DNA of 64,000 bases from Phycisphaeraceae bacterium (GTDB lineage Bacteria > Planctomycetota > Phycisphaerae > Phycisphaerales > Phycisphaeraceae). Location of the stretch: positions 41,282-105,281 of the forward strand of contig JANQKT010000087.1 in assembly GCA_028280965.1 (NCBI GenBank), read 5' to 3'. Position numbers and translations under genes: made by a program. Under the pieces are notes generated by a model, which worked only from the letters and a program-made list of their open reading frames with translations, was not told the DNA's origin and made no database searches. Shown in pieces: positions 1 through 64,000 of this stretch. Within the stretch, counting starts at the first letter, position 1. Every line of letters begins with the position of its first letter.

Positions 1-1914
1 GCCGCCGCCGTTGACATCCATGATACCGGCGTCGTTGAAGGCCCAGGTGTCGTTGGGGTTGTCGAGGTTGACGTTGAGCTGGCCGCCGATGTTCGCGTTG
101 ATCGTCATAACGGTCGTGTCGAAGACCGGGAAGGCGACGGATCGGCCGTAGCTGTCCATCTGCGCGGCGTTGATATTCAAGGGCGCGTTCATGGTGAAGT
201 CGGGCGCGCTGAAGGCGATGACCAGGGCGCCGCCGCCGTCGAGCCCGACGGTCCCGCCGCTGAAGTTGAGCGTGGTTTCTTCGTTGACGATGCCGCCGTT
301 GAAGTGTATGTCGCCCGGCCCGTCGAACGTCGCGTTCGCGCCGCCGTTGACGCTGTTGAACGTCGAGAAGCCCTGGACGGCGAGGGTGGCGCCGTTGGAG
401 ACGTTGACGTCCGCGTCCGAGTTCCAGACCACGGGCGCAAAGATGACCGACGAGCCGGTGCCGGTGACGTTGACGTCCGCGTCGTTGGCGCCCGAGTCAG
501 CGCCGATGTGGATCGTGCTGCCCGAGACCGACGGGTCGGCGGCGCCGGAGTTGTTCAGGTTCAGCTGCCGGTCCATGACCCACACGTTGTCGGTCACGTT
601 CAGCTGCAGCCGGCCGCTGTTGAGGTTGAAGTAGCCGTCGAAGCGGTCGTTGCCCTCGAACGAGTCGAGGTTGAAGTCGGCCAGGGCGCCGTCCTCGATC
701 GTGATGACGTTGGTGGACGCCCCGCTGCCGTCGAAGTCCATGTCGGCGTCGTTGATCACCAGGGTGTTGCCGGCGGTGACGGTCATGCTCGCGTTCACGC
801 CGTTCATCTGGAAGTCGGTGCCGGCGTTGATCGTGGCGTCGTTGTTGAAGACGATCAGGCCCGAGTTGTTGATCGTCCCGCCGTCCGCGGTGAACGGCGC
901 ATCGAACTGGAGCGTGCCATCGCTATCGATGACGTTGATCGTCGTGGCCGCCCCGGCCATCGTGATCTCCCCGCCCTGGAGGTAGGCGACATCGGCGGGG
1001 ACGTCTGGGATAAAGAACGGCAGCGCCTGGCCGGGGATAAACCCGTTCTCAACATTCATCGTGCCGTCAAATGTCCAGGCATCCTCGATGTCGAGCGTCG
1101 AGTTGTGGCCAAGGTCGATCGTGCCGTCAAAGGCGTCGCTGAGTTCAACATCGATGTTGAGCGTCTGGTTGCGCTGGATATCGACCGCGCCCGAGCCGAG
1201 CACGCCGTCGAGGTCGATCCGCGCTTCGGTATCCTGGGCCTCGAGCGTCAGGGTCTGCGCTGCCGGGACCCCGCCGATGATGATGAACAGGTCGTTGACG
1301 TTGCCCGGCCGGATGACGCCGTCGTTGCTGAAGACCGTCGTGGCCGAGCCGAGCCCGTCGTTGTTGCGGATCGTGCCGTTGCCGAACAGCGTCCCGCCGG
1401 AATTGATATCGAACACGCCGACGTTGCCGAGGGCGGGGTCGTTGAACACCGTGCGGTTCGCGTTGGAGTAGGTCGCCCCGCTGTTGACCGTGATGTTGTA
1501 GGCCGCGACCGAGGTAAACGGCAGGGCCCCGATGTCGTCCTGCCCGGCGCGGAGGATGGTGCCGGCGCCCGACAGGCTGATCAAGCCGTTGACGTCAAGG
1601 AACTGGTCGGTGACATCGACCTGCATGCTGTTGGACATCGTCAGCGACAGGATCTCGTTGTCGATGGTCATATCGACGACATTGTTGGTGTTGAAGATCG
1701 CGTCGTCATCGGGGTCCGGCTCATCAGCGGGGGTCCAGTTGAAGACGTCGGTGTCCCACGGGTCGTTGCCCCCGATCCAGGTCCGGACGGCCGCGTCCGC
1801 GGGCATCGCCGACCCGATCGCGACCGCCGCCAGCCCGCCCAGGCCCAGCAGCCGGTTTCTACCCCCCGCCCACATCGATTCGATCAGTGCCCGTCGTGTG
1901 TATCCCTTTCCCAT
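1..1914 (-). CDS. Exported beta-helix, autotransporter-repeat-like protein (3' end beyond window)
   Basis: Reading the minus strand from the ATG at 1914 gives 638 codons without a stop up to the window edge, so the C-terminus is missing. The N-terminus has a basic region and then a hydrophobic signal segment (about residues 20-41, ending AMPADA). Next comes RTWIGGNDPW...NW, the opening seen in planctomycete autotransporter-associated repeat proteins. The rest is Asn/Asp/Gly/Thr-rich with recurring short beta-strand units (INSGGT, ITVNSGAT, LQFDAP), typical of a right-handed beta-helix, and Cys is absent from the stretch read. An AGAAAGG Shine-Dalgarno-like sequence lies about 11 nt upstream of the start. 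Role inferred: cell-surface or extracellular structural or adhesive protein. The missing end may carry a PEP-CTERM or other sorting signal. The plus-strand open frames across this region are shadows. Confidence 0.85.
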   Translation of the reverse strand, partial: MGKGYTRRALIESMWAGGRNRLLGLGGLAAVAIGSAMPADAAVRTWIGGNDPWDTDVFNWTPADEPDPDDDAIFNTNNVVDMTIDNEILSLTMSNSMQVDVTDQFLDVNGLISLSGAGTILRAGQDDIGALPFTSVAAYNITVNSGATYSNANRTVFNDPALGNVGVFDINSGGTLFGNGTIRNNDGLGSATTVFSNDGVIRPGNVNDLFIIIGGVPAAQTLTLEAQDTEARIDLDGVLGSGAVDIQRNQTLNIDVELSDAFDGTIDLGHNSTLDIEDAWTFDGTMNVENGFIPGQALPFFIPDVPADVAYLQGGEITMAGAATTINVIDSDGTLQFDAPFTADGGTINNSGLIVFNNDATINAGTDFQMNGVNASMTVTAGNTLVINDADMDFDGSGASTNVITIEDGALADFNLDSFEGNDRFDGYFNLNSGRLQLNVTDNVWVMDRQLNLNNSGAADPSVSGSTIHIGADSGANDADVNVTGTGSSVIFAPVVWNSDADVNVSNGATLAVQGFSTFNSVNGGANATFDGPGDIHFNGGIVNEETTLNFSGGTVGLDGGGALVIAFSAPDFTMNAPLNINAAQMDSYGRSVAFPVFDTTVMTINANIGGQLNVNLDNPNDTWAFNDAGIMDVNGGG

Positions 1915-2165
1915 GGCCAATACCCTTTCTAGGTGGCGGGGCGCACACCACGGCCGGGCCCAACACAGGCCGGCCGGGGGCGTGCCCCTTGTTGCAAGTC
2001 TCTCGTTGTCTGGGAACGGATACCCCGGCCGAACCCCGATCTTTCAGCGGTATGAGGATCCGTGCCGGGTTTCGGGGCCGATCTGCGTAAAATCCGGGCC
2101 TAAGATGAGTCGATCATGGGAACAGAGCCCGCTTGGCCGATGTTAGGCAGATGGAGACGCGAACC

Positions 2166-2849
2166 ATGAACAGCCTCGCAGCCCGATTGTTCTGCCTGTC
2201 AGCGGCCCTGGGTGGGCTCGCCGCCTGCTCCAACGACGCGACGCCCTATACCGATGAGGCCGCCGCGATCGACCCGGCGATGCAGCCGCAGACCGACACG
2301 ACACACCCCACCGCGACCGCCGACCCGCCGAGTGATGCCATGCCCGAGCCCGATGAGACCCCGAAGACCGACCCCCCGCCCGCGCCGCCCGAGAAGGTCG
2401 AGCTGACCGACGAGCAGTGGCGGTCGATCCTCAGCGACGAGGAGTTCTACGTCCTCCGCCGATCCGGCACCGAACGCCCGGGCACGCACAAGTACAACCA
2501 CCACCCCAAGGACAAGAAGGGCGCGTTCCACTGCGTCGGCTGCGGCAACAAGCTCTACGACGCCAAGCACAAGTTCCACTCCGGCTGCGGCTGGCCGAGC
2601 TTCAATCAGGAGGTCGAGCCCGGCGCCATCACCGAACACCGCGATGTCTCGCTGGGCATGGTCCGGCTCGAAATGCGCTGCGCCCGCTGCGACGGCCACC
2701 TCGGCCACATCTTCGAGGACGGCCACCTCTGGGACCAGGAGACCGGCCTGCGGCACTGTGTCAACGGCACCGCGCTGATCTTCATCCCCGAAGGCGAAGA
2801 CCCGCAGGACGTCATCCGCAAGCACCGCGAAGAGCACGCGCACCGGTAA
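2166..2849 (+). CDS. msrB: Lipoprotein methionine-R-sulfoxide reductase MsrB
   Basis: 227 aa. The ATG at 2166 is chosen because GGAG lies 9 nt upstream and the signal peptide then begins directly (MNSLAARLF...LGGLAAC, lipobox Cys21); an earlier in-frame ATG at 2133 would add a non-signal leader. A Pro/Thr/Asp-rich linker (about 25-75) is followed by a complete MsrB domain. It has both zinc CxxC pairs (HCVGCG and RCARCDGHLG), the SGCGWPSF motif and the catalytic Cys in RHCVNGTAL. MsrB reduces methionine-R-sulfoxide in proteins, usually with thioredoxin. The lipobox places this copy outside the cytoplasmic membrane, so it probably repairs envelope proteins. A TAAAAT hexamer at 2088-2093 could be its -10 box. 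Confidence 0.95.
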   Translation: MNSLAARLFCLSAALGGLAACSNDATPYTDEAAAIDPAMQPQTDTTHPTATADPPSDAMPEPDETPKTDPPPAPPEKVELTDEQWRSILSDEEFYVLRRSGTERPGTHKYNHHPKDKKGAFHCVGCGNKLYDAKHKFHSGCGWPSFNQEVEPGAITEHRDVSLGMVRLEMRCARCDGHLGHIFEDGHLWDQETGLRHCVNGTALIFIPEGEDPQDVIRKHREEHAHR

Positions 2850-2854
2850 TCCCC

Positions 2855-2934
2855 GTTTCACGGGTGACGCGCAGCGTCCCTTCGATCCCTTCAAGAGCCC
2901 GTGCAGGGGACGCTGCGCGTCACCCGCGAAGCGG
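2855..2934. repeat. Inverted repeat, family A (GACGCGCAGCGTCCC)
   Basis: Two 27-nt arms (2855-2881 and about 2908-2934) match as inverted copies with 2 mismatches and flank a 26-nt loop. The core GACGCGCAGCGTCCC returns at 62344-62408 and as a single arm at 25254-25284. It lies between msrB and the aminotransferase gene and could fold as a long hairpin. Confidence 0.85.
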
Positions 2935-3006
2935 CGTCTTCGACATTGACGCCGCCGCGGTCGATCTCTACTTTGGTGTGTTGAGAATTGCACCGAGGAA
3001 CCCGCC

Positions 3007-4146
3007 GTGAGCGCCACCACCCCTAAGCCCGCCCCGCCCAAGCTCGACGTCCCGCTGCTGGACCTCAAGACCCAGTACGCCGCGCTCAAGGGCGAGATCC
3101 TGCCCGTCGTCGAGCGCGTGCTCGACTCGCAGTACATGATCAACGGCCCGGAGGTCGGCGAGTTCGAGTGCCAGGCCGCGGGCTACTGCGGCGCGAAGTT
3201 CGCCGTCGGCTGCTCGTCCGGCACCGATGCGCTGATCCTTGCGCTCATGGCGCTCGGCCTCAAGCCCGGCGACGAGGTCATCACCACGCCGTTCACCTTC
3301 TTCGCCACTGTCGGCTCGATCCACCGCCAAGGGCTCAAGCCCGTCTTCGTGGACATCGACCCCGACACGTTCAACCTCGACACCGAGCAGCTCGAGGCCG
3401 CGGTCAACGAGAAGACCCGCGCGATCATGCCCGTGCACCTGTTCGGCCAGATGGCGGACATGGACACCGTCCTCGACGTCGCCGAGAAGCACGACCTGAA
3501 AGTCATCGAGGACGCCGCGCAGGCCATCGGCTCCAAGCAGAACGACGCCCCCGCCGGCTCGCTGGGCGACTGCGGGTGCTTCAGCTTCTTCCCCTCCAAA
3601 AACCTCGGCGGCGCCGGTGACGGCGGGCTTGTGACCACACAAGACGAAGAAACCTACGAACGCCTCAAGATGCTCCGCATGCACGGCGGCAAGAACCGCT
3701 ACTACCACGACGAGGTCGGCGGCAACTTCAGACTCGACACCCTCCAGGCCGCGTACCTCTCGGTCAAGCTCAAGCACCTGGACACCTGGCACGAAGGCCG
3801 CCGGAAGAACGCCGCGTTCTACGACGAAAGTTTGAAGGATGTCGCGCAGGTCAAAACGCCGGTGATCGCCGAGGGCAACCAGACGATCTACAACCAGTAC
3901 ACCCTGCGCGTCGAGCAGCGCGACGAGCTGCAGACTTACTTAAAAGAAGCCGGCATCGGCAGCGCGGTCTACTACCCGCTGTGCATGCACGAGCAGAAGT
4001 GCTTCGCCCATTTAGGCCAGGGCCCCGGCGACTTCCCCATCGCCGAGCAGGCCGCGGGCGAGGTCCTGTCGGTCCCGATCTACCCGGAGCTGAGTGAAGA
4101 ACAACTGACGCACGTGGTGGAGACGATCAAGCGATTCTACGCATAG
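3007..4146 (+). CDS. DegT/DnrJ/EryC1/StrS family PLP aminotransferase
   Basis: 379 aa with a GTG start preceded by GAGGA at about -10. Family features: SGTDALILAL near residue 65, DAAQAIGS near 175, and the PLP-lysine motif FFPSKNLGGAGDGG near 197. The N-terminal VPLLDLKTQY and the YNQYTLRV segment resemble WbpE/WlbC-type UDP-2-acetamido-2-deoxy-hexuluronate aminotransferases. These aminate a nucleotide-linked keto-sugar for surface polysaccharide or glycoprotein synthesis. No other sugar-nucleotide gene is adjacent, so the exact substrate is not established. Length is normal for the family. Confidence 0.92.
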   Translation: MSATTPKPAPPKLDVPLLDLKTQYAALKGEILPVVERVLDSQYMINGPEVGEFECQAAGYCGAKFAVGCSSGTDALILALMALGLKPGDEVITTPFTFFATVGSIHRQGLKPVFVDIDPDTFNLDTEQLEAAVNEKTRAIMPVHLFGQMADMDTVLDVAEKHDLKVIEDAAQAIGSKQNDAPAGSLGDCGCFSFFPSKNLGGAGDGGLVTTQDEETYERLKMLRMHGGKNRYYHDEVGGNFRLDTLQAAYLSVKLKHLDTWHEGRRKNAAFYDESLKDVAQVKTPVIAEGNQTIYNQYTLRVEQRDELQTYLKEAGIGSAVYYPLCMHEQKCFAHLGQGPGDFPIAEQAAGEVLSVPIYPELSEEQLTHVVETIKRFYA

Positions 4147-4156
4147 ATAAGTAGCT

Positions 4157-4236
4157 ACAGCCGCGACGCTACGCGTCGCCGGCAAAGCATGACAAGTCCA
4201 TCACGATTCCCCGGCGACGCGTAGCGTCGCGGCTGT
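4157..4236. repeat. Perfect inverted repeat, family A' (AGCCGCGACGCTACGCG)
   Basis: Arms 4157-4182 and 4211-4236 are perfect 26-bp inverted copies around a 28-nt loop. Related copies lie at 41113-41198 and 54591-54672; the 54.6-kb copy shares the loop start GGCAAAGCA. Confidence 0.95.
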
Positions 4237-4304
4237 AACGAAACAGGTTAATTACTTGACTTGCAAGCCTCCCCTTTCGACAATGGTTTGAAAGGGAGCT
4301 TTCG

Positions 4305-4535
4305 ATGAACCCACGCATGCTGCACGACGAGTTGAACGTCCGCCCGTTCCATCCGATTACGGTGGTCACGAGCGCCGGCGACCGCTATACCATCAAACAC
4401 CCCGAGCGTGCGGTGCCCGCGCCGGATCAACTCTACATCTTCGAGCGCCCGGGCACGGACGAGATCATCAAGCCGATCCGTGTGAGCTACAACCACATCG
4501 TCGCGATCGAGCCGCTGACCGATGCGGCGGCGTGA
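4305..4535 (+). CDS. Small conserved hypothetical protein
   Basis: 76 aa starting MNPRMLHDEL, with GGGAG 8 nt upstream of the ATG. No signal peptide or membrane segment is visible. It is compact, with alternating beta-rich stretches (ITVVTSAGDRYTI, LYIFERPG, IVAIEPL), and resembles small planctomycete proteins of unknown function. Its stop overlaps the annotated GTG start of the next frame (GTGA), although that neighbour has very different base composition. I do not assign a function. Confidence 0.75.
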   Translation: MNPRMLHDELNVRPFHPITVVTSAGDRYTIKHPERAVPAPDQLYIFERPGTDEIIKPIRVSYNHIVAIEPLTDAAA

Positions 4536-4609
4536 CTAACAGCATTGGTGCAATCAGTAACACAGTATTGTGCTTGGCCTATATCGTCGGCAACCATGAT
4601 TGGGCAGCC

Positions 4610-5155
4610 ATGAGTTTGGGATACATTTTCAACTGTCGGTACTGTGGGGATCAAGTGAATACGAAGTCCCTGTCAGATTCACAGCATGGATCAGTATCTA
4701 GGCATTTAGATTACTTGTGTGATAAATGCCGGCAGATAAATGCAATTGAATATGCACTCAGGAAGAATGAAGAAGTAAAGTTTGAACCCTTTCAGTTTCC
4801 TGTGGTCAAACTTAGCGGTCAAATTGATGAACTGTTAAAGATTAAGCTGGCAACAGAAGGGTTCTTTAGCAGATCCGCAAGGCGCGAAATTTCTGAAACG
4901 CTTAAGCGATTGCGTATTGAGATCGAATCCATCAGGAACTTGCCGGATGAAGAGCAAAGTACTCAGTTGAGACAGCTGTTGAGTTATTCAACAGCTGCTA
5001 GACACAAAGCGTTGGCTGATGGCGCTAACTCCTACAAGCATCCGAAATGGGCTTCGGCCGCAGCTAGTGAAAGTTGGCTGATCGAATTATTGACTGTCGA
5101 TTCAGTTTCTCTAGCTCAAGTTGAGATATTGATAGCTGACCTAATCAACCGTTGA
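4610..5155 (+). CDS. AT-rich orphan zinc-finger-like protein
   Basis: The open frame begins at a GTG (4532) overlapping the previous stop. The ATG at 4610 is preferred because the protein then begins MSLGYIFNCRYCG. Two Cys pairs, CRYCG near residue 8 and CDKC near 36, could bind one zinc. The remainder (about 140 aa) is helical and polar, with no signal or membrane segment. Base composition is visibly AT-richer than every neighbour, and codon use is relaxed (AAA, TTA, AGA), so recent acquisition is likely. Function unknown; it has the appearance of a cargo gene. Confidence 0.65.
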   Translation: MSLGYIFNCRYCGDQVNTKSLSDSQHGSVSRHLDYLCDKCRQINAIEYALRKNEEVKFEPFQFPVVKLSGQIDELLKIKLATEGFFSRSARREISETLKRLRIEIESIRNLPDEEQSTQLRQLLSYSTAARHKALADGANSYKHPKWASAAASESWLIELLTVDSVSLAQVEILIADLINR

Positions 5156-5160
5156 CGGAT

Positions 5161-6054
5161 TCAAACCCCCGCGCCGTCCAGCACGCCGGTCTGTTGCAGC
5201 AGCGCTTCGAGTTTTGTCGCTAGATCATCCGGCAGCTCGGTCAGGGGCAGGCGGACCGCGCCGGTGTCGACGCCGGTCATCTTCATGGCGGCCTTGATCG
5301 GGATCGGGTTGGTGCTCAGGGTCAAGAGGCCCTTGCACAGGTGGAACAGCTCGTGGTGCAGCGCGCGGGCCGCCGGGAGATCGTTCGATGCGGCTGCATC
5401 AACCAAAGCCTTGACCTTCGCGGGCAGGAGGTTGGACAGCACGCTGACGACGCCGACGGCGCCGACGGACATCATCGGCAGCGTCAGGCCGTCATCGCCG
5501 GACAAGAGCGGGATGTCGCAGATGTTGGCGACGGCGGAGGTCATGTCGAGGTTGCCGGTCGCGTCCTTCAAAGCAATGATCATGTCGTGTTCGTAGAGCC
5601 GCGCGACGGTCTCGGGGGACATCGTCACGTTCGTCCGGCCGGGGATGTTGTAGAGCACGATCGGCAGGCCGACCTCGTCCGCGACGGTCATGAAGTGGCG
5701 GTACAGGCCTTCCTGCGTCGGCTTGTTGTAGTAGGGGTTGACCATGAGCGCGGCGTCGGCGCCGACGGCCTTGGCGTGCTTGGTGGTGAACAAAGCCTCG
5801 GCGGTGTTGTTGCTGCCCGTGCCCGCGATGACCTGCACCTTGCTGTCCGCGGCCTCGGCGACGGCGGTGATGATCTTGTTGTGCTCGTCGTGCGTGACGG
5901 TCGGCGACTCGCCGGTCGTGCCGACGGGGACGACGCCGTCGATGCCCTGCTCGACCTGGAAGCGGACGTTGGCCTTCAGCCGGTCGTAGTCAACGGCCGA
6001 GCCGTCGGCGATGAAGGGTGTGACGAGGGCGGTGTAGGCGCCGGCGATGTGCAT
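5161..6054 (-). CDS. dapA: 4-hydroxy-tetrahydrodipicolinate synthase
   Basis: 297 aa, full length. It condenses pyruvate with aspartate semialdehyde, the first committed step to diaminopimelate and lysine. Family residues are visible: VGTTGESPTV (about 44-53), Tyr135 in YNIPGR, and the Schiff-base Lys163 in IIALKDATGN. GGAG lies about 9 nt before the ATG, and TACAAT sits upstream as a possible -10 box, so this mRNA has a leader. Diaminopimelate supply fits the DNPR-type murE at 57.4 kb. Confidence 0.97.
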   Translation of the reverse strand: MHIAGAYTALVTPFIADGSAVDYDRLKANVRFQVEQGIDGVVPVGTTGESPTVTHDEHNKIITAVAEAADSKVQVIAGTGSNNTAEALFTTKHAKAVGADAALMVNPYYNKPTQEGLYRHFMTVADEVGLPIVLYNIPGRTNVTMSPETVARLYEHDMIIALKDATGNLDMTSAVANICDIPLLSGDDGLTLPMMSVGAVGVVSVLSNLLPAKVKALVDAAASNDLPAARALHHELFHLCKGLLTLSTNPIPIKAAMKMTGVDTGAVRLPLTELPDDLATKLEALLQQTGVLDGAGV

Positions 6055-6126
6055 GGTTGGGCTCCGGTAAAGCGTGAATCAACATTGTATGGGCAAGCGA
6101 TAACGAGCAACAAAACCTGTGGAGGT

Positions 6127-6163
6127 TCGGTACCCTCCCCCTGCCCCTCCCTCAAGGGAAAGG
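6127..6163. repeat. Single copy of a CCCTCCCCC...CCCTCAAGGGAAAGGAG repeat
   Basis: A short C-rich then G-rich element in the dapA upstream region. A close relative lies inside the murF coding sequence at 57116-57150. It also resembles the larger CTCCCTCTCCC inverted repeat at 53441-53575. Confidence 0.6.
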
Positions 6164-6186
6164 AGTTGATTCAATAGTGCTTGGTC

Positions 6187-6699
6187 TCAGCCCGACCGCA
6201 GCGCGAGGATGAGCTCGACCTTGCCGACGTGCTCACCCAATTGCTCGGCGATGTCGCCGGGGCCGATGCCCTGGTCGGCGAGGGCGTACACCTCGCGGGT
6301 CAGGGGGTCGGCCTGGTCCGGCGGGCGCTGGGGGGTGATGAGCTCGGCGTGCTCGTCCGGCGGGAGGGACGCGGACACGGCCGAGCGGGCCGGGGCCTGG
6401 TCGGCTTGTTGGCCGAGCGCTTCGAGCCTGGCGATGCGCTCGTCGGCGTCGCGTACGGCCTTCTCGATGCGGACGACTTTGGCGTCCAGCTGCGAGCCGA
6501 GGTCCTTGGCCATGCGGTTGATGTCCACCATGAGCGCCTCGAGCTCGTCGCGGACGCCCTGCTTCTGCCGGGCGCGCTCGACGTGGTCGCGGGCGGTCGC
6601 CTGGGTCGCGGCGGACTTGTTGCGGCTGCGGCCCAGCGAGAACATCGCGGCGATGATGAACAGGATGCCCAGGACCAAGAGGCCGTATTCCCAATCCAT
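6187..6699 (-). CDS. Small single-span membrane protein with coiled coil and DUF2802-like C-terminus
   Basis: 170 aa. One N-terminal membrane helix (about 4-22, YGLLVLGILFIIAAMF) is followed by a charged coiled-coil region (about 40-95), a Pro-rich linker and a C-terminal helix-turn-helix-like segment (VYALADQGIGPGDIA...VELILALR). That ending resembles DUF2802-type proteins found near flagellar or chemotaxis genes, but no such genes are near. The ATG overlaps the stop of the upstream LarC-like gene by one base (TGATG), so translational coupling is likely. Function unknown. Confidence 0.75.
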   Translation of the reverse strand: MDWEYGLLVLGILFIIAAMFSLGRSRNKSAATQATARDHVERARQKQGVRDELEALMVDINRMAKDLGSQLDAKVVRIEKAVRDADERIARLEALGQQADQAPARSAVSASLPPDEHAELITPQRPPDQADPLTREVYALADQGIGPGDIAEQLGEHVGKVELILALRSG

Positions 6700-7202
6700 C
6701 AGCCGGCCCCCCCCTCGGTTTGCCGCAGCTCATCGAGCAGCGCGTCGGCGGCGGCCTGGGCGGCGCGCTGCGCCTCGGGCAGCGGCACATTGGCCTGCTT
6801 TGCCAGCGCTTGAACCGATGCGTGCTCGGGCTTGACCGTGAGCGTTTGCCCGTTGAGCGAGCCGGCCTTGAGCTGGACATCGCCCAAACGCGTCGGCCGG
6901 TCGTGCCAGGCGCGGTCGAGCACGACGCGGTCCCACGCGCGGACACGCACGCCGAAGCTGCCGGTCAGGCGCAGCATCTGCTCGGCCAGCACAGCACGGT
7001 CGGCTTCGCTGACCAGTGCGCTGAGCATGACCGCCGGGCGGCCTTTTTTCATCGTGATCGGCGTGGCCCAGGCGTCGAGCGCGCCGCGTTCGAGCAGCTC
7101 ACTGATCGCGTGCCCGGTGAGTTCGCCGGTCGTGTCGTCGAGGTTGACCACCAGCTCGACCACGGCTTGCGGGGCGTGCGGGCTGTCGTTGGGCGTCGCC
7201 AT
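6699..7202 (-). CDS. Stand-alone LarC C-terminal-like domain (DUF111)
   Basis: 167 aa. ELVVNLDDTTGELTGH, GALDAWATPITMKKGRP and AVMLSALV match the C-terminal half of LarC, the nickel-insertion protein that helps build the NPN cofactor of lactate racemase. The N-terminal half is absent, as are larB and larE in the window. The protein begins at an ATG only 6 nt after a TAGAAT hexamer, so it is not a 3' fragment of a longer frame. The C-terminal 60 residues (helical, Ala-rich) are not LarC-like. It may be a CTP- or metal-binding domain put to another use; nickel chemistry is not proven. Confidence 0.75.
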   Translation of the reverse strand: MATPNDSPHAPQAVVELVVNLDDTTGELTGHAISELLERGALDAWATPITMKKGRPAVMLSALVSEADRAVLAEQMLRLTGSFGVRVRAWDRVVLDRAWHDRPTRLGDVQLKAGSLNGQTLTVKPEHASVQALAKQANVPLPEAQRAAQAAADALLDELRQTEGGAG

Positions 7203-7208
7203 CGCATG

Positions 7209-7214
7209 ATTCTA
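7209..7214 (-). promoter_or_regulatory. -10-like TAGAAT, 6 nt before the LarC-like start
   Basis: TAGAAT is followed by CATGCG and then the ATG at 7202. Transcription would begin at or next to the start codon, giving a leaderless mRNA. No clear -35 box is visible. Confidence 0.55.
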
Positions 7215-7244
7215 GCGGGAAGCGGGCGGATGCAGGCGCACCGG

Positions 7245-7250
7245 TACAAT
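7245..7250 (+). promoter_or_regulatory. -10-like TACAAT, 6 nt before the tilS GTG
   Basis: TACAAT, then CGCCTT, then GTG at 7257. Together with the divergent element at 7209-7214 it makes back-to-back leaderless promoters within 42 bp. Confidence 0.55.
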
Positions 7251-7256
7251 CGCCTT

Positions 7257-8288
7257 GTGGCCACCAACCCCGACAGCCCGAACTACCACCCGCTGGTCCG
7301 GCGGGTCGCGCGGGCGCTGCGGCAGCGCTGCCGTGTCCGCGCGGGTTCGACGGTCGTCATCGGGTGCAGCGGCGGCGCGGACTCGGTCGCGCTGGTGCGT
7401 GCGATGGCGATGCTCGCTGGGCGCAGGCGTTGGCGGCTCAGGCTTGTTGTCGGGCATGTCCAGCACCACCTGCGCGACGAAGACGCCGAGGCGGACGCGG
7501 CCTTTGTCGCCAGGCTGGCCGGCGGGCTGGGGCTGGGCTACGAACGGCGGGACATCCACCCGGTCGAGCAATCCGGCAACCTCGAAGCGGCGGCACGGAA
7601 GCAGCGCTACCACGCGCTCGCCGACATCGCGCTGAAGCGCGGCGCTGCACATGTCGCCACCGCGCACCATGCGGACGACCAGCTCGAGACGCTGCTCATG
7701 CGTTTGATCCGCGGGGCGGGCACGAAGGGCCTGCGCGGGATCGCCTGGCGTCGGCGGCTGCGCACCGCGGATGAGAACGCGCGCGTCTACGCCGTCCGCC
7801 CGATGCTCGAGGTCGAACGCGACCAGGCGCTCGACCTGTTGAACGCGCTCGGTCAGCCCTGGCGGGAGGACGCGACCAACGCCGACACGACCCGCGACCG
7901 CGCCCGGCTGCGGCACGAGGTCATCCCGGTCATCAAAGCGATCCGCGGCGACGTCGCTGGCAAGGCCGTCGCGCTGGGCGAGCAGTTCGGTCACCTGCAC
8001 CAACTCGTTGAACAGCAGGTCGCCGCTGAATCGACCGGCGAAGCGCTGGACACGATCGACCGCGAGCGTGCCCGGTCGCTGAACCCGATCGTGCTGACGC
8101 AGATGCTCCGGCGGGACCTGATCCACGCGGGCGTCCCGGCCGACCGCGTCCCCGGCCACGCGCTGCACCCGGTCATCGAAGCGGTCCGCGACCGCGTGGG
8201 CGGCGTCCGGCGGTTTGAGTTCGCCGAAGGGATCCGGATCGAGGTCGACCGGTTTCGTGTCCGCGTGTTAAAAGCCACAAGAACGTAG
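7257..8288 (+). CDS. tilS: tRNA(Ile)-lysidine synthetase
   Basis: 343 aa from the GTG at 7257. It converts C34 of the CAU-anticodon tRNA-Ile to lysidine, so that the tRNA reads AUA. The PP-loop motif GCSGGADS is at about residues 37-43. HVQHHLR, ATAHHADDQLETLLMRL and RGAGTKGLRGI follow as in TilS, then RPML and the WREDATNADTTRDRARLRHE segment. The C-terminal substrate-binding part is shorter than in Escherichia coli. The GTG is chosen because TACAAT lies exactly 6 nt upstream; an in-frame ATG at 7230 is the alternative and would add nine residues. Confidence 0.93.
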   Translation: MATNPDSPNYHPLVRRVARALRQRCRVRAGSTVVIGCSGGADSVALVRAMAMLAGRRRWRLRLVVGHVQHHLRDEDAEADAAFVARLAGGLGLGYERRDIHPVEQSGNLEAAARKQRYHALADIALKRGAAHVATAHHADDQLETLLMRLIRGAGTKGLRGIAWRRRLRTADENARVYAVRPMLEVERDQALDLLNALGQPWREDATNADTTRDRARLRHEVIPVIKAIRGDVAGKAVALGEQFGHLHQLVEQQVAAESTGEALDTIDRERARSLNPIVLTQMLRRDLIHAGVPADRVPGHALHPVIEAVRDRVGGVRRFEFAEGIRIEVDRFRVRVLKATRT

Positions 8289-8315
8289 CAGGCCGCCTCT
8301 GTTTGTTTCGCCGGG

Positions 8316-9092
8316 CTAGTTGCCTTGAAGGGCTTTGAGCCTGGTCAGGACTTCGGCGGGCTCGGCACGGACGCGGTAGTCTTCGTGGGCGTGGGCGAAG
8401 TGGATCTTGCCGTCGCTGCCGATGAGGTAGGTCGCCGGTAGCGGCAGTTGGGCTGATTCATCGCCGTTGTGCTTCACCAGGTCGATCTTACCTTCCCAGT
8501 ACTTGACGATCTCGGGGGTGACCTGTGTGGTGATCCCAAAGTCACTGGCGGCCTTGTTGCCGACATCAGAGAGCACGGTGAATTTCAGATCATTCTTCTC
8601 CTGGCTGCTCAGCGTGTAATCGGGCAGCTGCGGGCTGATCGCGACCAACTGCCCGCCGAGGGCCTGGATCTCGTCGAGGTATTGCTGCCATTGGGCAAGC
8701 GTGATGTTGCAATATGGGCACCACGCGCCGCGGTAGAAGACGACGATGACGGGCCCTTGCGCGAGCAGGTCGGCGGAGTTAACCACCTTGCCCGTTGCGT
8801 CGGGGAGCTCGAAGGCGGGTGCGGTGTCGCCCGCCGATTTCATTGTGTTAAGCACGCCAGTGGCTTTGACTTTGGCGATACCATCATCATAGAGGGCCTT
8901 GGCATCGTCGGTTGCCCCCGCAGCCCACTCGGCCTTCTTCGCGTCGAGAGCGCTTTGGAGATCGTTGGCGTAGTCGGCAGTCATCGTGGGTGTCGTCTGG
9001 TCCGCCGGGCTGGAAGAATCGGTGACCTCGGCATCGCAAGCCGCGAGCCCAAGGATAGCGGGGGCAAGGCACATCGCATAGCGCATCGTCAT
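8316..9092 (-). CDS. Lipoprotein with AhpC/TSA thioredoxin fold
   Basis: 258 aa. Signal peptide with lipobox (ILGLAAC, Cys about 19), then a Ser/Thr-rich linker, a helical segment (about 40-85) and a thioredoxin-like domain from about residue 90 with GDTAPAFELPD and VVFYRGAWCPYC. The CxxC in WCPYC supports a thiol peroxidase or disulfide oxidoreductase acting outside the membrane. Family relatives are annotated as peroxiredoxin-like. GAGGA precedes the ATG at 9092 by 5 nt. With the MsrB lipoprotein at 2.2 kb it suggests envelope oxidative-damage defence, although the two genes are not linked in an operon. Confidence 0.88.
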   Translation of the reverse strand: MTMRYAMCLAPAILGLAACDAEVTDSSSPADQTTPTMTADYANDLQSALDAKKAEWAAGATDDAKALYDDGIAKVKATGVLNTMKSAGDTAPAFELPDATGKVVNSADLLAQGPVIVVFYRGAWCPYCNITLAQWQQYLDEIQALGGQLVAISPQLPDYTLSSQEKNDLKFTVLSDVGNKAASDFGITTQVTPEIVKYWEGKIDLVKHNGDESAQLPLPATYLIGSDGKIHFAHAHEDYRVRAEPAEVLTRLKALQGN

Positions 9093-9269
9093 GGTCCTCG
9101 GTCTTCATTTGGAGTTGGGTACGAACAGATAGCAGCGATGCCCCGGCGTTTATTCCTAAGATAGGCAACAGCCGAAACGAATTTGCTCCGCCCGGTTTAT
9201 CCCAGACAAGCTGTAAGCCCGCCGTGTCCCCGCCTCGTATCATGTTGGACTGATCCGATCTGCCCCACA

Positions 9270-10373
9270 ATGTTCCTCCAAATCTCCTCCATCACGCGTG
9301 TCACGTTTGTCGAGGCGGTCCGCCAGCCGATCTTTGTCGTGCTGCTCTTGATCGGCACGCTGCTGATGGTGCTCAACCCGTCGATGTCGGCGTACTCGAT
9401 GGAGCCGGGCGCGGGCGACAACCGGATGCTCGTGGACCTCGGGCTGGGCACGGTCTTCCTGGTCGGCGTGTTCCTCGCGGCGTTCACCGCGACCGGCGTG
9501 GTCAACCAGGAGATGGAGAGCAAGACCGCACTGACCGTCGTCTCCAAGCCCGTGCCCCGGCCGGTCTTCATCGTCGGCAAATTCATCGGCGTGGGCGCCG
9601 CGATCTCGATCGCCGCCTACCTGCTCATGCTCGTGTTCCTGCTCACGCTGCGTCACCGCGTGCTGCAGAACGCCAGCGACGACATCGACTGGCCGGTTAT
9701 CTTGTTCGGGGTCGGTGCGGTGCTGCTCGCGCTCGCGATCGCCGGGGCGGGCAACTACCTGTACGGCAAGGTCTTCACCTCGACGTTCATCTACGCCCTG
9801 CTCATCACACTGACGCTGGGTTTTGGCTTGGTGACGCTGATCAACAAGGACTGGGCGTTCCAGAGCCCGGCGACGGACTTCGCCGCCGACGACGGGCGCA
9901 TGGCCCAGGTCGCGGTCGGCGGGGTGCTGATGCTGCAGGGCCTGCTGATCCTCACCGCCGTCGCGGTCGCGTTCTCCACGCGCTTCAGCCAGGTCGTCAC
10001 CCTGATCATCTGCATCGGCGTCGTGATGCCGGTCGGCATGATGTCCGGGGCGCTGAGTCAGCTCGTCAACAACGCGCTGGGCATCGCCGCGGACACGCGC
10101 ATCGACACCGCCATCCAAGCCATCATCGCCGCCGACCTGCCGCTCGCGCGCAAAGCGGCGTACATCGTCGCGAAGCTGGTCTACATCGTTGCACCCAATT
10201 TCCAGTACCACTGGCCGGCGGACGCGATCGGCCAGGGCAACTCGCTGACGCACGATGCGGAAGGCAAACTCAGCCTCGGGTACATCGGCCTGGTCTTCGC
10301 CTACAGCTGGGCGTATATCGCCGCGGTGCTCGGGCTGGCGGTGGTGCTGTTCCAGAAACGGGAGGTCTCGTGA
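9270..10373 (+). CDS. ABC-2 type transporter permease
   Basis: 367 aa starting MFLQISSITRV; the in-frame sequence upstream to 9183 lacks a plausible start signal. About six hydrophobic segments are seen: 20-40, near 70-85, 110-130, 150-170, 175-195 and 225-270, plus a C-terminal helix. The first loop ends in ALTVVSKPVPRPVFIVGK, typical of NosY-like ABC-2 permeases. No ATPase gene is adjacent, so the partner is elsewhere; the ATPase at 21.9 kb already has its own permease. GGAGG at 10361-10365, inside the 3' end, serves the overlapping cupin gene. Confidence 0.85.
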   Translation: MFLQISSITRVTFVEAVRQPIFVVLLLIGTLLMVLNPSMSAYSMEPGAGDNRMLVDLGLGTVFLVGVFLAAFTATGVVNQEMESKTALTVVSKPVPRPVFIVGKFIGVGAAISIAAYLLMLVFLLTLRHRVLQNASDDIDWPVILFGVGAVLLALAIAGAGNYLYGKVFTSTFIYALLITLTLGFGLVTLINKDWAFQSPATDFAADDGRMAQVAVGGVLMLQGLLILTAVAVAFSTRFSQVVTLIICIGVVMPVGMMSGALSQLVNNALGIAADTRIDTAIQAIIAADLPLARKAAYIVAKLVYIVAPNFQYHWPADAIGQGNSLTHDAEGKLSLGYIGLVFAYSWAYIAAVLGLAVVLFQKREVS

Positions 10374-10750
10374 TGACGGATTCCTTCGCGGACAACAAGA
10401 CGGGCAACCGGGCGGGCTACGAGGTCGTGCACCTGGATGATCTCCAGCCGACCAGGTGCCCCTGCGGCACGACCCGCCGGGCGTTTACGGGTGTCGCCGA
10501 CGCGCCCGCGTCGCTGCACCGGGTGACGATCGATTGCGAAGCGAAGACGCACTACCACAAGACGCTCACCGAGGTCTACTACATCCTCGAGGGCGAGGGC
10601 CACATGGAACTCGACGGCGAGCGGGTCCCGGTCAGGCCCGGCTCGTCGATCCTGATCCGCCCCGGCTGCCGGCACCGCGCGGCCGGGGACATGACGATCC
10701 TCAACCTCTCGATCCCGAAGTTCGATCCGGACGATGAGTGGTTTGATTGA
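10373..10750 (+). CDS. Cupin-domain protein
   Basis: 125 aa from the ATG at 10373, which overlaps the permease stop (TGATG) and has GGAGG 8 nt upstream. The cupin core is clear: HYHKTLTEVYYILEGEGHME (about 62-81), then RPGSSILIRPGCRHRA. His, His and Glu of the first motif and His of the second could bind one metal ion. A CPCGTTRRAF segment precedes the barrel. It probably binds or isomerises a small ligand; the substrate is unknown. Co-translation with an ABC permease is unexplained. Confidence 0.85.
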   Translation: MTDSFADNKTGNRAGYEVVHLDDLQPTRCPCGTTRRAFTGVADAPASLHRVTIDCEAKTHYHKTLTEVYYILEGEGHMELDGERVPVRPGSSILIRPGCRHRAAGDMTILNLSIPKFDPDDEWFD

Positions 10751-10837
10751 TTGGCGGTATCGGTGTGAAACACCCGGAGCCCACGCTCATCGAACGCGGG
10801 CTCTATGATGTGTGCCCAACACATCCCGGAGTGATCG

Positions 10838-11254
10838 ATGCGTACTACCGCCCTCACCACCGCCCTGCTGCTGACCGTCCTTTTCTTCACCGCTTGCAAG
10901 AGCGCGATCACTTGCGATCCCTGCCCCTGCGCCGGGATCAATCAGGGCAAGGGTGTCTACCGCCACGTCGTTGTTTTTAAGTTCAAGCAGACGGCGACCC
11001 CGGAACAGATCAACGAAATCGTCGAAGACTTCGCAGGTCTTCAGAATCAGATCGACGCGATCACCGGCTTCGAGCACGGCGTCAACGTCAGCCCCGAGGG
11101 CCTGGACCAGGGCTTCACCCACGTCTTCCTTGTCAGCTTCAAGGACAAGGCGGGGTTAGAGCAATACCTGCCCCACCCGGCACACAAGACATTCGTCGAG
11201 CAACTACGACCGCTGCTGGAAGAACCCTTCGTCGTGGATTATGTGGCGCAATAA
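10838..11254 (+). CDS. Exported Dabb (stress-responsive alpha/beta barrel) lipoprotein
   Basis: 138 aa. Signal peptide with lipobox LFFTAC (Cys20), then a Cys-containing linker (CDPCPCAG), then a Dabb domain: YRHVVVFKFK, GFEHGVNVSPEGL, FTHVFLVSF and HKTFVEQLRP. GGAG lies 7 nt upstream of the ATG and TATGAT further upstream. Dabb proteins are ferredoxin-like dimers; some are enzymes, many have no known role. This one should be anchored outside the membrane. It is paralogous to the next gene. Confidence 0.88.
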   Translation: MRTTALTTALLLTVLFFTACKSAITCDPCPCAGINQGKGVYRHVVVFKFKQTATPEQINEIVEDFAGLQNQIDAITGFEHGVNVSPEGLDQGFTHVFLVSFKDKAGLEQYLPHPAHKTFVEQLRPLLEEPFVVDYVAQ

Positions 11255-11319
11255 AACCATCTATCAGCCTTGTTGATGACCGCGGTCTCGACCAACCGAA
11301 CGTAGAGCACTGACCCACG

Positions 11320-11640
11320 ATGAGCAAAACACCCGTCTACCGCCACGTCGTTGTTTTCAAATTCAAGGAGACGACGACCGAGCAGCAGGCCCAGGCCATT
11401 ATCGATGGCTTCGCCAACCTGCCCAGGCACATCGACGCGATCATCGGCTACGAGCACGGCGTCAACGTCAGCACCGAGGGCCTGGACCTGGGCTACGACC
11501 ACGTCTTCTTCGTGACCTTCAAAGACCGGTCCGGCTTTACCGATGAGTACCTGCCGCACCCGGTGCACAAGGCCTTCGTCGAGATGCTGCTGCCGCTGGT
11601 CGAGACGCCTTACGTGGTGGATTACTACGTGGCGGAGTGA
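11320..11640 (+). CDS. Cytoplasmic Dabb-domain protein
   Basis: 106 aa without a signal peptide, consisting of one Dabb domain: YRHVVVFKFKETTTEQQ, GYEHGVNVSTEGLDLGYDHV and HPVHKAFVEMLLPLVE. It is strongly similar to the upstream lipoprotein at both protein and DNA level, so a tandem duplication followed by gain or loss of the export signal is likely. No clear Shine-Dalgarno sequence is seen. Confidence 0.85.
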   Translation: MSKTPVYRHVVVFKFKETTTEQQAQAIIDGFANLPRHIDAIIGYEHGVNVSTEGLDLGYDHVFFVTFKDRSGFTDEYLPHPVHKAFVEMLLPLVETPYVVDYYVAE

Positions 11641-11659
11641 ATAGACGACGTCCTTAGGA

Positions 11660-12064
11660 ATGGCTGATGGACGCGCTGCTGTTTTTATTGTTTTTTGCCG
11701 CTGTCTATGTGATCGTGGAAACGACCCGCTCAGTCCATTTCTCTTTATCTATAAACCGAAAACGATCGTTATTGCCGCCTACACGCTTGTAGCGTTGTAC
11801 ATCGCCAGCGGCACGGCATTGACCTGGATGCTGGCCGTACTGAGCACGTCATTCGGCAAAGACAGGGCCGGGCACATGCTCGTCGGTTTGCTTGTCACTG
11901 TTGCGTTCATAGCCCCGCCGCTTCTGATTGCACGGGCGAACACGAAGAAGATGCATAAACAGCGCAAGGGCTTCTGCTCTAGGTGCAGCTATGACCTGCG
12001 CGGCAGTGCAGACAGCAGCCACTGCCCGGAATGCAGGGCTCGGATTCCGCAACGTTTACGATAA
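11660..12064 (+). CDS. Membrane protein with C-terminal CxxCxYDLxG zinc ribbon (possible frameshift)
   Basis: As read, 134 aa with two membrane segments (about 35-60 and 70-90) and a cytosolic zinc ribbon (CSRCSYDLRG...CPECRARIP). This ribbon recurs in small planctomycete membrane proteins and again at 45112-45450. The first 30 residues in this frame look unnatural for a membrane protein. A second ATG at 11667 in another frame is better spaced from AGGA (7 nt), begins MDALLFLLFFAAVYVIVE (a good membrane helix) and then runs to a stop near 11791. A frameshift in or after the T-run at 11691-11696, real or an assembly error, would join them. Confidence 0.6.
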   Translation: MADGRAAVFIVFCRCLCDRGNDPLSPFLFIYKPKTIVIAAYTLVALYIASGTALTWMLAVLSTSFGKDRAGHMLVGLLVTVAFIAPPLLIARANTKKMHKQRKGFCSRCSYDLRGSADSSHCPECRARIPQRLR

Positions 12065-12067
12065 GCC

Positions 12068-13039
12068 TCAATCCGTCTTCACATCCATCCGCGACAGCAG
12101 CGCATCGAATTGGTCGAGCGAGTAGAAGTCGATCGAGAGGGTCCCGCCGCCCTTCTTGCGGCCAGCCTTGATCTTGACCTTGGTGCCCAGCTGCTCGCCG
12201 ATCTGTTTCTCGAGGTCGGTCAACGCCGGGGCGTTGTTTGTGTTTGGCGTCTTGCCGCTTGGCGGCTTAGCGCCCGCGGCGTCCTGCAGCCGCCTCACCT
12301 CCGCCTCGACCTGCCGGACCGACCAGCCCTCGCGGACCGCGCGCTCGGCGACGGCTTTTTGCTGGCCCGCGTCCGCCAGCCCCGCGATCGCCCGGGCCTG
12401 ACCCATCGACAGCAGCTTCTCACGGATCAGGTCACGCACAAAGTCCGATAAATCAAGCAGGCGCAGGAGGTTAGACACTGAACTGCGTTCAAGGCCGACC
12501 CGCTCGGCGATCTGCTGGTGCGACAGGCCGAACTGTTCGCCCAGATGCTGGAAGGCCTCGGCCTTCTCGATCGGGTTCAGGTCTTCCCGCTGGAGGTTCT
12601 CGATCAGCGCCCATTCGGCGGCCTTCTCGTCCGACAGTTCTCGGACCAAAGCGGGGATCTGTTTGAGCCCGGCTTCTTGAGCCGCCCGCCAGCGGCGCTC
12701 GCCGGCGATGAGCTCGTACTGTCCCGCGCTTTTGGGGTTCGGACGGACGACGATCGGCTGCATCACGCCGTCGTTCTTGATCGAATCGGCCAAGGACCGG
12801 ATCAGGGCCGGATCAAACCGTTGCCGCGGCTGATGGCGGTTGGGCCGGATCGAGCCGATCGCCAGGTGCAACAGCCCTTGTTGGTCCGCCCCCGAAGCCG
12901 TCTGCTCCGCGGGGTCTGGCGTGGCTGACGGAACAACTGAGGCCGGGGCCTGGACAGGCGGCTGGACCTCGACAGGCGTGGCCATGAGCGAGCTGAGCCC
13001 GCGTCCGAGGCGGGAAGGGCGGTTCTTCTTCGTGGACAT
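12068..13039 (-). CDS. parB: Chromosome partitioning protein ParB
   Basis: 323 aa from the ATG at 13039 (GGAGG 8 nt upstream). An N-terminal RLGRGLSSL segment, the ParA-contacting motif, is followed by a Pro/Ala linker and the CTP-binding ParB domain with RPNRHQPRQRF and the GERRWRAAQ motif. The helix-turn-helix LSHQQIAERVGLERSSVSNLLRLL and the C-terminal dimerisation segment (FYSLDQFDALLSRM) complete it. ParB loads at parS and spreads as a CTP clamp. Two parS-like palindromes lie just upstream, but no parA gene is beside it, which is unusual. Confidence 0.95.
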   Translation of the reverse strand: MSTKKNRPSRLGRGLSSLMATPVEVQPPVQAPASVVPSATPDPAEQTASGADQQGLLHLAIGSIRPNRHQPRQRFDPALIRSLADSIKNDGVMQPIVVRPNPKSAGQYELIAGERRWRAAQEAGLKQIPALVRELSDEKAAEWALIENLQREDLNPIEKAEAFQHLGEQFGLSHQQIAERVGLERSSVSNLLRLLDLSDFVRDLIREKLLSMGQARAIAGLADAGQQKAVAERAVREGWSVRQVEAEVRRLQDAAGAKPPSGKTPNTNNAPALTDLEKQIGEQLGTKVKIKAGRKKGGGTLSIDFYSLDQFDALLSRMDVKTD

Positions 13040-13102
13040 GCTGGCCTCCGTGCCGGGGAAGGGTTGTTTGACACGATACCCGCCCCGCTTTGGCCGTGCA
13101 AG

Positions 13103-13116
13103 GTTCCACGTGGAAC
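13103..13116. promoter_or_regulatory. parS-like palindrome 1
   Basis: GTTCCACGTGGAAC is a perfect 14-bp palindrome, two symmetric changes from the core of the canonical parS site GTTTCACGTGAAAC. It lies 64 bp upstream of the parB start. Confidence 0.85.
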
Positions 13117-13234
13117 AGGCCATGCGCCAGCGCCTTTCGCTCAGCAGCACGCGGCTAAGAGCTGCGAGGTCGAGCTCGCAGAGGGCCTGCCGCGCATCTG
13201 TTAGCCGTGGGCTGGGACCCGGCTGCACTATTGC

Positions 13235-13250
13235 TGTTCCACGTGGAACA
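13235..13250. promoter_or_regulatory. parS-like palindrome 2
   Basis: TGTTCCACGTGGAACA is a perfect 16-bp palindrome with the same sequence as site 1 but including the outer T and A. The two sites are 132 bp apart and could also autoregulate parB. Confidence 0.88.
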
Positions 13251-13443
13251 CCTGCCGATGACCCGTGTTGCTGGCGCCCTGTACCCGCTTGGCCAAGCTG
13301 GAAGGATGTTGCCTCGCAAAATTATCGGACGATTAGTCGGTAGGGTTACCTATCCACAACCCCCAAACAGACGCCCAGCCGGCCTAATCCGACCCCCGAT
13401 TCGGGTCGATGAGCGCTTTATACGTTTCTGACGGGCCAGCCGC

Positions 13444-14307
13444 GTGAATGAACATAATTCACAATCCAGCCCCTCATCGGCTTCCGCATCGATCGATCTG
13501 GACCGCGCTCTCGCCGAGGTCGAGTCACTCGGGCGGCAGCTCGACCAGCTCAAGCAGGAGCTGGTCTGGTCCAACCGCCTGACCACGCTCGGCACGATGT
13601 CGGCGGTGCTGGCCCACGAGTACAACAACTTGCTCACGCCCATCGGCAGCTACGCGCAGCTCGCGCTGGCGAACCCCGGCGACCAGGCCCTGGTCCGCAA
13701 GGCGCTGGATACCGCGGTAGAGGGCGTCCGGCAGGCCCAATCGATCGCGCAGGCGACGCTGGGTTTTGCACGGCCGAGCGACCGGGAACATCCCGCGAGC
13801 GCGTCGCTATCCGAAACAGTCAAGCAATGCCTTCAGTATGCGGGCAAAACAGTAGAGCGGGACAGCATCGAGTTGGAGATCGATGTGCCTGAAGCCCATG
13901 TGGCATTGGGGCCGACCGAGCTGCAGCAGGTGCTGGTCAACCTGATCGAGAACGCACGCAAGGCCATGGCGGGCCAGCGTACCCGCCGTCGGCTTACGGT
14001 TTCGGCTTCGCCCGAGCAGGGCGGCTGGCGGATCGATGTCGCCGACACCGGGCCGGGCTTCCCCGACGGGTTGGGCGAAGACGCATTCGAGGCCTTCACG
14101 ACCCGGCCGACCAACAAGCAATCCGGGGCACCTTCCGATGGGTCTTCTGAGGGATCTTCCGGGGGACGCTCCGGGGGCGGCACTGGGCTGGGCCTGCGGA
14201 TCTGCAAGGACCTGGTCGAGTCGGCGGGGGGCTGGATCCGGGTGGAGCCGTGCGCTCCGGGAAGCAACGGGGCGACGCTCCGGTTCTGGCTGCCCGCCGG
14301 CGGGTGA
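13444..14307 (+). CDS. Soluble sensor histidine kinase
   Basis: 287 aa, GTG start. An N-terminal coiled coil (about 18-45) leads to the H-box VLAHEYNNLLTPI with His58, followed by the second dimerisation helix. The ATPase domain has the N-box NLIENARKAM, G1 box DTGPGF and G2 box GGGTGLGLRI. No membrane segment or sensory domain is present, so it is cytoplasmic and the signal is unknown. A Ser/Gly-rich stretch (about 225-245) is inserted in the ATP lid. No response regulator gene is adjacent. It is divergent from parB. Confidence 0.9.
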   Translation: MNEHNSQSSPSSASASIDLDRALAEVESLGRQLDQLKQELVWSNRLTTLGTMSAVLAHEYNNLLTPIGSYAQLALANPGDQALVRKALDTAVEGVRQAQSIAQATLGFARPSDREHPASASLSETVKQCLQYAGKTVERDSIELEIDVPEAHVALGPTELQQVLVNLIENARKAMAGQRTRRRLTVSASPEQGGWRIDVADTGPGFPDGLGEDAFEAFTTRPTNKQSGAPSDGSSEGSSGGRSGGGTGLGLRICKDLVESAGGWIRVEPCAPGSNGATLRFWLPAGG

Positions 14308-14536
14308 ATCGGGGTCGCTTTCACGCGCAAATCAAGCCGATGTCCTGCAGCAGCCGATAGATTATCCACCATTCATGCACACTATCGGACCTTGCGTGTA
14401 TAACTTCGGGACCGGACGGCAGGGCTATGGTTGAACGGCACGGTGTATTTTTTTCTTGTTTAGCAAAGAAAAATTGAATTTCTCGATCCGTGGGCCACGA
14501 ATCGGCGGGGTCATGCCGAGATTAAACAAACATGTG

Positions 14537-14565
14537 TTGCATTGTGGGGCATCGTGTCGTATTCT
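14537..14565 (+). promoter_or_regulatory. mraZ promoter with GTGGG in the spacer
   Basis: TTGCAT (14537-14542), a 17-nt spacer, then TATTCT (14560-14565). The spacer contains GTGGG, the pentamer bound by MraZ in other bacteria; another GTGGG is at 14490-14494. Autoregulation of mraZ is a reasonable inference. Confidence 0.65.
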
Positions 14566-14592
14566 CTCTTGCCTTAGGGAGACACATCACGA

Positions 14593-15099
14593 TTGGTTTT
14601 TGCCGGCACCTACGAGCACGCGATTGATGCCAAACACCGCCTCGCCATCCCGTCTGATGTCCGCCGCATTCTGCAGCGGGGGCTGGGCACGGGCGAAGGC
14701 GACGCGGTCGCGCTGTACTGCGTGCTCGGCGGGGCGGACGTCTTGTGCCTCTACACCGAGCCGGGCTACCAGCGGCTGGCGGAGGAGCTGCGGGGGTCCG
14801 ACATCGACCCGGTCGAGCTCCTGGCGTACGAAGAGGTCTTCTACGCGAACTCCAAGCGGATCGAGATGGACAGCGCCGGCCGAGTCCGGCTGCCCGACCA
14901 CCTGCTCCAGCAGACCGGGCTCTCGGGGGAGGTGGTCATCGTCGGGGCGGGCGACCACCTGAAGATCCGCGACCGGGCGGCCTGGCAGGCCCACCTGGAA
15001 GCGGTGCTGCGGGACCGGCCGAATATGCTGGTCAACCCCCGGCTGATGCTCGGGCGTGGCGGGGCGAGGAAGACGGCGGGCCCGGAAAACCCGTCGTGA
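14593..15099 (+). CDS. mraZ: Transcriptional regulator MraZ
   Basis: 168 aa from a TTG start with GGGAG upstream. Two AbrB-like MraZ domains are seen: FAGTYEHAIDAKHRLAIPSD at the N-terminus and IEMDSAGRVRLPDHL near residue 95. MraZ usually heads the division and cell-wall (dcw) operon and represses it. Here no rsmH, ftsL or ftsI follows; the next 770 bp carry no protein gene, and murE-murF-mraY lie 40 kb away on the other strand. Its C-terminal 25 residues are basic and variable. Confidence 0.93.
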   Translation: MVFAGTYEHAIDAKHRLAIPSDVRRILQRGLGTGEGDAVALYCVLGGADVLCLYTEPGYQRLAEELRGSDIDPVELLAYEEVFYANSKRIEMDSAGRVRLPDHLLQQTGLSGEVVIVGAGDHLKIRDRAAWQAHLEAVLRDRPNMLVNPRLMLGRGGARKTAGPENPS

Positions 15100-15643
15100 C
15101 AACACGAAACGAAGGTCGGCGGGGCAGGGACCGCCCAGCCGGCCGGGTGACTCAAGGCGTCCGGGCCCGAACGGAATCGGGCAACCGGGCGCGACAGACA
15201 AGCAGCGGAGGCCGAACGGACTCGATTCGGCCGCCGTCTGACCGGCCTGCAAGGTCTTCGGTGATGCCAGGGACGGTGTTGCCAACGGACCAGACTGACT
15301 CTAGGCATCAGTGATCGGGTGCTCACGCACCGACTCCCGTCAGTCAACGCCGATCAGACCAAGGCCCCTCCGCTGTGTCGGCCTGCCCAGCGCAACACCG
15401 TGCGACGGTTACCGGACGCTGTGTGTCGGGTGTTCGCACTCTGCCTCCCCGTCGTTGGGCTGCCTGGTTGCGGATCAAGGTTCACCTGCTTGCCCAGGAA
15501 AACACCGGATAATCGCCGTTAATCCGTCATTTCAGCGGCGTCGGACAAATAACCGGCCTATATTCTCATTGCCTGCGTCATGGATGACCGATAAGGTGCG
15601 CGTCGATAAGATGGGTTGTGCCCAAAAATTATGAACTTCCCCC
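15100..15643. other. Gene-free stretch with local hairpins
   Basis: No convincing protein gene on either strand. Short hairpins are visible at about 15167-15182 (CCCGA...TCGGG), 15207-15229 (GGCCGAA...TTCGGCC) and 15262-15311 (TGATGCC...GGCATCA), so part of it may be the mraZ 3' untranslated region or a structured RNA. I found none of the conserved RNase P RNA or tmRNA signatures. Confidence 0.4.
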
Positions 15644-15673
15644 TTGAATCAGGGGTGTGAACATGGGTAAAAT
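15644..15673 (+). promoter_or_regulatory. Strong sigma-70-like promoter of a candidate small RNA
   Basis: TTGAAT (15644-15649), an 18-nt spacer, then TAAAAT (15668-15673). There is no start codon with a credible frame downstream before the terminator at 15803-15842. Confidence 0.65.
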
Positions 15674-15679
15674 ATTAGT

Positions 15680-15842
15680 GAGTATTGTGTGAACAGGCCG
15701 ATAGCCGTTAACGTAGCAGTTAATGGCCGGGCCTGACTGCTTGCCGGGCGTGCCGAAGGATCAGCACGAAATGCCGGCCCTGAGTTTGTCTTTTCTCCTC
15801 CGCCACGCCCCGCGGGTTCCGTCTGCGAGGCGTGGTTTTTTT
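15680..15842 (+). ncRNA. Candidate small RNA of about 160 nt
   Basis: Bounded by the promoter at 15644-15673 and a strong intrinsic terminator. Inside, GGCCGG (near 15725) can pair with CCGGCC (near 15774), enclosing a CGTGC/GCACG hairpin. It contains no plausible protein. Size would suit 6S RNA or another regulatory RNA, but I cannot match it to a known family by eye. Confidence 0.5.
15803..15842 (+). terminator. Intrinsic terminator
   Basis: CCACGCC and GGCGTGG form the stem, extended inward by CGC/GCG, and seven T residues follow at 15836-15842. Confidence 0.9.
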
Positions 15843-15872
15843 GTGCGCTGTCAAGCCCATAGTGTCACCTGT

Positions 15873-16466
15873 TTACTCGACACCGAAGCGCTTCTGCAGC
15901 GCGGTAACGACACCGCGAGCCTGCTCATCAACCAAGAACCCGTAACGCCCGTCTTTGTTACGTTTCATTGTACTGACCGCCACCGATTTGATCGGTGTGC
16001 CCTCCAACTCAAACTCGATGCGGTAGACGATGTGCAGTAGCTGATCCGGCCCCTCCTCCCCCTCGGAGACCTGGCCAAGCAATGTCACTTCCGCAGATTT
16101 GAGTACCTGCCCCAACTCAGGGCTAAAGCGGACCAGTGAAGTCATCAGTTTCGAGAAGAAAACAGGAGCCGGTGTTTTCTCGAGTTCCCGGAGCGAGTTG
16201 ATGCCGTCGAGAAACACCCCGAGTTCTGCGAATTCGCCGTCTGCTTCGGCTTTCTTGGCGATCACAATAAACAACTGCTTCAATTGTTCCAATTCGGCGG
16301 GATGCATGAGCTGCGACATCGTGTCGTAGTCGCCTTCACGCATCGAATCCATATAGAGTTCGACGGTTTCACGCACTTTTTCATCGGTGATCGGTTCGGC
16401 CAAGTGGCCTTGTGAGCAAACGCAAAGCAGGAGCGTGAGGAGGGTAATGCGTACCGGCTTCATCAT
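15873..16466 (-). CDS. Exported protein of unknown function
   Basis: 197 aa with a signal peptide (MMKPVRITLLTLLLCVCSQG) and GAAAGGG upstream of the ATG pair. The mature part is helical at first (VRETVELYMDSMREGDYDTM, resembling the start of NTF2/SnoaL-like or DUF3887-type domains), then forms strands near the end (LHIVYRIEFEL, IKSVAVSTMK). An extracytoplasmic NTF2-like fold is possible but not established. It has no operon partner. Its base composition is somewhat lower in GC than its neighbours. Confidence 0.75.
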   Translation of the reverse strand: MMKPVRITLLTLLLCVCSQGHLAEPITDEKVRETVELYMDSMREGDYDTMSQLMHPAELEQLKQLFIVIAKKAEADGEFAELGVFLDGINSLRELEKTPAPVFFSKLMTSLVRFSPELGQVLKSAEVTLLGQVSEGEEGPDQLLHIVYRIEFELEGTPIKSVAVSTMKRNKDGRYGFLVDEQARGVVTALQKRFGVE

Positions 16467-16517
16467 TGTCCCTTTCTTCAGGAGCGGAAGAGTACCGAGA
16501 TAACTGCTGTCTATGTC

Positions 16518-17204
16518 TTACTCGGGATAACGCCACGTCTCGCCGGGCTGCATTTCTTTGACCTCGACGCCTTGTGGTTCAAAGCCTTCGATGGTTTGGT
16601 TCAAGACATCGAACGTCTTGTAGTGGACCGGCACGGCGAACTTCGGCTTGATGAACTCGGCGGCCTTGGTCGCGAGATCGGTGCCCATCGTGAAGCGGTC
16701 GCCGCAGGGGATCATCGCGATGTCGGGCTTTGCGACCTCGCCGATGAGCTTCATGTCCGAGAAGAGCGCGGTGTCGCCGCAGTGGTAGAGCTTGACCCCG
16801 CCGATGGAGAAGACCAGGCCCATCGGCTGGCCCATGTACTGGCCTTTGTACGAAGACGAATGGAAGGCGGGGGTCAAGGCGACGTATCCGAAGTCGGTCG
16901 GGATGCGCCCGCCGGGGTTGCCCGGGTCGATGTTGTCGTGGCCGCATTCGGTGGCGACATAGACGCACAACTCGTAGGCGCCGATGACGGTGGCGTTGTT
17001 GGCCTTGGCGATGGCGATGGCGTCGTCGTTGAAGTGGTCCTCGTGGCCGTGGGTCAGCGCGACGTAGTCGCACTGGATCTCTTCGGGCTTGTGCCGGGCC
17101 AGCGGGTTGCCGGTGAGGAAGGGGTCGACGCAGACGGCCTTGCCCGTGTCGGTGTCGCGGATGAGGAAGCCGGAGTGGCCGAGGAAGGTGAGGTCGATAG
17201 GCAT
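16518..17204 (-). CDS. UPF0173 metal-dependent hydrolase (metallo-beta-lactamase fold)
   Basis: 228 aa from the ATG at 17204. Metal-binding features: THGHEDHFND (about 50-59), TPAFHSSS, CGDTALFSD and the C-terminal VPVHYKTF. These match the UPF0173 (YtkL-like) family of small beta-lactamase-fold hydrolases, whose natural substrate is not known. Length is typical for the family. It has no signal peptide, so it is cytoplasmic. A TATCAT hexamer lies about 37 nt upstream of the start. Confidence 0.93.
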   Translation of the reverse strand: MPIDLTFLGHSGFLIRDTDTGKAVCVDPFLTGNPLARHKPEEIQCDYVALTHGHEDHFNDDAIAIAKANNATVIGAYELCVYVATECGHDNIDPGNPGGRIPTDFGYVALTPAFHSSSYKGQYMGQPMGLVFSIGGVKLYHCGDTALFSDMKLIGEVAKPDIAMIPCGDRFTMGTDLATKAAEFIKPKFAVPVHYKTFDVLNQTIEGFEPQGVEVKEMQPGETWRYPE

Positions 17205-17276
17205 AGCGGGCTCGGTTGGGGCCAAGGGTGCCGAGGATGATAGCGTCCCACGTCGGGCGTATGAAGGGGGCAGGCG

Positions 17277-17324
17277 TATGAGGAAGGGGCGATCCCCTTC
17301 AACAGGGGGCCGCCCCTTCTCATA
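17277..17324. repeat. Inverted repeat TATGAGGAAGGGGC...
   Basis: Arms 17277-17290 and 17312-17324 are inverted copies (TATGAGaAGGGGC type), with an inner GATCCCC/GGGGGCC pairing. Unrelated in sequence to the other families. Confidence 0.7.
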
Positions 17325-17326
17325 AA

Positions 17327-17371
17327 CGAAAAATGATGCAGGGGCGGGCCAATCGGACCGCCGCCTGCATC
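17327..17371 (-). terminator. Intrinsic terminator after the 17.5-23.2 kb operon
   Basis: On the minus strand GATGCAGGC...GCCC-CTGCATC forms a long stem (17335-17371) followed by ATTTTTCG. It lies about 145 nt past the stop of the TPR-like gene. Confidence 0.7.
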
Positions 17372-17514
17372 TTTCCAAGAAGCGAGTGGGTGTTGAAGCG
17401 GGGTGCTGGTTTCGCGGTCACCCGCTGATGTTCGTATCGGGCGCGGGGGCGCACGACTGAAGCGCCGGGGCGCAGATCAGTCACGAAAATTGAGACGGGG
17501 TGGGGCGGTGACGC

Positions 17515-19740
17515 TTACCCGCCGGGCCGGACGGGGCTGGGCGGCTGGAGCTGCTGCTGGTTCAGCTCGTACCATTCGCGGTAGCCGCGGGGCTCGGGGA
17601 ACAACACCTGCCAGCCGTCTGCCCAGCCGGCGGCCTGGGCCTGCTGGTTCAGCGGGGGCTGTATCTGCCAGTAACTGAGGAACAGCAGCGGCCGGCGCTC
17701 CTCGGGCTTCATGTCGGCCTCGGCGATGGCGACCAACTGCGCCCCCTCACGCCAGATAGAGCTCTTCTGCGGCAGCGTGAAGCCCGGGTCGGCCATCGCG
17801 TCGAGGAAATAGAACAGCACCAGGTCGCCGAAGGGCGGCAGGTTCTGGCGGCCCTGGACATCCGCGTCGTTCTTGCGCTCGGTCTGGCGCTCCTTGAGGA
17901 ACGAGTCGTACGCCGCCTTGCCCTGGTCGAAGTACCGACGCATCTCGTTGGGGTTGCGCGAGGCGATGCCCCGGCGGAAGGCCTCTCGGATCCAGAACTG
18001 GATCATCTCGATGGCTTGGAAGCCCAGCTCGTCCTCCATGCGGGCGCGGACGAAGTCGGCAAGCCGCAGGTTGTAGTCCCCGTCGCCGGCCACGACCGAG
18101 TCCGGGTCCTGGCCGTACTCATCCTGGGCCATCTGGAAGTACTTGCGGGCGTTGGCCTCGTCGCCGTCGAAGTAGTAGAGGACCACCGCGGCCTGGAGGA
18201 AGTTCTCGTGACCGCGGTTGTAGGTGTCCAGGTTGTGGGTCTCGCCGAAGTCGCCGCGCTCGAACATCTCGCGGGTCTGGACGACGGCGCGTTCGTAGGC
18301 GGGGATCATGCGCGTGTCCGCGGCGTAGTGGATGCGCGACTCGCCGAAGGGCCCGAGCGCCTCGACCTCGGGCCGGTAGGCGATCTTGCCGTAGCGCGCA
18401 AGGTCCTGCAGCGCGTGGATCGTGGCGCGGTTGGCGTTGATGAAGTCGACACGGCCCTTGTCCTGGGTCCACCGCTTGGCGCGGAGCGTACCCAGCGCGG
18501 TCCAGTACACCGAATGGGCCGAGGGGTGCCGCCAGTCGATCGGGCCGAAGCGCTCCATGCACGCGACCATGTACGCCGGGTCCATGTGGTAGTCGGCGAT
18601 GAGCGTCTGGGCACGCAAGAGATCCAGCAGCGGGACGAGGTTGATCACCTCCACGTCGGGGAAACGCTCGCGGACCCGGTCCACATCGATAAACGGACGA
18701 TCGATGATAATCCGCTGGGCGGTGGGGTCCGCCAGCTCCTGCTGGTACAGCCAGGCCTTGACCGCGACGCCCTCGATGCCGACCGTCTCGCTGCTGATGA
18801 CCGCGGGGTTGTCGATCGGGTAGCCCGCGTCGCGGTAGAGCATGACCCGGCCGAGCGCACGGAGGGTCTTGCCGTTCAGCCCCAGGCCCAGCTCCTCGCC
18901 GCCCGGCCCGGTGAGCGCCTCGAGCTCGCGGACGACCGGCTCGAGGTCGGGGTACGCCTGGAAGAACCGCGCCCGCGCGTCGGCGCTGAGGTTCTCGAAA
19001 TAGTTCGAGGCGTTGTAGTCGTCGTCGGGTCGGCCGGGCCTGCGGAGGTAGGTGTCGGCCATGCGCTCGACCGCGCGCATCTGCTCGGTCGCCCGCCACT
19101 CGGTATGGACCAGCGGGTCGAACTCCTCCTGCGTCGGGGCGTTCTCGCCGCGGTACTCGGCCTTGAGCCGCCTGTCCGGGTCGGGCGGGCCCAGGATCGT
19201 CTGCCAGGTGTCGATCCAGCGCTCTTTGTAGTACCAGTGGAAGTCGTCGGTCTGGCCCGCCATCTTGTGGCCGAGGATCCAGCCCAGCGAGCGGTACAGC
19301 ACCACGCCGTTGGGGTTGTTGGGGATCCCGCGGTCGCGGATCAGGGCCATGCCCTTCTGGACCCAGTCCCAGCGCTCCTCCTTGGTCTTGCACTTGACCG
19401 AGATGTTGTAGGCCATGTTCCAGCCATGGAAGTTCCAGGCCTCCGGGTAGCGTGGCTGGAGCGTGGTAATAAACTCGGCGAGTTGATTGGCCTCGTGGAA
19501 CTTGCCCTTCTGTTTCAGGTCTTCGGCCCGCTGCCAGGTGATATTGACCAGGATCCCGCGGAACGAGCCGAGGGCCTCGCCGAAGGCGTACGCGGGGTTG
19601 GCGCTGTCCCCGACCTCGATGTCGTAGGTGATCTGGCGTTCGACGCGCTCGCGGTTGATCGACGGCGTCATCAGGAACGCGCCAAGCAACCCAGCGGCGA
19701 GCAGGACGAGCGCGACGGATTGGATCAGGCGGTCGTGCAT
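17515..19740 (-). CDS. Large membrane-anchored TPR-like protein of unknown function
   Basis: 741 aa. One N-terminal membrane anchor (about 7-27, SVALVLLAAGLLGAFLM) is followed by a long extracytoplasmic helical region. RAEDLKQKGKFHEANQLAEF and YPEAWNFHGWNMAYNIS look like tetratricopeptide repeats; Trp- and Tyr-rich segments follow (FHWYYKERWIDTWQTILGPP). No catalytic motif is recognised. It is the last gene after an ABC ATPase and permease on the same strand, with a 157-bp gap that contains an inverted repeat. It may act with the transporter. Such proteins seem to be a planctomycete speciality. Confidence 0.8.
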   Translation of the reverse strand: MHDRLIQSVALVLLAAGLLGAFLMTPSINRERVERQITYDIEVGDSANPAYAFGEALGSFRGILVNITWQRAEDLKQKGKFHEANQLAEFITTLQPRYPEAWNFHGWNMAYNISVKCKTKEERWDWVQKGMALIRDRGIPNNPNGVVLYRSLGWILGHKMAGQTDDFHWYYKERWIDTWQTILGPPDPDRRLKAEYRGENAPTQEEFDPLVHTEWRATEQMRAVERMADTYLRRPGRPDDDYNASNYFENLSADARARFFQAYPDLEPVVRELEALTGPGGEELGLGLNGKTLRALGRVMLYRDAGYPIDNPAVISSETVGIEGVAVKAWLYQQELADPTAQRIIIDRPFIDVDRVRERFPDVEVINLVPLLDLLRAQTLIADYHMDPAYMVACMERFGPIDWRHPSAHSVYWTALGTLRAKRWTQDKGRVDFINANRATIHALQDLARYGKIAYRPEVEALGPFGESRIHYAADTRMIPAYERAVVQTREMFERGDFGETHNLDTYNRGHENFLQAAVVLYYFDGDEANARKYFQMAQDEYGQDPDSVVAGDGDYNLRLADFVRARMEDELGFQAIEMIQFWIREAFRRGIASRNPNEMRRYFDQGKAAYDSFLKERQTERKNDADVQGRQNLPPFGDLVLFYFLDAMADPGFTLPQKSSIWREGAQLVAIAEADMKPEERRPLLFLSYWQIQPPLNQQAQAAGWADGWQVLFPEPRGYREWYELNQQQLQPPSPVRPGG

Positions 19741-19751
19741 GGTTCGGGGAG

Positions 19752-19901
19752 CAGGGAATCGGGATTAGGGAATAGGAAAGTGGGCAACACGCGTGGTTAG
19801 TGTAGGATCGATCCGGGCCATCTATCTCTCATACGCTCGCACAGCGTTTTCAGTTTCAAGGACGCTTCAATGGCCCTTATTCCCGACTCCCGATTCCCTA
19901 A
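19752..19901. repeat. Inverted repeat, GGGAATCGGGATTAGGGAATAGG family
   Basis: Left arm 19752-19778 and right arm about 19875-19901 are imperfect inverted copies about 25 bp long, separated by about 95 bp. The right arm reaches the 3' end of the permease gene, which stops at 19898. Confidence 0.75.
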
Positions 19902-21925
19902 ACGGTCACCCTTGCGATCTCTTTCCGGGAGAAGAAGAACAGGCCGATCGCGCCGACGATGCCGGTCCACATCAGGCCGATCTTCCAGAAGGCCTTGAAC
20001 AGCAGCCCGTTGCCGATGACCTGGCCGTTGGACAGCGGCTCGGTGGTGTTGAACCCGCCGAAGGACGGGACGAGCAGCATGAATGTCCCGCCGAGCACGC
20101 GCACCAGCACGCGGAAGGCCTCGTAGACCTCGCCGTTGCCCAGGTGGGAGAAGAACGTGCCGAGGGTCGAGGTGATGAGGGTCCAGGCGTCTGTGTCCGG
20201 CGCACTGACATAGGAGTTCAGCGACTCGTCGATCACGCCGCTGAATGTCGCGGCGACGAACACGACCAGCGAGACCATCGCCGCGACCGGGAAGCTCATG
20301 AGTGACCCCGCCGCGAGCCCGAGCATCGCCAGGAAGCAGAGCTTGAGCCAGACGATGGCCATCGCCCGGGCGAGGTTGGCCTCGAACGAGCCGACACGGT
20401 AGTACAGCTCGATCTGCGCGTCCTTGTAGTTGAAATCGAGGTAGTCCTGCCTGACCCCGTCACGCCGGTAGGCAGGGACCTCGATCGTGACGAGCATCGT
20501 GCCGTCCTGGCCGATCATGCTCGCGGGGATGTTGACCTCGTGCGGCGTCTCGACCGGCACCTCGCCGTTGCTGACCGGCGACGCCGGGGCGCCCGGACGA
20601 GACGGCGGGGGGTAGGGCAGGTTGTTGACCTTGAGGTAGAACTCGACGAACTGGTCGTCCGGCTCGGGGCTGGTGTCGGTAGTCAGCACCAGCTGGATCG
20701 TCTCGCGGTCGATCTGTTCCCCCGCCTTCTCGATCACCTGCGGCGGGACCTGTTCGAGCACCGCGCGCGTCAGCTCGTTGGGCCGGCCGGCGATCCAGGC
20801 CGTGACCTGGTCCGCGTCTTCCCCGCCGAGCCCGCCTTCGTCCACGAGGATCGCCCGGGCGCGCTCGATCGCGGCGTTGGACGCCGCGACCGCGTTCTCC
20901 AGGCCCTCGAAGCGGTACTGCTTGCTCGACCCGCCATCGATGGTGTAGAAGCGCGCGACCGCTTCGGCGACGATCTCCTGCCGGGCCGGCTCCGGCAACG
21001 CGCCGATCGGATCGCCTACCTCGCCGAACTTCTCCGGGTCGCGCTGCTGCTTCTCCTGGAGCATGTTGTCGAACATCGCGTCCCAGCCGATGTCCATCGG
21101 CTCGGGGACCATCGCCAGCCGGGCGGTCAGGACCTCCCGATGCACCGCACCGCGGTCGAACTCGTTGAGCGCGGGGTTGCGCGCGATCGACATCGTGAAG
21201 CCGTAGATCGCCACGCCCGCGACCGTGACCAGCACCGCGTTGAGCAGCACGACCCCCAGCCACTTGCCCAGGAGGTACTGCCACCGCGCCAGCGGCTTGG
21301 TCAGGGTCATGTGCGCCTGGCGGGAAGACAGCTCGAGGCTGACCGACCGCGCCGCGAGCAGCACCGTCATCAGCCCGAGCAGCACCGACACGATCGCGGT
21401 CGAGTACGTCAGAAACCGCTGGATCATGTAGGTGACGCGGTCCTCGCTGCTCAGAATCAGCGGCATGACAACCAGCAGCACGAGCAGGGCGACGATGAAG
21501 ATCAGCGCGATGCCCATGCGCAGCGCCTCTTCGAGCATCGTGCGCGCGACACCAAGCGCCGCATAGCCCGGGCGGAGGATCAACCGCAACAGGTTGATGC
21601 CCAGCAGGAAGCCGATGACCGCGAGGTAGAGGTAGATCGAAGTGCGCCAGCCGGGTTCCCAGCCGATCGCGAGCATCAGCAGCGTGACCAGGCCGAACCC
21701 GACCGTCGTCAGGACAAAGGTATTGACACGCTTGACCCACGGCGTCTCGCGCCATCGGTAAAGGCCGTACAGCGTCCAGGCGCTGCCGATGAACCCGCCC
21801 GCGAACGCGAGCCATCGCGCGGGTGCATCGGCCTCTTGCGCCGCCAGCAGGAAGTACAGGCCGTTCGCGGCAACCGCGATCGCCACCCACACCGCGAGCC
21901 AGGTTTTCCAGGTGAGCTTGAGCAT
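19898..21925 (-). CDS. ABC-2 family permease with large extracytoplasmic domain
   Basis: 675 aa. Membrane segments cluster at the N-terminus (about 8-30, 35-52, 70-88, 95-115, 135-160, 180-200, 230-250) and at the C-terminus (about 540-640, with YVSAPDTDAW between). A roughly 280-residue soluble loop (about 255-535) lies between them. SSRQAHMTLTKPLARWQYLLGK is the usual ABC-2/NosY intracellular motif. The ATG overlaps the stop of the ATPase gene (ATGA), so the two are coupled. The substrate is unknown; the large loop suggests extraction or handling of an envelope molecule. Confidence 0.88.
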   Translation of the reverse strand: MLKLTWKTWLAVWVAIAVAANGLYFLLAAQEADAPARWLAFAGGFIGSAWTLYGLYRWRETPWVKRVNTFVLTTVGFGLVTLLMLAIGWEPGWRTSIYLYLAVIGFLLGINLLRLILRPGYAALGVARTMLEEALRMGIALIFIVALLVLLVVMPLILSSEDRVTYMIQRFLTYSTAIVSVLLGLMTVLLAARSVSLELSSRQAHMTLTKPLARWQYLLGKWLGVVLLNAVLVTVAGVAIYGFTMSIARNPALNEFDRGAVHREVLTARLAMVPEPMDIGWDAMFDNMLQEKQQRDPEKFGEVGDPIGALPEPARQEIVAEAVARFYTIDGGSSKQYRFEGLENAVAASNAAIERARAILVDEGGLGGEDADQVTAWIAGRPNELTRAVLEQVPPQVIEKAGEQIDRETIQLVLTTDTSPEPDDQFVEFYLKVNNLPYPPPSRPGAPASPVSNGEVPVETPHEVNIPASMIGQDGTMLVTIEVPAYRRDGVRQDYLDFNYKDAQIELYYRVGSFEANLARAMAIVWLKLCFLAMLGLAAGSLMSFPVAAMVSLVVFVAATFSGVIDESLNSYVSAPDTDAWTLITSTLGTFFSHLGNGEVYEAFRVLVRVLGGTFMLLVPSFGGFNTTEPLSNGQVIGNGLLFKAFWKIGLMWTGIVGAIGLFFFSRKEIARVTV

Positions 21926-23244
21926 CAGCCGTTGAGCAGGTCGTCGATCACGCCCTTGTCGGTTTGCGGTTTCGCGTCGCGCGGTTTCGTCTCGCCCGCG
22001 CTCGGGTCGGCGGGCTTGGGCGACCGGGGCTCGGCCGGCTTGTCGCCGGCCAGCTCGGCGAGGACGCTGTCTGCCTCGCTCGGCGCAGCGGGCGCGGGCT
22101 GGGCCCCGGGCTGATCCGAGCCCGCGCCGCGCTCTGGCGCGGCTTGGGCAGTCGTTGTTGATGCACCGGCTGCCGGTTCGGGTGCCCTCGGGGCTTCACC
22201 GCTGACCAGCGACTCGATCAGCACCTCGCGTTCCTGCGTCTGCTTACGCTCGGCGAAGGCGGCATCGTCCTCGTCCTCGCCCTGCAAGAACGCCGCGACG
22301 TCCCGGCCGGACCGGGCGCCGTACGTGTGCAGGCCCTGCTGCTTCGCTTCCTCGACCATCTCGAGGAACACTTGTTCAAGCGTCCGTCGGGGGTGGTCGA
22401 GCGCGACATCCGTGACGCCCAGGCGTTCGAGCGCCGCCACGATCTGTTCGTCGCTGACCTGGTCCAGCGCGCCGGTCGTAATGGTGGTTTTTTCCTGGAC
22501 CTCGAGCAGCCGGTCGAGGTTGCCTTCCCGCCTGACTTTCCCGCCGTACATCATGGACACGCGGTCGCACACGTCCTGCACATCCGCCAGGAGGTGCGAG
22601 CACAGCAGGATCGTCTTGCCCCGGTCGCGCAGCTGGGTGATGACCTTTTTGACATCATTGGTCGCGATCGGATCCATGCCCGAGGTCGGCTCGTCGAGGA
22701 TCAAGAGCTCAGGGTCGTTGATCAGCGCCTGGGCGAGGCCGACCTTCCGCATCATGCCCTTGGAGAACTCGCCGACCGGCCGGTTCGCCGCGTGCTCGAG
22801 ACCGACCATCTCCAGCAGCATCTCGATCCGCTTCTTCCGCGTCGTGCGGTCCAGGTGGAACAGCTTGCCGTAGTAATCCAGCGTCTCGGTCGGGGAGAGG
22901 AACCGGTACAGGTATGTCTCTTCCGGCAGGTAGCCGATCCGCTTCTTGGTCGCGACGTCCCGCGGCAGGCTGCCGAACACCGCCAGCTTGCCCGAGGTTG
23001 GGTGCAGGAGCCCCAGGATCATCTTGATCGTCGTGGACTTGCCCGATCCGTTGGGGCCCAGGAGCCCGAACACCTCGCCGCGGAGGATCTCAAAGTCGAT
23101 CGCATCGACCGCGCGGACCTTGTCGCGGAGCCAGAAATCCTTGAAGACCTTGGTCAGCCCGAGCGCCTTGACGACGACGTCTTCGGCCCCCGGAAGGTTC
23201 GGGGGCGCTGCCGGGGGCGGGGCGGTTTCCGGGGGCTCGGCCAT
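21925..23244 (-). CDS. ABC transporter ATP-binding protein
   Basis: 439 aa from the ATG at 23244. Walker A GPNGSGKST, Q-loop region PEETYLYRFL, signature GEFSKGMMRKVGLAQ, Walker B LLILDEPTSGMDP and the H-loop CSHLL place it in the ABC-2 (CcmA/NatA) class. After the NBD a long acidic, Ala/Pro-rich tail (about 290-439) is unusual; SLVSGEAPRAPEP and later GDKPAEP look disordered. TAGAAT lies exactly 6 nt before the ATG, so the mRNA may be leaderless. It is the first gene of a three-gene unit with the permease and the TPR-like protein. Confidence 0.93.
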   Translation of the reverse strand: MAEPPETAPPPAAPPNLPGAEDVVVKALGLTKVFKDFWLRDKVRAVDAIDFEILRGEVFGLLGPNGSGKSTTIKMILGLLHPTSGKLAVFGSLPRDVATKKRIGYLPEETYLYRFLSPTETLDYYGKLFHLDRTTRKKRIEMLLEMVGLEHAANRPVGEFSKGMMRKVGLAQALINDPELLILDEPTSGMDPIATNDVKKVITQLRDRGKTILLCSHLLADVQDVCDRVSMMYGGKVRREGNLDRLLEVQEKTTITTGALDQVSDEQIVAALERLGVTDVALDHPRRTLEQVFLEMVEEAKQQGLHTYGARSGRDVAAFLQGEDEDDAAFAERKQTQEREVLIESLVSGEAPRAPEPAAGASTTTAQAAPERGAGSDQPGAQPAPAAPSEADSVLAELAGDKPAEPRSPKPADPSAGETKPRDAKPQTDKGVIDDLLNG

Positions 23245-23250
23245 CACCCG

Positions 23251-23256
23251 ATTCTA
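23251..23256 (-). promoter_or_regulatory. -10-like TAGAAT, 6 nt before the ABC ATPase start
   Basis: TAGAAT, CGGGTG, ATG (23244). A GTG directly precedes the ATG in frame. It predicts a leaderless transcript for the operon. Confidence 0.55.
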
Positions 23257-23301
23257 TACGTTCGGGGGGCGGCCGGGTTGGCCTGAATCAGAGCGGGTGC
23301 C

Positions 23302-23754
23302 TCACCAAGTCCTATGCTCGGCCGAGTCGTTGGGCGCGATCTCGCCGGTGTTCTCGTCGTAGAACCACGCCGAGCTGCCCACCGCGCCGTCGCCGAGCGG
23401 GACGGTGTCGGTGAACGGGTTCTTGGGCATGAAGGGCATGTATGGCCCGAGCGGGTAGCCGGCGGTGCCGATCGGCGCGGTCGCGCCGGCCTCGTTGCTG
23501 GACAGCGTCATCTGGTCGATGAAGTTGGTCAGCGTCGGGTAGTTGCCGTTGTGCTGGTTCTTGTACAACTCGAGCTGAGCCCGCATCCGGAACAGGTCCT
23601 GCTGCAGGGCGCTCTCCTTGGTGTCCTGCGAGGCGCTGGAGAACTGCGGGACGACGATCGCGGCGAGGATCCCCAGGATCACCACCACGACCAGGATCTC
23701 GACCAGCGTGAAGCCCCGGCGGGCGGTCTGACGGGTGTGTAGCGGCAGGTTCAT
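23302..23754 (-). CDS. Type II secretion/type IV pilin-like pseudopilin (GspG-like)
   Basis: 150 aa from the ATG at 23754. The N-terminus has the prepilin peptidase site RRGFTLVEILVVVVILGILA: cleavage before Phe and the conserved Glu at mature position 5. After the hydrophobic helix the protein continues GspG-like (SALQQDLFRMRAQLELYK, NGNYPTL, FMPKNPFT) and ends near ENTGEIAPN. It would assemble in the pseudopilus of a type II system. No other secretion gene is next to it; planctomycetes often scatter many such pilins. Confidence 0.92.
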   Translation of the reverse strand: MNLPLHTRQTARRGFTLVEILVVVVILGILAAIVVPQFSSASQDTKESALQQDLFRMRAQLELYKNQHNGNYPTLTNFIDQMTLSSNEAGATAPIGTAGYPLGPYMPFMPKNPFTDTVPLGDGAVGSSAWFYDENTGEIAPNDSAEHRTW

Positions 23755-24176
23755 AGCGGTTTTCCTTGTCGTCGCCGGGCCCCTCGGCGCATACGCCCGC
23801 CCGGTATAGGTCCACCGCAACTATCGAATCCCCCCGCGCGGCCGTGAAGCGCGGGGGCCCGATTCCCTGTGCAGCGGGGTAGCCGGCGCCGGCTGTAACG
23901 GCTGGGCAGGGCCCCAGAAGCCCCCAGACTGCAGGACCGGCCCGGGTTTGGGCGGAAACGAACGTTGGGTAGCCGGGGTGGAGGCTCGGCGACGCCCCGG
24001 AACGTGTCGGCATGGACAGGATCAACACAACCGGGTCCGGGGGCTCGCAAGCTCGGCCCCGGCCACCCGACAGCCGGCTTTTCGCCCCTCCGGCTTGCAT
24101 CCCCGGCCGGGCTTTGTCACAATACCCGGCTCGAAACCCCGATCGACCCCGAACCCGCCGACGAAAGGCAGACCCC

Positions 24177-24380
24177 ATGGCCATCCGGATCAAGGCCCGC
24201 AACGGTGAATCCGCCGAGCAGATGCTCCGCCGCTTCAAGAAGCTGTGCGAGAAAGAAGGCCTGACCAAAGAGATCAAGAAGCGCGCCTACTACGAGAAGC
24301 CCAGCGAGCGGAAGCAGCGGGCCCTGCGCAAGCAGGTCAAGCGCACCGAGATGGGCGGCCGCGGCCCGCGGCGCAAGTAA
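24177..24380 (+). CDS. rpsU: 30S ribosomal protein S21 (bS21)
   Basis: 67 aa, starting MAIRIKARNGESAEQMLRRF and ending in a basic tail (GGRGPRRK). EKEGLTKEIKKRAYYEKPSE is the conserved S21 core. GAAAGG lies about 10 nt upstream of the ATG. The gene is monocistronic, ended by a strong terminator 32 nt after the stop. S21 takes part in translation initiation on the small subunit. Confidence 0.96.
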   Translation: MAIRIKARNGESAEQMLRRFKKLCEKEGLTKEIKKRAYYEKPSERKQRALRKQVKRTEMGGRGPRRK

Positions 24381-24411
24381 GCGCCTCTCTCCATCCAGGA
24401 CCACTGCGAAG

Positions 24412-24438
24412 CCCACGCCCTAAGAGCGTGGGTTTTTT
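24412..24438 (+). terminator. rpsU intrinsic terminator
   Basis: Stem CCCACGC/GCGTGGG (24412-24418 and 24426-24432) and six T residues at 24433-24438. The run of T overlaps the stop codon of the convergent gene. Confidence 0.92.
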
Positions 24439-24724
24439 ACGACGCGGCCTCCTCGATCGCCAGCGCCAGGTCCACATCCTTTTGCGTCACCTTGTTCCCC
24501 GCGTCGTGCGTGCTCAGCGAGATGGTCACGCACGAATAAACGTTCCACAGCTCGGGGTGGTGGTTTGCCGCCTCCGCCTCGAGCCCGATGCGCACGATCA
24601 GCGCGAGCGCCTCGCGGAAGTCGGCCAGCTTGAACGCCTTGGTCAGCTTATCGTCTTCAAACGACCAGCCGGGCAGGGAGGCGAGTGCGGATTCGATCTG
24701 TTCGCTTGAGAGCGGGCTTGCCAT
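24437..24724 (-). CDS. 4a-hydroxytetrahydrobiopterin dehydratase (PCD/DCoH)
   Basis: 95 aa. EAANHHPELWNVYSCVTISL holds the catalytic His residues of pterin-4a-carbinolamine dehydratase, followed by STHDAGNKVTQKDVDLA, the usual C-terminal motif. The enzyme recycles pterin after aromatic amino acid hydroxylation; many bacteria use it for molybdopterin or as a protein partner. No hydroxylase is next to it. It converges on rpsU, sharing the terminator region. Confidence 0.94.
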   Translation of the reverse strand: MASPLSSEQIESALASLPGWSFEDDKLTKAFKLADFREALALIVRIGLEAEAANHHPELWNVYSCVTISLSTHDAGNKVTQKDVDLALAIEEAAS

Positions 24725-24886
24725 CGGTATCTCCTGATCGGGCTTGACGGGGCGACGGGGACAGTCCCTCTGAGTAGAGGGCCTGTCCGCTTTGTGTGCG
24801 TTTAATGATAGGAGAACTGATTAAAAACAGGCGCAGCGCTCGCGCGCCGCGCCTGCGGTTGGGGTTTCACGGGATCTCAGCACCGG

Positions 24887-25159
24887 TCAGACCAGCACCG
24901 CCCGGTCGTCGGGCACGTAGGCGGCGGTGTCGCCCGCCTCCGCGCTCCGATCGACCGTGCCCAGCTCGACGGCCGGGGCGTAGAGCAGCTTGTGGACCGC
25001 ATCGATGTGGTCCTGGCCGTAACGCCGGTGCCCGCCGGGGGTCCGGTGTGCCGGTGGGATGAGCCCTGCGCGCTCCCAATTGCGCAGCGACTCGGCCGAC
25101 ACGTTGAACCGGCGCGTGAGCACGCCGATCGAGAAGGTCCGCGTTTCGAGTTCGGCCAT
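24887..25159 (-). CDS. Short MerR-type DNA-binding protein
   Basis: 90 aa. FSIGVLTRRFNVSAESLRNWERAGLIPPAHRTPGGHRRY, split here for description, is a MerR winged-helix domain of about 45 residues. It is followed by DHIDAVHKLLYAP and an acidic tail, with no effector domain. GGAGG lies 6 nt before the ATG. Excisionase-like or chromosome-placement proteins can have this size. The promoter it controls is not evident; it could act on its own upstream region, where half of a family A repeat lies. Confidence 0.85.
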   Translation of the reverse strand: MAELETRTFSIGVLTRRFNVSAESLRNWERAGLIPPAHRTPGGHRRYGQDHIDAVHKLLYAPAVELGTVDRSAEAGDTAAYVPDDRAVLV

Positions 25160-25253
25160 GACAGGCCTCCTTACGCTGCGTCAAGAGCAGGGCAGGTTAA
25201 AACCGCAACCAAGACCGGCCGGGTCTGTTGTTGATTGTTTGTTCCGTTGTTTG

Positions 25254-25284
25254 TTTCGCGGGTGACGCGGAGCGTCCCGTGCGG
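25254..25284. repeat. Solitary arm of family A repeat
   Basis: TTCGCGGGTGACGCGGAGCG and the following CGTCCC match one arm of the 2855-2934 element with one change. No matching second arm is seen nearby; the downstream permease gene ends immediately after. Confidence 0.7.
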
Positions 25285-25296
25285 GCGCCAACAGCC

Positions 25297-26436
25297 TCAC
25301 ACCCCCAGCACCCACGGCGACGCGAGCACCACCGCCGCCGACCCGAGCGCGACGATCACCAGCGCCCCCGCGAGCACGATCGCCAGCTCGACCAGCTGCG
25401 TCTGCACGATCAGCCACCGGCCGCAGCCGAGCTTGTGCAGCGTGCGACGTTCGGCTTCGCGCAGCCTCATGGATAGCGCGATCACCAGGCCGATCAGCAT
25501 CACCACCGCGAGGCCGACCAGCGCGGTGTTCGCGTCGAACAGCCGCTTGATCCGCAGCACCAGGCCCATCAGCTCATCCATCACCTCGGCCGGGCGCAGC
25601 GCCTGATACATCGGCGAGGCGTTGTAGCGCGCGGTGATCAGCGTACGGTCCTTGTCTGTTCCAGGAAGCACGATCACCGCGGAGCAGGGCAGGTCGGCTT
25701 CGTCGCCGTGGAAGTGGAAGGTGTCCACGTTGTCGGGCGTGATCCGGATCGCGGTGACGGCCGCGGCGTGCGCCGCTTCGGACTGGTGCGCCTCGGGGTC
25801 GTGCCCGTGTCCGTGGCCGGCGATGATCCAGGCCGTCTTCATACCGACGAAGACCGCCTCGTCGTCCGCGTTGTTTGCCGGGTTCAGCACGCCGACGACG
25901 TCGAGTTCTAACGGCATCGTATGGGCGAGGTTGTACAGGTTCTCGCGGTCAACGGTGAGTGTGTCGCCCACGCCGATGTCGAGTCGTTGCGCGACACCGT
26001 GCCCGAGCACGGCCTGGCCCATGAGGTCCGGCGTGCCGCCTCGCTTGAGCGACAGGCCGCGGAAGGCGAGGTAGCCATCCAGGTCCGTGCCGACGACCGG
26101 TGCGCCTTTCGTTGTGTGCCGCGCGTGCAGCGGGATCGCATACGCGTCGAACGCGTGGTCTGTTTCGAGCTTGTCCACCAGCCCAAACGGCACATCCTCG
26201 GTCCGCCCGTCGCGGAACAAGAGCGCCTGCAAAAGCAGGTCGTATCGGTTGCCTTTCGCGCCGATGATCACCGGTGTCGCGTCGGCTCGGGCGCCCATCC
26301 GCGCGTCGTAGGACCGGATCACCAGCGTCACCGCGACCGGCAGCAGCAGCAGCAGCCCGAGCGCCGCGATAAGGATCAGTGTCCGCCCGCGGTGCGCGCT
26401 GGTGTACTTCCATGCCAGGTAGCCCGCCGATCTCAT
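25297..26436 (-). CDS. ABC transporter permease (FtsX/MacB-like) with His-rich extracytoplasmic loop
   Basis: 379 aa. One N-terminal membrane helix (about 16-37), a large outer domain, and three C-terminal helices (about 280-375), the layout of LolE/MacB permeases. LYRDG- and GAPVVGTDLDGYLAFRGL-like segments are typical of MacB periplasmic cores. The loop contains HGHGHDPEAHQSEAAHAA near 210 and DTFHFHGDE near 240, a His concentration that could bind metal. It overlaps the ATPase stop (ATGA) and is the last of three coupled genes. Substrate unknown; metal-linked export is only a suggestion. Confidence 0.88.
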   Translation of the reverse strand: MRSAGYLAWKYTSAHRGRTLILIAALGLLLLLPVAVTLVIRSYDARMGARADATPVIIGAKGNRYDLLLQALLFRDGRTEDVPFGLVDKLETDHAFDAYAIPLHARHTTKGAPVVGTDLDGYLAFRGLSLKRGGTPDLMGQAVLGHGVAQRLDIGVGDTLTVDRENLYNLAHTMPLELDVVGVLNPANNADDEAVFVGMKTAWIIAGHGHGHDPEAHQSEAAHAAAVTAIRITPDNVDTFHFHGDEADLPCSAVIVLPGTDKDRTLITARYNASPMYQALRPAEVMDELMGLVLRIKRLFDANTALVGLAVVMLIGLVIALSMRLREAERRTLHKLGCGRWLIVQTQLVELAIVLAGALVIVALGSAAVVLASPWVLGV

Positions 26437-27089
26437 GACACGACCCCCTTCTCGACGTGGACGACACGGTCGAAGCGCGGCAGCAGCGACTTGTCGTGCG
26501 TCAGCATGACCAGCGTCGCGCCGTGTTCTTCAACCAACTGCATGAGCAGGTCGAGTGCTGATGTAGCAGTGTCGTTGTCCAGCGACGCCGTCGGTTCGTC
26601 CGCAAGCACCAGTGTGGGCTTGGTGATTAACGCCCGGCAGATACCGACGCGCTGACGCTCGCCCTGCGACAGGCCCGACACTACGCGCCCGGCGGCTTCA
26701 CTTAAGCCAACACGTTCGAGCAATGCGTCCGCACGCTCTCGGGTTTTTCGATCAAGCCGCAGCGATCGGTTCAGACGGCAGGGCAGCAGCACGTTGTCCC
26801 GTGCCGAGAGGTAATCGACCAGCTCGATGCCCTGGAACACCAGGCCCATCGTCGAAAGCCTGAGGCGCCGGCGGGCCTTGTCGTTCATCGCCGACACCGT
26901 TTGGCCATCGATCGCGACTTTGCCCCGCGCCGGCACGAGGATGCCCGCGATGAGGTGCAGCAGCGTCGTCTTGCCGCTGCCGCTGGGCCCGATGACCGCG
27001 GCTTTCTCGCCCTTCGCGATCGACAGCGCGGCGGTCAGCTCGAAGCCGCCGGTGTCGTAGGCAAACGCGATGTCGCTGAGCTCGATCAT
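26433..27089 (-). CDS. ABC transporter ATP-binding protein (LolD/MacB-like)
   Basis: 218 aa. Walker A GPSGSGKTT, Q-loop VFQGIELVDYL, signature GLSQGERQRVGICRAL, Walker B LVLADEPTASLD and H-loop MLTHD. It belongs to the MacB/LolD class that powers mechanotransmission rather than transport through a pore. It overlaps the genes on both sides by four bases, so the three are one translational unit with the permease and the exported 434-aa protein. Confidence 0.93.
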   Translation of the reverse strand: MIELSDIAFAYDTGGFELTAALSIAKGEKAAVIGPSGSGKTTLLHLIAGILVPARGKVAIDGQTVSAMNDKARRRLRLSTMGLVFQGIELVDYLSARDNVLLPCRLNRSLRLDRKTRERADALLERVGLSEAAGRVVSGLSQGERQRVGICRALITKPTLVLADEPTASLDNDTATSALDLLMQLVEEHGATLVMLTHDKSLLPRFDRVVHVEKGVVS

Positions 27090-28390
27090 GAATCGTTCAT
27101 CACGTCCTCGGCGGTCTGATCCCCGTCGTCGACCCGGTGTTGCTGGAGGATGTGGCTCTCGACGATCCGCCAGCCATCGCCGCGCGGCGCGACGGTATAG
27201 ATCGCCTCGAACGCGTTGGTCCGGGCGTGCGTGTGGCCGAAGTGCGTGACCACGCCGTCGACCTGCCACGAGGCTTTGACAAGAAACGAACCTACCTCCT
27301 CGTCGGGCGGGGTTGTGGCGTTCGACTCAAAGTTACCCATCAACTCCATCGACTGCATCTCAACCCGCACGACCTTCGATACCGCGCCGTTTTCTTCCAG
27401 CACGATTAGCGACCGGTACACGTCGTTATAAATCGTCTCGAGCATCGGGCCATCGACGCTCTGCGCGAGGGCATCGTACACCGCGCCCTCGTCGGTGTAG
27501 TCGAACGCCCGGTAGATGTTGCGGTGCAGCGACTCGAAGATCGCCAGGGCCTCCGCGTCGCTCGGCGGAGTGTGCGAAGGCGTGTGCTCGATCCGGATGC
27601 TGCCGACGGGCAGCGTGACCGCGCCGAGCAAAGCCCCGGCCGTGAGCGCGGCCCACCGGCCCCGCGGTTGCCGCTGCCACAACACGGCCGCCACGCACAG
27701 GCCGATCAGCGTGATCACGATCGACAACACGGGGACGCGCAGCCATCGGCGCTCAATCGTCACGGACGCGTCGAAGCCCGCGGGCAGGCCCGAGGCCGCC
27801 TCGCTGTGCCAGGTGTAGCTCGGCTCGGCGGGGGTCAGGAGCACGATCTGCTGCCGCCCTTCGCCCTCGACCAGCGCGACGACCTGCAGGCCCTCGCCTT
27901 CGTGGATCGGCTCACCGTCCGCGTCGTACTGGTTGGCGAAGACCGTCCAGTCGATCGACACCCGACGGGGCTCGCCCTTTGTCTCGTAGCGGGCGACGAA
28001 CTTGAGCGTGCCCTGCTCGAGCACCTGCGCCTCGGGGAACCGCCGGGCTGGCTGGCGGGAGTTGCTCATCTTCACAACCGGCGCGAGGACGGTCGGAGGG
28101 ACGGTGGTGCCATCAATCCTCACCGGGCAACGCTCCGCGAACACCGGCGCGATCAACCGCGCCAGATCCTCCGGCTCCATCCGGTCCATCTCGACCGGCG
28201 ACATCCCATCAAACACCGCGAGCTTCGCATCCTTTGCAGGGATGCTGACGATCAGCTCGACCGCCTGGTTGTCGATGCCGGCCTGGAACGTGACCTGCGG
28301 GAACTCGTCGGCGAGGTGCGCGTGGGTCGGCGGGGCGTGCAGCAGCACGAGACCAATCAGCACGAACAGCCATCCGGGCCGGAATCGCAT
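27086..28390 (-). CDS. Exported, membrane-anchored protein linked to an ABC transporter
   Basis: 434 aa from the ATG at 28390. Signal peptide (LFVLIGLVLLHAPPTHA), a beta-rich N-domain, one or two membrane helices near 240-280 (SIVITLIGLCVAAVLW and the next hydrophobic stretch), and a C-terminal soluble domain with HFGHTHARTN and VESHILQQHRV. TACCAT lies exactly 6 nt before the ATG. It is coupled to a MacB-like ATPase and permease, so it may be the accessory or substrate-binding part. No family was recognised with certainty. Confidence 0.75.
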   Translation of the reverse strand: MRFRPGWLFVLIGLVLLHAPPTHAHLADEFPQVTFQAGIDNQAVELIVSIPAKDAKLAVFDGMSPVEMDRMEPEDLARLIAPVFAERCPVRIDGTTVPPTVLAPVVKMSNSRQPARRFPEAQVLEQGTLKFVARYETKGEPRRVSIDWTVFANQYDADGEPIHEGEGLQVVALVEGEGRQQIVLLTPAEPSYTWHSEAASGLPAGFDASVTIERRWLRVPVLSIVITLIGLCVAAVLWQRQPRGRWAALTAGALLGAVTLPVGSIRIEHTPSHTPPSDAEALAIFESLHRNIYRAFDYTDEGAVYDALAQSVDGPMLETIYNDVYRSLIVLEENGAVSKVVRVEMQSMELMGNFESNATTPPDEEVGSFLVKASWQVDGVVTHFGHTHARTNAFEAIYTVAPRGDGWRIVESHILQQHRVDDGDQTAEDVMNDS

Positions 28391-28396
28391 CGCGGT

Positions 28397-28402
28397 ATGG
28401 TA
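28397..28402 (-). promoter_or_regulatory. -10-like TACCAT, 6 nt before the exported-protein start
   Basis: TACCAT, ACCGCG, ATG (28390): the same spacing as at seven other genes here. Confidence 0.5.
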
Positions 28403-28553
28403 GGCCAATCCCGCCACAAAACCCGGGCGCGGCGTCTCCGCCGAACCCGGGGTTGGGTTTTAACCATCTGCTCTTGACTTGCCAAAGAACACGGCCCAGA
28501 CCATCCGGGCCGAACGCCGCTGAGCCGATCGCTCGGGTCAGGGACGAATAAAG

Positions 28554-28836
28554 CGCAAAACCCCTGTGGGGGAAGCTGCCGCGCTGCCTGGTTGTGGGGG
28601 CGGAAGCGGGGGTCAGGCTTTGCGATAGCCGCGTTCAAAACCGCGGTCTCGCATGGCCGGTGAATTCGCCGCGCGATTGGCGACGGTTCCCGCTGGGCAC
28701 GGCCGGCCTAAGAACTGGCCGACGTGCCAAACACCACCAGGCAGCAGCGCACTGAGGAGGCGCTGTAGGTGAATCGAGATTGGGTGCTGCCTGGGGCTCA
28801 TCGTTGAATCCGGTTGGGGGCTACGTGCCCGTGTGT
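28554..28836 (-). ncRNA. Candidate structured RNA of about 280 nt
   Basis: On the minus strand a TTGCAT-N17-TATGGT promoter (28843-28871) leads into sequence with strong hairpins. These are CCAGGCAGCA/TGCTGCCTGG (28737-28794, with an inner GCGC stem), GGCACG...CGTGCC (28696-28728) and CCGCG...CGCGG near 28637. It ends near CCCCCACAGGGG followed by TTTT (28554-28578), a weak terminator. There is no credible protein frame. I cannot place it in a known RNA family; the RNase P signature is absent. The remaining bases of the 28391-29030 gap hold the repeat at 28950-29033. Confidence 0.45.
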
Positions 28837-28842
28837 GCCCGA

Positions 28843-28871
28843 ACCATATCGGCGGATCGCGGCGGATGCAA
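28843..28871 (-). promoter_or_regulatory. Promoter TTGCAT-N17-TATGGT
   Basis: -35 at 28866-28871, -10 at 28843-28848, spacer exactly 17 nt. The same -35 hexamer occurs in the mraZ promoter and at 60821. Confidence 0.6.
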
Positions 28872-28949
28872 CAGCTTTTCCCGCATTTTGCGGAAGTTTT
28901 GCAGTTCACCGCGCGTAAGTCTTGTGTTGACAGGTTTTGGTGGGTTGGT

Positions 28950-29033
28950 TTGGAACCACAGATACACACCGATGCACATCGGTCAATCCAGACAATTCCT
29001 ATCTGTGTTCATCCGTGTGCGTCTATGGTTTCA
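28950..29033. repeat. Inverted repeat, family B (GGAACCACAGA...)
   Basis: Imperfect arms (about 28950-28982 and 29006-29033) with the signature AACCACAGAtaCACACcGATG and its inverse. Best copy is at 33092-33172. It begins the region downstream of the methyltransferase stop at 29031. Confidence 0.8.
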
Positions 29034-30122
29034 CGCCTTCCCAAACCGGTAGTGCGACACGCCCCATTCGCTCCCGCCCGCGTAGCCCCACAGCTCGGCG
29101 CAGGCCATGAAGAAGATCCGCCAGCGTTGCAGCCAGACCTTTGCGCTGGCTCGGCCGTAGGTCTGTTCGAACAGCGGCAGGATCAGCGAACGCGCCTGGT
29201 CGGTGTTGCTCAGCCAGGCCTCCGCGGTCTTCTGGTAGTGCGTGCCGTCCTGCCGCCAGTCCTGTTCACAGGCCAGGTGCTTGTCGAAGCGGGGCAAGTA
29301 AGTGTGGGCCGGCATGATCCCGCCGGTGAAGAAGTGCCGGCCCATCCAGTTGCTCTGGCCGGCTTCCTCGAAGAGGTACGTGAACCGCCGGTGGCTGAAG
29401 ACGTGTACGAACAGCCGGCCGTCGTCCTTGAGCCAGCCCGCGACGCGGCGCATCAGCTCGCGGTGGTTGGCCATGTGCTCGAACATCTCGACGCTGACGA
29501 CGCGGTCGAAGACGCGGTCGGTTTCGAAAGTGTTGATGTCGGAGGTGACGACGCTGACGTTGCCAAGCCCCAGTTCGCCCGCCCGGCCGAGGATATACGC
29601 GCGCTGGGAGGCCGAGTTGGAGACCGCGGTGATCCGCGCCGCCGGGTGGTGCTCGGCCATCCACAGCGTCAGCGAGCCCCAGCCGCAGCCGAGCTCGAGG
29701 ATATCCATCCCATCCGCGAGTTGGGCACGCTCGCAGACGAGCGCGAGCGCCGCGTCCTCCGCCTGATTGAGCGAACGCACACCATCCGCCCACGTGCAGC
29801 CGGAGTACTTCAGCCGGTGGCCGAGGCAGTGCTTGTAAAACGCGGCGGGGACCTCGTAGTGCTGGCGGTTCGCGTCCGTGGTCTTCACCGCGATCGGCCC
29901 GGCGGAGAGTTTCTCGCGCAGCGCGGCGGTGCGCTGTTCGACCGCGTCGTCACCGCCCGCGCCTTCCTGCTCTAGGCGCTCGGTCAGCAGCCGCCGAATG
30001 CCCCGGCGGATCAGCGCGTCCGGAACCCAGCCCCGCTCGGCCAGGCCCATCAGCCCGCCCTCACGGCCGGTGTCGCGCGGCCGTTGGTCGGCCCGCGCCA
30101 TGTCTGTTGATGCGCTGGTCAT
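29031..30122 (-). CDS. CFA-synthase-like SAM-dependent methyltransferase (second copy)
   Basis: 363 aa. The N-terminus (about 1-75) is divergent and lacks the usual CFA N-domain. Then come QHYEVPAAFYKHCLG, YSGCTW and motif I LELGCGWGSLTLWMA, with VVSVEMFEHMANH, FVHVFSHRRF and MPAHTYLPRF following. It belongs to the class-I methyltransferase group beside cyclopropane-fatty-acyl-phospholipid synthase; such proteins methylate unsaturated acyl chains. Its start overlaps the DUF1295 stop by four bases. Which position or lipid it modifies is not determinable. Confidence 0.88.
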   Translation of the reverse strand: MTSASTDMARADQRPRDTGREGGLMGLAERGWVPDALIRRGIRRLLTERLEQEGAGGDDAVEQRTAALREKLSAGPIAVKTTDANRQHYEVPAAFYKHCLGHRLKYSGCTWADGVRSLNQAEDAALALVCERAQLADGMDILELGCGWGSLTLWMAEHHPAARITAVSNSASQRAYILGRAGELGLGNVSVVTSDINTFETDRVFDRVVSVEMFEHMANHRELMRRVAGWLKDDGRLFVHVFSHRRFTYLFEEAGQSNWMGRHFFTGGIMPAHTYLPRFDKHLACEQDWRQDGTHYQKTAEAWLSNTDQARSLILPLFEQTYGRASAKVWLQRWRIFFMACAELWGYAGGSEWGVSHYRFGKA

Positions 30123-30916
30123 GCCCGCTCACCCCGCTTCGGCAGCCACGGGAAGAACGCGCTGGTTTCGCGTTGGTATTGCCTGTATGCCTCGCCCTTG
30201 CTCTGCACCGCGCGCATCTCGGTGTAGGGGATGCCGGTCACGAATACGAGGAACAGCCCCATGACCAAAGGCCCGAGCAGTGCGGCGTATCCGATCGACG
30301 TGGCAAACGTCGCCCCGATCGCGAGGTAGGCGAACCAGTGCAGCCACTCGAAGAAGTAGTTGGGGTGGCGTGAGTATCGCCAGAGGCCTTGCTTGCAGAC
30401 CTGGCCGGTATTGGCTGGGTCACGCTTGAAATCGGCGAGTTGTTTGTCAGCGAGGGCTTCGCCCCCGATGGCGACAAGCCAGATCGCGATGCCCACTGGC
30501 AAGCGCCAGCCGACCGGCCCATCGAACGACATCGCCGCGACCATGGGCATCAGAAAGAGCACGACGAAGATTGCCTGTATCTGGAAGAAAACAAAGAACG
30601 CCAGCGGGGCCTTCTCGCCGTAATGCCGACGCATGTGCGCGTACCGGCCGTCCTCTTCCTTGCCGTGGACACGCTTAAAGAGATACCACGCTAAGCGCAG
30701 TGCCCACACCGCGCCAAGGATCGCGACCCAGACACGCCGCTGGAACACGCCGTCGAGCATCACCGCCGCGAGGATCACACCCAGGCCGATGAAAAACGCC
30801 CAGGCGACATCGACATGGCTCGCGTTGCCGATGCGGTGGCAGAACCACCACACACCAACAAACGCCACCGCCGCGATGGCCCATGCCCACACCAGCCATA
30901 GCCAGGGCTCGGTCAT
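30119..30916 (-). CDS. DUF1295 (steroid 5-alpha-reductase-like) membrane protein
   Basis: 265 aa with about six to seven membrane helices. The C-terminal part has GLWRYSRHPNYFFEWLHWFA, the NADPH- and lipid-binding signature of the steroid reductase/ICMT superfamily, preceded by QLADFKRDP. DUF1295 members are thought to be lipid reductases or methyltransferases. The ATG overlaps the upstream CFA stop (ATGA) and the stop overlaps the next gene, so all three are translated together. A role in finishing a modified fatty acid is inferred. Confidence 0.92.
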   Translation of the reverse strand: MTEPWLWLVWAWAIAAVAFVGVWWFCHRIGNASHVDVAWAFFIGLGVILAAVMLDGVFQRRVWVAILGAVWALRLAWYLFKRVHGKEEDGRYAHMRRHYGEKAPLAFFVFFQIQAIFVVLFLMPMVAAMSFDGPVGWRLPVGIAIWLVAIGGEALADKQLADFKRDPANTGQVCKQGLWRYSRHPNYFFEWLHWFAYLAIGATFATSIGYAALLGPLVMGLFLVFVTGIPYTEMRAVQSKGEAYRQYQRETSAFFPWLPKRGERA

Positions 30917-32205
30917 GACACCACCTGAATCGGCTCGACGACAGTCGGCGGGTCGGTGCAGCCCGGCCGGCGGACCTCGAACTGCGCCAGCCCGATGTTG
31001 CCCTCGATGAACCCGCCCTCGCAGTAGGCGAGATAAAACTCCCACAGCCGGACCAGCTCGCGCGGGTAGCCGCGTTCGAGCACGTGCTCGCGGGCGTGAT
31101 GCAGGTTGTCCGCCCAGCGCCGCAGCGTCGTGGCGTAGTGTGGGCCGAGCTCTTCAAAGTGCGTCATCGAGAGGTCGCTGGACGCGGTCATCGCGTTGCG
31201 CAGCACGCCGATGGCCGGGATGCACGAGCCCGGGAAGATGTACTTCTTGATGAAGTCCACGCACTTGCGTGCTGACTCGTAACGGGCATCCGGGATCGTG
31301 ATCGTCTGGATGATGCCCCGGCCGGTGGGCTTGAGCAAGGCGGAGCACTTGTCAAAAAACGCGCCGTAATACTGATGGCCGACCGCCTCGATCATCTCGA
31401 CGCTGACCAGCTTGTCGTACTGCCCTTCCAATTCGCGGTAGTCACGCAGCAGGAGCCTGACGCGATCGCCCAGCCCGCGCTCGGCGATGAGCTTCGCGGT
31501 GTAGTCGTGCTGCTGCCTGCTCAGCGTTGTCGTCGTCACCCGGCAGCCGGTGCGCTCGGCGGCCCGCAGCGCGAGTGCGCCCCAGCCTGTTCCGATCTCA
31601 AGCAGGTGCTGGTCCGGCGTCAGGCCGAGCTTATCGATCAGCCGGTCGAGCTTGGCGTGTTGTGCGTCGATCAGCGGCGTGTCCGGTGAGTCAAACACGG
31701 CGCAGGAATAGCAGAGCGTTGGGTCGAGCAGCAGCTCGAAGAAGTCGTTGCCCAGGTCGTAGTGCGCCGCGATGTTGCCGCGGCTACCAGTGCGCGTATT
31801 GCGTCTGAGTGCGTGGCCGAGCCGGAGCAGCGCCCCGCCGACCCGGACCGACAGGCGGTCCATCTCGTCGGAGAGCGCGAGGTTGCGGGCGAAGACGCGG
31901 ACCAGCGCGGTCAGGTCGTCGCAATCCCACAGGCCGTGGACGTAGCCCTCCGCGGCGCGCAGGTGCCCGCCGAGCACGGCGTCGCGGTAAAAACGCGGGT
32001 GGCGGACGGTGATCGTGCAGCGCGGGCTCCTGGCCGTGTGCGCGACGCCAAAGGTTCGCCGCCCGCCATTGTCGAGCAGCGTGACCTGCGCGTCGTCGAT
32101 GCGTGCGAGCTGGCCGAGCAGCAGCGACCGGCAGGCGCGGTCGGCCAGGCCCGGCCGATCGGACGCGGGCAGCGAGCGGGATGCGGGGATGATGGACGTA
32201 GACAT
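30913..32205 (-). CDS. cfa: Cyclopropane-fatty-acyl-phospholipid synthase
   Basis: 430 aa from the ATG at 32205. An N-terminal lipid-binding domain (about 30-125) precedes the methyltransferase. NIAAHYDLGNDFFELLLDP, CYSCAVF, motif I LEIGTGWGALALRAA, VSVEMIEAVGHQY and FIKKYIFPGSCIPA are the Cfa hallmarks. It transfers a methylene group from SAM to a cis double bond of a membrane phospholipid acyl chain. It is the first of three overlapping genes; the next gene upstream (DUF1365) is 63 nt away on the same strand. Confidence 0.95.
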   Translation of the reverse strand: MSTSIIPASRSLPASDRPGLADRACRSLLLGQLARIDDAQVTLLDNGGRRTFGVAHTARSPRCTITVRHPRFYRDAVLGGHLRAAEGYVHGLWDCDDLTALVRVFARNLALSDEMDRLSVRVGGALLRLGHALRRNTRTGSRGNIAAHYDLGNDFFELLLDPTLCYSCAVFDSPDTPLIDAQHAKLDRLIDKLGLTPDQHLLEIGTGWGALALRAAERTGCRVTTTTLSRQQHDYTAKLIAERGLGDRVRLLLRDYRELEGQYDKLVSVEMIEAVGHQYYGAFFDKCSALLKPTGRGIIQTITIPDARYESARKCVDFIKKYIFPGSCIPAIGVLRNAMTASSDLSMTHFEELGPHYATTLRRWADNLHHAREHVLERGYPRELVRLWEFYLAYCEGGFIEGNIGLAQFEVRRPGCTDPPTVVEPIQVVS

Positions 32206-32268
32206 GGTGGGCAGGCAGCAGGATAGCCCCACCCCGTCGGCGGGTCACATCATTCATTTCGTTCGCGC

Positions 32269-33069
32269 TCACGCCTCGGATTCAGCCGCCCGCCATTTCG
32301 GGTGCGGCACGAACGGCACGCGTTTGAGCCAGAGCCGCAGCGCGTGCCAGTAGATCGCCGCGATGACCTTGACCGTGACCAACGGGTACTTGAGCAGCAT
32401 GAGGTTCAGCCGAGTCGTCGTGATCGGCTGCCGTGTCATCGACAGCGAAGCGTCGAAGACGCGTCGGCCGGTCTCGGGGTCGAGGTTCTTCATGCTGACG
32501 ACGAGCCGCTCACCCGGCGTGCTAAACCGCCAGTCGTAGTCGTGGTCCATGGGCATGAAGGGGGAGACGTGGAAGTTTTTTTTGAACTGGAAACGCAGGG
32601 CGCTTTCGGGGATCTGTTTTGATCCGGGTGCTGAAGCGCCCTCCGCCGGGAGGACGTAGGCGTGGCGTTCGCCCCAGGGGGTGTTGTGGATCTCGACGAC
32701 GATCGTATCGAGGGCCTGGCCGTCCTCGGCGTAGCAGTAGAAGAACGTCGCGGGGTTCATCACGTAGCCGAAGTACCGCAGGTGTGCGTGCATGACGACG
32801 CGCCCGCCCGGGCGTCGGCCGGTCTGTTCTTCGACCTTGTCGAGCACGGCATCCTTGATTGATTTGCGGGGGTCACCGAAGTGGTCCTTGCGCAGCAGGC
32901 AGGCGAGGTTGAAGCGGTTGACCGACCAGAGCAGCTTGCCGAAACCGTTGAAGACGGTGTCCAGCTCATCGAGGTCCAGCGCGAGCATGAACATGCGGTA
33001 CGACAGCGCGTGGGGTTTGGGCTCGAACCGCCGGTGCCGGACAACGCCCTGATAGATGGCTGAGTTCAC
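32269..33069 (-). CDS. DUF1365 protein
   Basis: 266 aa, GTG start at 33069. [20 protein letters not shown] at the N-terminus, [20 protein letters not shown] and [19 protein letters not shown] are typical of DUF1365. The family is almost always encoded with cfa and an FAD-dependent oxidoreductase in light- or singlet-oxygen-induced operons; a lipid-modifying role is suspected. TATGAT lies exactly 6 nt upstream of the GTG, and a family B repeat lies directly behind that. Confidence 0.93.
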
Positions 33070-33075
33070 GTGTTA

Positions 33076-33081
33076 ATCATA
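33076..33081 (-). promoter_or_regulatory. -10-like TATGAT, 6 nt before the DUF1365 GTG
   Basis: TATGAT, TAACAC, GTG (33069). It would give the cfa operon its own leaderless transcript. Confidence 0.55.
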
Positions 33082-33091
33082 GTTCGGGTTT

Positions 33092-33172
33092 GGAACCACA
33101 GACGTACACAGATCCACACGGATCAAAACATGCAGGGTTGATCCGTGTGGATCTGTGTACGTCTGTGGTTTC
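33092..33172. repeat. Near-perfect inverted repeat, family B
   Basis: Arms 33092-33126 and 33138-33172 are 35 bp long with a single mismatch, around an 11-nt loop. This is the longest hairpin in the window. It sits between the FAD oxidoreductase gene and the DUF1365 promoter, so it may also stop read-through. Confidence 0.95.
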
Positions 33173-33181
33173 AAAAACGCA

Positions 33182-34429
33182 TCACAAAGACAGCCCGAAT
33201 GGCTCGACCGCGCGGAGCGCGCTGGCGACGCCGTCTTCGTGGAATCCGTACCGCCAGTACGCGCCGCAGAAGCTGGTGCGGTTCTGGTGGTTGATGTTGT
33301 CGAACAGGTCGTGAGCGGCCTTACGCTCGGGCATGAACACCGGGTGCTCGTAAGGCACGCGGGCGATGACTTGTTCGGGATCGATCGTGCCCTCGTCGTT
33401 GAGCGTTACGCAGAGCGTCCTGGGTGCATCAAGCCCCTGGAGGATGTTCATGTTGTAGGTCAGGACAACGGGGCGATCATCTTCTTCCGGCACGCGGTAG
33501 TTCCACGCCGCCCAGCAGGCCCTGCGCTTGGGCAGCACGCGCTCGTCGGTGTGCAGGATAGCGAGGTTCGGCTGGTAGGGGATCGACGAGAGTGCTTCGT
33601 ATTCGTTGCCGGTCGTGCCGCGCCCGAGGATGCGCAGCGCCTGGTCGCTGTGGCAGCCGAGGATGATGTGATCGAAACGCTGGTTGGCTTCGCGTGGCGT
33701 GTCGAGCTCGATGTGGTCATCAAACCGGCGGGCCGCGGTGACCGGCTCGCTCAGGCGGATGCGGTCGGCGAACGGGCGGGTCAGCGCGGCCATGTAGGTG
33801 CGCGACCCGCCGACGACCGTGCGCCACTGCGGGCGGTCCCAGACGTTGAGCATGCCGTGGTTGCGGAAGAACTCCGCCATGAACCGCATCGGGAACTGTG
33901 CCACCTTCCGGGGGTCGGCGGACCAGATCGACGCGGCGATGGGGACGAGGTATTTGTCGTAAAAGTACTCGCCCAGGCCGTGGTGCCCGACGAACTCGCG
34001 CATCGTGGTCCGGTCGTCACCCGACTCCGCGAAGGCCCTGGCGAGCCTGTTGAACCGCAGGATGTCACGGAGCATGCCGAGGAACCTGGGGCTGGCGAGG
34101 TTGCGCTTCTGAGCGAACAGGCCGGTGATCGACCCGCCGTTGTATTCGAGACCGGTCTGATCACAGGCGACGGAGAAGCTCATGGTCGATGCGCGCGATT
34201 CGACGCCGAGCCGGTCGAGCAGCCTGATGAAGTTCGGGTAAGTCCAGTCGTTGAAGACGATGAAGCCGGTATCGACGGGATAGGATTGGCCACCGATCGT
34301 GACGTCGAGCGTGTTGGTGTGTCCGCCGACGTACGAGGCCTTGTCGAAGACGGTCAGCTCGTGCCGGCCGTGCAGCAGAAACGCCGCGGTCATCGCGCTG
34401 ATGCCGGTGCCGACGATCGCGATGCGCAT
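33182..34429 (-). CDS. FAD-dependent oxidoreductase/desaturase-like protein
   Basis: 415 aa. The Rossmann motif IVGTGISAMTAAFLL and FDKASYVGGHTNTLDV at the start, then GFIVFNDWTYPNFIRLL, belong to the amine-oxidase-like NAD(P)/FAD-binding family found with DUF1365 and cfa. Relatives in the singlet-oxygen regulons of alphaproteobacteria act on methylated fatty acyl chains on the way to furan fatty acids; this is homology-based inference. CFGAYWRYGFHEDGVASALR near the C-terminus is the usual ending. GGAG lies about 10 nt upstream of the ATG. Confidence 0.92.
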   Translation of the reverse strand: MRIAIVGTGISAMTAAFLLHGRHELTVFDKASYVGGHTNTLDVTIGGQSYPVDTGFIVFNDWTYPNFIRLLDRLGVESRASTMSFSVACDQTGLEYNGGSITGLFAQKRNLASPRFLGMLRDILRFNRLARAFAESGDDRTTMREFVGHHGLGEYFYDKYLVPIAASIWSADPRKVAQFPMRFMAEFFRNHGMLNVWDRPQWRTVVGGSRTYMAALTRPFADRIRLSEPVTAARRFDDHIELDTPREANQRFDHIILGCHSDQALRILGRGTTGNEYEALSSIPYQPNLAILHTDERVLPKRRACWAAWNYRVPEEDDRPVVLTYNMNILQGLDAPRTLCVTLNDEGTIDPEQVIARVPYEHPVFMPERKAAHDLFDNINHQNRTSFCGAYWRYGFHEDGVASALRAVEPFGLSL

Positions 34430-34443
34430 GAGTCAGGCTCCGG

Positions 34444-34545
34444 CAGGCAGGGGGACAGGCATCCATGCCTGTCATAGTCGTGTTCGACTTTGTCTCTTCG
34501 CTCGGGCCTTCGGCCCGATTGACAGGCAAGAATGCCTGTCCCCCC
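34444..34545. repeat. Nested inverted repeat GACAGGCAT...ATGCCTGTC
   Basis: Each arm is itself a small palindrome: GACAGGCATCCATGCCTGTC (34454-34473) and GACAGGCAAGAATGCCTGTC (34521-34540). Together with outer CAGGCAGGGG/CCCCCC they form a larger inverted repeat. It lies between the FAD oxidoreductase and desaturase genes. Confidence 0.85.
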
Positions 34546-34552
34546 AATCCTA

Positions 34553-35749
34553 TCATGCGGTCCCGCCGGCTTTGCGTGCGATGCTCTCGCTGGCCTTCTT
34601 GCCGAGTTCATCGAGCTTGTCGGTCGCGTCGTGGGCCTTCTTGCTGAGGACATCGGTCGCATCGTGCGCCTTTTTGCTCAGGGCATCGCTCGCGTCGTGG
34701 GCTTTCTGGCCGAGCGTGCTCGCGATGCTGGACTTCTTTTTCGGCGCCGCGATGTGGTCGGGGCGGGCGTCGGCCGCGGCCTCGGCCATGGAGAGAGCGC
34801 CTTCTTTAACCCGGTTGGCCACAAGCTTCTTCTCGGGCACGCCGCGGAGGTCCCAGATCAGGCCGGTCCAGCTCATCGCCTTGAGGATGTAGTAGGTGAT
34901 GTCGATCTCGTACCAGTAGAAGCCCTGCCTTGTGGAGGACTGGTAGTGGTGGTGGTTGTTGTGCCAGCCCTCGCCGAGGGTGAGCAGGGCGAGCCAGAAG
35001 TTGTTGCGCGAGTCGTCGCCGGTCTTGTAGCGCTGCTTGCCGTACTTGTGGCTCAGCGAGTTGATCGTGTAGGTGCCGTGGTAGGTCAGGACGGTGGAGA
35101 CGAAGAAGCCCCAGACGAAGACCTGCCAGCCGGAGGTGTTCAGGCCGATCGCCTGGAGCAGCACGCCAAGGCCGAAGAGGGCCAGCGCAAAGCCCGCGTA
35201 GACGATCGTGTCGAAGCGGTCGATGAAGCGCAGCTCGGGGTACTTGGCCAGGTCATGCACGGACTTCTGGTTGGTGCCGAAGGCGGCCTCGGTGGTGAAC
35301 CAGAACATGTGCGACCAGAGCATGCCGTGCTGCTTGGGCGAGTGCAGGTCTGGGTGCTCGTCGCTGTGGCGGTGGTGGTGGCGGTGGTGGGCGGCCCACC
35401 ACAGCGGCCCGCGCTGGATCGCGGTCAGGCCCCAGACGGCCATGACGAACTGGAAGGCCCGGCTGGTCTTGAAGGTCTTGTGCGAGAAGTAGCGGTGGTA
35501 GAAGCCGGTGATCGCGAACATGCGGGCGAAGTAGAGCCCGACACAGACCGCCACCGCCGTCCACGAGATGCCGACCAGCAGGACCAGCAGGCAGGCGGCG
35601 TGCATCGCGAAGTAGGGCATGTTCCGCAGCCACTCGACCTTCTTCGGGCCGGGCAGCTCGATCTGCTTGACCGACGCCGCGCCGTCGAAAAACTGACAGA
35701 CGGCCCGGCCGATGGCCCGGAGCGAAGCGCGCAACGAATTCAAAAGCAT
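34553..35749 (-). CDS. Acyl-CoA (delta-9 type) fatty acid desaturase with repetitive tail
   Basis: 398 aa. The three His boxes of membrane diiron desaturases are present: HRYFSH (about 84), HRHHH (about 121) and WHNNHHH (about 258), with four membrane helices around them. It introduces the cis double bond that Cfa-type enzymes then modify. The last 60 residues are unusual: 11-residue units KAHDASDALSK, KAHDATDVLSK and KAHDATDKLDE, an amphipathic helix like those of LEA or apolipoprotein repeats. A TATAAT box lies at 35776-35781, 26 nt upstream of the ATG. Confidence 0.95.
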   Translation of the reverse strand: MLLNSLRASLRAIGRAVCQFFDGAASVKQIELPGPKKVEWLRNMPYFAMHAACLLVLLVGISWTAVAVCVGLYFARMFAITGFYHRYFSHKTFKTSRAFQFVMAVWGLTAIQRGPLWWAAHHRHHHRHSDEHPDLHSPKQHGMLWSHMFWFTTEAAFGTNQKSVHDLAKYPELRFIDRFDTIVYAGFALALFGLGVLLQAIGLNTSGWQVFVWGFFVSTVLTYHGTYTINSLSHKYGKQRYKTGDDSRNNFWLALLTLGEGWHNNHHHYQSSTRQGFYWYEIDITYYILKAMSWTGLIWDLRGVPEKKLVANRVKEGALSMAEAAADARPDHIAAPKKKSSIASTLGQKAHDASDALSKKAHDATDVLSKKAHDATDKLDELGKKASESIARKAGGTA

Positions 35750-35775
35750 GGAGCGATTCCTTGGGGAGGAAACGC

Positions 35776-35781
35776 ATTATA
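35776..35781 (-). promoter_or_regulatory. -10 box TATAAT of the desaturase gene
   Basis: Consensus hexamer on the minus strand, 26 nt before the ATG, with AAGGAA in the leader. A clear -35 box is not visible. Confidence 0.55.
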
Positions 35782-35887
35782 GCTCGGCAGAATCCCGGCG
35801 TTTCGCATAGTAATCCGCGCGCACGGCGTTCAGCCCGGCTCGGGAGGGCGGATCAAAATCTGATCGCGCGGTTGATCCCCCGTGGCG

Positions 35888-36787
35888 CTACGCGACGCCG
35901 TTGTTGTGGTTGTTCTTCGCGAGGTGCGCCGCCAGGAGCCCGCGTGAGAAAATCGTGAGCTCGTTCATGGAGTTCGCGGCGTAGAGGTTGGGGTGCGGGG
36001 GGCGGGGCATCTGGTCGGCGGCGTGCCGGCCGCCGACCATCAGCGGGGCGGGCAGGTGCGCCAGCCGCTGGGCGAGCGTGGAGAGCGGGGCGGTGCGCGA
36101 GGCCGATGGCTCGGCGGTCATCGAGCACCAGACCAGCGACGCGCCCTCGCGCTCGGCGACGGCGACGAACTGGTCCCACGGCGTGTTCGCCCCCAGGTTC
36201 AGCTCCCGCCAGCCCTGCTCGGCCAGCACCAGCGAGATGCACAGCGACGGGATCAGGTGGATATCGCCCGGCGGGGCCCCGCCGACCGCCAGCGGCCGGT
36301 CCTCAGGCGGGTAGGGGACCAGCGTGTGCAGGTAGCCCAGCGTGCGGATGCAGATGTCCGTCGCCCGGTGCTCGATCCCCACGCCGTCGGGGTTGTTGTG
36401 CCACAGCTCGCCGATGCGGGCCATCGCGGTGCGCAGCGGCCCGTCGATGAGCTCCGCCAGGCCGTGGCCGGCCAGGTACAGCCCGGTCACCGCGGCGATG
36501 AACTGCTTGTCCTTGCCGCGGGTTAGCAGGTCGTGGAACTGCTCGCCCAGCTGGCCCGTATCCGACCGGCCGGTGATGTCGTCTGACGCGGTCAGCCCGA
36601 GCACCGATGGGTCGCTGACGGTGTAGCCCCGCTGGCGGACAAACCGGACCGCCTCGGGCAGCTCGATCCGCCGGTGGCCCCCGGCCGTACGCGACACCGA
36701 GATCTGCCCGTCATCGATCCACCGTTTCAGCGACGACTCGCTGACTCCGATCGCCTGGCCGAGTTGTTTGGGGGAGAGATACTTCAA
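35888..36787 (-). CDS. CarH/LitR-type B12-dependent photoreceptor regulator
   Basis: 299 aa from a TTG at 36787; the frame extends upstream but a TATAAT box lies there. Residues 2-65 form a MerR winged helix (KYLSPKQLGQAIGVSESSLK). The cobalamin part has the W-x9-EH motif: Trp129, Glu139 and His140. His130 follows Trp129, and His177 in GDIHLIP is in the position of the axial cobalt ligand. These agree with CarH of Thermus (W131, H132, E141, H142, H177). The usual DxHxxG is DIHLIP here, Gly replaced by Pro. In the dark, AdoCbl-bound tetramers repress; light breaks them. Neighbouring lipid genes are the likely targets. Confidence 0.9.
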   Translation of the reverse strand: MKYLSPKQLGQAIGVSESSLKRWIDDGQISVSRTAGGHRRIELPEAVRFVRQRGYTVSDPSVLGLTASDDITGRSDTGQLGEQFHDLLTRGKDKQFIAAVTGLYLAGHGLAELIDGPLRTAMARIGELWHNNPDGVGIEHRATDICIRTLGYLHTLVPYPPEDRPLAVGGAPPGDIHLIPSLCISLVLAEQGWRELNLGANTPWDQFVAVAEREGASLVWCSMTAEPSASRTAPLSTLAQRLAHLPAPLMVGGRHAADQMPRPPHPNLYAANSMNELTIFSRGLLAAHLAKNNHNNGVA

Positions 36788-36811
36788 GGGCTCAGTCCAT
36801 GGACCCCGCCT

Positions 36812-36840
36812 ATTATATCGGCCAGATCGTTCATATGAAA
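36812..36840 (-). promoter_or_regulatory. Promoter of the CarH-like gene
   Basis: TATAAT at 36812-36817 and TTTCAT at 36835-36840, 17-nt spacer, minus strand. Transcription would start near 36805, leaving the TTG at 36787 as the first good in-frame start. Confidence 0.55.
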
Positions 36841-36860
36841 GTAAGGATAGGTCCGAATCA

Positions 36861-36884
36861 GGGCCGTATACAACATTATGGCCC
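36861..36884. promoter_or_regulatory. Possible CarH operator (inverted repeat)
   Basis: GGGCC-N-TA and TA-N-GGCCC are inverted around an 8-nt centre, with GTATAC in the left half. It lies between the divergent carH-like and SRPBCC genes, just upstream of the carH-like -35 box. Operator function is inference. Confidence 0.4.
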
Positions 36885-36961
36885 ATAAAAACGTTTAAAG
36901 TGTCTCCGGCCAGGGGCCTATCGGATGCTCCGATGGCCACGCACCGCCTGTGAACCCCACT

Positions 36962-37465
36962 ATGCCACCCATTAACCCACCTACTGTCGAGCGCCAGAGC
37001 AAGCTCTGGCGGCTAACCATGAGCCAGTGGCTCGCCCGGCCGCCGGCCGAGCTGTTTACGTTCTTTGGCGACGCGCAGAATCTCGGCGAGATCACCCCCG
37101 ACACACTGCACTTCAAGATCCTCACCCCCACGCCGATCGAGATGCGGCCGGGCGCTTTGATCGACTACAGGCTCAGGGTCCGCGGCGTGCCGATCCGCTG
37201 GACGACGGAGATCACCGCGTGGGACCCACCGCACTCGTTCCGCGACACCCAGCTCCGCGGCCCGTACAGGCGGTGGGTCCACACCCACACCTTCACCGAA
37301 GAGGACGGCGGGACCCGCTGCGACGACGTCGTCGAGTACGCCCCGCCCGGCGGGCCGCTCGCGCCCTTGATCAACCGGCTCGTGGTGCAACGCGATGTCG
37401 AGCGGATCTTCGCCTACCGGGCGGAGGTGCTGGCACAACGGTTCGGGTCCGAGCACGAAGCGTAA
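36962..37465 (+). CDS. SRPBCC (START-like) ligand-binding protein
   Basis: 167 aa from the ATG at 36962; a GTG four codons earlier is possible. WLARPPAELFTFFGDAQNLGEITP and FKILTPTPIEMRPGALIDYR, then WVHTHTFTEEDGGTRCDDVVEY, are typical of the SRPBCC/cyclase-like family often found with LitR or CarH regulators. The helix-grip fold holds hydrophobic ligands. No signal peptide. It is divergent from the carH-like gene and followed by a small membrane protein gene in the same direction, so both may be light-induced. Confidence 0.9.
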   Translation: MPPINPPTVERQSKLWRLTMSQWLARPPAELFTFFGDAQNLGEITPDTLHFKILTPTPIEMRPGALIDYRLRVRGVPIRWTTEITAWDPPHSFRDTQLRGPYRRWVHTHTFTEEDGGTRCDDVVEYAPPGGPLAPLINRLVVQRDVERIFAYRAEVLAQRFGSEHEA

Positions 37466-37563
37466 GCGCGTATGCGCGAATTCTTGCGACACGTGGCACG
37501 CGCTAACCATTCGTGCACAGACAAACCATCATCCGGCAGCAGCCGTCGTCAAGAGCGCGAAAC

Positions 37564-37983
37564 ATGACCCTCCTGTTCATCCACGCCGCCGCGACGTTCT
37601 ACATGACGGGGCTGATCTGGTTCGTGCAGCTGGTGCATTACCCGTTGATGGCCGGGGTCGGCGCCGAGCATTACGCCGAATACCAACACCAGCACGAGCG
37701 ACGGACCGGCTGGGCGGTCGGCCCGGCGATGCTGATCGAACTTATCACCGCGGCGTGGCTGGTGCTCGACACGCCCGCAGGCGTTGCACCCTGGCTGGCC
37801 TGGCTCGGGCTGGGGCTGGTCGCCCTGCTCTGGCTGAGCACTGCGGTGCTGCAGATACCCTGCCACAAACAACTCGGTAACGGCTTCGATCCATCGTCAC
37901 ACCGCCGACTGGTCGCAACCAACTGGCTGCGCACCGCGTTATGGTCGGGGCGTGGCGTGATCGCGTTTGTCATGCTGGGATAG
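37564..37983 (+). CDS. Small four-helix membrane protein
   Basis: 139 aa. Four hydrophobic segments (about 3-22, 48-66, 75-98 and 118-138) with FYMTGLIWFVQLVHYPLMAGVG at the N-terminus (segment broken here for description only) and YQHQHERRTGWAVGPAMLIE, LRTALWSGRG. Such proteins accompany DUF1365/cfa light-induced clusters in other bacteria. His and Tyr on the first helices could contact a cofactor, but none is proven. It lies 98 bp after the SRPBCC gene. Confidence 0.8.
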   Translation: MTLLFIHAAATFYMTGLIWFVQLVHYPLMAGVGAEHYAEYQHQHERRTGWAVGPAMLIELITAAWLVLDTPAGVAPWLAWLGLGLVALLWLSTAVLQIPCHKQLGNGFDPSSHRRLVATNWLRTALWSGRGVIAFVMLG

Positions 37984-38045
37984 CAGCTCTTGTACCAGCG
38001 GCGCCGCCCTTCACGAACAAACGACTAGATCACCTAAGCGACGGC

Positions 38046-39455
38046 TCACATCCCCAGCTCGACGTACAGGTCGTACAGGTGGTCGAACGTGTCGTGCAGT
38101 TTCGGGTCGATGATGAAGCGGACGACCAGCTTGCCCAGGTCGTCCGACGCTTCGAGCGGCACCAGGGTCCCGCCGCCCCAGTTGGTGATCTTCTTGAGCG
38201 TATCGACCATCTGGGGCGCCCGGCCGACCATCAGCCCGTGCATCGTGAGCCCGTCGCTGCGCATCTCTTTGACCATGCCCTTGATCGTGCCCATGTTTTC
38301 TTCGTGGGCCGGCGCGTCGGTGATCAGCACGGCCTGCTTGACCGCCTTGCTCGACCAGTTGAGCTGGCGCATCGCGCTCAGCCCCTCGTAGACCGCCTCG
38401 GGGAAGTCGCCCCCGCCGCTGGCTTCTACCTCGAAGAGGAAGCTGCGGACCTTGCCGATGTTGTCGGTGAGTTTGACCGCTTCGAGCATCGGCCGGTCGC
38501 CCTGGTCGCGGTAGATGATGACGCCCATCTTCATCGACTGCGCCAGGTCGTTGAGCGTCAGCATCAGCCGGTTGGTCTGGCCCTGCGCCCGGTGGATGAC
38601 ATGGCCCATCGAGCCGGTGCCGTCGATCACGACCGCGGTCTCCAGGTCCTGCTGGTGCAGGTTGTCCAGGTAGTTCACGGCCTCGGGGAACGCTTTGGCG
38701 TCCATCATGGCGATCGGCGCGAGCGGCTGTTCGCGGACCTGGCCGGTCTGCGGCTCAAACTCGGGGAAGCTCAGGTTCTTGCCGTTTGTCTTGATGTACT
38801 GACGCCAGGCCTCGACCGTCGCCGGCTGGCGGTCCAACCCCAAGAGCGCCCCCAGCCGGTCGCCGATCGTGACCAGCACGGCGTTGTCGATGTTCGTCAG
38901 CACCTGGCCCAGCCGCTTCTTCGCCCGGGAACGCAGCTTGTCATCGCCCGAGCGGACCGCGATCTCGATGCCCAGGATCGCGCGCTCGGGCACCTTCGAG
39001 CGCATCTCCTTCTCCGCGATCTTGCGGACCTGCTCGACGTCCACCGCGACCTCGACCCGCTGGGCCATGCGGATCACGCGCGGCTCGCTCTCGGCGTCGA
39101 ACTTGCCCTCGGGGATCGTCAGGCCCCGGCGGACCGCGGCGCGGATCGCGAAGCAGCGCACCTGCCAGGCCTCGTCCTCGAGCGCCTTGAGGACCGCCTG
39201 GTCCGCCTCGTCGCCGGTGAACCGCTCGAGCCTGAACAGCCCGAACACCCGGTAGTGCCACGCCTCTTCGGTCAGGATGTAGTTGAGCAGGCGCAGCTCG
39301 TTGTCGCTCTGCTCGGTGTAGGGGATCTCTCCGGGCTGCTGCGCGGGTTCGGCCGATGTGTCTGGGGCGGTGTCGGGCTGACACCGTGCTTCAAGCCCGC
39401 AGAAAACGATGCAAAGCGCAGCGACGGCTGGGATCAGTGGGAACACGCGTTTCAT
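38046..39455 (-). CDS. Exported von Willebrand factor A domain protein
   Basis: 469 aa from the ATG at 39455. Signal peptide (VFPLIPAVAALCIVFCGLEA). The N-terminal half is helical and may contain HEAT-like repeats (DEAWQVRCFAIRAAVRRGL). A VWA domain follows from about residue 270, with the metal-site motif VIDGTGSMG (DxTGS form of MIDAS), SGGGDFPEAVYEGLSAM and LITDAPAHEE. It should bind a protein partner outside the membrane in a metal-dependent way. It stands alone between the CarH cluster and the repeat lipoprotein. Confidence 0.9.
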   Translation of the reverse strand: MKRVFPLIPAVAALCIVFCGLEARCQPDTAPDTSAEPAQQPGEIPYTEQSDNELRLLNYILTEEAWHYRVFGLFRLERFTGDEADQAVLKALEDEAWQVRCFAIRAAVRRGLTIPEGKFDAESEPRVIRMAQRVEVAVDVEQVRKIAEKEMRSKVPERAILGIEIAVRSGDDKLRSRAKKRLGQVLTNIDNAVLVTIGDRLGALLGLDRQPATVEAWRQYIKTNGKNLSFPEFEPQTGQVREQPLAPIAMMDAKAFPEAVNYLDNLHQQDLETAVVIDGTGSMGHVIHRAQGQTNRLMLTLNDLAQSMKMGVIIYRDQGDRPMLEAVKLTDNIGKVRSFLFEVEASGGGDFPEAVYEGLSAMRQLNWSSKAVKQAVLITDAPAHEENMGTIKGMVKEMRSDGLTMHGLMVGRAPQMVDTLKKITNWGGGTLVPLEASDDLGKLVVRFIIDPKLHDTFDHLYDLYVELGM

Positions 39456-39589
39456 CGATAAGCCCCATGGACGTAGATGCGGATCAACACGCATAAAACA
39501 GGTAGCATCAGCTTAGCCCAAAGGCTGCCGTGAATCTATAACCAACCCGAGAATCCCCGCCATACAAGAGGCGTGCCCCGCCGATCGCT

Positions 39590-39958
39590 TTATGGCTTCG
39601 GCATCTTCGTGTGGGCTTCTAAACGCCAACGGAATTGATTCGAGTCCTCATATTCACCTCGGGGAAGAATCGTCGTGGTGGACTTCGTTTGGGCCTCCAA
39701 TCGCCAACGAAACTGATTGGAGTCTTCGTACTCCCCGCGAGGCAGAACGCTTACAGAGGATTGGGCTTGGGCCTCCAGTCGCCAACGGAAATGGTTTGAG
39801 TCCTCGTTCTTTCCGCGCGGCAAGATCGAAGATTGGAGCCGCACCAAGTTCGCGTATGCACACGCCTCGGTGAGCCCGCCATCGGGCGTCGTCGTCTTAC
39901 ATCCCGAAACAATCGCTATACAGCAGATGATCGCGATCCCTGGAAAGCAACGCATCAT
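39590..39958 (-). CDS. Small lipoprotein with three 26-residue repeats
   Basis: 122 aa. Signal peptide with lipobox IVSGC (Cys20), then three tandem 26-residue units built on LPRG-(E/K)-x-EDSN-x-FRWRLEA. The last two are nearly identical. They are spaced 78 nt apart in DNA, so recent unit duplication is likely. Each unit has the same mix of basic and acidic residues and one Trp. I recognise no family. It would sit on the outer side of a membrane, perhaps binding a periodic ligand. Confidence 0.75.
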   Translation of the reverse strand: MMRCFPGIAIICCIAIVSGCKTTTPDGGLTEACAYANLVRLQSSILPRGKNEDSNHFRWRLEAQAQSSVSVLPRGEYEDSNQFRWRLEAQTKSTTTILPRGEYEDSNQFRWRLEAHTKMPKP

Positions 39959-40005
39959 GTTTTCCTTGTATGAAAACGACAGCTGATCCGCAATGACCTA
40001 AGCCG

Positions 40006-41094
40006 TTAATCTTCGAACCCGTGCGTGCTCACCCAATGCCCCGGTTCGCCGGGCACCTCTTTGAGCGGCGGGCGGTCGAGCAGGCTCGAACGCGTCACGA
40101 ACTCGACGCCCTCCATCTCCTCCGCGGCCATCTCGGCCTTCTCCTCCGCGGTGGCCTCGATCGAGTGTGATCGGCCGGCCTCTTCGTCCTTGAAGTAGCT
40201 GATCGGGCTGGGGACATCGCCCAGCAGCATGATCCGCTGCTTCTCGCGGTTGGGGTCCGGGCTCGGGGCGGCGGACAAGAGCGCCTTCGTGTACGGGTGC
40301 AGCGGGTTGTTGTACAGCGTGTCGCGGTCGGCGAGCTCGACGATCTTGCCCAGGTACATCACCGCGATGCGGTCGCAGAAGTGCTCGACGACCGCGAGGT
40401 TGTGCGCGATGAAGAGGTAGCTGAGGTTGAACTCGTCCTTCAAATCCTGCATCAGGTTGAGCACCTGCGACTGGACCGAGACGTCGAGCGCCGAGACCGG
40501 CTCGTCGCAGACGATGAACCGCGGCTCGAGCGCGAGCGCGCGGGCGATGCCGATGCGCTGCTTCTGCCCGCCGGAGAACTCGTGTGGGTAGCGGAACATG
40601 TGTTCGGGCTGCAGGCCGACCTTCTTGAGGAGGTCCTGCACGCGAGCCTCGAGCTCGGCGCCGGCGCAGATCCTGTGGACCTTCAGCGGCTCGCCGATGA
40701 TGCGCCCGACGGTCATGCGCGGGTTCAGCGACCCGCCGGGGTCCTGGAAGATGATCTGCATCTCCCGGCGGAGCTGCTTCATGCGGGTGCCGGGCGCGCT
40801 CAGCACGTCCTCGCCGTCGAACACGACGCTGCCGGCCGTCGCGTCGATCAGCCGGAGGATCGACCGGCCGACGGTCGACTTGCCGCAGCCCGACTCGCCG
40901 ACCAGCCCGAGCGTCTCGCCCCGGCCGACGGTGAAGGACACATCATCGACGGCCTTGACGTTGCCGACCTGCGAGCGGAGCAGCCCGCGCTTGACCGGGA
41001 AGTAGGTTTTGAGGCCGTTGACCTCGAGCAGCGGGCGCTTGCTCGTCGCGGCGGCGGTCGGTGCGGGCTGGGTCGCGGGGGCGGCGGTGGTCAT
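40006..41094 (-). CDS. Oligopeptide/dipeptide ABC transporter ATPase (OppF-like)
   Basis: 362 aa. Walker [11 protein letters not shown]-loop [15 protein letters not shown], signature [17 protein letters not shown] and Walker [13 protein letters not shown], followed by the OppF C-terminal domain ([22 protein letters not shown]). TATCAT lies 6 nt before the ATG. It normally pairs with OppD and permeases OppB/C, none of which is here, so its partners are encoded elsewhere. It is separated from the upstream htrA-like gene by a family A' repeat. Confidence 0.94.
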
Positions 41095-41100
41095 GCAGTC

Positions 41101-41106
41101 ATGATA
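41101..41106 (-). promoter_or_regulatory. -10-like TATCAT, 6 nt before oppF
   Basis: TATCAT, GACTGC, ATG (41094). The family A' repeat starts 7 bp behind it, which leaves the -35 region inside the repeat arm. Confidence 0.5.
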
Positions 41107-41112
41107 CCCGAG

Positions 41113-41198
41113 GGAACAGCCGCGACGCCACGCGTCGCAGGTATCTTGTGACAAACCGATCACAATGATCCGGCGACGCGTGGCGTTGCGGCTGTTCC
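41113..41198. repeat. Inverted repeat, family A'
   Basis: Arms 41113-41138 and 41173-41198 (26 bp, one mismatch). Copy of the 4157-4236 element. Confidence 0.92.
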
Positions 41199-41213
41199 AA
41201 TACGCGGATCGAC

Positions 41214-42725
41214 TCACCGCACCGGCAGCTCGACCTCGCGCTGTTCGTATTGCCCCTCGCGGGTCGGGTCCCAGCGTTTGACCGTCAGCCTGAGCGTTTC
41301 GCCATCGGCCCGATCGATCGCGTCGGCGAAGCTCTCGAAGTCATTCACCGGCCGGCCATCAACCGCAGTGACGACAGACATGCGTTGGATGCGCTCCCTG
41401 TCGGCGGGCGAGCCGTCCTCGATCAGGCGCACGAGCACGCCGGGCGTGTAGGCCCAGCCGAGCCGCACCGCGAGGCCGGGTGTGAAGCTCTCGAACCGGC
41501 CCAGGCCGACGCGCGTCGCCAGGCTCTCGGGCTGCGGCTCGAAGGGGTTGTCCAGCCGGCGGGGCGCGATGAGTGAGCCGACCTCGCGCGGATCCTCGAC
41601 CAGCGTCATGCGCAGCGTCAGCCTGCGCCCGTCCCGCCAGACGCGGATCGGGATCTCGGCGCCGGGCGGGTGGCTCGACACCGCGATGCGCAGGGCCTCG
41701 CTTGTATCGACGACTTTGCCATCGACGTGCGTGATGACGTCGCCCAGCCGGATGCCCGCCTGGTCCGCCGGCCCGCCGGGCACCGGTTCGCACAGCACGC
41801 CATCGCCCTTGAAGCCGAGCTCGCGCCGGGTCGCGAAGTCGATGTCGTTGATGTAGACGCCCATGTAGCCCCGGCGGACCTCGCCGTTCTCAATAAGCTG
41901 ATCCGCGACGTTGACGATCTGATCGATCGGGATCGCGAAGCCCAGCCCGGAGAACGTTGCCGCTGGGTTGCCCTCGACGGCGATGGCGGTGTTCATGCCG
42001 ATCACCTCGCCGCGGACGTTGGTGAGCGGCCCGCCGGAGTTGCCCGGGTTGATCGCCGCGTCGGTCTGGATGAAGTTCTCGTAGTTGTTGACGCGTGCGT
42101 CGCGCAGCCGCCGGCCGGTCGCGCTGACGATGCCCTGGCTCATCGAGAACTCGAACTGGAACGGCGAGCCGACGGCGAAGACGATCTCGCCCTGCTCCGC
42201 CGGTTCGGCCGCCAGCGCCGCGGGGATCAGGCCCTTGCGGTTGATCCTGAGCACGGCGACGTCGGTCTTGTCGTCCGTGCCGACGATCGTCGCGCGGTAC
42301 TCCCCGCCGTCCTCGAAGCGGACGACGACCTGCTCGGCCCGGCCGGTGAGCGCGTCTTCCACCACGTGGTGGTTGGTGATGATGTAGTCCTGGTAGTCGT
42401 TGGGGTCGTTCTCGAAATCCGGGTAGTACCGGTAGACCCACCCCGACCCGCCGCCGGCCCACGACAGCCGCCCGCCGGCGACGCGGTCGCGTGTCTGCAG
42501 AGAGATGCTCGTCACGCTCGGGCGCACGACCTCGGCGACGTCTTTGAACGCCTCGGACAGCGTGGACAGCGTCGGGTTATCGACCAGCCCCTGGCGGACC
42601 TGCGCGATGCGCGCCTGCTCGTACGACCGGGCGATCTGCCGGACCATGCCCGGCCCGACAAGCATCGCCAGGACGAGGGTCGCCCCCAGCAGCAGCGTCG
42701 GCCCGTACCAGCGGATGCGTGACAT
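41214..42725 (-). CDS. HtrA/DegP-like serine protease with PDZ domains
   Basis: 503 aa. One N-terminal membrane anchor (about 8-26). The catalytic triad is visible: His120 (TNHHVV), Asp155 (TDVAV) and Ser230 (INPGNSGGP). Two PDZ domains follow, with [17 protein letters not shown] near 285 and a divergent second one near 410. It is an outward-facing, membrane-bound protease for damaged envelope proteins. GGAG lies 7 nt before the ATG. It precedes oppF on the same strand, but the repeat and a separate promoter-like element argue against a single operon. Confidence 0.94.
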
Positions 42726-42927
42726 AGTGGTCTCCGGGGCTGTCAATAACAAGCGGATCGGCCTGATCCACTACGAAGTGTAGCCCGTGGGGGTTTGGAG
42801 GCCAGAGTGTCTTGCAGATTCCCTGAACCAAGCCCACAGCATTGGCGCAGCCAACGCCGCGCGGATCCCGGATGCAAAGGGCTTGGGACCAGACGCTTCG
42901 CGGACTCAGCGTCGGTGTTGGGTCCTG

Positions 42928-43785
42928 CTAATCCTTCATCCCGTACACCCCGCCGTCCGCGAGGTACTCGCCGGATTCGACCTGCCTGCACCACCGCTCG
43001 GCGGCGTCCTGCAGCGCCTCGCCGAGCTGGGCCATCGGCGGGGCGAACGGCGGCTGCCAGTCGCTCATGCCCATCACGTCCTGCAAGACGACGACGTGCC
43101 CGTCGCACGCCGGGCCCGCGCCGCAGCCGACGACCGGGATGCGCTCGCCGGTGCGCGGGTGGCGCGCCTTGTCCACGATGCGCTGCGAGACCTCGTCCGG
43201 CACCGCTTCGATGAGCAGGACCGAGGCGCCCATCGCGATCATGAGCTGGGCGGTATCGACGAGGATGTCCGCGTCGCGCTTGGTCCGGCCGGCGGCCTTG
43301 TACCCGCCCTCCATACGGACCTGCTGCGGCCGGCTGCCCAGGTGCGCGACGACGGGCACGCCCGCCTGCGCGAGCTTCTCGACCAGCGTCGCGTGGCTGC
43401 CATCGACCTCGAGCTTGACGCAGTCGGCGCCGGCGTCCTGGATAAAGGCGACGGCGTTGCGCACGGCCTCGGCCTCGTCGGCCTGGTAGCTGCCGAAGGG
43501 CATGTCCGCCATGACGAGCGCGTTGGGCGCGCCGCGCCGGACCGCCGCGGTGATCTCGAGCATGAACGGCATCTTGGCGGGCAGGGTCGAGTCGTGGCCG
43601 AGGATGAGCTGGGCCGCGGTGTCGCCGACCAGGAAGCTGGAAACCCCGCCGCGCCACAGCCACCTCGCCGTCGTCGCGTCGTAGCAGGTCAGCATCGCGA
43701 AGGGCTGTTTGGCTTCGGCCCATTTGCGCCAGTCACGGAGCGTGACCCGGCGGTCGGGGCGTTTCATGGTTTCGGTGGGCTGCAT
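42928..43785 (-). CDS. panB: 3-methyl-2-oxobutanoate hydroxymethyltransferase
   Basis: 285 aa. It converts alpha-ketoisovalerate to ketopantoate, a step to pantothenate and coenzyme A. LTCYDATTARWL, FLVGDTAAQLILGH, MADMPFGSY, KLEVDG and VVAHLGSRPQ are the PanB motifs. The ATG at 43785 is chosen because TACAAT lies exactly 6 nt upstream, with TTGGCT 16 nt further; the longer upstream frame lacks a signal. No panC or panD is adjacent. Confidence 0.95.
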   Translation of the reverse strand: MQPTETMKRPDRRVTLRDWRKWAEAKQPFAMLTCYDATTARWLWRGGVSSFLVGDTAAQLILGHDSTLPAKMPFMLEITAAVRRGAPNALVMADMPFGSYQADEAEAVRNAVAFIQDAGADCVKLEVDGSHATLVEKLAQAGVPVVAHLGSRPQQVRMEGGYKAAGRTKRDADILVDTAQLMIAMGASVLLIEAVPDEVSQRIVDKARHPRTGERIPVVGCGAGPACDGHVVVLQDVMGMSDWQPPFAPPMAQLGEALQDAAERWCRQVESGEYLADGGVYGMKD

Positions 43786-43791
43786 GGCATT

Positions 43792-43797
43792 ATTGTA
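43792..43797 (-). promoter_or_regulatory. -10-like TACAAT, 6 nt before panB
   Basis: TACAAT, AATGCC, ATG (43785), with TTGGCT as a -35-like hexamer at 16-nt spacing. This is the best supported of the leaderless promoters. Confidence 0.6.
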
Positions 43798-43904
43798 GTC
43801 GGTAGCACGCCCAAGCCAATCAAGGCTGTGGAATGAAGCAATACAACACTTCGCTTCACCGCAGAGACGGGGAGGACCCGGAGAACACGGGGCAAGGTGT
43901 TTTG

Positions 43905-43984
43905 AAACCACAGACGCATACGGATAAACACAGGTCAAGACAAATTATGAATCATCGGTGTGCATCCGTGTGCGTCTGTGGTTC
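43905..43984. repeat. Inverted repeat, family B
   Basis: AACCACAGACGCATACGG and its imperfect inverse, arms about 43905-43932 and 43956-43984. The 379-bp gap 43786-44164 otherwise holds only the panB promoter and the leader of the next gene. Confidence 0.85.
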
Positions 43985-44164
43985 CGACTTGCCTTTTGCC
44001 ATACTATCCGCGCCCCTGTTGTGAAGCGAAGCGCTGCCTTACGTGCGGTGCGATTCTCACCGACCCCTACAACCACTACGGCTTACCAACTCGTGGCTTG
44101 GTGTTAAACCCGGCTGACATGCGGCCCGATAACCCACCGGAGGGTTTTAGCGAAAGGTCCGCCG

Positions 44165-45091
44165 ATGTCTGGTCAGATGCAGCAGTTCCGCGTGGTCGGG
44201 GTGAAGAACGGGTCGGGCGAGGACGTGTCGGTCGTGATCGACGCGGCGACCAAGGCCGCCGCCGAGGTCAAGGCCGAGCAGATGGACATTGAGACGACGC
44301 ACATCGTCCGGCTCAAGCAGGACGAGCCCGCGGCGCCGGACGAGCACGAGCTGTTCTCGTCCGAGGCCGCCGAGGCGCTCGCCGCGAAGCGCACGGACAA
44401 ACTGATCGAAGAGGTCGTCCCGCCGGAGGAACCCAAGGGCGTGGTGGAGCAGGTCGAAGCGCCCGCGCCGCAGGTGCAGGCGAAAACAAGAGCGAAGCCC
44501 GAGCCGAACCCGGTCATCGCCGCGACCACGCGCCCGACCTACGCCGCCGCGAGCGCCAAGCGCGAGCCGGCGGGGGCGGACGTCTCGGGCATGCGCGCCT
44601 TCGGCTTCGTGCTGGTCGTGCTGCTCGGCATGGCGGCGGGGGCGTACTTCGTCCTCGTCCACGAGCCCAACCAGGTCCAGGCCGACGATCACGAGATCAC
44701 CTTCGGCGAAGACATCTTCAGCGACGTCATCAACGGCGAGCTCGTGCTCGGCGAAGACCCGCCCGAGGTCCGCGACGCGTTCGAGGGCGCGAAGAACGCG
44801 ACGCGCCCGCTTGCGCCGGCGGGCGACAACGATGAAGGCCAGTTCATCATCATCGGCCGCCCAACGGCCGAGCCCGCTTCAGCGGGCGGGGACCAACCCA
44901 CAGCAGACCGCCCCAGCCTTATCCTCCAATCCGTCGTCACCAGCCACGAGGGCCGCTTCGCGGTGATCAACGGCAAGCTCTACAAGGAGGGCTCGACGAT
45001 CGCGGGGAGCAAACTTGTCAGCGTCGCCGACGACTGGGTGCTGATGGAAAACGCCGGCGACCAGTTCACGCTGCAGATCGAGCCGGAGTGA
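44165..45091 (+). CDS. Bitopic membrane protein with GspB/PilP-like C-terminal domain
   Basis: 308 aa; GAAAGG 7 nt upstream. The N-terminal cytosolic part (RVVGVKNGSGEDVSVVIDA) is followed by an acidic, Pro-rich linker and one membrane helix (about 143-162, FGFVLVVLLGMAAGAYFVL). The C-terminal domain has LQSVVTSHEGRFAVINGKLY, EGSTIAGSKLVSVADDWVLM and FTLQI, the pattern of GspB/GspC/PilP-type domains that connect secretion or pilus parts. No secretion gene is near. A short stretch, GRPTAEPASAGGDQ, derives from repeat-like DNA (see findings). Confidence 0.78.
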   Translation: MSGQMQQFRVVGVKNGSGEDVSVVIDAATKAAAEVKAEQMDIETTHIVRLKQDEPAAPDEHELFSSEAAEALAAKRTDKLIEEVVPPEEPKGVVEQVEAPAPQVQAKTRAKPEPNPVIAATTRPTYAAASAKREPAGADVSGMRAFGFVLVVLLGMAAGAYFVLVHEPNQVQADDHEITFGEDIFSDVINGELVLGEDPPEVRDAFEGAKNATRPLAPAGDNDEGQFIIIGRPTAEPASAGGDQPTADRPSLILQSVVTSHEGRFAVINGKLYKEGSTIAGSKLVSVADDWVLMENAGDQFTLQIEPE

Positions 45092-45111
45092 TTAACAGGT
45101 GAAGCCAAGGC

Positions 45112-45450
45112 TCAACTGATCCACTTATAAATAATCGGCAGCAGCAGGCCGATGATGGCGAACCCACAAATCACCATCATCCCGAACCGGAGCTGCTCGA
45201 AATAGTCCAACGATTTCACGATCACTGCCAATAAAGCAATCAGCCATGCGCACCACAAGAAGAATCGCAGCGTGTCTGCCAATTCTTCGGATAGCGTTGT
45301 AAGTTCTTGCTTTTGGCGGCTGTGCAAGGTTGAACGGCCGCACTCGGGGCACCGGGCCCGTATCAAACCCTGCAGGTCGTATTGGCAATGCGGGCAGTGG
45401 CCGTGCTCAGGGGGCCGTTGCTTGCCCCAGGACACGCGGATAAAAAGCAT
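45112..45450 (-). CDS. Small membrane protein with N-terminal zinc ribbon
   Basis: 112 aa. CPHCQYDLQGLIRARCPECG (about 19-38) is the planctomycete-type zinc ribbon, the same as in the gene at 11.7 kb but at the other end of the protein. Two membrane helices follow (about 63-82 and 90-108). Function unknown. It lies 51 nt downstream of the DUF1501 gene on the same strand. Confidence 0.78.
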   Translation of the reverse strand: MLFIRVSWGKQRPPEHGHCPHCQYDLQGLIRARCPECGRSTLHSRQKQELTTLSEELADTLRFFLWCAWLIALLAVIVKSLDYFEQLRFGMMVICGFAIIGLLLPIIYKWIS

Positions 45451-45501
45451 GTTCTTTCAAACGCCTTTCACCCACCACGGTTGCCACCCGTGCTGTAAGC
45501 C

Positions 45502-46863
45502 TCACCCCGCCGCCATCGGCGTCAGGTACCGCACCGGCTGGTCGTTCGCCTTGTACTCGGGGAAGAAGTCGGTCTTGTCCGTCTCGAAGCCGAACAGCGC
45601 GTGCAGCGCCTCGGCGAAGACGACGCGGAAATCGACGTGCACCGGCAGGTCGCGGTTCTGGTAGAGCCTGCGCCGTTCCAGGCCGGTCCACTTGCCGTAG
45701 ACGTTGCCGCCCTTGACCATGCCGCCCATCGCGAGCATGAACCCGCCGTGGCCGTGGTCGCTGCCGTTGTTGCCGTTCTCGCGGACGGTCCGGCCGAACT
45801 CGGACATGACTAGGACCAGCGTCTTGTCCATGTGGCTGCCCAGGTCGTCGTGGAAGGCGCGCATCGCCTGGGCGAGGGTGCCGAGCATGTTCGCCATCGT
45901 TCCGGTGGACCCGCCCTGGTAGGCGTGGTGGTCCCAGCCGCCGTAGTCGAGCGCGGCGACCACCAGGCCCTCGCCGGCCTTGATGACCTTGGCGGTGTCG
46001 GCGAGCTGGCGGGCGAGGTGCGAGTTGGGGTACTTGGCGTTGCCCTGCCCGCGGACGATGCCGCGGAGGTGGCGCAGTTTCTCGATGCTTTCCTCGCCCT
46101 TCTCGACGAGCTTCTCGTTCAGGTCGTCCTCGGGCTTGTCCACGGGTTTGACCGCCGGGCCGCCGGACAGCCGCGGGCCGTCGTCGGCGGGGGCGTTGTC
46201 TTGCTCTGCGGGCTTGTCCCCGCCGGCGTTTCGGCGGAAGGCCTCGGCGTTGTCGTCGCAGCTGTAAAGCCGCTCGAACGCGTTCATCGCCCGGTCCGCG
46301 TTGCCCGTCGGCACGGCCAGCACCGGGTACTGCCCGCGCAGCGAACGCGGCAGCGTCGGCTGGAGCGACACGGCGCGCAGCGGGCGGTCGTGGTTGGACG
46401 ACGTCGCGGTGAGGTACCGGTTCAGCCAGCCCTCGGTGACGGACTTGACGCCCGGCGCGGCGCGCTCCATGAAGTCCTGCGCGTCGAAGTGGCTCCGCGT
46501 CGGGTGCGTCGAGCCGGTGCACATGATCGCGCCCAGCCGCTTGCCCTCGTACAGCTTGTGCAACGGATCGAGCGACGGGTGCAGCCCGAACAGGTTGGTC
46601 AGCGGGATGACCGCGGGGTTGTTCGCGTCGTCGGACTTCGCGGGGATCGCGATCGTCGGGCGGACGTTGTAGTACTCCGGGTCCCCGGCCGGGACGATCG
46701 CGTTCAGCGGGTCGGCCCCGCCACGCAGATAGATCGTCACCAGCGTCGGCGGGTGGCCCTGCTCGCGCAGCGCCTGCGCGAGCGCACGCGTGTTCAGGCC
46801 GAGCGCCGCGGCACCCATAAACGCGCTGGAACCTGCAAGAAACTGTCGGCGGGTTGGGGACAT
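45502..46863 (-). CDS. DUF1501 protein with Tat signal
   Basis: 453 aa. The Tat motif RRQFLAGSSAF and hydrophobic stretch at the N-terminus direct export of a folded protein. LVTIYLRGGADPLN, STHPTRSHFDAQDFMERA, LDYGGWDHHAYQGGSTGTM and MSEFGRTVRENGNNGSDHGH are the DUF1501 (sulfatase-like, alkaline-phosphatase superfamily) motifs. A variable Lys/Glu-rich insertion lies near 205-240. It always pairs with DUF1800, here just upstream. The substrate is unknown. Confidence 0.95.
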   Translation of the reverse strand: MSPTRRQFLAGSSAFMGAAALGLNTRALAQALREQGHPPTLVTIYLRGGADPLNAIVPAGDPEYYNVRPTIAIPAKSDDANNPAVIPLTNLFGLHPSLDPLHKLYEGKRLGAIMCTGSTHPTRSHFDAQDFMERAAPGVKSVTEGWLNRYLTATSSNHDRPLRAVSLQPTLPRSLRGQYPVLAVPTGNADRAMNAFERLYSCDDNAEAFRRNAGGDKPAEQDNAPADDGPRLSGGPAVKPVDKPEDDLNEKLVEKGEESIEKLRHLRGIVRGQGNAKYPNSHLARQLADTAKVIKAGEGLVVAALDYGGWDHHAYQGGSTGTMANMLGTLAQAMRAFHDDLGSHMDKTLVLVMSEFGRTVRENGNNGSDHGHGGFMLAMGGMVKGGNVYGKWTGLERRRLYQNRDLPVHVDFRVVFAEALHALFGFETDKTDFFPEYKANDQPVRYLTPMAAG

Positions 46864-46903
46864 CGGGGTCGCTCCTGTTCATCAAGCCTGCTGGGCTTTG
46901 TTG

Positions 46904-47013
46904 TTGAACCACAGAGACACAGAGATCACAGAGACATACCAAGGAGTTCAAATTGTTTTGATAAACAATAAGAATTGCTCTTCTGTCCTCTGTGCTCTTT
47001 GTGTCTCTGTGGT
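46904..47013. repeat. Inverted repeat, family B (ACCACAGAGACACAGAG)
   Basis: Left arm 46904-46936 and right arm 46985-47013, AACCACAGAGACACAGAG and its imperfect inverse. It separates the DUF1800 and DUF1501 genes. Confidence 0.85.
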
Positions 47014-47067
47014 AAGCATGTCTTTAATCTGTGCCATCTGTGAAACCTATGGACAAACCTGCCTTGT

Positions 47068-48846
47068 TTATTGTTGTTGAAAGTCCGGCGATCCCAACAG
47101 GATCGACAGCATCTCCTGCGCGCTCGGGTTGCGCCCGAGTTCTTCATCAATGATCGTGCTGGTCCGCTCGCTCAGCCCGGCGGGCAGGACCTGGTTGGCG
47201 AGTTTTTTCTTCAGCTCCTCGGCGGGGAGGTTCGCGAGCAGCGCCTCGGGCACGCGGATACCTTTCAAACGGTTGCCCGCCAGGTCCATCGCGAACGTCC
47301 AGCGGTACACCAGCACGCCCGGGTCCAGCCAGGCCTCGGCGGTGTCGTACCAGCCCGTCGGGTCCGGGCAGCCGTAGGTCTTCTGGCCCATCAGCGACAG
47401 CGCCTGGTCGATCTGGCCGTAGGACGTCGCCTCGGCGCCGGTCGCGCGGACGGCGGAGACGACGTACTCGAAAGGCGTCTTGAACTTCACGCGGTGGTTC
47501 TGCCGGTACAGGAAGTCTTCGGAGAACACGATCGCCTCGTAGACCTCGGGCAGGTCGCCCTTGGTCCGCTTGAAGACCTTGGCGATCTCGGCGACCAGGG
47601 CTTCGCTCGGTTCGTCCCGCAGGAGGTACCGGCAGAGCTTGCGGCTGATGAAGTCGGCGGTGTACTTGTGCTTGGCCAGCGCGCGGATCACGGAGATGCC
47701 CTGCTCCTCGCCCCCGCCACGCAGGCGCGAGCCGAGCACGACCTTGTTGCCCGTGTCGTGGACGCCGGCGTTGAAGTAGAAGCCGTAATCGTCCTGTTGA
47801 TCCGCATTGCTGTTGCCGCGCCGGCGGTCGTTGCGGGCGTTGTCCTGCATGTTCCGGGGGCGCCAGCGGGCGGTCCAGCCGGTGAAGACGCGGGCGAGCT
47901 CGGTGACGTCGCGCTGCTTGTACTCGCGGTCCACGCCGAGCGTGTGCAGCTCCATCAGCTCGCGGGCGTAGTTCTCGTTGAGCCCGCGCTGCCGCTGCAG
48001 GGCGCGGACCGAGCGCGGCACGTTGTCGCGGTTCTCGTACTTCTCGATCAGCGCCAGCTCGCGCTCGGTCAGCGGCTTCTGCGACACCGCGTTGTCCAGG
48101 AAGAACAGCATCGCGGGGTGGCGGGCGGTGGCCATGAGCAAGTCCTCGAAGTCGCCGAAGGCGTGCTCGCGCAGGACGTTCTCTTCCCAGTGGTTGGCGA
48201 AGTACGCGACGTCGTTGGAGTTCTGATCGACCGAGAAGTGGTCCCGCCAGAACGCGATGATCACCTCTTCGAACTGGCGCCCGGAGTAGATCGCGCGGTG
48301 GTAGACCGCGGCGCGCAGCTCGGCCTGGACATCCCGGCGGAGCTGGTTGCGCTCGCGCTGCTCCTGCTGCCTAAGCTCGCGCTCGGCCTTGGTCGGCGTC
48401 TTGCCCTTGTACGGCGTGTACTCGGGGCGGTAGGTGCGGAAGATCTCGCCCATGCCCATGTTCAACGACGGCATGTGCTCGGCGAGGTGGGTGTCGACGT
48501 ACACGTTGTCGATGGATTCGGGGTCGAGCTGGTCACGCATCCAGTTCTCGACGCCCATCTCCAGCACGCGCTCCACCTGGCCCGGCCGGGCGCCGAAGGC
48601 CATGCGGTTGAGCACGTGCGTGGCGCGCTCGCGCTCGGTCAGGGGCGGGCCGCTGTCTTCCTCCGCCGAGACGCGGATGGCATTGCCCTCCGAATCCAGG
48701 CCCTGCTTGGCCCCGAGGCCCAGCTCGCGGATGCGTTGCTGCTCTTCTTCGGTGTCGCCGAGCTGTGCAACGACGGCGGCGGGCGCGATGACCAGCGCGA
48801 GGACAGCCAGCAGGCAGGTCGTCAACATCGGCAGGCGTTTGGGCAT
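47068..48846 (-). CDS. DUF1800 exported protein
   Basis: 592 aa from the ATG at 48846. Signal peptide (MLTTCLLAVLALVIAPAAVVA), then ATHVLNRMAFGARPGQVERV, NFWRDH-type segments (IIAFWRDHFSVDQN), NENYARELMELHTLGVDREY and QRDVTELARVFTGWTARW, all family hallmarks. KVVLGSRLRGGGEEQGISVI and LARHKYTADFISRKLCRYLL-like motifs follow. DUF1800 and DUF1501 are coexpressed, exported and widespread in planctomycetes; their activity is unknown. Confidence 0.95.
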   Translation of the reverse strand: MPKRLPMLTTCLLAVLALVIAPAAVVAQLGDTEEEQQRIRELGLGAKQGLDSEGNAIRVSAEEDSGPPLTERERATHVLNRMAFGARPGQVERVLEMGVENWMRDQLDPESIDNVYVDTHLAEHMPSLNMGMGEIFRTYRPEYTPYKGKTPTKAERELRQQEQRERNQLRRDVQAELRAAVYHRAIYSGRQFEEVIIAFWRDHFSVDQNSNDVAYFANHWEENVLREHAFGDFEDLLMATARHPAMLFFLDNAVSQKPLTERELALIEKYENRDNVPRSVRALQRQRGLNENYARELMELHTLGVDREYKQRDVTELARVFTGWTARWRPRNMQDNARNDRRRGNSNADQQDDYGFYFNAGVHDTGNKVVLGSRLRGGGEEQGISVIRALAKHKYTADFISRKLCRYLLRDEPSEALVAEIAKVFKRTKGDLPEVYEAIVFSEDFLYRQNHRVKFKTPFEYVVSAVRATGAEATSYGQIDQALSLMGQKTYGCPDPTGWYDTAEAWLDPGVLVYRWTFAMDLAGNRLKGIRVPEALLANLPAEELKKKLANQVLPAGLSERTSTIIDEELGRNPSAQEMLSILLGSPDFQQQ

Positions 48847-49020
48847 CGGTGGGCTCGCGTGCGTGTGGAGGACGGGGCGGGCTCGGGCGGGGACCTGCGA
48901 ACACAGGTTCACCTAACAACTTTATATGCCCGATCGACGCCGTTCAAGGATTTTTCGCATATCCGGGCAGAAGTTGTTGTGCTGTAAACCGTTAATCGGC
49001 AAGGCGTAATCCAAACCATG

Positions 49021-49026
49021 TAGGAT
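49021..49026 (+). promoter_or_regulatory. -10-like TAGGAT, 6 nt before the Nudix gene
   Basis: TAGGAT, AGGCCC, ATG (49033). A -35 box is not evident. Confidence 0.5.
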
Positions 49027-49032
49027 AGGCCC

Positions 49033-49557
49033 ATGGACGATATCGACGCGATCGAGGTGATGGCTGAGGGCCGGTTCCTGCGCCTGGTTCGCCGGGGGCG
49101 GTGGGAGTACGCCGAGCGGCCGGTGACGGCGGGGGCGGTGGCGGTCATCGCGACGACGGACACGGGCGAGCTGGTGCTGGTCGAGCAGCACCGCGTGCCG
49201 CTGGGCAGGATGTGCATCGAGCTGCCCGCGGGCCTGGCGGGGGACCTGGACGACGATCCGGACGAGAGCTTCGCCGAGGCCGCCCGCCGGGAGCTGCTCG
49301 AGGAGACCGGCTTCCACGCCGAGACCATCGAGCACCTGTTCAGGGTCTCCACCAGCCCTGGCCTGACCAGCGAGACGATCGACCTGTACCGCGCGACCGG
49401 CCTGACCCGCGAGCACGCGGGCGGGGGCGTCGGCCACGAGCAGATCACGGTGCACCTCGTGCCGGTCGCTGAGGTCGATCCCTGGCTGGCCGATCGCGCC
49501 GCGGATGGCGTCATGGTCGATATCAAGGTCTACACCGCGGCGGCGATGGTGAAGTGA
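49033..49557 (+). CDS. Nudix hydrolase (ADP-ribose pyrophosphatase-like)
   Basis: 174 aa. LVEQHRVPLGRMCIELPAGL leads into the Nudix box, EAARRELLEETGFHAE, which carries the metal-binding Glu residues (REllEEtG). The ELPAG run and the C-terminal region resemble NudF-type ADP-ribose pyrophosphatases that remove toxic ADP-ribose. No signal. It is divergent from the DUF1800 gene and 48 nt upstream of the ABC exporter gene. Confidence 0.92.
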   Translation: MDDIDAIEVMAEGRFLRLVRRGRWEYAERPVTAGAVAVIATTDTGELVLVEQHRVPLGRMCIELPAGLAGDLDDDPDESFAEAARRELLEETGFHAETIEHLFRVSTSPGLTSETIDLYRATGLTREHAGGGVGHEQITVHLVPVAEVDPWLADRAADGVMVDIKVYTAAAMVK

Positions 49558-49605
49558 CGCGGCGGTAAAGCCCAACACGCTTCACACCGCTAAAGTTGTT
49601 TCTTC

Positions 49606-51483
49606 ATGCCGCCCGACCCCGACCCGCCCGACCCTCAACAACCCTCCACCGCCGCGGTGCTCTGGCGGCTGGTCAAGCTGACCTGGCAGTACAAGCTCGG
49701 CGTTGTCGTCATCGTCCTGCTGCAGATGGGCCTGCTCGCGTTCGCGCTCTCGGGCCTCGGGCTGGTCGGGCTGGGCATCGATGTCATCGGCGCGGAGATC
49801 GTCGATTCGGGCAAGCCGCCGAGTTGGCCGTTCGGTATCGAGCCGCCCGCCGACTGGCCGCCGATGACGCGGGTGCTCGTCATCGCCGGCGCGGTGCTCG
49901 TGCTCGGTGTCGCGCGCTTCGCGCTCGAACGCCAGTCGCAGGTCGTCAAGGCGCTGCTGGTCCGTGACATCGTCGTTGACCTGCGCAACACGGTCTACAA
50001 CAAGATGCAGCGGATGAGCTTCCGCTTCTTCGACCGCAACGAGTCCGGCTCGATCATCAACCGCGTCACAGGCGATGTCCAGGCCGTCCGGCGGTTCATC
50101 GACGGCGTGATGATCGAGCTGCTCATGCTCGTCATCGCGCTGGTGTTCTTCGTCGGCTACATGCTGAGTATCCACGTCACGCTGACCCTTGCCTGCCTCG
50201 CGACGACGCCGGTGCTCTGGGTCTTGACGTCGCTGTTCTCGCGCATCGTCCGCCCGGCGTACCGCCGCAACCGCGAGCTGTTCGACAAGGCCGTGCTTGT
50301 CCTCTCCGAGAACGCGCAGGGCGTGCACGTCGTCAAGGGCTTCGCGATGCAGGAAGACGAGAAAGAGAAGTTCAAGCGGGCCAACGACGCCGTCGCCGAC
50401 CAGCACCGCTGGATCTTCCGCAAGGTCGCGCTGTTCGTCCCGTCGGTCGGGCTGATCACCGCGGTCAACCTGCTCGTGCTGCTCATCTACGGCGGGTACC
50501 TCTACGCCAACGACCCCGCCTTCGCTTTCGGCTCGGGGCTGTTTGTTTTCGCGGGCCTGCTGCAGCAGTTCTCAAGCCAGGTCGGCAACCTCGCGCAGAT
50601 CACCAACGCGGTGCAGCGCTCGGTTATCGGCGCCCAGCGCGTGTTCGAGGTGCTGGACGAACCGATGGAGGTCGAATCCAAACACGAGGCGACGCGGCTG
50701 GGCCGCGTGAATGGACAGATTGCCTTCGACAACGCCAGTTTCCAATACAACGAAGACGATGCGCCTGCGCTGCAGGATGTGACCTTCGAGGCATATCCCG
50801 GCGAAACGATCGCCATCCTCGGCGCGACCGGCGCGGGCAAGTCCACGCTGCTTTCAATGATCCCGCGCTTCTACGACCCGACCCACGGCGCGGTCCGCGT
50901 TGATGGCCACGACCTGCGCGACCTGGACCTGGACGACCTCCGCCGAAACATCGGCACGGTGTTCCAGGAGACGTTCCTGTTCTCCAACACGGTGAAGAGC
51001 AACATCGCCTTTGGGTCACCCGACGCGACCCAGGAGCAGATCGAGCAGGCCGCGACCATCGCCCAGGCCCACGACTTTGTGACCACCGAGCTCGACCAGG
51101 GCTACGACACCGTCCTGACCGAGGGCGGCAACGGCCTGTCCGGCGGCCAGCGCCAACGCCTGGCGATCGCAAGGGCGCTCCTGCTCGACCCGCCGATCCT
51201 CTTGATGGACGACCCGACCGCCGCGATCGACCCCGAGACCGAGCACCTGATCCTCTCGGCGATGGAGAGCGCGATGCACGGGCGCACGACCTTTATCGTC
51301 GCCCACCGCTTGTCAACGCTCAAGCGCGCCGACCGCGTGATCGTGCTCGAAGGCGGGCGCATCACCGAGACCGGCACGCACGAGGAGCTGATGAAAACCA
51401 GCGAGCACTACCGCAGCGCCGCGGAAGTTCAGTTAGCGGATGATGATTCAAAGCGACTGCTGGGCTTTGTTCAAACCGATTGA
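49606..51483 (+). CDS. ABC exporter half-transporter 1 (degenerate catalytic site)
   Basis: 625 aa, six membrane helices then an NBD. Walker A GATGAGKST, Q-loop GTVFQETFLFSN, signature NGLSGGQRQRLAIARAL, Walker B ILLMDDPTAAIDP and H-loop IVAHRLST. The residue after the Walker B Asp is Asp rather than the catalytic Glu, while its signature is normal. Its partner, encoded 105 bp downstream, has the opposite pattern, so the pair should form one active and one degenerate ATP site. Export of lipid, lipid A or drug is possible. Confidence 0.92.
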   Translation: MPPDPDPPDPQQPSTAAVLWRLVKLTWQYKLGVVVIVLLQMGLLAFALSGLGLVGLGIDVIGAEIVDSGKPPSWPFGIEPPADWPPMTRVLVIAGAVLVLGVARFALERQSQVVKALLVRDIVVDLRNTVYNKMQRMSFRFFDRNESGSIINRVTGDVQAVRRFIDGVMIELLMLVIALVFFVGYMLSIHVTLTLACLATTPVLWVLTSLFSRIVRPAYRRNRELFDKAVLVLSENAQGVHVVKGFAMQEDEKEKFKRANDAVADQHRWIFRKVALFVPSVGLITAVNLLVLLIYGGYLYANDPAFAFGSGLFVFAGLLQQFSSQVGNLAQITNAVQRSVIGAQRVFEVLDEPMEVESKHEATRLGRVNGQIAFDNASFQYNEDDAPALQDVTFEAYPGETIAILGATGAGKSTLLSMIPRFYDPTHGAVRVDGHDLRDLDLDDLRRNIGTVFQETFLFSNTVKSNIAFGSPDATQEQIEQAATIAQAHDFVTTELDQGYDTVLTEGGNGLSGGQRQRLAIARALLLDPPILLMDDPTAAIDPETEHLILSAMESAMHGRTTFIVAHRLSTLKRADRVIVLEGGRITETGTHEELMKTSEHYRSAAEVQLADDDSKRLLGFVQTD

Positions 51484-51577
51484 ACCGCCAAGGCGCCAAG
51501 GACGCCAAGGGATACAAAGGTCCGACTGATTCACCGCGATGATGCCTTCCTTGGCGCACTTGGCGTCTTGGCGGTTC
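51482..51577. repeat. Inverted repeat GAACCGCCAAGGCGCCAAGG
   Basis: Arms of about 29 bp (51482-51510 and 51549-51577) with three mismatches. It lies between the two exporter genes, ending 12 bp before the second ATG. Confidence 0.9.
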
Positions 51578-51588
51578 AAAACCAACCC

Positions 51589-53433
51589 ATGAAAAACCAA
51601 CCCCAACAACCCCGCCTGCTCACGCACGTGCAGCAGACCGAGAAAGAAGCCAGGCAGCGGCCGCTGAGTTTTGCCGTGATCCGCCGGCTGCTCGGCTACA
51701 CACGGCCGTACGCGCTCCGGCGGAACGTCCTCATCGCGCTCGCGCTGACACGCGCCGTGCAGCTGCCCGCGCTCGCGTGGGCGCTCGCCGCCGTGCTCAA
51801 CGGGCCGGTGCTCGCGCAGGACTGGCACGGCGTCTTGTGGGGCGCCGCGGGGTTCTTCGCGCTCGCGGTCTCCACCGCGGTCGTCTTCCACTTCCGCATG
51901 AAGCTCGCGCTCGAGCTGGGCGAGGACGTCATCCACGACCTGCGCAGCGAGATCTTCAACCACCTCCAGTCGATGTCGATGCGGTTCTACGACACGACCA
52001 AGCTCGGGCGGGTCATCAGCCGGGTCACGTCCGACGCCGAGTCGGTCCGCATGGGCGTGCAGAGCGTGCTGTTCATCACGCTCGTGCAGCTGGGCGCGAT
52101 GGTGACCGCCGCGGCGGTGATGCTGTACTACGACCCGCCGCTGTTCTTTGTCGTGCTGGCGATGGCGCCGGTGCTGTGGTGGGTGAGTAAGTTCTTCCGC
52201 GACCGGCTGAGCACGGCGTACCGCGCGACGCAGGAGAGCTTCAGCCGCGTCACCGCGACGCTCGCCGAGTCGGTCAACGGCGTCCGCGTCACGCAGGGCT
52301 TTGTCCGCGAGGACACCAACGCCGAGCTGTTCGGCGAGCTCGTTGATGACCATGCGGCCTATCACGTCCGCTCGGCCAGGCTCCAAGCGGTCTTCCTGCC
52401 ATCCATCGAGCTCAACAGCCAATTGTTCATGGCGGCCCTGCTCGCGCTGGGCGGAGCGCAGGTCTTGCTCGGCCAGTTCTTCGCCGAGTACGCGGCGCAG
52501 ACACCCGCCGACCGTTTTGAATCGCTGGTCGTGTTTGCGCTGCTGATGCCGCAGTTCTTCAACCCGATCGCGACGATCGGCCGGCAGTACAACGACGCGC
52601 TGACCGCGATGGCCGGGGCCGAGCGCGTGTTCGGCCTGCTGGACACCGAGCCCGAGCGGCTCGACGCGGATGGCGCGACGGACCTGCCGCCGATCGACGG
52701 GCGGGTTGAGCTGGACAGCGTGACGTTCGGTTACCTGCCGGGCAAGCCGGTGTTGCACGGCATCTCGCTGACCGCCGAGCCGGGCCAGACCGTCGCGCTG
52801 GTCGGCCATACGGGCAGCGGCAAGACCTCGATCATCAACCTGATCGCGAAGTTTTATCTGCCAAGCGACGGCCGTGTGCTGATCGACGGCCACGACACGC
52901 GCGCGATCACCGGCCGGTCGCTCGCGAAGCAGCTCGGCATCGTGCTGCAGCGCAACTACCTGTTCACCGGCACAGTGATGGACAACATCCGCGTCGGCCG
53001 GCCGGGCGCGACCGATGAGGAGGTCATCGCCTCGGCCCGGGCGCTCGACTGCCTGGACATCCTCGAAGCGTTGCCGAAGGGCTTGCAGACCGAGGTCGGC
53101 GAGAAGGGCGGCAGCCTGTCGCTGGGCCAACGGCAGATCGTGTGCTTCTGCCGGGCGATGCTCGCCGACCCGCGGGTTTTGATTCTGGACGAGGCGACCA
53201 GCGCGGTGGACACGATGACCGAGGCGCGCGTCCAGGCGGCGCTCGCGAAGCTGCTCGCCGGTCGCACGAGTTTTGTCGTCGCGCACCGGCTGAGCACGAT
53301 CCGCCACGCGGATGTGGTCTTGCTGCTCGATGACGGCCGTATTATCGAACGCGGCAGCCACAACGACTTGCTCAAGCAGGGCGGGCGGTACGCGCACCTC
53401 TACCGCCAGTTCATCCACGCGAGCGAGGCTTGA
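51589..53433 (+). CDS. ABC exporter half-transporter 2 (canonical Walker B, altered signature)
   Basis: 614 aa from the ATG at 51589; the in-frame TTG seven codons earlier lies inside the repeat arm. Six membrane helices, then an NBD with GHTGSGKTS, VLQRNYLFTG, signature GSLSLGQRQIVCFCRAM, Walker B VLILDEATSAVD and VAHRLSTIRH. The signature has LSLGQ instead of LSGGQ, but the catalytic Glu is present. This complements half-transporter 1 exactly, as in heterodimeric exporters such as TM287/288 or BmrCD. The repeat between the genes suggests they can still be cotranscribed. Confidence 0.93.
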   Translation: MKNQPQQPRLLTHVQQTEKEARQRPLSFAVIRRLLGYTRPYALRRNVLIALALTRAVQLPALAWALAAVLNGPVLAQDWHGVLWGAAGFFALAVSTAVVFHFRMKLALELGEDVIHDLRSEIFNHLQSMSMRFYDTTKLGRVISRVTSDAESVRMGVQSVLFITLVQLGAMVTAAAVMLYYDPPLFFVVLAMAPVLWWVSKFFRDRLSTAYRATQESFSRVTATLAESVNGVRVTQGFVREDTNAELFGELVDDHAAYHVRSARLQAVFLPSIELNSQLFMAALLALGGAQVLLGQFFAEYAAQTPADRFESLVVFALLMPQFFNPIATIGRQYNDALTAMAGAERVFGLLDTEPERLDADGATDLPPIDGRVELDSVTFGYLPGKPVLHGISLTAEPGQTVALVGHTGSGKTSIINLIAKFYLPSDGRVLIDGHDTRAITGRSLAKQLGIVLQRNYLFTGTVMDNIRVGRPGATDEEVIASARALDCLDILEALPKGLQTEVGEKGGSLSLGQRQIVCFCRAMLADPRVLILDEATSAVDTMTEARVQAALAKLLAGRTSFVVAHRLSTIRHADVVLLLDDGRIIERGSHNDLLKQGGRYAHLYRQFIHASEA

Positions 53434-53440
53434 GGTTGAT

Positions 53441-53575
53441 CTGCTCCCTCTCCCTTCTAGGGAGAGGGCCGGGGTGAGGGTCCAGCGTGATAGGCGCAGC
53501 GCACTACTGATTGAGCCGCGGCCTGTTTGACGCCCGACCCTCATCCCCCTTCTCCCTAACAGGGAGAAGGAGCCC
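53441..53575. repeat. Inverted repeat CTCCCTCTCCC...GGTGAGGG
   Basis: Left part 53441-53482 and right part 53535-53575 are inverted copies; each arm also folds on itself (CTCTCCC...GGGAGAG). Similar elements are known from many bacterial phyla. It occupies most of the 244-bp gap after the exporter genes. Confidence 0.9.
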
Positions 53576-53677
53576 AAGCCTGTTCAGTTTGAACGGACTT
53601 GTCCTAAAGCCACGCCCCGTTTGTGCCGACTGTGACGATAACGTCGGATCAGCAGGCAACACTGACGAGGATGCGAG

Positions 53678-54184
53678 ATGCAGCAAGTCGCAAGCGATGA
53701 TGGCATGGCCCCGATCAACGGCCAACCCAAGGACACGGGCAACGACGTCGGCGGCCTGATCGCCGCGGTCGAGGCGAAGATGGCCGAGCTCATGGCCTGG
53801 CACGCCCAGCAGAACAAGCAGCTCGAGACCGACAAGACGGTGCTCGAAGCCCAGGCCGAGCAGCAGCGCGAGACGCTCGCTGCGCAGCGTAAGCAGCTCG
53901 AAGAGCGCGCCGCGCAGGTCGATCAGCAGCGGATCAAGCTCGTCGAGCTGACGAGCAAGCTGCGGGCCGAAGAGACCGCGATGTCGCGCGAGTGGGGCGA
54001 GGTCCAGCGCGAGCGGGAGTCGGTCCAGCGCCAGGCCGCGGAGCTGGCCAAGCAGCGCGAGCGCGTGGACGAGCGGGCCAAGAGCTGGCTGCGCGAGACC
54101 GCGACCGAGCTCAGCCAGCCCCTGAAGCTGACCGAGAGCGAAGCGCCCGAGGCCGGCGACGACGCGGACCGCGAAGCGGCTTAA
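53678..54184 (+). CDS. Coiled-coil protein of unknown function
   Basis: 168 aa; GAGGATGCGAG precedes the ATG. Residues about 35-145 form a continuous coiled coil (QQRETLAAQRKQLEERAAQV, EWGEVQRERESVQRQAAELA), with an acidic C-terminus (ESEAPEAGDDADREAA). No membrane segment. It could be a scaffold or a cell-division or DNA-related helper, but nothing specific supports this. Its 3' end is 3 bp from the convergent neighbour. Confidence 0.75.
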   Translation: MQQVASDDGMAPINGQPKDTGNDVGGLIAAVEAKMAELMAWHAQQNKQLETDKTVLEAQAEQQRETLAAQRKQLEERAAQVDQQRIKLVELTSKLRAEETAMSREWGEVQRERESVQRQAAELAKQRERVDERAKSWLRETATELSQPLKLTESEAPEAGDDADREAA

Positions 54185-54187
54185 GCC

Positions 54188-54580
54188 TCACCCAGACTCT
54201 GAATACGCCTCGACCTCGAACGGGTTGTCCCGGTAGGGGTCGTTGCCGCGCGCCCACTGCCAGGCGCCGGCGAGGACGTACGCCGGCGTGAACAGCGGGC
54301 CCCAGCGTTCGTACTGCTTGACATGGACGCGCTCGTGGGTGCGCGTGACGTCCAGCGCGGCCCGGGTCTGTGCGAGGACGACGTGGCCGATGGTGATCGC
54401 CATCGCGCCGCCTCTGACGAAGGGCAGGCGCTCAAGGATCGGCTTGACCCACCCGCCGTGGGCCTCGATGACGCCGGTGTGGATGGACCAGCCCCCGCCG
54501 GTCGCACGGGCGAGCAGGGCCCACGCCAGGCCGACGAGCGTGTTGGGGCAGGCCCAGAGGTAGAGGGGCAGGCGTTTCAA
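54188..54580 (-). CDS. Small membrane-associated protein with HExxH-like motif
   Basis: 130 aa from a TTG start. An N-terminal hydrophobic segment (LYLWACPNTLVGLAWALLAR), then GGAMAITIGHVVLAQ, and THERVHVKQYERWGPLFTPAY, which contains HERVH (HExxH) and a downstream Gln/Glu. It may be a zinc-binding fold, but the metal and activity are unproven. YLLAGA-like and DNPFEVEAY ends resemble small proteins seen in cyanobacteria and planctomycetes. TATTCT lies 8 nt before the TTG. A family A' repeat begins immediately upstream. Confidence 0.7.
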   Translation of the reverse strand: MKRLPLYLWACPNTLVGLAWALLARATGGGWSIHTGVIEAHGGWVKPILERLPFVRGGAMAITIGHVVLAQTRAALDVTRTHERVHVKQYERWGPLFTPAYVLAGAWQWARGNDPYRDNPFEVEAYSESG

Positions 54581-54590
54581 CGGTCACAAG

Positions 54591-54672
54591 AATAGCCGCG
54601 ATGCTACGCATCGCTGGCAAAGCACCGTTGATCTATGAGGATCCGCCGGCGATGCGTAGCATCGCGGCTATT
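54591..54672. repeat. Inverted repeat, family A'
   Basis: Arms 54591-54618 and 54645-54672 are 28 bp with one mismatch around a 26-nt loop. It separates the HExxH-like gene from mraY. Confidence 0.95.
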
Positions 54673-54687
54673 ACTTTTCCATGTTGA

Positions 54688-55917
54688 TCACCGCAGCCGG
54701 ATCGTTGACAGCGCGACCGCGGCGAGCAGCACGGTGATCAGCCAGAAGCGGACAACGACCTGCTGCTCGGTCCAGCCGGCCATGTGGAAGTGGTGGTGGA
54801 CGGGGGCGCACTTGAAGATGCGCTTGCCGCCGCGGAGCTTGAACGAGCCGACCTGCAGGATGACCGAGAGCATCTCGAAGAAGAAGATGCCGCCGATGAT
54901 GAGCAGGAGCAGCTCCTGGCGGATGACGACGGCGAGGTAGCCGAGCGTCCCGCCGAGCGCGAGCGAGCCGGTGTCGCCCATGAAGACCTGCGCCGGGTGG
55001 CAGTTGAACCACAGGAAGCCCAGGCACGCGCCCGCCATCGCCCCGGCGAGGATCGCCAGCTCCTGCGCGTGCGGGATGTGCGGCACCAGCAGGTACTGCG
55101 CGAGGATGAACTCGCCGCGTTCGTAGCCGGCGATCAGGCACAGCACCATGAACGCGAAGGCGACCACGACCGTGACCCCCCCCGCCAGCCCGTCCATCCC
55201 GTCGGTCAGGTTCACCGCGTTGCTCGTGCCGGCGATGAACATCACCGCCAGCGTCACGAACACCGCGGCGGGCAGGATGATCAGCCCCGGCGAGGGCACC
55301 CAGTCGCCCTGCGCCGCGTCGTACACCCAGGTCTTCAGGCCCGGCAGGTTCAGCGAGCGCGACATCAGCTCGAACTCGTCGAGCCCGGCGAACTTCGACA
55401 CGCCGTGATGGAACACGAAGATCCCTAGCAGGACCGCGAGCCCGAGCTGGAAGATGAGCTTCTCCCAGGACCGCAGGCCGTCGCGCGAGCCGGGCTTCCG
55501 GCGGGCGGTGGTGAGCTTGAGCCAGTCGTCTGCCATGCCGATCCCCGCCATGCCGAGCAGGCAGATCAGGCCCATCCAGACGTAGAACCCGTGCTGGCGG
55601 GAGATGTCCGCGAGCAGCAGGGTCGTGACGACAATCGCGCCGACGATCATGACCCCGCCCATCGTCGGCGTGTTGGCCTTGGACTTCATCAGCTCGTTGA
55701 TGTCCTTGTTGAAGAACTCGGGGTTGTCCCCGATCTTCTGGCCCACCAGCCAGCGGATGATCTTCTTGCCAAAGCCCACGACCAGCGCGAACGACAGGAT
55801 CATGGCGAGCACCGCGCGGAACTCGACGAAGGTGAAGATGCGCAGGAAGCTGAAGAACGAGGCGTCGAGCCCGCCTTCGAGCTTGCGGTCCAGGAGTTGG
55901 ATGAGCAGGTAGAGCAG
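54688..55917 (-). CDS. mraY: Phospho-N-acetylmuramoyl-pentapeptide transferase
   Basis: About 409 aa. Ten membrane helices; NEFFNKDINELMKS-type and PTMGGVMIVGAIVV (about 90), GMADDWLK with the Asp residues of the active site, NAVNLTDGMDGLAGG, FLWFNCHPAQVFMGDTGSLA and HHHFHMAGW near the C-terminus all match MraY. It attaches UDP-MurNAc-pentapeptide to undecaprenyl phosphate (lipid I). The first helix aligns with MraY only if translation starts at the CTG at 55917; the nearest ordinary start, GTG 55812, removes it. A TGA lies in frame six codons upstream of the CTG. Confidence 0.93.
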   Translation of the reverse strand: MLYLLIQLLDRKLEGGLDASFFSFLRIFTFVEFRAVLAMILSFALVVGFGKKIIRWLVGQKIGDNPEFFNKDINELMKSKANTPTMGGVMIVGAIVVTTLLLADISRQHGFYVWMGLICLLGMAGIGMADDWLKLTTARRKPGSRDGLRSWEKLIFQLGLAVLLGIFVFHHGVSKFAGLDEFELMSRSLNLPGLKTWVYDAAQGDWVPSPGLIILPAAVFVTLAVMFIAGTSNAVNLTDGMDGLAGGVTVVVAFAFMVLCLIAGYERGEFILAQYLLVPHIPHAQELAILAGAMAGACLGFLWFNCHPAQVFMGDTGSLALGGTLGYLAVVIRQELLLLIIGGIFFFEMLSVILQVGSFKLRGGKRIFKCAPVHHHFHMAGWTEQQVVVRFWLITVLLAAVALSTIRLR

Positions 55918-55920
55918 GGT

Positions 55921-55945
55921 AGGGTCTGGGGTTCAGGGTTTGGGT
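55921..55945. repeat. G/T-rich repeat-like element at the mraY start
   Basis: AGGGTCTGGGGTTCAGGGTT followed by TGGGTAGG, reading plus. It resembles the GGGAATCGGG- and GGGTTGGGG-type stretches at 19752 and 57899 and contains the in-frame TGA just upstream of mraY. Confidence 0.5.
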
Positions 55946-55961
55946 AGGTTTCAAAGCGCTC

Positions 55962-55990
55962 GAAGCCCACGCCGTGACAGCGTGGGCTTC
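55962..55990. repeat. Hairpin GAAGCCCACGC/GCGTGGGCTTC
   Basis: Perfect 11-bp stem with a 7-nt loop between murF and mraY. Its stem shares CCCACGC with the rpsU terminator, but no T-run follows on the minus strand. Either transcription attenuation or a small mobile hairpin. Confidence 0.85.
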
Positions 55991-56008
55991 ACACCGGAGT
56001 TATGTCGG

Positions 56009-57373
56009 CTATTCGTCTTTCGGGGGCCCATTCCGGGGGAAACGCCGTTCAATCGCGGGGATCAGGCGTTCGAGCCGCATCCCGCGCGAGGCCTTGAGCA
56101 GGACGGTGTCGCCGGGCTGGAGGAGATTGACGACTTGGTCGGGGAGGTCGTCGGTCCAGGCTTGGTACGCCCGACAGGATACAGGCCCGTTGGCCTCATC
56201 GATCGCGAGACCGGCGAGTGGGCCAATGGTCACAAAAAGATCGATCGGCATCCCCGCAACGAATCGGCCGACCTGGCGATGGCTGTGCTCGGCGTGTTCG
56301 CCCAGTTCGAACATATCACCGAAGACGAACACCTTTCTCTTCGCGTGAAGCCGCCACAATGCCTGCATCGCCGAAGCAACACTGTCCGGGTTGGCGTTGT
56401 AGGCATCGTGGATCACCGTAGTCTGTTGTCCCAGCGCGAGGCGTTGCCATCGCCCAGCCGGGCGGGGTGCATCGCGATACGCGGACTCAATTATGTCTGG
56501 CTTAACCCCGATGCTCAGCGCGACGCACGCCGCGAGCATACCGTTTTGGCGGGTCGGCTCGTGTACCGGGTCCAGCGCTTCGGCGAGAAGTAATGCCTGT
56601 TGGTGCAGCGGCTCGGCGCGCAGATATGCGCTCTCGATAACAGAATCCACCCAAGGCACCTCGTTGGGCGCAATACAAAGCGTTTGCTCATCGAAGTGAT
56701 TCGCGATCGAGAACTCCTCCTCGATCACACCATCGAGCCCCCCGAAAAACTCCAAATGCTCCTCCCCAATGCTCGTGATCACCGCGATGTCGGGCCGGGC
56801 GATCGCGCTGAGGAAATCGATCTCGCCGGGGTGGTTCGTGCCGATCTCACACGCCACAAAATCATCCCGCGGCTTGCCGCTGAGCAGGGTCAGCGGCACG
56901 CCCAGGTGATTGTTAAAACTCTTGGGGCTCTGCGTGCCCTTCAGTCCCGCGTGGGTCAGGACGTGGTGGATCAGGTGCCGCGTCGTCGTCTTGCCGTTCG
57001 AGCCGGCGATGCCGATGACCTTGCAGCCGTCTGCTTTGAGTGCGTCGCGGTAGGCACGCGCAAGGTCTTGGAGGGCTTTGATGGTGTCCCCGACCCGGAG
57101 CACCGTCTGCTTCGGCACCCTCCCCCCGGCCCCGCCCTCAAGAGAAGGAGGTGCTGCGCTGACGATCGCAAGACTCGCCCCGGCGGCGAAGGCGTTGTCG
57201 ACGAAGTCGTGGCCGTCGAAGTTCTCACCCCGGATCGCGAGGTAGGCCTGGCCGGGCTTCAGCTCGCGCGTGTCGTGCCAGAGACCGGTGACCTCGGCGC
57301 TCAGGTCGTCGGGCTCAACGAGCCAGCGGCCCTGTGTGACGTTGGCCAGGTTTTGGTAGGTCCAGAAGTGCAT
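56009..57373 (-). CDS. murF: UDP-N-acetylmuramoyl-tripeptide--D-alanyl-D-alanine ligase
   Basis: 454 aa. ATP-binding GIAGSNGKTTTRHL, EIGTNHPGEIDFL, DAYNANPDSVASAMQAL and FVFGDMFELGEHAEHSH are MurF motifs. It adds D-Ala-D-Ala to the UDP-MurNAc tripeptide. About 16 residues near position 75-90 (PPSLEGGAGGRVPK) have no counterpart in typical MurF and are encoded by a repeat-like sequence at 57116-57150. Order murE, murF, mraY on one strand is the usual dcw order. No Shine-Dalgarno is visible. Confidence 0.95.
   Translation of the reverse strand: MHFWTYQNLANVTQGRWLVEPDDLSAEVTGLWHDTRELKPGQAYLAIRGENFDGHDFVDNAFAAGASLAIVSAAPPSLEGGAGGRVPKQTVLRVGDTIKALQDLARAYRDALKADGCKVIGIAGSNGKTTTRHLIHHVLTHAGLKGTQSPKSFNNHLGVPLTLLSGKPRDDFVACEIGTNHPGEIDFLSAIARPDIAVITSIGEEHLEFFGGLDGVIEEEFSIANHFDEQTLCIAPNEVPWVDSVIESAYLRAEPLHQQALLLAEALDPVHEPTRQNGMLAACVALSIGVKPDIIESAYRDAPRPAGRWQRLALGQQTTVIHDAYNANPDSVASAMQALWRLHAKRKVFVFGDMFELGEHAEHSHRQVGRFVAGMPIDLFVTIGPLAGLAIDEANGPVSCRAYQAWTDDLPDQVVNLLQPGDTVLLKASRGMRLERLIPAIERRFPRNGPPKDE
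57116..57150. repeat. Repeat-like insert inside murF
   Basis: ACCCTCCCCCCGGCCCCGCC and then CTCAAGAGAAGGAGG, closely resembling the intergenic element at 6127-6163. It remains in frame. Confidence 0.7.
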
Positions 57374-57395
57374 GGAGTTGTTGTTTTGTCGATCG

Positions 57396-57421
57396 CACGG
57401 CGTTGCTCAAGCAACGCCGTG
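57396..57421. repeat. Hairpin between murE and murF
   Basis: CACGGCGTTGCT and AGCAACGCCGTG form a perfect 12-bp stem with a 2-nt loop, 23 nt upstream of the murF ATG, in a co-oriented gene junction. Confidence 0.9.
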
Positions 57422-57443
57422 GGCATGGAGGTTTTCAATCGTT

Positions 57444-59018
57444 TTACAACTTGTTGATCAGCTTGTCGCGCAGCGCGGCGGCGGCGTGCTCGCGGTCGTC
57501 GAAGTGTACTTTCTCCGTCCCGATGATCTGGTAGTCCTCGTGGCCCTTGCCGGCGATGAGGACGGTGTCGCCCGGGGACGCCAACTGAACCGCGAAACGG
57601 ATCGCCTCGGCCCGCTCCATGATGATGTATGCCTCGGGGTCCGGCATGGTCATATCACGCGTCAAACCCTTGGCGGCATCATCCAAGATCTGCTGCGGGT
57701 CTTCGGTGCGCGGGTTGTCGCTGGTCAGCACGACGACGTCCGCGTGCTGCTGCGCGGCCCCGGCCATGAGCGGGCGCTTGGCACGGTCCCGGTCGCCGCC
57801 GCATCCGAAGACCGTGATGAGTTTGCCTGCCGTCAGATCGCGCAACGCCTTACCGACGTTCTCGAGCGCGTCTGGTGTATGCGCGTAATCGACAAGGGCT
57901 GCTGGGAGTTGGGGGTTCGGGGTTGAGGGTTGGGGCCAAGCCGGGCCGACGGGTTCGAGTCGGCCGGGGACGGGGCGGCAGGTTTCGAGGCCTTGTTGGA
58001 GTTGGGATGCGTCGAGCTCGGCGGTGGCGTGTGCGAGTTCAGCGGCTTGTATGGCGTTGCTCAAGTTGTGGTTCCCCGGCATTGGGAGGGTTGCCTTGAA
58101 CTTGCCCCATGAACCATCGAACATCGCTTCGCTTGAACCAGAACTCATTTTGATCGGTGCGGCAACAGAAACCCCTTCACCCCACCGTGCAACAGCAGTC
58201 CAAATCGTCAACGCACAACAATTGCGCGACATCCGATCACCGTGATGAGCGTCATAGTTCAAGACCGCGACCGCGTCCTCATCCAGCCCCTCAAACAAGA
58301 TCGCCTTCGCGTCCGCGTAGGCCTCCATCGTGCCGTGGTAGTCCAGGTGGTCCTGCGTCAGGTTCGTGAACGCCGCGGCGGTGAAGCGCAGGTGGTCGGC
58401 CCGGCCCTGATGGAGCGCGTGGCTGGACACCTCCATCACGCAGTACGCGCAGCCGTTGGCGACCATCTCCGCGAGCAGGCGCGACAGCTCGATCGCCCCC
58501 GGCGTGGTCAGCTGCGCGGGGCGCGGGCCGCCGGGGCCGCCGGTGTCGAGTTCGACGGTACCAATGAGCCCGCACTTGTGGCCGGCGGATGCGAGCAGGT
58601 GCCTGGTGATTGTCACCGTCGTGGTTTTGCCGTTGGTGCCGGTGACGCCGATGAGTTTGATTTGGCGTGAGGGCCCGCCGAAGAAGCGCTCGGCGAGCAT
58701 GCCGCACAGGCGTTGATCGACCGCGACGCCCGGCTCGGCGGTGACAACCGCGACCGACTCGGGCAGCGCGAGCTCGGCGATCGCCTGGTCGTCTATATCC
58801 GGCAGCAGCAGGGCGATCGCGCCGGCGACGACGGCGTCGGGGACGAAGCGCAACGCCTCGGCGGTTGCAACACTTCCGGGGGCGGGGGCCGGGCGCGCGA
58901 TGAACAGCGAACCGGGCGCAACCCGCCGGCTGTCGTCGGTCAGGCCCGACAGCGTGGTGCGCGCATCGCCGTGGCGCGGTGTCAACGACAGCCCGTCGAT
59001 CAGTTGATTCAGGTGCAA
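57444..59018 (-). CDS. murE: UDP-N-acetylmuramoyl-L-alanyl-D-glutamate--2,6-diaminopimelate ligase
   Basis: 524 aa, TTG start with GGGAGG 13 nt upstream. GVTGTNGKTTTVTITRHLL, EVSSHALHQGR, DHLDYHGTMEAYADAK and VDYAHTPDALENV are MurE motifs, and TSDNPRTEDP carries the DNPR box of meso-diaminopimelate-adding enzymes. About 15 residues just before VDYAHTPD (PAWPQPSTPNPQLPA) interrupt the usual spacing and come from G/T-rich repeat-like DNA. It heads the murE-murF-mraY segment. Confidence 0.95.
   Translation of the reverse strand: MHLNQLIDGLSLTPRHGDARTTLSGLTDDSRRVAPGSLFIARPAPAPGSVATAEALRFVPDAVVAGAIALLLPDIDDQAIAELALPESVAVVTAEPGVAVDQRLCGMLAERFFGGPSRQIKLIGVTGTNGKTTTVTITRHLLASAGHKCGLIGTVELDTGGPGGPRPAQLTTPGAIELSRLLAEMVANGCAYCVMEVSSHALHQGRADHLRFTAAAFTNLTQDHLDYHGTMEAYADAKAILFEGLDEDAVAVLNYDAHHGDRMSRNCCALTIWTAVARWGEGVSVAAPIKMSSGSSEAMFDGSWGKFKATLPMPGNHNLSNAIQAAELAHATAELDASQLQQGLETCRPVPGRLEPVGPAWPQPSTPNPQLPAALVDYAHTPDALENVGKALRDLTAGKLITVFGCGGDRDRAKRPLMAGAAQQHADVVVLTSDNPRTEDPQQILDDAAKGLTRDMTMPDPEAYIIMERAEAIRFAVQLASPGDTVLIAGKGHEDYQIIGTEKVHFDDREHAAAALRDKLINKL
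57899..57946. repeat. Repeat-like insert inside murE
   Basis: On the plus strand GGGAGTTGGGGGTTCGGGGT and then TGAGGGTTGGGG, resembling the 55921-55945 element. It encodes the Pro/Gln/Asn-rich insertion. Confidence 0.6.
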
Positions 59019-59093
59019 GCGGTGTGCCTCCCTGCAACAGCTTAGCCGCGCGGCGTCGGCCGGAGTTTTTCATCGGCCGGATCACCGGGCGCC

Positions 59094-59188
59094 ACTGACA
59101 AACATGTTGGTCCTGCCCGATCCGGCCTCAACAACCCGAACCACTGACAAGCGTGCAAACATACAGGGCCCACATCTGTTTGTCAGTG
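59094..59188. repeat. Inverted repeat CACTGACAAACA
   Basis: CACTGACAAACA (59094-59105) and its exact inverse TGTTTGTCAGTG (59177-59188), with a second CACTGACAAG copy between. It fills much of the 259-bp gap upstream of murE and the symporter gene. Confidence 0.8.
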
Positions 59189-59263
59189 CTTGTGGTCACC
59201 GTCTCAACGGAAGCGCAATGGCTTATCGGCGCCACCCGGCAGGTCCCGGCCAGGCCCGCCTGT

Positions 59264-59269
59264 TATGAT
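59264..59269 (+). promoter_or_regulatory. -10-like TATGAT, 8 nt before the symporter start
   Basis: TATGAT, CGCTATTC, ATG (59278). Close to the leaderless pattern, with a leader of at most about two bases. Confidence 0.45.
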
Positions 59270-59277
59270 CGCTATTC

Positions 59278-60783
59278 ATGGCCGATACGCCGGTCAACCC
59301 GACCAACGACAAACCCGTGGGCGCGATGCCCTGGCGCTGGCCGCTGCATTGGCAGATTTTGCTTGGTCTGATCATCGGTGCGACGATCGGCTTGGGGATC
59401 GGGGCGTGGGCGATTGATCAGGTCAATCAACTGCCCGTGAATGACAAGCCGCCGCCCGAGCTTGCCGGTATCAAGGCCGCCGAGTTCGCAACGACGAGCT
59501 ACGCCTACCTCTTCTTCGACCTCATCGGCGACCTGTTCCTGCAGGGGCTCAAGCTCATCATCGTCCCGCTGGTGACGACCAGCATCGTGCTCGCGGTGGC
59601 GAACCTCGTCGGCGGGCGGGCGACCGATGGCGGCGGGTCGCCCACCGGTTTCGGCCGGCTGGCGGGCAAGACGATGGGCTATTACGCGGCGACGTCTATC
59701 ATCAGCGTCGTGATCGGCCTGCTGGTCGTCAACGCGCTAGCGCCCGGCGTCGCGACCAACGATGCGGGCCAACGCGTCGGGATCCTCGAGGGACAGGACC
59801 TCACGGCGTTTGCGGGCGATCAGGCCGACGTCGATAAGAAGGTCGGTGGCAAGCAGGCGACGGATTTCCTGGATGTGTTCCGGGAGATGGTCCCGCCGAA
59901 CGTGATCGAGGCCGCGGCGCAGGGCAAGCTGCTGGGGCTGATCGTGGTTTCGATTTTAATCGGCTACTTCCTCGGCCGAAGCGGTACCGAGCCGGCCCGC
60001 GCGGTGAAGGCATTGACACAGGGTATCTACGACCTGACACTGACGATCACCGACTTTGTGCTCAAGCTCGCGCCGATCGGGATCATCGGGTTGATCGCCG
60101 CGACGTTCGGCGAGCAGTACGCGAAGCTCGTGCCCGACGGCCGGCTGCAGGTCTTTGTCACCGGCCTGACCACGTTCGCGGGCGGTGCGCTGCTGGCGCT
60201 GGCGGTCCACTTCTTCATCGTGATGCCGCTGATCCTGTTGTTTGTGGCGCGCGTCAACCCGATCCGGCATTACCGCGCGATGCTGCCGGCGCTGATGACC
60301 GCGTTCTCGACCGCGTCGAGCAGCGCGACCCTGCCGGTCACGATGGAGTGCGTCGAGGACCGGGCGACGGTGTCGAAGAAGACGACCAGCTTTGTGCTCC
60401 CGCTTGGTGCGACGGTGAACATGGACGGCACGGCGCTGTACGAGTGCGTCGCGGCGATCTTCATCTGCCAGGCGTTCGGCGTCGAGCTGACGTTTGCCCA
60501 GCAGTTCTTGATTGTCGTCACCGCGGTGCTGACCTCGATCGGGGTGGCGGGGGTGCCCTCGGCGTCGCTGGTCGCGATCGTCGTGATCCTCACCGCGGTG
60601 CAGGACGCCCTGCCCGCCGATGCGCTGCCCGACGGCGTGCTGCTGGTGTCGGGGATGGGCCTGCTGTTCGTCTTTGACCGCCCGCTGGATATGGTGCGGA
60701 CCGCGGTGAACGTGTTCTCCGATTCGGTCGGGGCGGTCGTGATCGCCAAGACCGAGGGCGAGGCGGGCGTGCTGACCGGCTAG
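59278..60783 (+). CDS. Dicarboxylate/amino acid:cation symporter (DAACS/GltP-like)
   Basis: 501 aa with about eight membrane helices and two re-entrant loops. The signature TASSSATLPVTMECVE and VLPLGATVNMDGTALYECVA (NMDGT) are the substrate- and cation-binding motifs. GLIAATFGEQYAKLV and GVAGVPSASLVAIVVIL also fit. It takes up glutamate, aspartate or C4-dicarboxylates with sodium or protons. A roughly 70-residue insert around 160-210 (QDLTAFAGDQADVDKKVGGK) is longer than in E. coli GltP. Confidence 0.95.
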   Translation: MADTPVNPTNDKPVGAMPWRWPLHWQILLGLIIGATIGLGIGAWAIDQVNQLPVNDKPPPELAGIKAAEFATTSYAYLFFDLIGDLFLQGLKLIIVPLVTTSIVLAVANLVGGRATDGGGSPTGFGRLAGKTMGYYAATSIISVVIGLLVVNALAPGVATNDAGQRVGILEGQDLTAFAGDQADVDKKVGGKQATDFLDVFREMVPPNVIEAAAQGKLLGLIVVSILIGYFLGRSGTEPARAVKALTQGIYDLTLTITDFVLKLAPIGIIGLIAATFGEQYAKLVPDGRLQVFVTGLTTFAGGALLALAVHFFIVMPLILLFVARVNPIRHYRAMLPALMTAFSTASSSATLPVTMECVEDRATVSKKTTSFVLPLGATVNMDGTALYECVAAIFICQAFGVELTFAQQFLIVVTAVLTSIGVAGVPSASLVAIVVILTAVQDALPADALPDGVLLVSGMGLLFVFDRPLDMVRTAVNVFSDSVGAVVIAKTEGEAGVLTG

Positions 60784-60820
60784 GTCGAAACGCAAAAATG
60801 GGCGAGATTGAATTCGCGGC

Positions 60821-60849
60821 TTGCATGCCCCGTGTTCTGGTGTTAACCT
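60821..60849 (+). promoter_or_regulatory. Promoter TTGCAT-N17-TAACCT
   Basis: -35 at 60821-60826, -10 at 60844-60849, spacer exactly 17 nt. It lies after the symporter stop and before a terminator. Confidence 0.55.
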
Positions 60850-60855
60850 ATTTCC

Positions 60856-60935
60856 CAGACCTGAGAATTCAGGCCTAACTCTTGCCCCCGGAAGCTGCCT
60901 CTAGCTGAGCCTTGCTCGCTAGAGGCGGTTTTTTT
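60856..60935 (+). ncRNA. Candidate 80-nt small RNA
   Basis: A short segment bounded by the promoter above and an intrinsic terminator. It has a CCTGA/TCAGG hairpin, a C-rich unpaired stretch (CTCTTGCCCCC) and then the terminator, the layout of a trans-acting small RNA. It could instead be the 3' untranslated region of the symporter mRNA. Confidence 0.45.
60897..60935 (+). terminator. Intrinsic terminator
   Basis: GCCTCTAGC/GCTAGAGGC, 9-bp stem, then GG and a run of seven T. Confidence 0.93.
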
Positions 60936-60970
60936 GAGACGCACGACAGCCCAAGGCCTCAGCCGAACGT

Positions 60971-61023
60971 AAAAAAAAGCCCCGGCCAGCGTGTCGGGGG
61001 GGTCGGGTTCACGCCAGCCGGGG
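60971..61023 (-). terminator. Intrinsic terminator on the minus strand
   Basis: CCCCGGCTGGCGTG pairs with CACGCTGGCCGGGG except for two central positions; on the minus strand it is followed by C and eight T. It faces the terminator at 60897-60935, although no minus-strand protein gene lies directly upstream. Confidence 0.88.
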
Positions 61024-61147
61024 ACAAGCGGACAGAGTCAATATTTTTCACCTTGTCCGAGTTCAGATTTTGTTGTGGATGATTCGGATCACAGACTGTG
61101 TGGGTACCAAGAAGGGAGTGAGCCAGCTTTCGCTATAACTCTTATCT
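60971..61147 (-). ncRNA. Possible small RNA of about 180 nt ending at the minus terminator
   Basis: A TATACT hexamer (61153-61158, minus) could start a transcript that would end at the strong terminator at 60971-61023. A GGACA/TGTCC pairing lies inside. There is no credible frame. The -35 region is poor, so this is the weakest of the RNA candidates. Plus-strand bases 60936-61292 otherwise hold only the leader of the oxidoreductase gene. Confidence 0.35.
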
Positions 61148-61292
61148 GTTTAAGTATAGCGCCCGCTTGAGCTAAATCTGCCTTAACCACATGTTGGATA
61201 CAAGATTCAGGTCTTAACCCTACTCCGTTCCCAGATCGCCGTGAGCACGCAGACAGGGTAGGATGGCACGGTTCGAGGATCGGAGTGCAACG

Positions 61293-62336
61293 ATGGATGC
61301 GATCAGGATCGGCGTGATGGGCTGCGGGGTGGTGTCGGAATACGGCCACCTCCCGCCGTTGCGCGACAGTAAACGTTTTGATGTACACGCCTTGATGGAT
61401 CCGGATGCCGACCGGCTTGCTGATTATCAGAGGCGGTTTGGTGTGCCGCGCGGGTACACCGATCAGGACCCGTTTTTTACAAGCGGCCTCGACGCGGTCG
61501 CCATCTGCTCGCCCGCTCCGGTGCACCTGGAGAACATCAGGGGCTGCGCTGCACACAAGCTGCCCGCGCTGTGCGAGAAGCCCCTGGCGATGGACGCCGA
61601 CGAGGCGCAGCAGATCGTTGACGTCATGCGCGAGGCGAACCTGCCGCTCTATGTCGGGTTCTGCTACCGGTTCTCAGGTTGTGCGCAGACGATCCGTGAT
61701 TTGGTGCGCGATGACGCGATCGGGCAGGTGCGCACCCTCCGGCTGATCTACAACTGGGACTGCCACGGCAAGTACGAGCAGGGTCCCGACGGCCAATGGC
61801 GGGTGTACCAACGCCGGGTCGAACGGATGCTTGAGGGCGGGCCGATGGTGGATTGTGGTGTGCACCAGATCGACCTGGCGCAGTGGTGGCTGAACTCGCC
61901 GGTCGTGCGGTACCGGGGCCACGGCTCGTGGGCCGATGAGTTCGAGGCGCCCGACCACGTCTTCCTGCACATGGACCACGACTGCGGCGCGCACACGCTC
62001 GTCGAGATGTCCTACACCTACGGCCACACGACCAGGCACAAGTACAACGAGTTCATCTACGAGCTGATCGGCACCGACGGCATCATCCGCTACGAACGCA
62101 ACACCAACCTCTTCGAGCTGCGCACTCATCAATTCACCGAGAAGCTCAAGCACACCGGCGAGAAGAACTTCGCGGTGATGTACGATCACTTCGCGGATGC
62201 GATCCAGAAGAACGACCCCGGCGACCTGTGCACCGGCGAAGAGGCGATCCGTGTCACCGACATCGCTCGCAACGCGACCGACGCGATCATCGCGGACCGG
62301 ATCAGCAAGCCGGTGAAGATCGGCGCGTCGAAGTAG
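61293..62336 (+). CDS. Gfo/Idh/MocA family oxidoreductase
   Basis: 347 aa from the ATG at 61293; GGAG 9 nt upstream and a TAGGAT box behind it. RIGVMGCGVVSEYGHLPPL is the NAD(P)-binding motif, CEKPLAMDADEAQQIVDVM holds the conserved EKP, and MVDCGVHQIDLAQWW the active-site His. The substrate is probably a sugar or inositol-type compound; planctomycetes carry many of these genes, and no neighbour narrows it down. Cytoplasmic. Confidence 0.94.
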   Translation: MDAIRIGVMGCGVVSEYGHLPPLRDSKRFDVHALMDPDADRLADYQRRFGVPRGYTDQDPFFTSGLDAVAICSPAPVHLENIRGCAAHKLPALCEKPLAMDADEAQQIVDVMREANLPLYVGFCYRFSGCAQTIRDLVRDDAIGQVRTLRLIYNWDCHGKYEQGPDGQWRVYQRRVERMLEGGPMVDCGVHQIDLAQWWLNSPVVRYRGHGSWADEFEAPDHVFLHMDHDCGAHTLVEMSYTYGHTTRHKYNEFIYELIGTDGIIRYERNTNLFELRTHQFTEKLKHTGEKNFAVMYDHFADAIQKNDPGDLCTGEEAIRVTDIARNATDAIIADRISKPVKIGASK

Positions 62337-62343
62337 TGTTTAG

Positions 62344-62408
62344 CGGGAGACGCGCAGCGTCCCGCGCGCACTGTTTTAAATGATCCGCACGGGACGCTGC
62401 GCGTCACC
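62344..62408. repeat. Inverted repeat, family A
   Basis: CGGGAGACGCGCAGCGTCCC (62344-62363) and its imperfect inverse (about 62390-62408). Same core as at 2855-2934. Confidence 0.9.
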
Positions 62409-62431
62409 TATGAAACGGAAGCGCTTCGGTC

Positions 62432-63307
62432 TTATTCCGTCGTCGCCGGCACATCCGCGAGTGCGCCGCCGTCCAGCCAGGGCATCAGGCCGTCCAGCTC
62501 GTCGGTCACCGCGACCTCGCCGCCGGCCAGCAGCGTGTTGTGGCGCTTGTAGGTCCGGTGGTCCTGCACACGCATCGTCAGCGCCACCGTGTCGGCGCCG
62601 ACCGCCATCGCCAGCACGCGCGCCCGTCGGCGGTGCTCCAGCTCCAGCACCGGGCGGAACTCGAACGACTCGAGCTGCGCGATCCACTCGCCGATCCGGT
62701 CGGCCAATGCCTCCTCGCCCTGCGGCAGTTGCTTGCGCAGCAGCTCGCCCACCTCGACGACCGAGACCGGCAGCGAGCCGGCGATCAGGCCGTCGACCCG
62801 GCCGACCGCCATGCCGTCGGGCTGGAATTCGAGCTCGACGTAGCCGGAGAAGACCTGCGACCAGTTGGTCGTGGTGATCTTGAACGCGATGGCCAGCCGC
62901 CCATCGACCGCGAGCACGACCGGGCGGGTGATCTGCGTGGGCACCTCGTACCCGCGCTGGCCGGCCCATTCGTCGAACATATCCTGTGCGAGCGCGACCA
63001 GTTCCTCGTTGCTCAACTCCAGTTCCGCTGTCTGATCAAAACCCGCTTGCTCGTTGGCCGGCCCGAACGCCGGCAGCGCCGACGACGACTCGGGCTCATC
63101 GATCAGCGTGGACACGAGCCGCTGGGTGATCGCGTCGACCTGCTGCTCGCGCTCTTCGGGCGTGTGCTGTTCGAGGATCTGCTGGGCCTGGTTCCACACC
63201 GCCGGGGGCCGTCGGAGCAGGTAGACCGTCAGGCCCGCGCCGAACACGGCCGCCGCGCTGACGCCGATCACCGCCCGCCGGACCCAACGCCTGGTTCTTG
63301 CCTGCAT
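62432..63307 (-). CDS. Membrane-anchored protein of unknown function
   Basis: 291 aa. One N-terminal membrane helix (about 12-30, VIGVSAAAVFGAGLTVYLL) after a basic start. The soluble part is helical (TPEEREQQVDAITQRLVSTL), then has strands in VVLAVDGRLAIAFKI and VFSGYVELEFQ and later VLAMAVGADTVALTMRV. It resembles large planctomycete exported proteins with two similar half-domains, but I recognise no family. It stands alone between the oxidoreductase gene and the divergent protease gene. Confidence 0.72.
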   Translation of the reverse strand: MQARTRRWVRRAVIGVSAAAVFGAGLTVYLLRRPPAVWNQAQQILEQHTPEEREQQVDAITQRLVSTLIDEPESSSALPAFGPANEQAGFDQTAELELSNEELVALAQDMFDEWAGQRGYEVPTQITRPVVLAVDGRLAIAFKITTTNWSQVFSGYVELEFQPDGMAVGRVDGLIAGSLPVSVVEVGELLRKQLPQGEEALADRIGEWIAQLESFEFRPVLELEHRRRARVLAMAVGADTVALTMRVQDHRTYKRHNTLLAGGEVAVTDELDGLMPWLDGGALADVPATTE

Positions 63308-63465
63308 CGTCTCGCCTCCAATACCCCGTGCTTGTTATCGGTAAGCGGCGGACCACGCTGGCTTGTGTTCGGCGTGCAAGCCAACAATCGGTCCGTCTGT
63401 AACGGTTGGCGGGTTGTGCGGGCATTGATAGCGGTCATGGTCCAACTGACCTAAGCTGCCCGCCG

Positions 63466-64000
63466 ATGGACACCGAGCTCGTTGTCAACATCTCGGTCTC
63501 GGCCGTGGCCCTGATCGCACTGGGCGTGCTGCTGTTCACCGGCGCGCTACGCGAGCGGGCGCTCGCGCTCGGGCCCGAACGCGACCTGGGCTTGCCGCAG
63601 GGCGTCTACCTGGCCGGTGTCGCCGCGGTGTGCGCGTACGCGCTGGCGATGCTGGTGCTCGGCGGGTTGGAGGACCCGGCGGTCGGGCTGGTGCTGCAGA
63701 TCGTCCCGTTCGCGCTGATCGGGCTGCTGATCGGCCGGGCGATGAACACGGAAGCCGGGGCGCGCAAGATCGGTCTGGTGCCGCGTCGGCCGGGTCGGGA
63801 TGTGTGGTGGGCCGGGGTCGCGCTCGTGGTCGGCTACGCGTTGATGGGCTCGGCCTCGCTGCTGACCGGCCTGCTCGCGGGCCTGTTTGGGGACGCGCCC
63901 GAGCCGATCGCCCACGAGACGCTCCGCCGGCTGCAGGAGGACCCCAGCACCGACCTCGTCCTGGCGGTCATCTTCACCGCGGTAGTTATGGCGCCGCTCC
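63466..64000 (+). CDS. Membrane protein, probable CPBP-type CAAX protease (3' end cut)
   Basis: 178 codons read from the ATG at 63466 to the window edge without a stop. Five hydrophobic segments (about 5-25, 48-70, 74-92, 113-135 and 163-178) and the partial motif VVMAPL at the very end. In CPBP intramembrane metalloproteases this is where the EExxxR motif begins, so the catalytic part lies beyond the window. Identification therefore rests on topology and the APL approach sequence. TAAGCT lies 8 nt upstream of the ATG. Confidence 0.65.
   Translation, partial: MDTELVVNISVSAVALIALGVLLFTGALRERALALGPERDLGLPQGVYLAGVAAVCAYALAMLVLGGLEDPAVGLVLQIVPFALIGLLIGRAMNTEAGARKIGLVPRRPGRDVWWAGVALVVGYALMGSASLLTGLLAGLFGDAPEPIAHETLRRLQEDPSTDLVLAVIFTAVVMAPL

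Follow-up and report, generated by a model that had tools for sequence, protein, structure and literature searches.

A tRNA-less copy of a tRNA-array leader in a Phycisphaeraceae genome: a putative attenuator sampling every aminoacyl-tRNA

The window, by which we mean the whole 64,000-nucleotide stretch of DNA that was analyzed, carries on its minus strand a unit of ∼290 nt (28871→28546) that fits the leaders of tRNA-gene arrays in the Phycisphaeraceae. The fit is given by a match of promoter and first hairpin (H1) and by an open reading frame that is complete, encoding all 20 amino acids. In our judgment it is quite probable that the element is a solo copy of such a leader, and that the leader is a ribosome-mediated attenuator that would sample every aminoacyl-tRNA and control the tRNA array behind it. 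No tRNA gene was found within the window. Since no array follows, we speak of a solo copy, which functionally is not an array leader. The parts of the unit and its surroundings are as follows.

28910–28934, minus strand: upstream box CCTGTCAACACAAGACTTACGCGCG, made up of an imperfect inverted repeat and ACTTACG, ∼40 nt upstream of the −35 box
28866–28871, minus strand: −35 box TTGCAT, of which TTGC is kept in nearly all aligned leaders
28848–28843, minus strand: −10 box TATGGT, after a 17-nt spacer and inside conserved CGATAT
28546–28838, minus strand: leader transcript, with ends predicted from the promoter, the terminator-like hairpin and the covariance-model match at 28733–28871
28613–28801, minus strand: leader ORF MSPRQHPISIHLQRLLSALLPGGVWHVGQFLGRPCPAGTVANRAANSPAMRDRGFERGYRKA, starting at 28801, 62 codons plus stop
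28737–28794, minus strand: hairpin H1 (from folding), a 10-bp outer stem with an inner hairpin, beginning 7 nt past the start codon
28696–28728, minus strand: predicted second hairpin GGCACG..CGTGCC (from folding only)
28590–28615, minus strand: stop codon and C-rich stretch TGACCCCCGCTTCCGCCCCCACAACC; in most array leaders a CGACCCACAAC-like motif comes after the stop
28583–28591, minus strand: CCAGGCAGC, which repeats the 5′ arm of H1 and could base-pair with the 3′ arm of that hairpin
28546–28584, minus strand: terminator-like hairpin GCGC..CCCCCACAGGGG..GCGC, then TTTATTC (from folding)
28525–28534, minus strand: possible trace of an inter-tRNA spacer, GCGCGATCGGTGCGCC (by eye; short, weak evidence)
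28467–28490, minus strand: BoxA-like element GTTCTTTGGCAAGTCAAGAGCAGA, found also inside intact tRNA arrays
28417–28451, minus strand: strong hairpin, then TTTTG, the counterpart of a hairpin that follows the BoxA-like element in arrays

A sequence-only reading had proposed a structured RNA of about 280 nt behind a consensus promoter, and its span, from the −35 box to the terminator-like hairpin, indicates that the minus-strand unit is what it saw. Homology, covariation and conserved promoter elements bear out a structured, promoter-driven RNA of that size, the predicted transcript being ∼290 nt. The promoter itself was described too generously. TTGCAT and TATGGT are separated by exactly 17 nt on the minus strand, but they are no strong consensus match, and a sigma-70 scan at 9/12 returned no match at this site. 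Transcription would start near 28836. The TTGC box and GATAT recur at equal spacing in relatives. The upstream box with the promoter occurs once per genome in the host (G000) and in G001, G003 and G004; variants of this box precede array leaders, and ACTTAY lies ahead of several array promoters. As a family-wide pattern the upstream box was rejected, since outside genus g1 only scattered matches with 1–2 mismatches were obtained. A sequence resembling it, TTTGTCAACACAAGACTTACG, is adjacent to tRNA-Pro (cgg) in both G019 (L042) and G045 (L058).

On the minus strand, the predicted fold of the 318-nt stretch that covers the unit is better than those of 100/100 dinucleotide shuffles (z −3.1); on the plus strand, it is better than 99/100 (z −2.8). 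The strong hairpins that had been noticed, one with a 10-bp perfect stem, are confirmed: the outer stem of H1 is a perfect 10-bp helix, CCAGGCAGCA/TGCTGCCTGG. Hairpins resembling the second hairpin were seen by eye in G001, G003 and G004, and the terminator-like hairpin is altered yet paired in G001 (ACCC/GGGT). The 3′ arm of H1 can pair with its own 5′ arm or with CCAGGCAGC after the stop codon, touching the terminator-like hairpin. The latter duplex has a predicted energy of −19.7 kcal/mol, which 0/200 shuffles equal. This pairing is favorable in the window and in a small number of relatives and is not general in the family.

A first covariance model was trained on six array leaders, with the window left out, and matched the window at 51 bits (E 6e-10; 28733–28871). 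Among 400 genomes of the order, 17 contain a model match, one of which is a chance match at 22 bits. tRNA genes follow all confident matches (≥41 bits) apart from the G000 and G001 solo copies, and these other confident matches are heads of tRNA-gene arrays in the Phycisphaeraceae and a sister family. For the G001 copy, the first model gives 22 bits and the second 55. Matches under 30 bits, among them those from a search of the whole class, lack an array and were taken as chance. Every organism that a pattern scan named is from the Phycisphaeraceae or is a Phycisphaera MAG, and the leader pattern was not found in viral contigs.

Within H1, both partners are altered in 12/17 base pairs of the family structure, with 40 double changes. 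The covariation score is 0.355, compared with 0.181 (sd 0.018) in shuffles and ≤0.10 when slid, in an alignment that was fitted to the model and so favors the structure. H1 is therefore kept with compensatory changes, and the unconserved hairpins that the earlier reading had named as grounds for abandoning its candidate are not what this comparison revealed. In G001, which belongs to the same genus, the window locus is present at 74% identity, and parts of it are present in G003 and G004; the promoter, the upstream box and the start codon rank with the best preserved portions of these same-genus copies. An element near 28480 (TTGNCAAGTCAAGAGCAG) occurs a single time in each of G000, G001, G003 and G004, and a one-mismatch form lies within long tRNA-gene rows in six genomes of other genera, with a matching promoter and first hairpin upstream of those rows. 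We take the surrounding GTTCTTTGGCAAGTCAAGAGCAGA to be akin to BoxA. The inter-tRNA spacer of intact arrays is GAGCGATCGG, of which 28525–28534 may be the counterpart.

These observations suggest that the window element is a tRNA-less copy derived from a lost row of tRNA genes. tRNA genes at the solo locus number two in G004, one in G003 and none in G000 and G001. A search for tRNAs in the host genome revealed that contig C206 carries an intact 25-tRNA array headed by a homologous leader of its own, and G004 likewise has a second leader copy with an array. What the window copy retains is the promoter, the ORF, H1, the terminator-like hairpin, and the BoxA-like element with its following hairpin.

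The leader ORFs are 62 codons long in both G000 and G001 and 72 in both G003 and G004, with no frameshift within either pair. Substitutions are distributed about equally over the three codon positions, and although these first four ORFs resembled one another at sight, codon-position and BLOSUM tests gave no peptide conservation beyond chance. A frame that stays open without selection at the protein level led to the idea that translation occurs for its own sake. In the Phycisphaeraceae family, 14/19 leaders encode all 20 amino acids, versus 2.7 expected from codon-position-preserving shuffles (maximum 9 in 20,000 draws). Four of the 19 lack Trp only, G008 lacks four amino acids, and the position of Trp varies between leaders. 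To account for common descent, the substitutions seen in each of 12 disjoint pairs were shuffled, with a manually assigned value of 0.16 for the pair G055/G081. All 12 pairs stay open (P 1e-8), and 11/12 keep all 20 amino acids versus 2.7 expected (P 1e-7). Frame 0 is open in 35/35 ORFs, whereas the remaining frames are mostly closed, and it is complete in 28/35 versus 0–7/35 for other frames of the same DNA. The pattern is that of a small ORF kept open by selection at the level of the family; the window pair by itself gives only P 0.23.

Plasmid tRNA arrays of mycobacteria, Micrococcales and Nostocales carry unrelated leader ORFs that are similarly complete: 5/6, 5/6 and 4/4, respectively, encode all 20 amino acids, with the mycobacterial group weak by itself (P 0.017). 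Leaders of Curtobacterium and the Arthrobacter group are complete in only 44–52 codons, a property shared by just 0.3–0.7% of same-size segments of long ORFs. Because this first set was chosen by eye among several ORFs, further homologues were fetched by tblastn regardless of content. All 10 encode the full set, one of them in 43 codons, versus 1.9 expected (nominal P 5e-9); because these sequences share ancestry with each other and with the first set, this P is not that of independent cases. The P values of the groups are likewise nominal because sequences within a group are related. Among the homologues, L147 runs on into an insertion, and L147 and L153 are without tRNAs in the stretch fetched. 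The L139 and L144 arrays yielded no complete leader, phage records contained nothing matching the mycobacterial leader, and the annotation around a Rhodovulum match (H7) showed no array.

Several features of these arrays are recorded for their own sake. In L144 (Frondihabitans), 5804–5929 is annotated as a 41-aa hypothetical protein (WP_286347317.1) located 75 nt before the tRNA array. It contains 18/20 amino acids, lacking Cys and Glu, and may likewise be a leader of the present type. Nostocales arrays have an HNH endonuclease gene after the leader terminator and ahead of the first tRNA (L133 3252–3785, L134 3090–3611, L143 3183–3719), a location in which it would share control by the leader. 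ARAGORN reports tRNA-SeC (tca) and tRNA-Pyl inside arrays (L090 843–916; L134 near 4305; L150; L152), which are possibly suppressor-like.

How such a leader might act is clearest outside the Planctomycetota. In two Micrococcales leaders (L135 and L137), a strong intrinsic terminator, AGAGGCCGCTTCGGG..CCCGAGGCGGTCTCT-CTTTTT, lies ahead of tRNA-Trp, and its 5′ arm pairs with the end of the ORF, ACCGAAGTATCCTCT; L138 is alike, and the same elements are seen by eye in L140. When the ORF end is included, the predicted fold of these leaders is the antiterminator, and from the stop codon on it is the terminator. Curtobacterium has a different terminator whose loop holds an 8-bp partner of the ORF end. 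Eleven cyanobacterial leaders have a terminator of 11–15 bp with TTATTTTT ∼20 nt past the stop codon, and in these 11 the 5′ arm of the terminator is complementary to AAAGCGGGAGG, or a similar sequence, at the ORF end. No canonical intrinsic terminator was found ahead of the first tRNA in the Phycisphaeraceae leaders.

The best explanation of these data is that the small ORF serves to be translated rather than to make a particular peptide, and that it would present at least one codon for each of the 20 amino acids. When translation is unhindered up to the stop codon, the ribosome positioned on the end of the ORF would mask the antiterminator, as in classical attenuation, and transcription would end ahead of the tRNAs. 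If any aminoacyl-tRNA is short or ribosomes are blocked, a ribosome stalled earlier in the ORF would permit the downstream RNA to refold, and the array would be read through. A lack of any one aminoacyl-tRNA would suffice, since the ORF calls for every amino acid. We infer that these leaders are transcribed, translated and regulated in this direction, and, by analogy, that the Phycisphaeraceae version follows the same logic. More broadly, it is likely that arrays in at least three phyla (Planctomycetota, Actinomycetota and Cyanobacteriota) are headed by independently built all-amino-acid leader ORFs, which would act as universal aminoacyl-tRNA sensors that switch on reserve tRNAs by attenuation when any decoding step fails.

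The leader could instead be a noncoding structured 5′ region, involved in array processing or antitermination or acting as an independent regulatory RNA, in which the ORF is incidental. The strong covariation of H1, the absence of both codon-position bias and protein-level conservation, and the combination of a BoxA-like element with hairpins, as in stable-RNA operons, would all suit this explanation. We nevertheless consider it unlikely, given that frame 0 alone is consistently open, that 12 pairs would all remain so by chance only with the probability given above, and that completeness is kept in unrelated lineages. A functional small protein would account for the open frame, the conserved start and the N-terminal MxxxQH, and some of the mycobacterial and cyanobacterial ORFs are annotated as hypothetical proteins. 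However, the even spread of substitutions over codon positions, the lack of a Pfam match for the window ORF, the coincidence of the N-terminal likeness with the H1 stem, and the unrelated peptides of different lineages make this very improbable. The proposal that the RNA is of the housekeeping kind (6S, RNase P, SRP or tmRNA), or else a plus-strand RNA, draws only on the size and on the fold, which is good on the plus strand too, and its chance is slight in the extreme. No Rfam family, riboswitches included, reached its gathering score at the window element, in agreement with the earlier remark that RNase P and tmRNA cores are absent, and the same is true of four array leaders (L064, L126, L133 and L135). 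The homologues, moreover, are tRNA-array leaders with a kept-open small ORF, and promoter, start codon and terminator-like elements all lie on the minus strand. A search of five genomes with RF00013 did not match the window element and gave only subthreshold matches elsewhere. The best of these (G000:C1:12993–13168; L021 1501–1676) is likely the 6S RNA of the host, at 29 bits versus an Rfam cut-off of 46. It has a homologue in G001, and the current model may miss planctomycete 6S RNAs.

The window copy is either a relic or now a regulator of something else. That it is a decaying relic without function has an about even or slightly lower chance. All tRNAs are lost in G000 and G001 and few are left in G003 and G004, and degeneration of planctomycete tRNA clusters is known (PMC4807772). 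On the other side, promoter, start codon, H1 and the complete open ORF are kept between G000 and G001 at 31% divergence (P 0.23 for staying open, P 0.09 for staying complete), which mildly favors function. Relic status of this copy is compatible with the attenuator explanation for the family. The nearest candidate target is the next gene on the strand (27086–28417), which matches no Pfam family and precedes ABC-transporter genes. The earlier placement of the RNA upstream of a lipid cluster holds in plus-strand coordinates only: the cyclopropane-synthase-like gene (29031–30122, minus strand) lies 5′ of the unit on the same strand, and the leader is unrelated to that cluster. Between this gene and the leader, 28954–29035 contains an imperfect inverted repeat, ACCACAGATACACACCGATG..CATCCGTGTGCGTCTATGGTTT, which resembles interspersed repeats of planctomycetes.

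In classical attenuation of the trp, his and leu type, a small ORF is followed by a mutually exclusive terminator and antiterminator and then by the controlled genes. The same order is clear in the Nostocales and Micrococcales arrays. Unlike in those attenuators, the leader ORF spells all 20 amino acids instead of repeats of one, the controlled genes are tRNAs, and in the window these tRNAs have been lost. To our knowledge, known attenuators read one or a few amino acids. If our proposal is true, a leader that spells all 20 ahead of a spare tRNA set would serve as a general sensor of whether the cell can still translate. The finding also gives a sequence signature that is searchable in any genome. 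BoxA is an antitermination element of rRNA operons. Like it, the GTTCTTTG-type box with its hairpin belongs to the transcription unit of a stable-RNA operon. In contrast to it, this box is located within the array or downstream of the array head, and a kept-open leader ORF is present.

In a literature search of partial coverage, such leaders were nowhere described. The degenerate tRNA clusters of planctomycetes (PMC4807772) come from the same phylum and have partial or lost tRNAs; a leader is not described there. Homologues of the window element head long tRNA-gene arrays (L-arrays), a class to which the trn operon of Anabaena (PMC10272220) and mycobacterial arrays (PMC5966550) belong. The passages on these do not describe a leader ORF, and the window copy differs from such arrays in having no tRNAs. 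The same account of the Anabaena operon reports that it is silent, is controlled by the repressor TrcR, and is activated under translational stress (PMC10272220). The attenuator logic agrees with this activation and, if true, would explain how translational stress switches on silent tRNA arrays, as in Anabaena.
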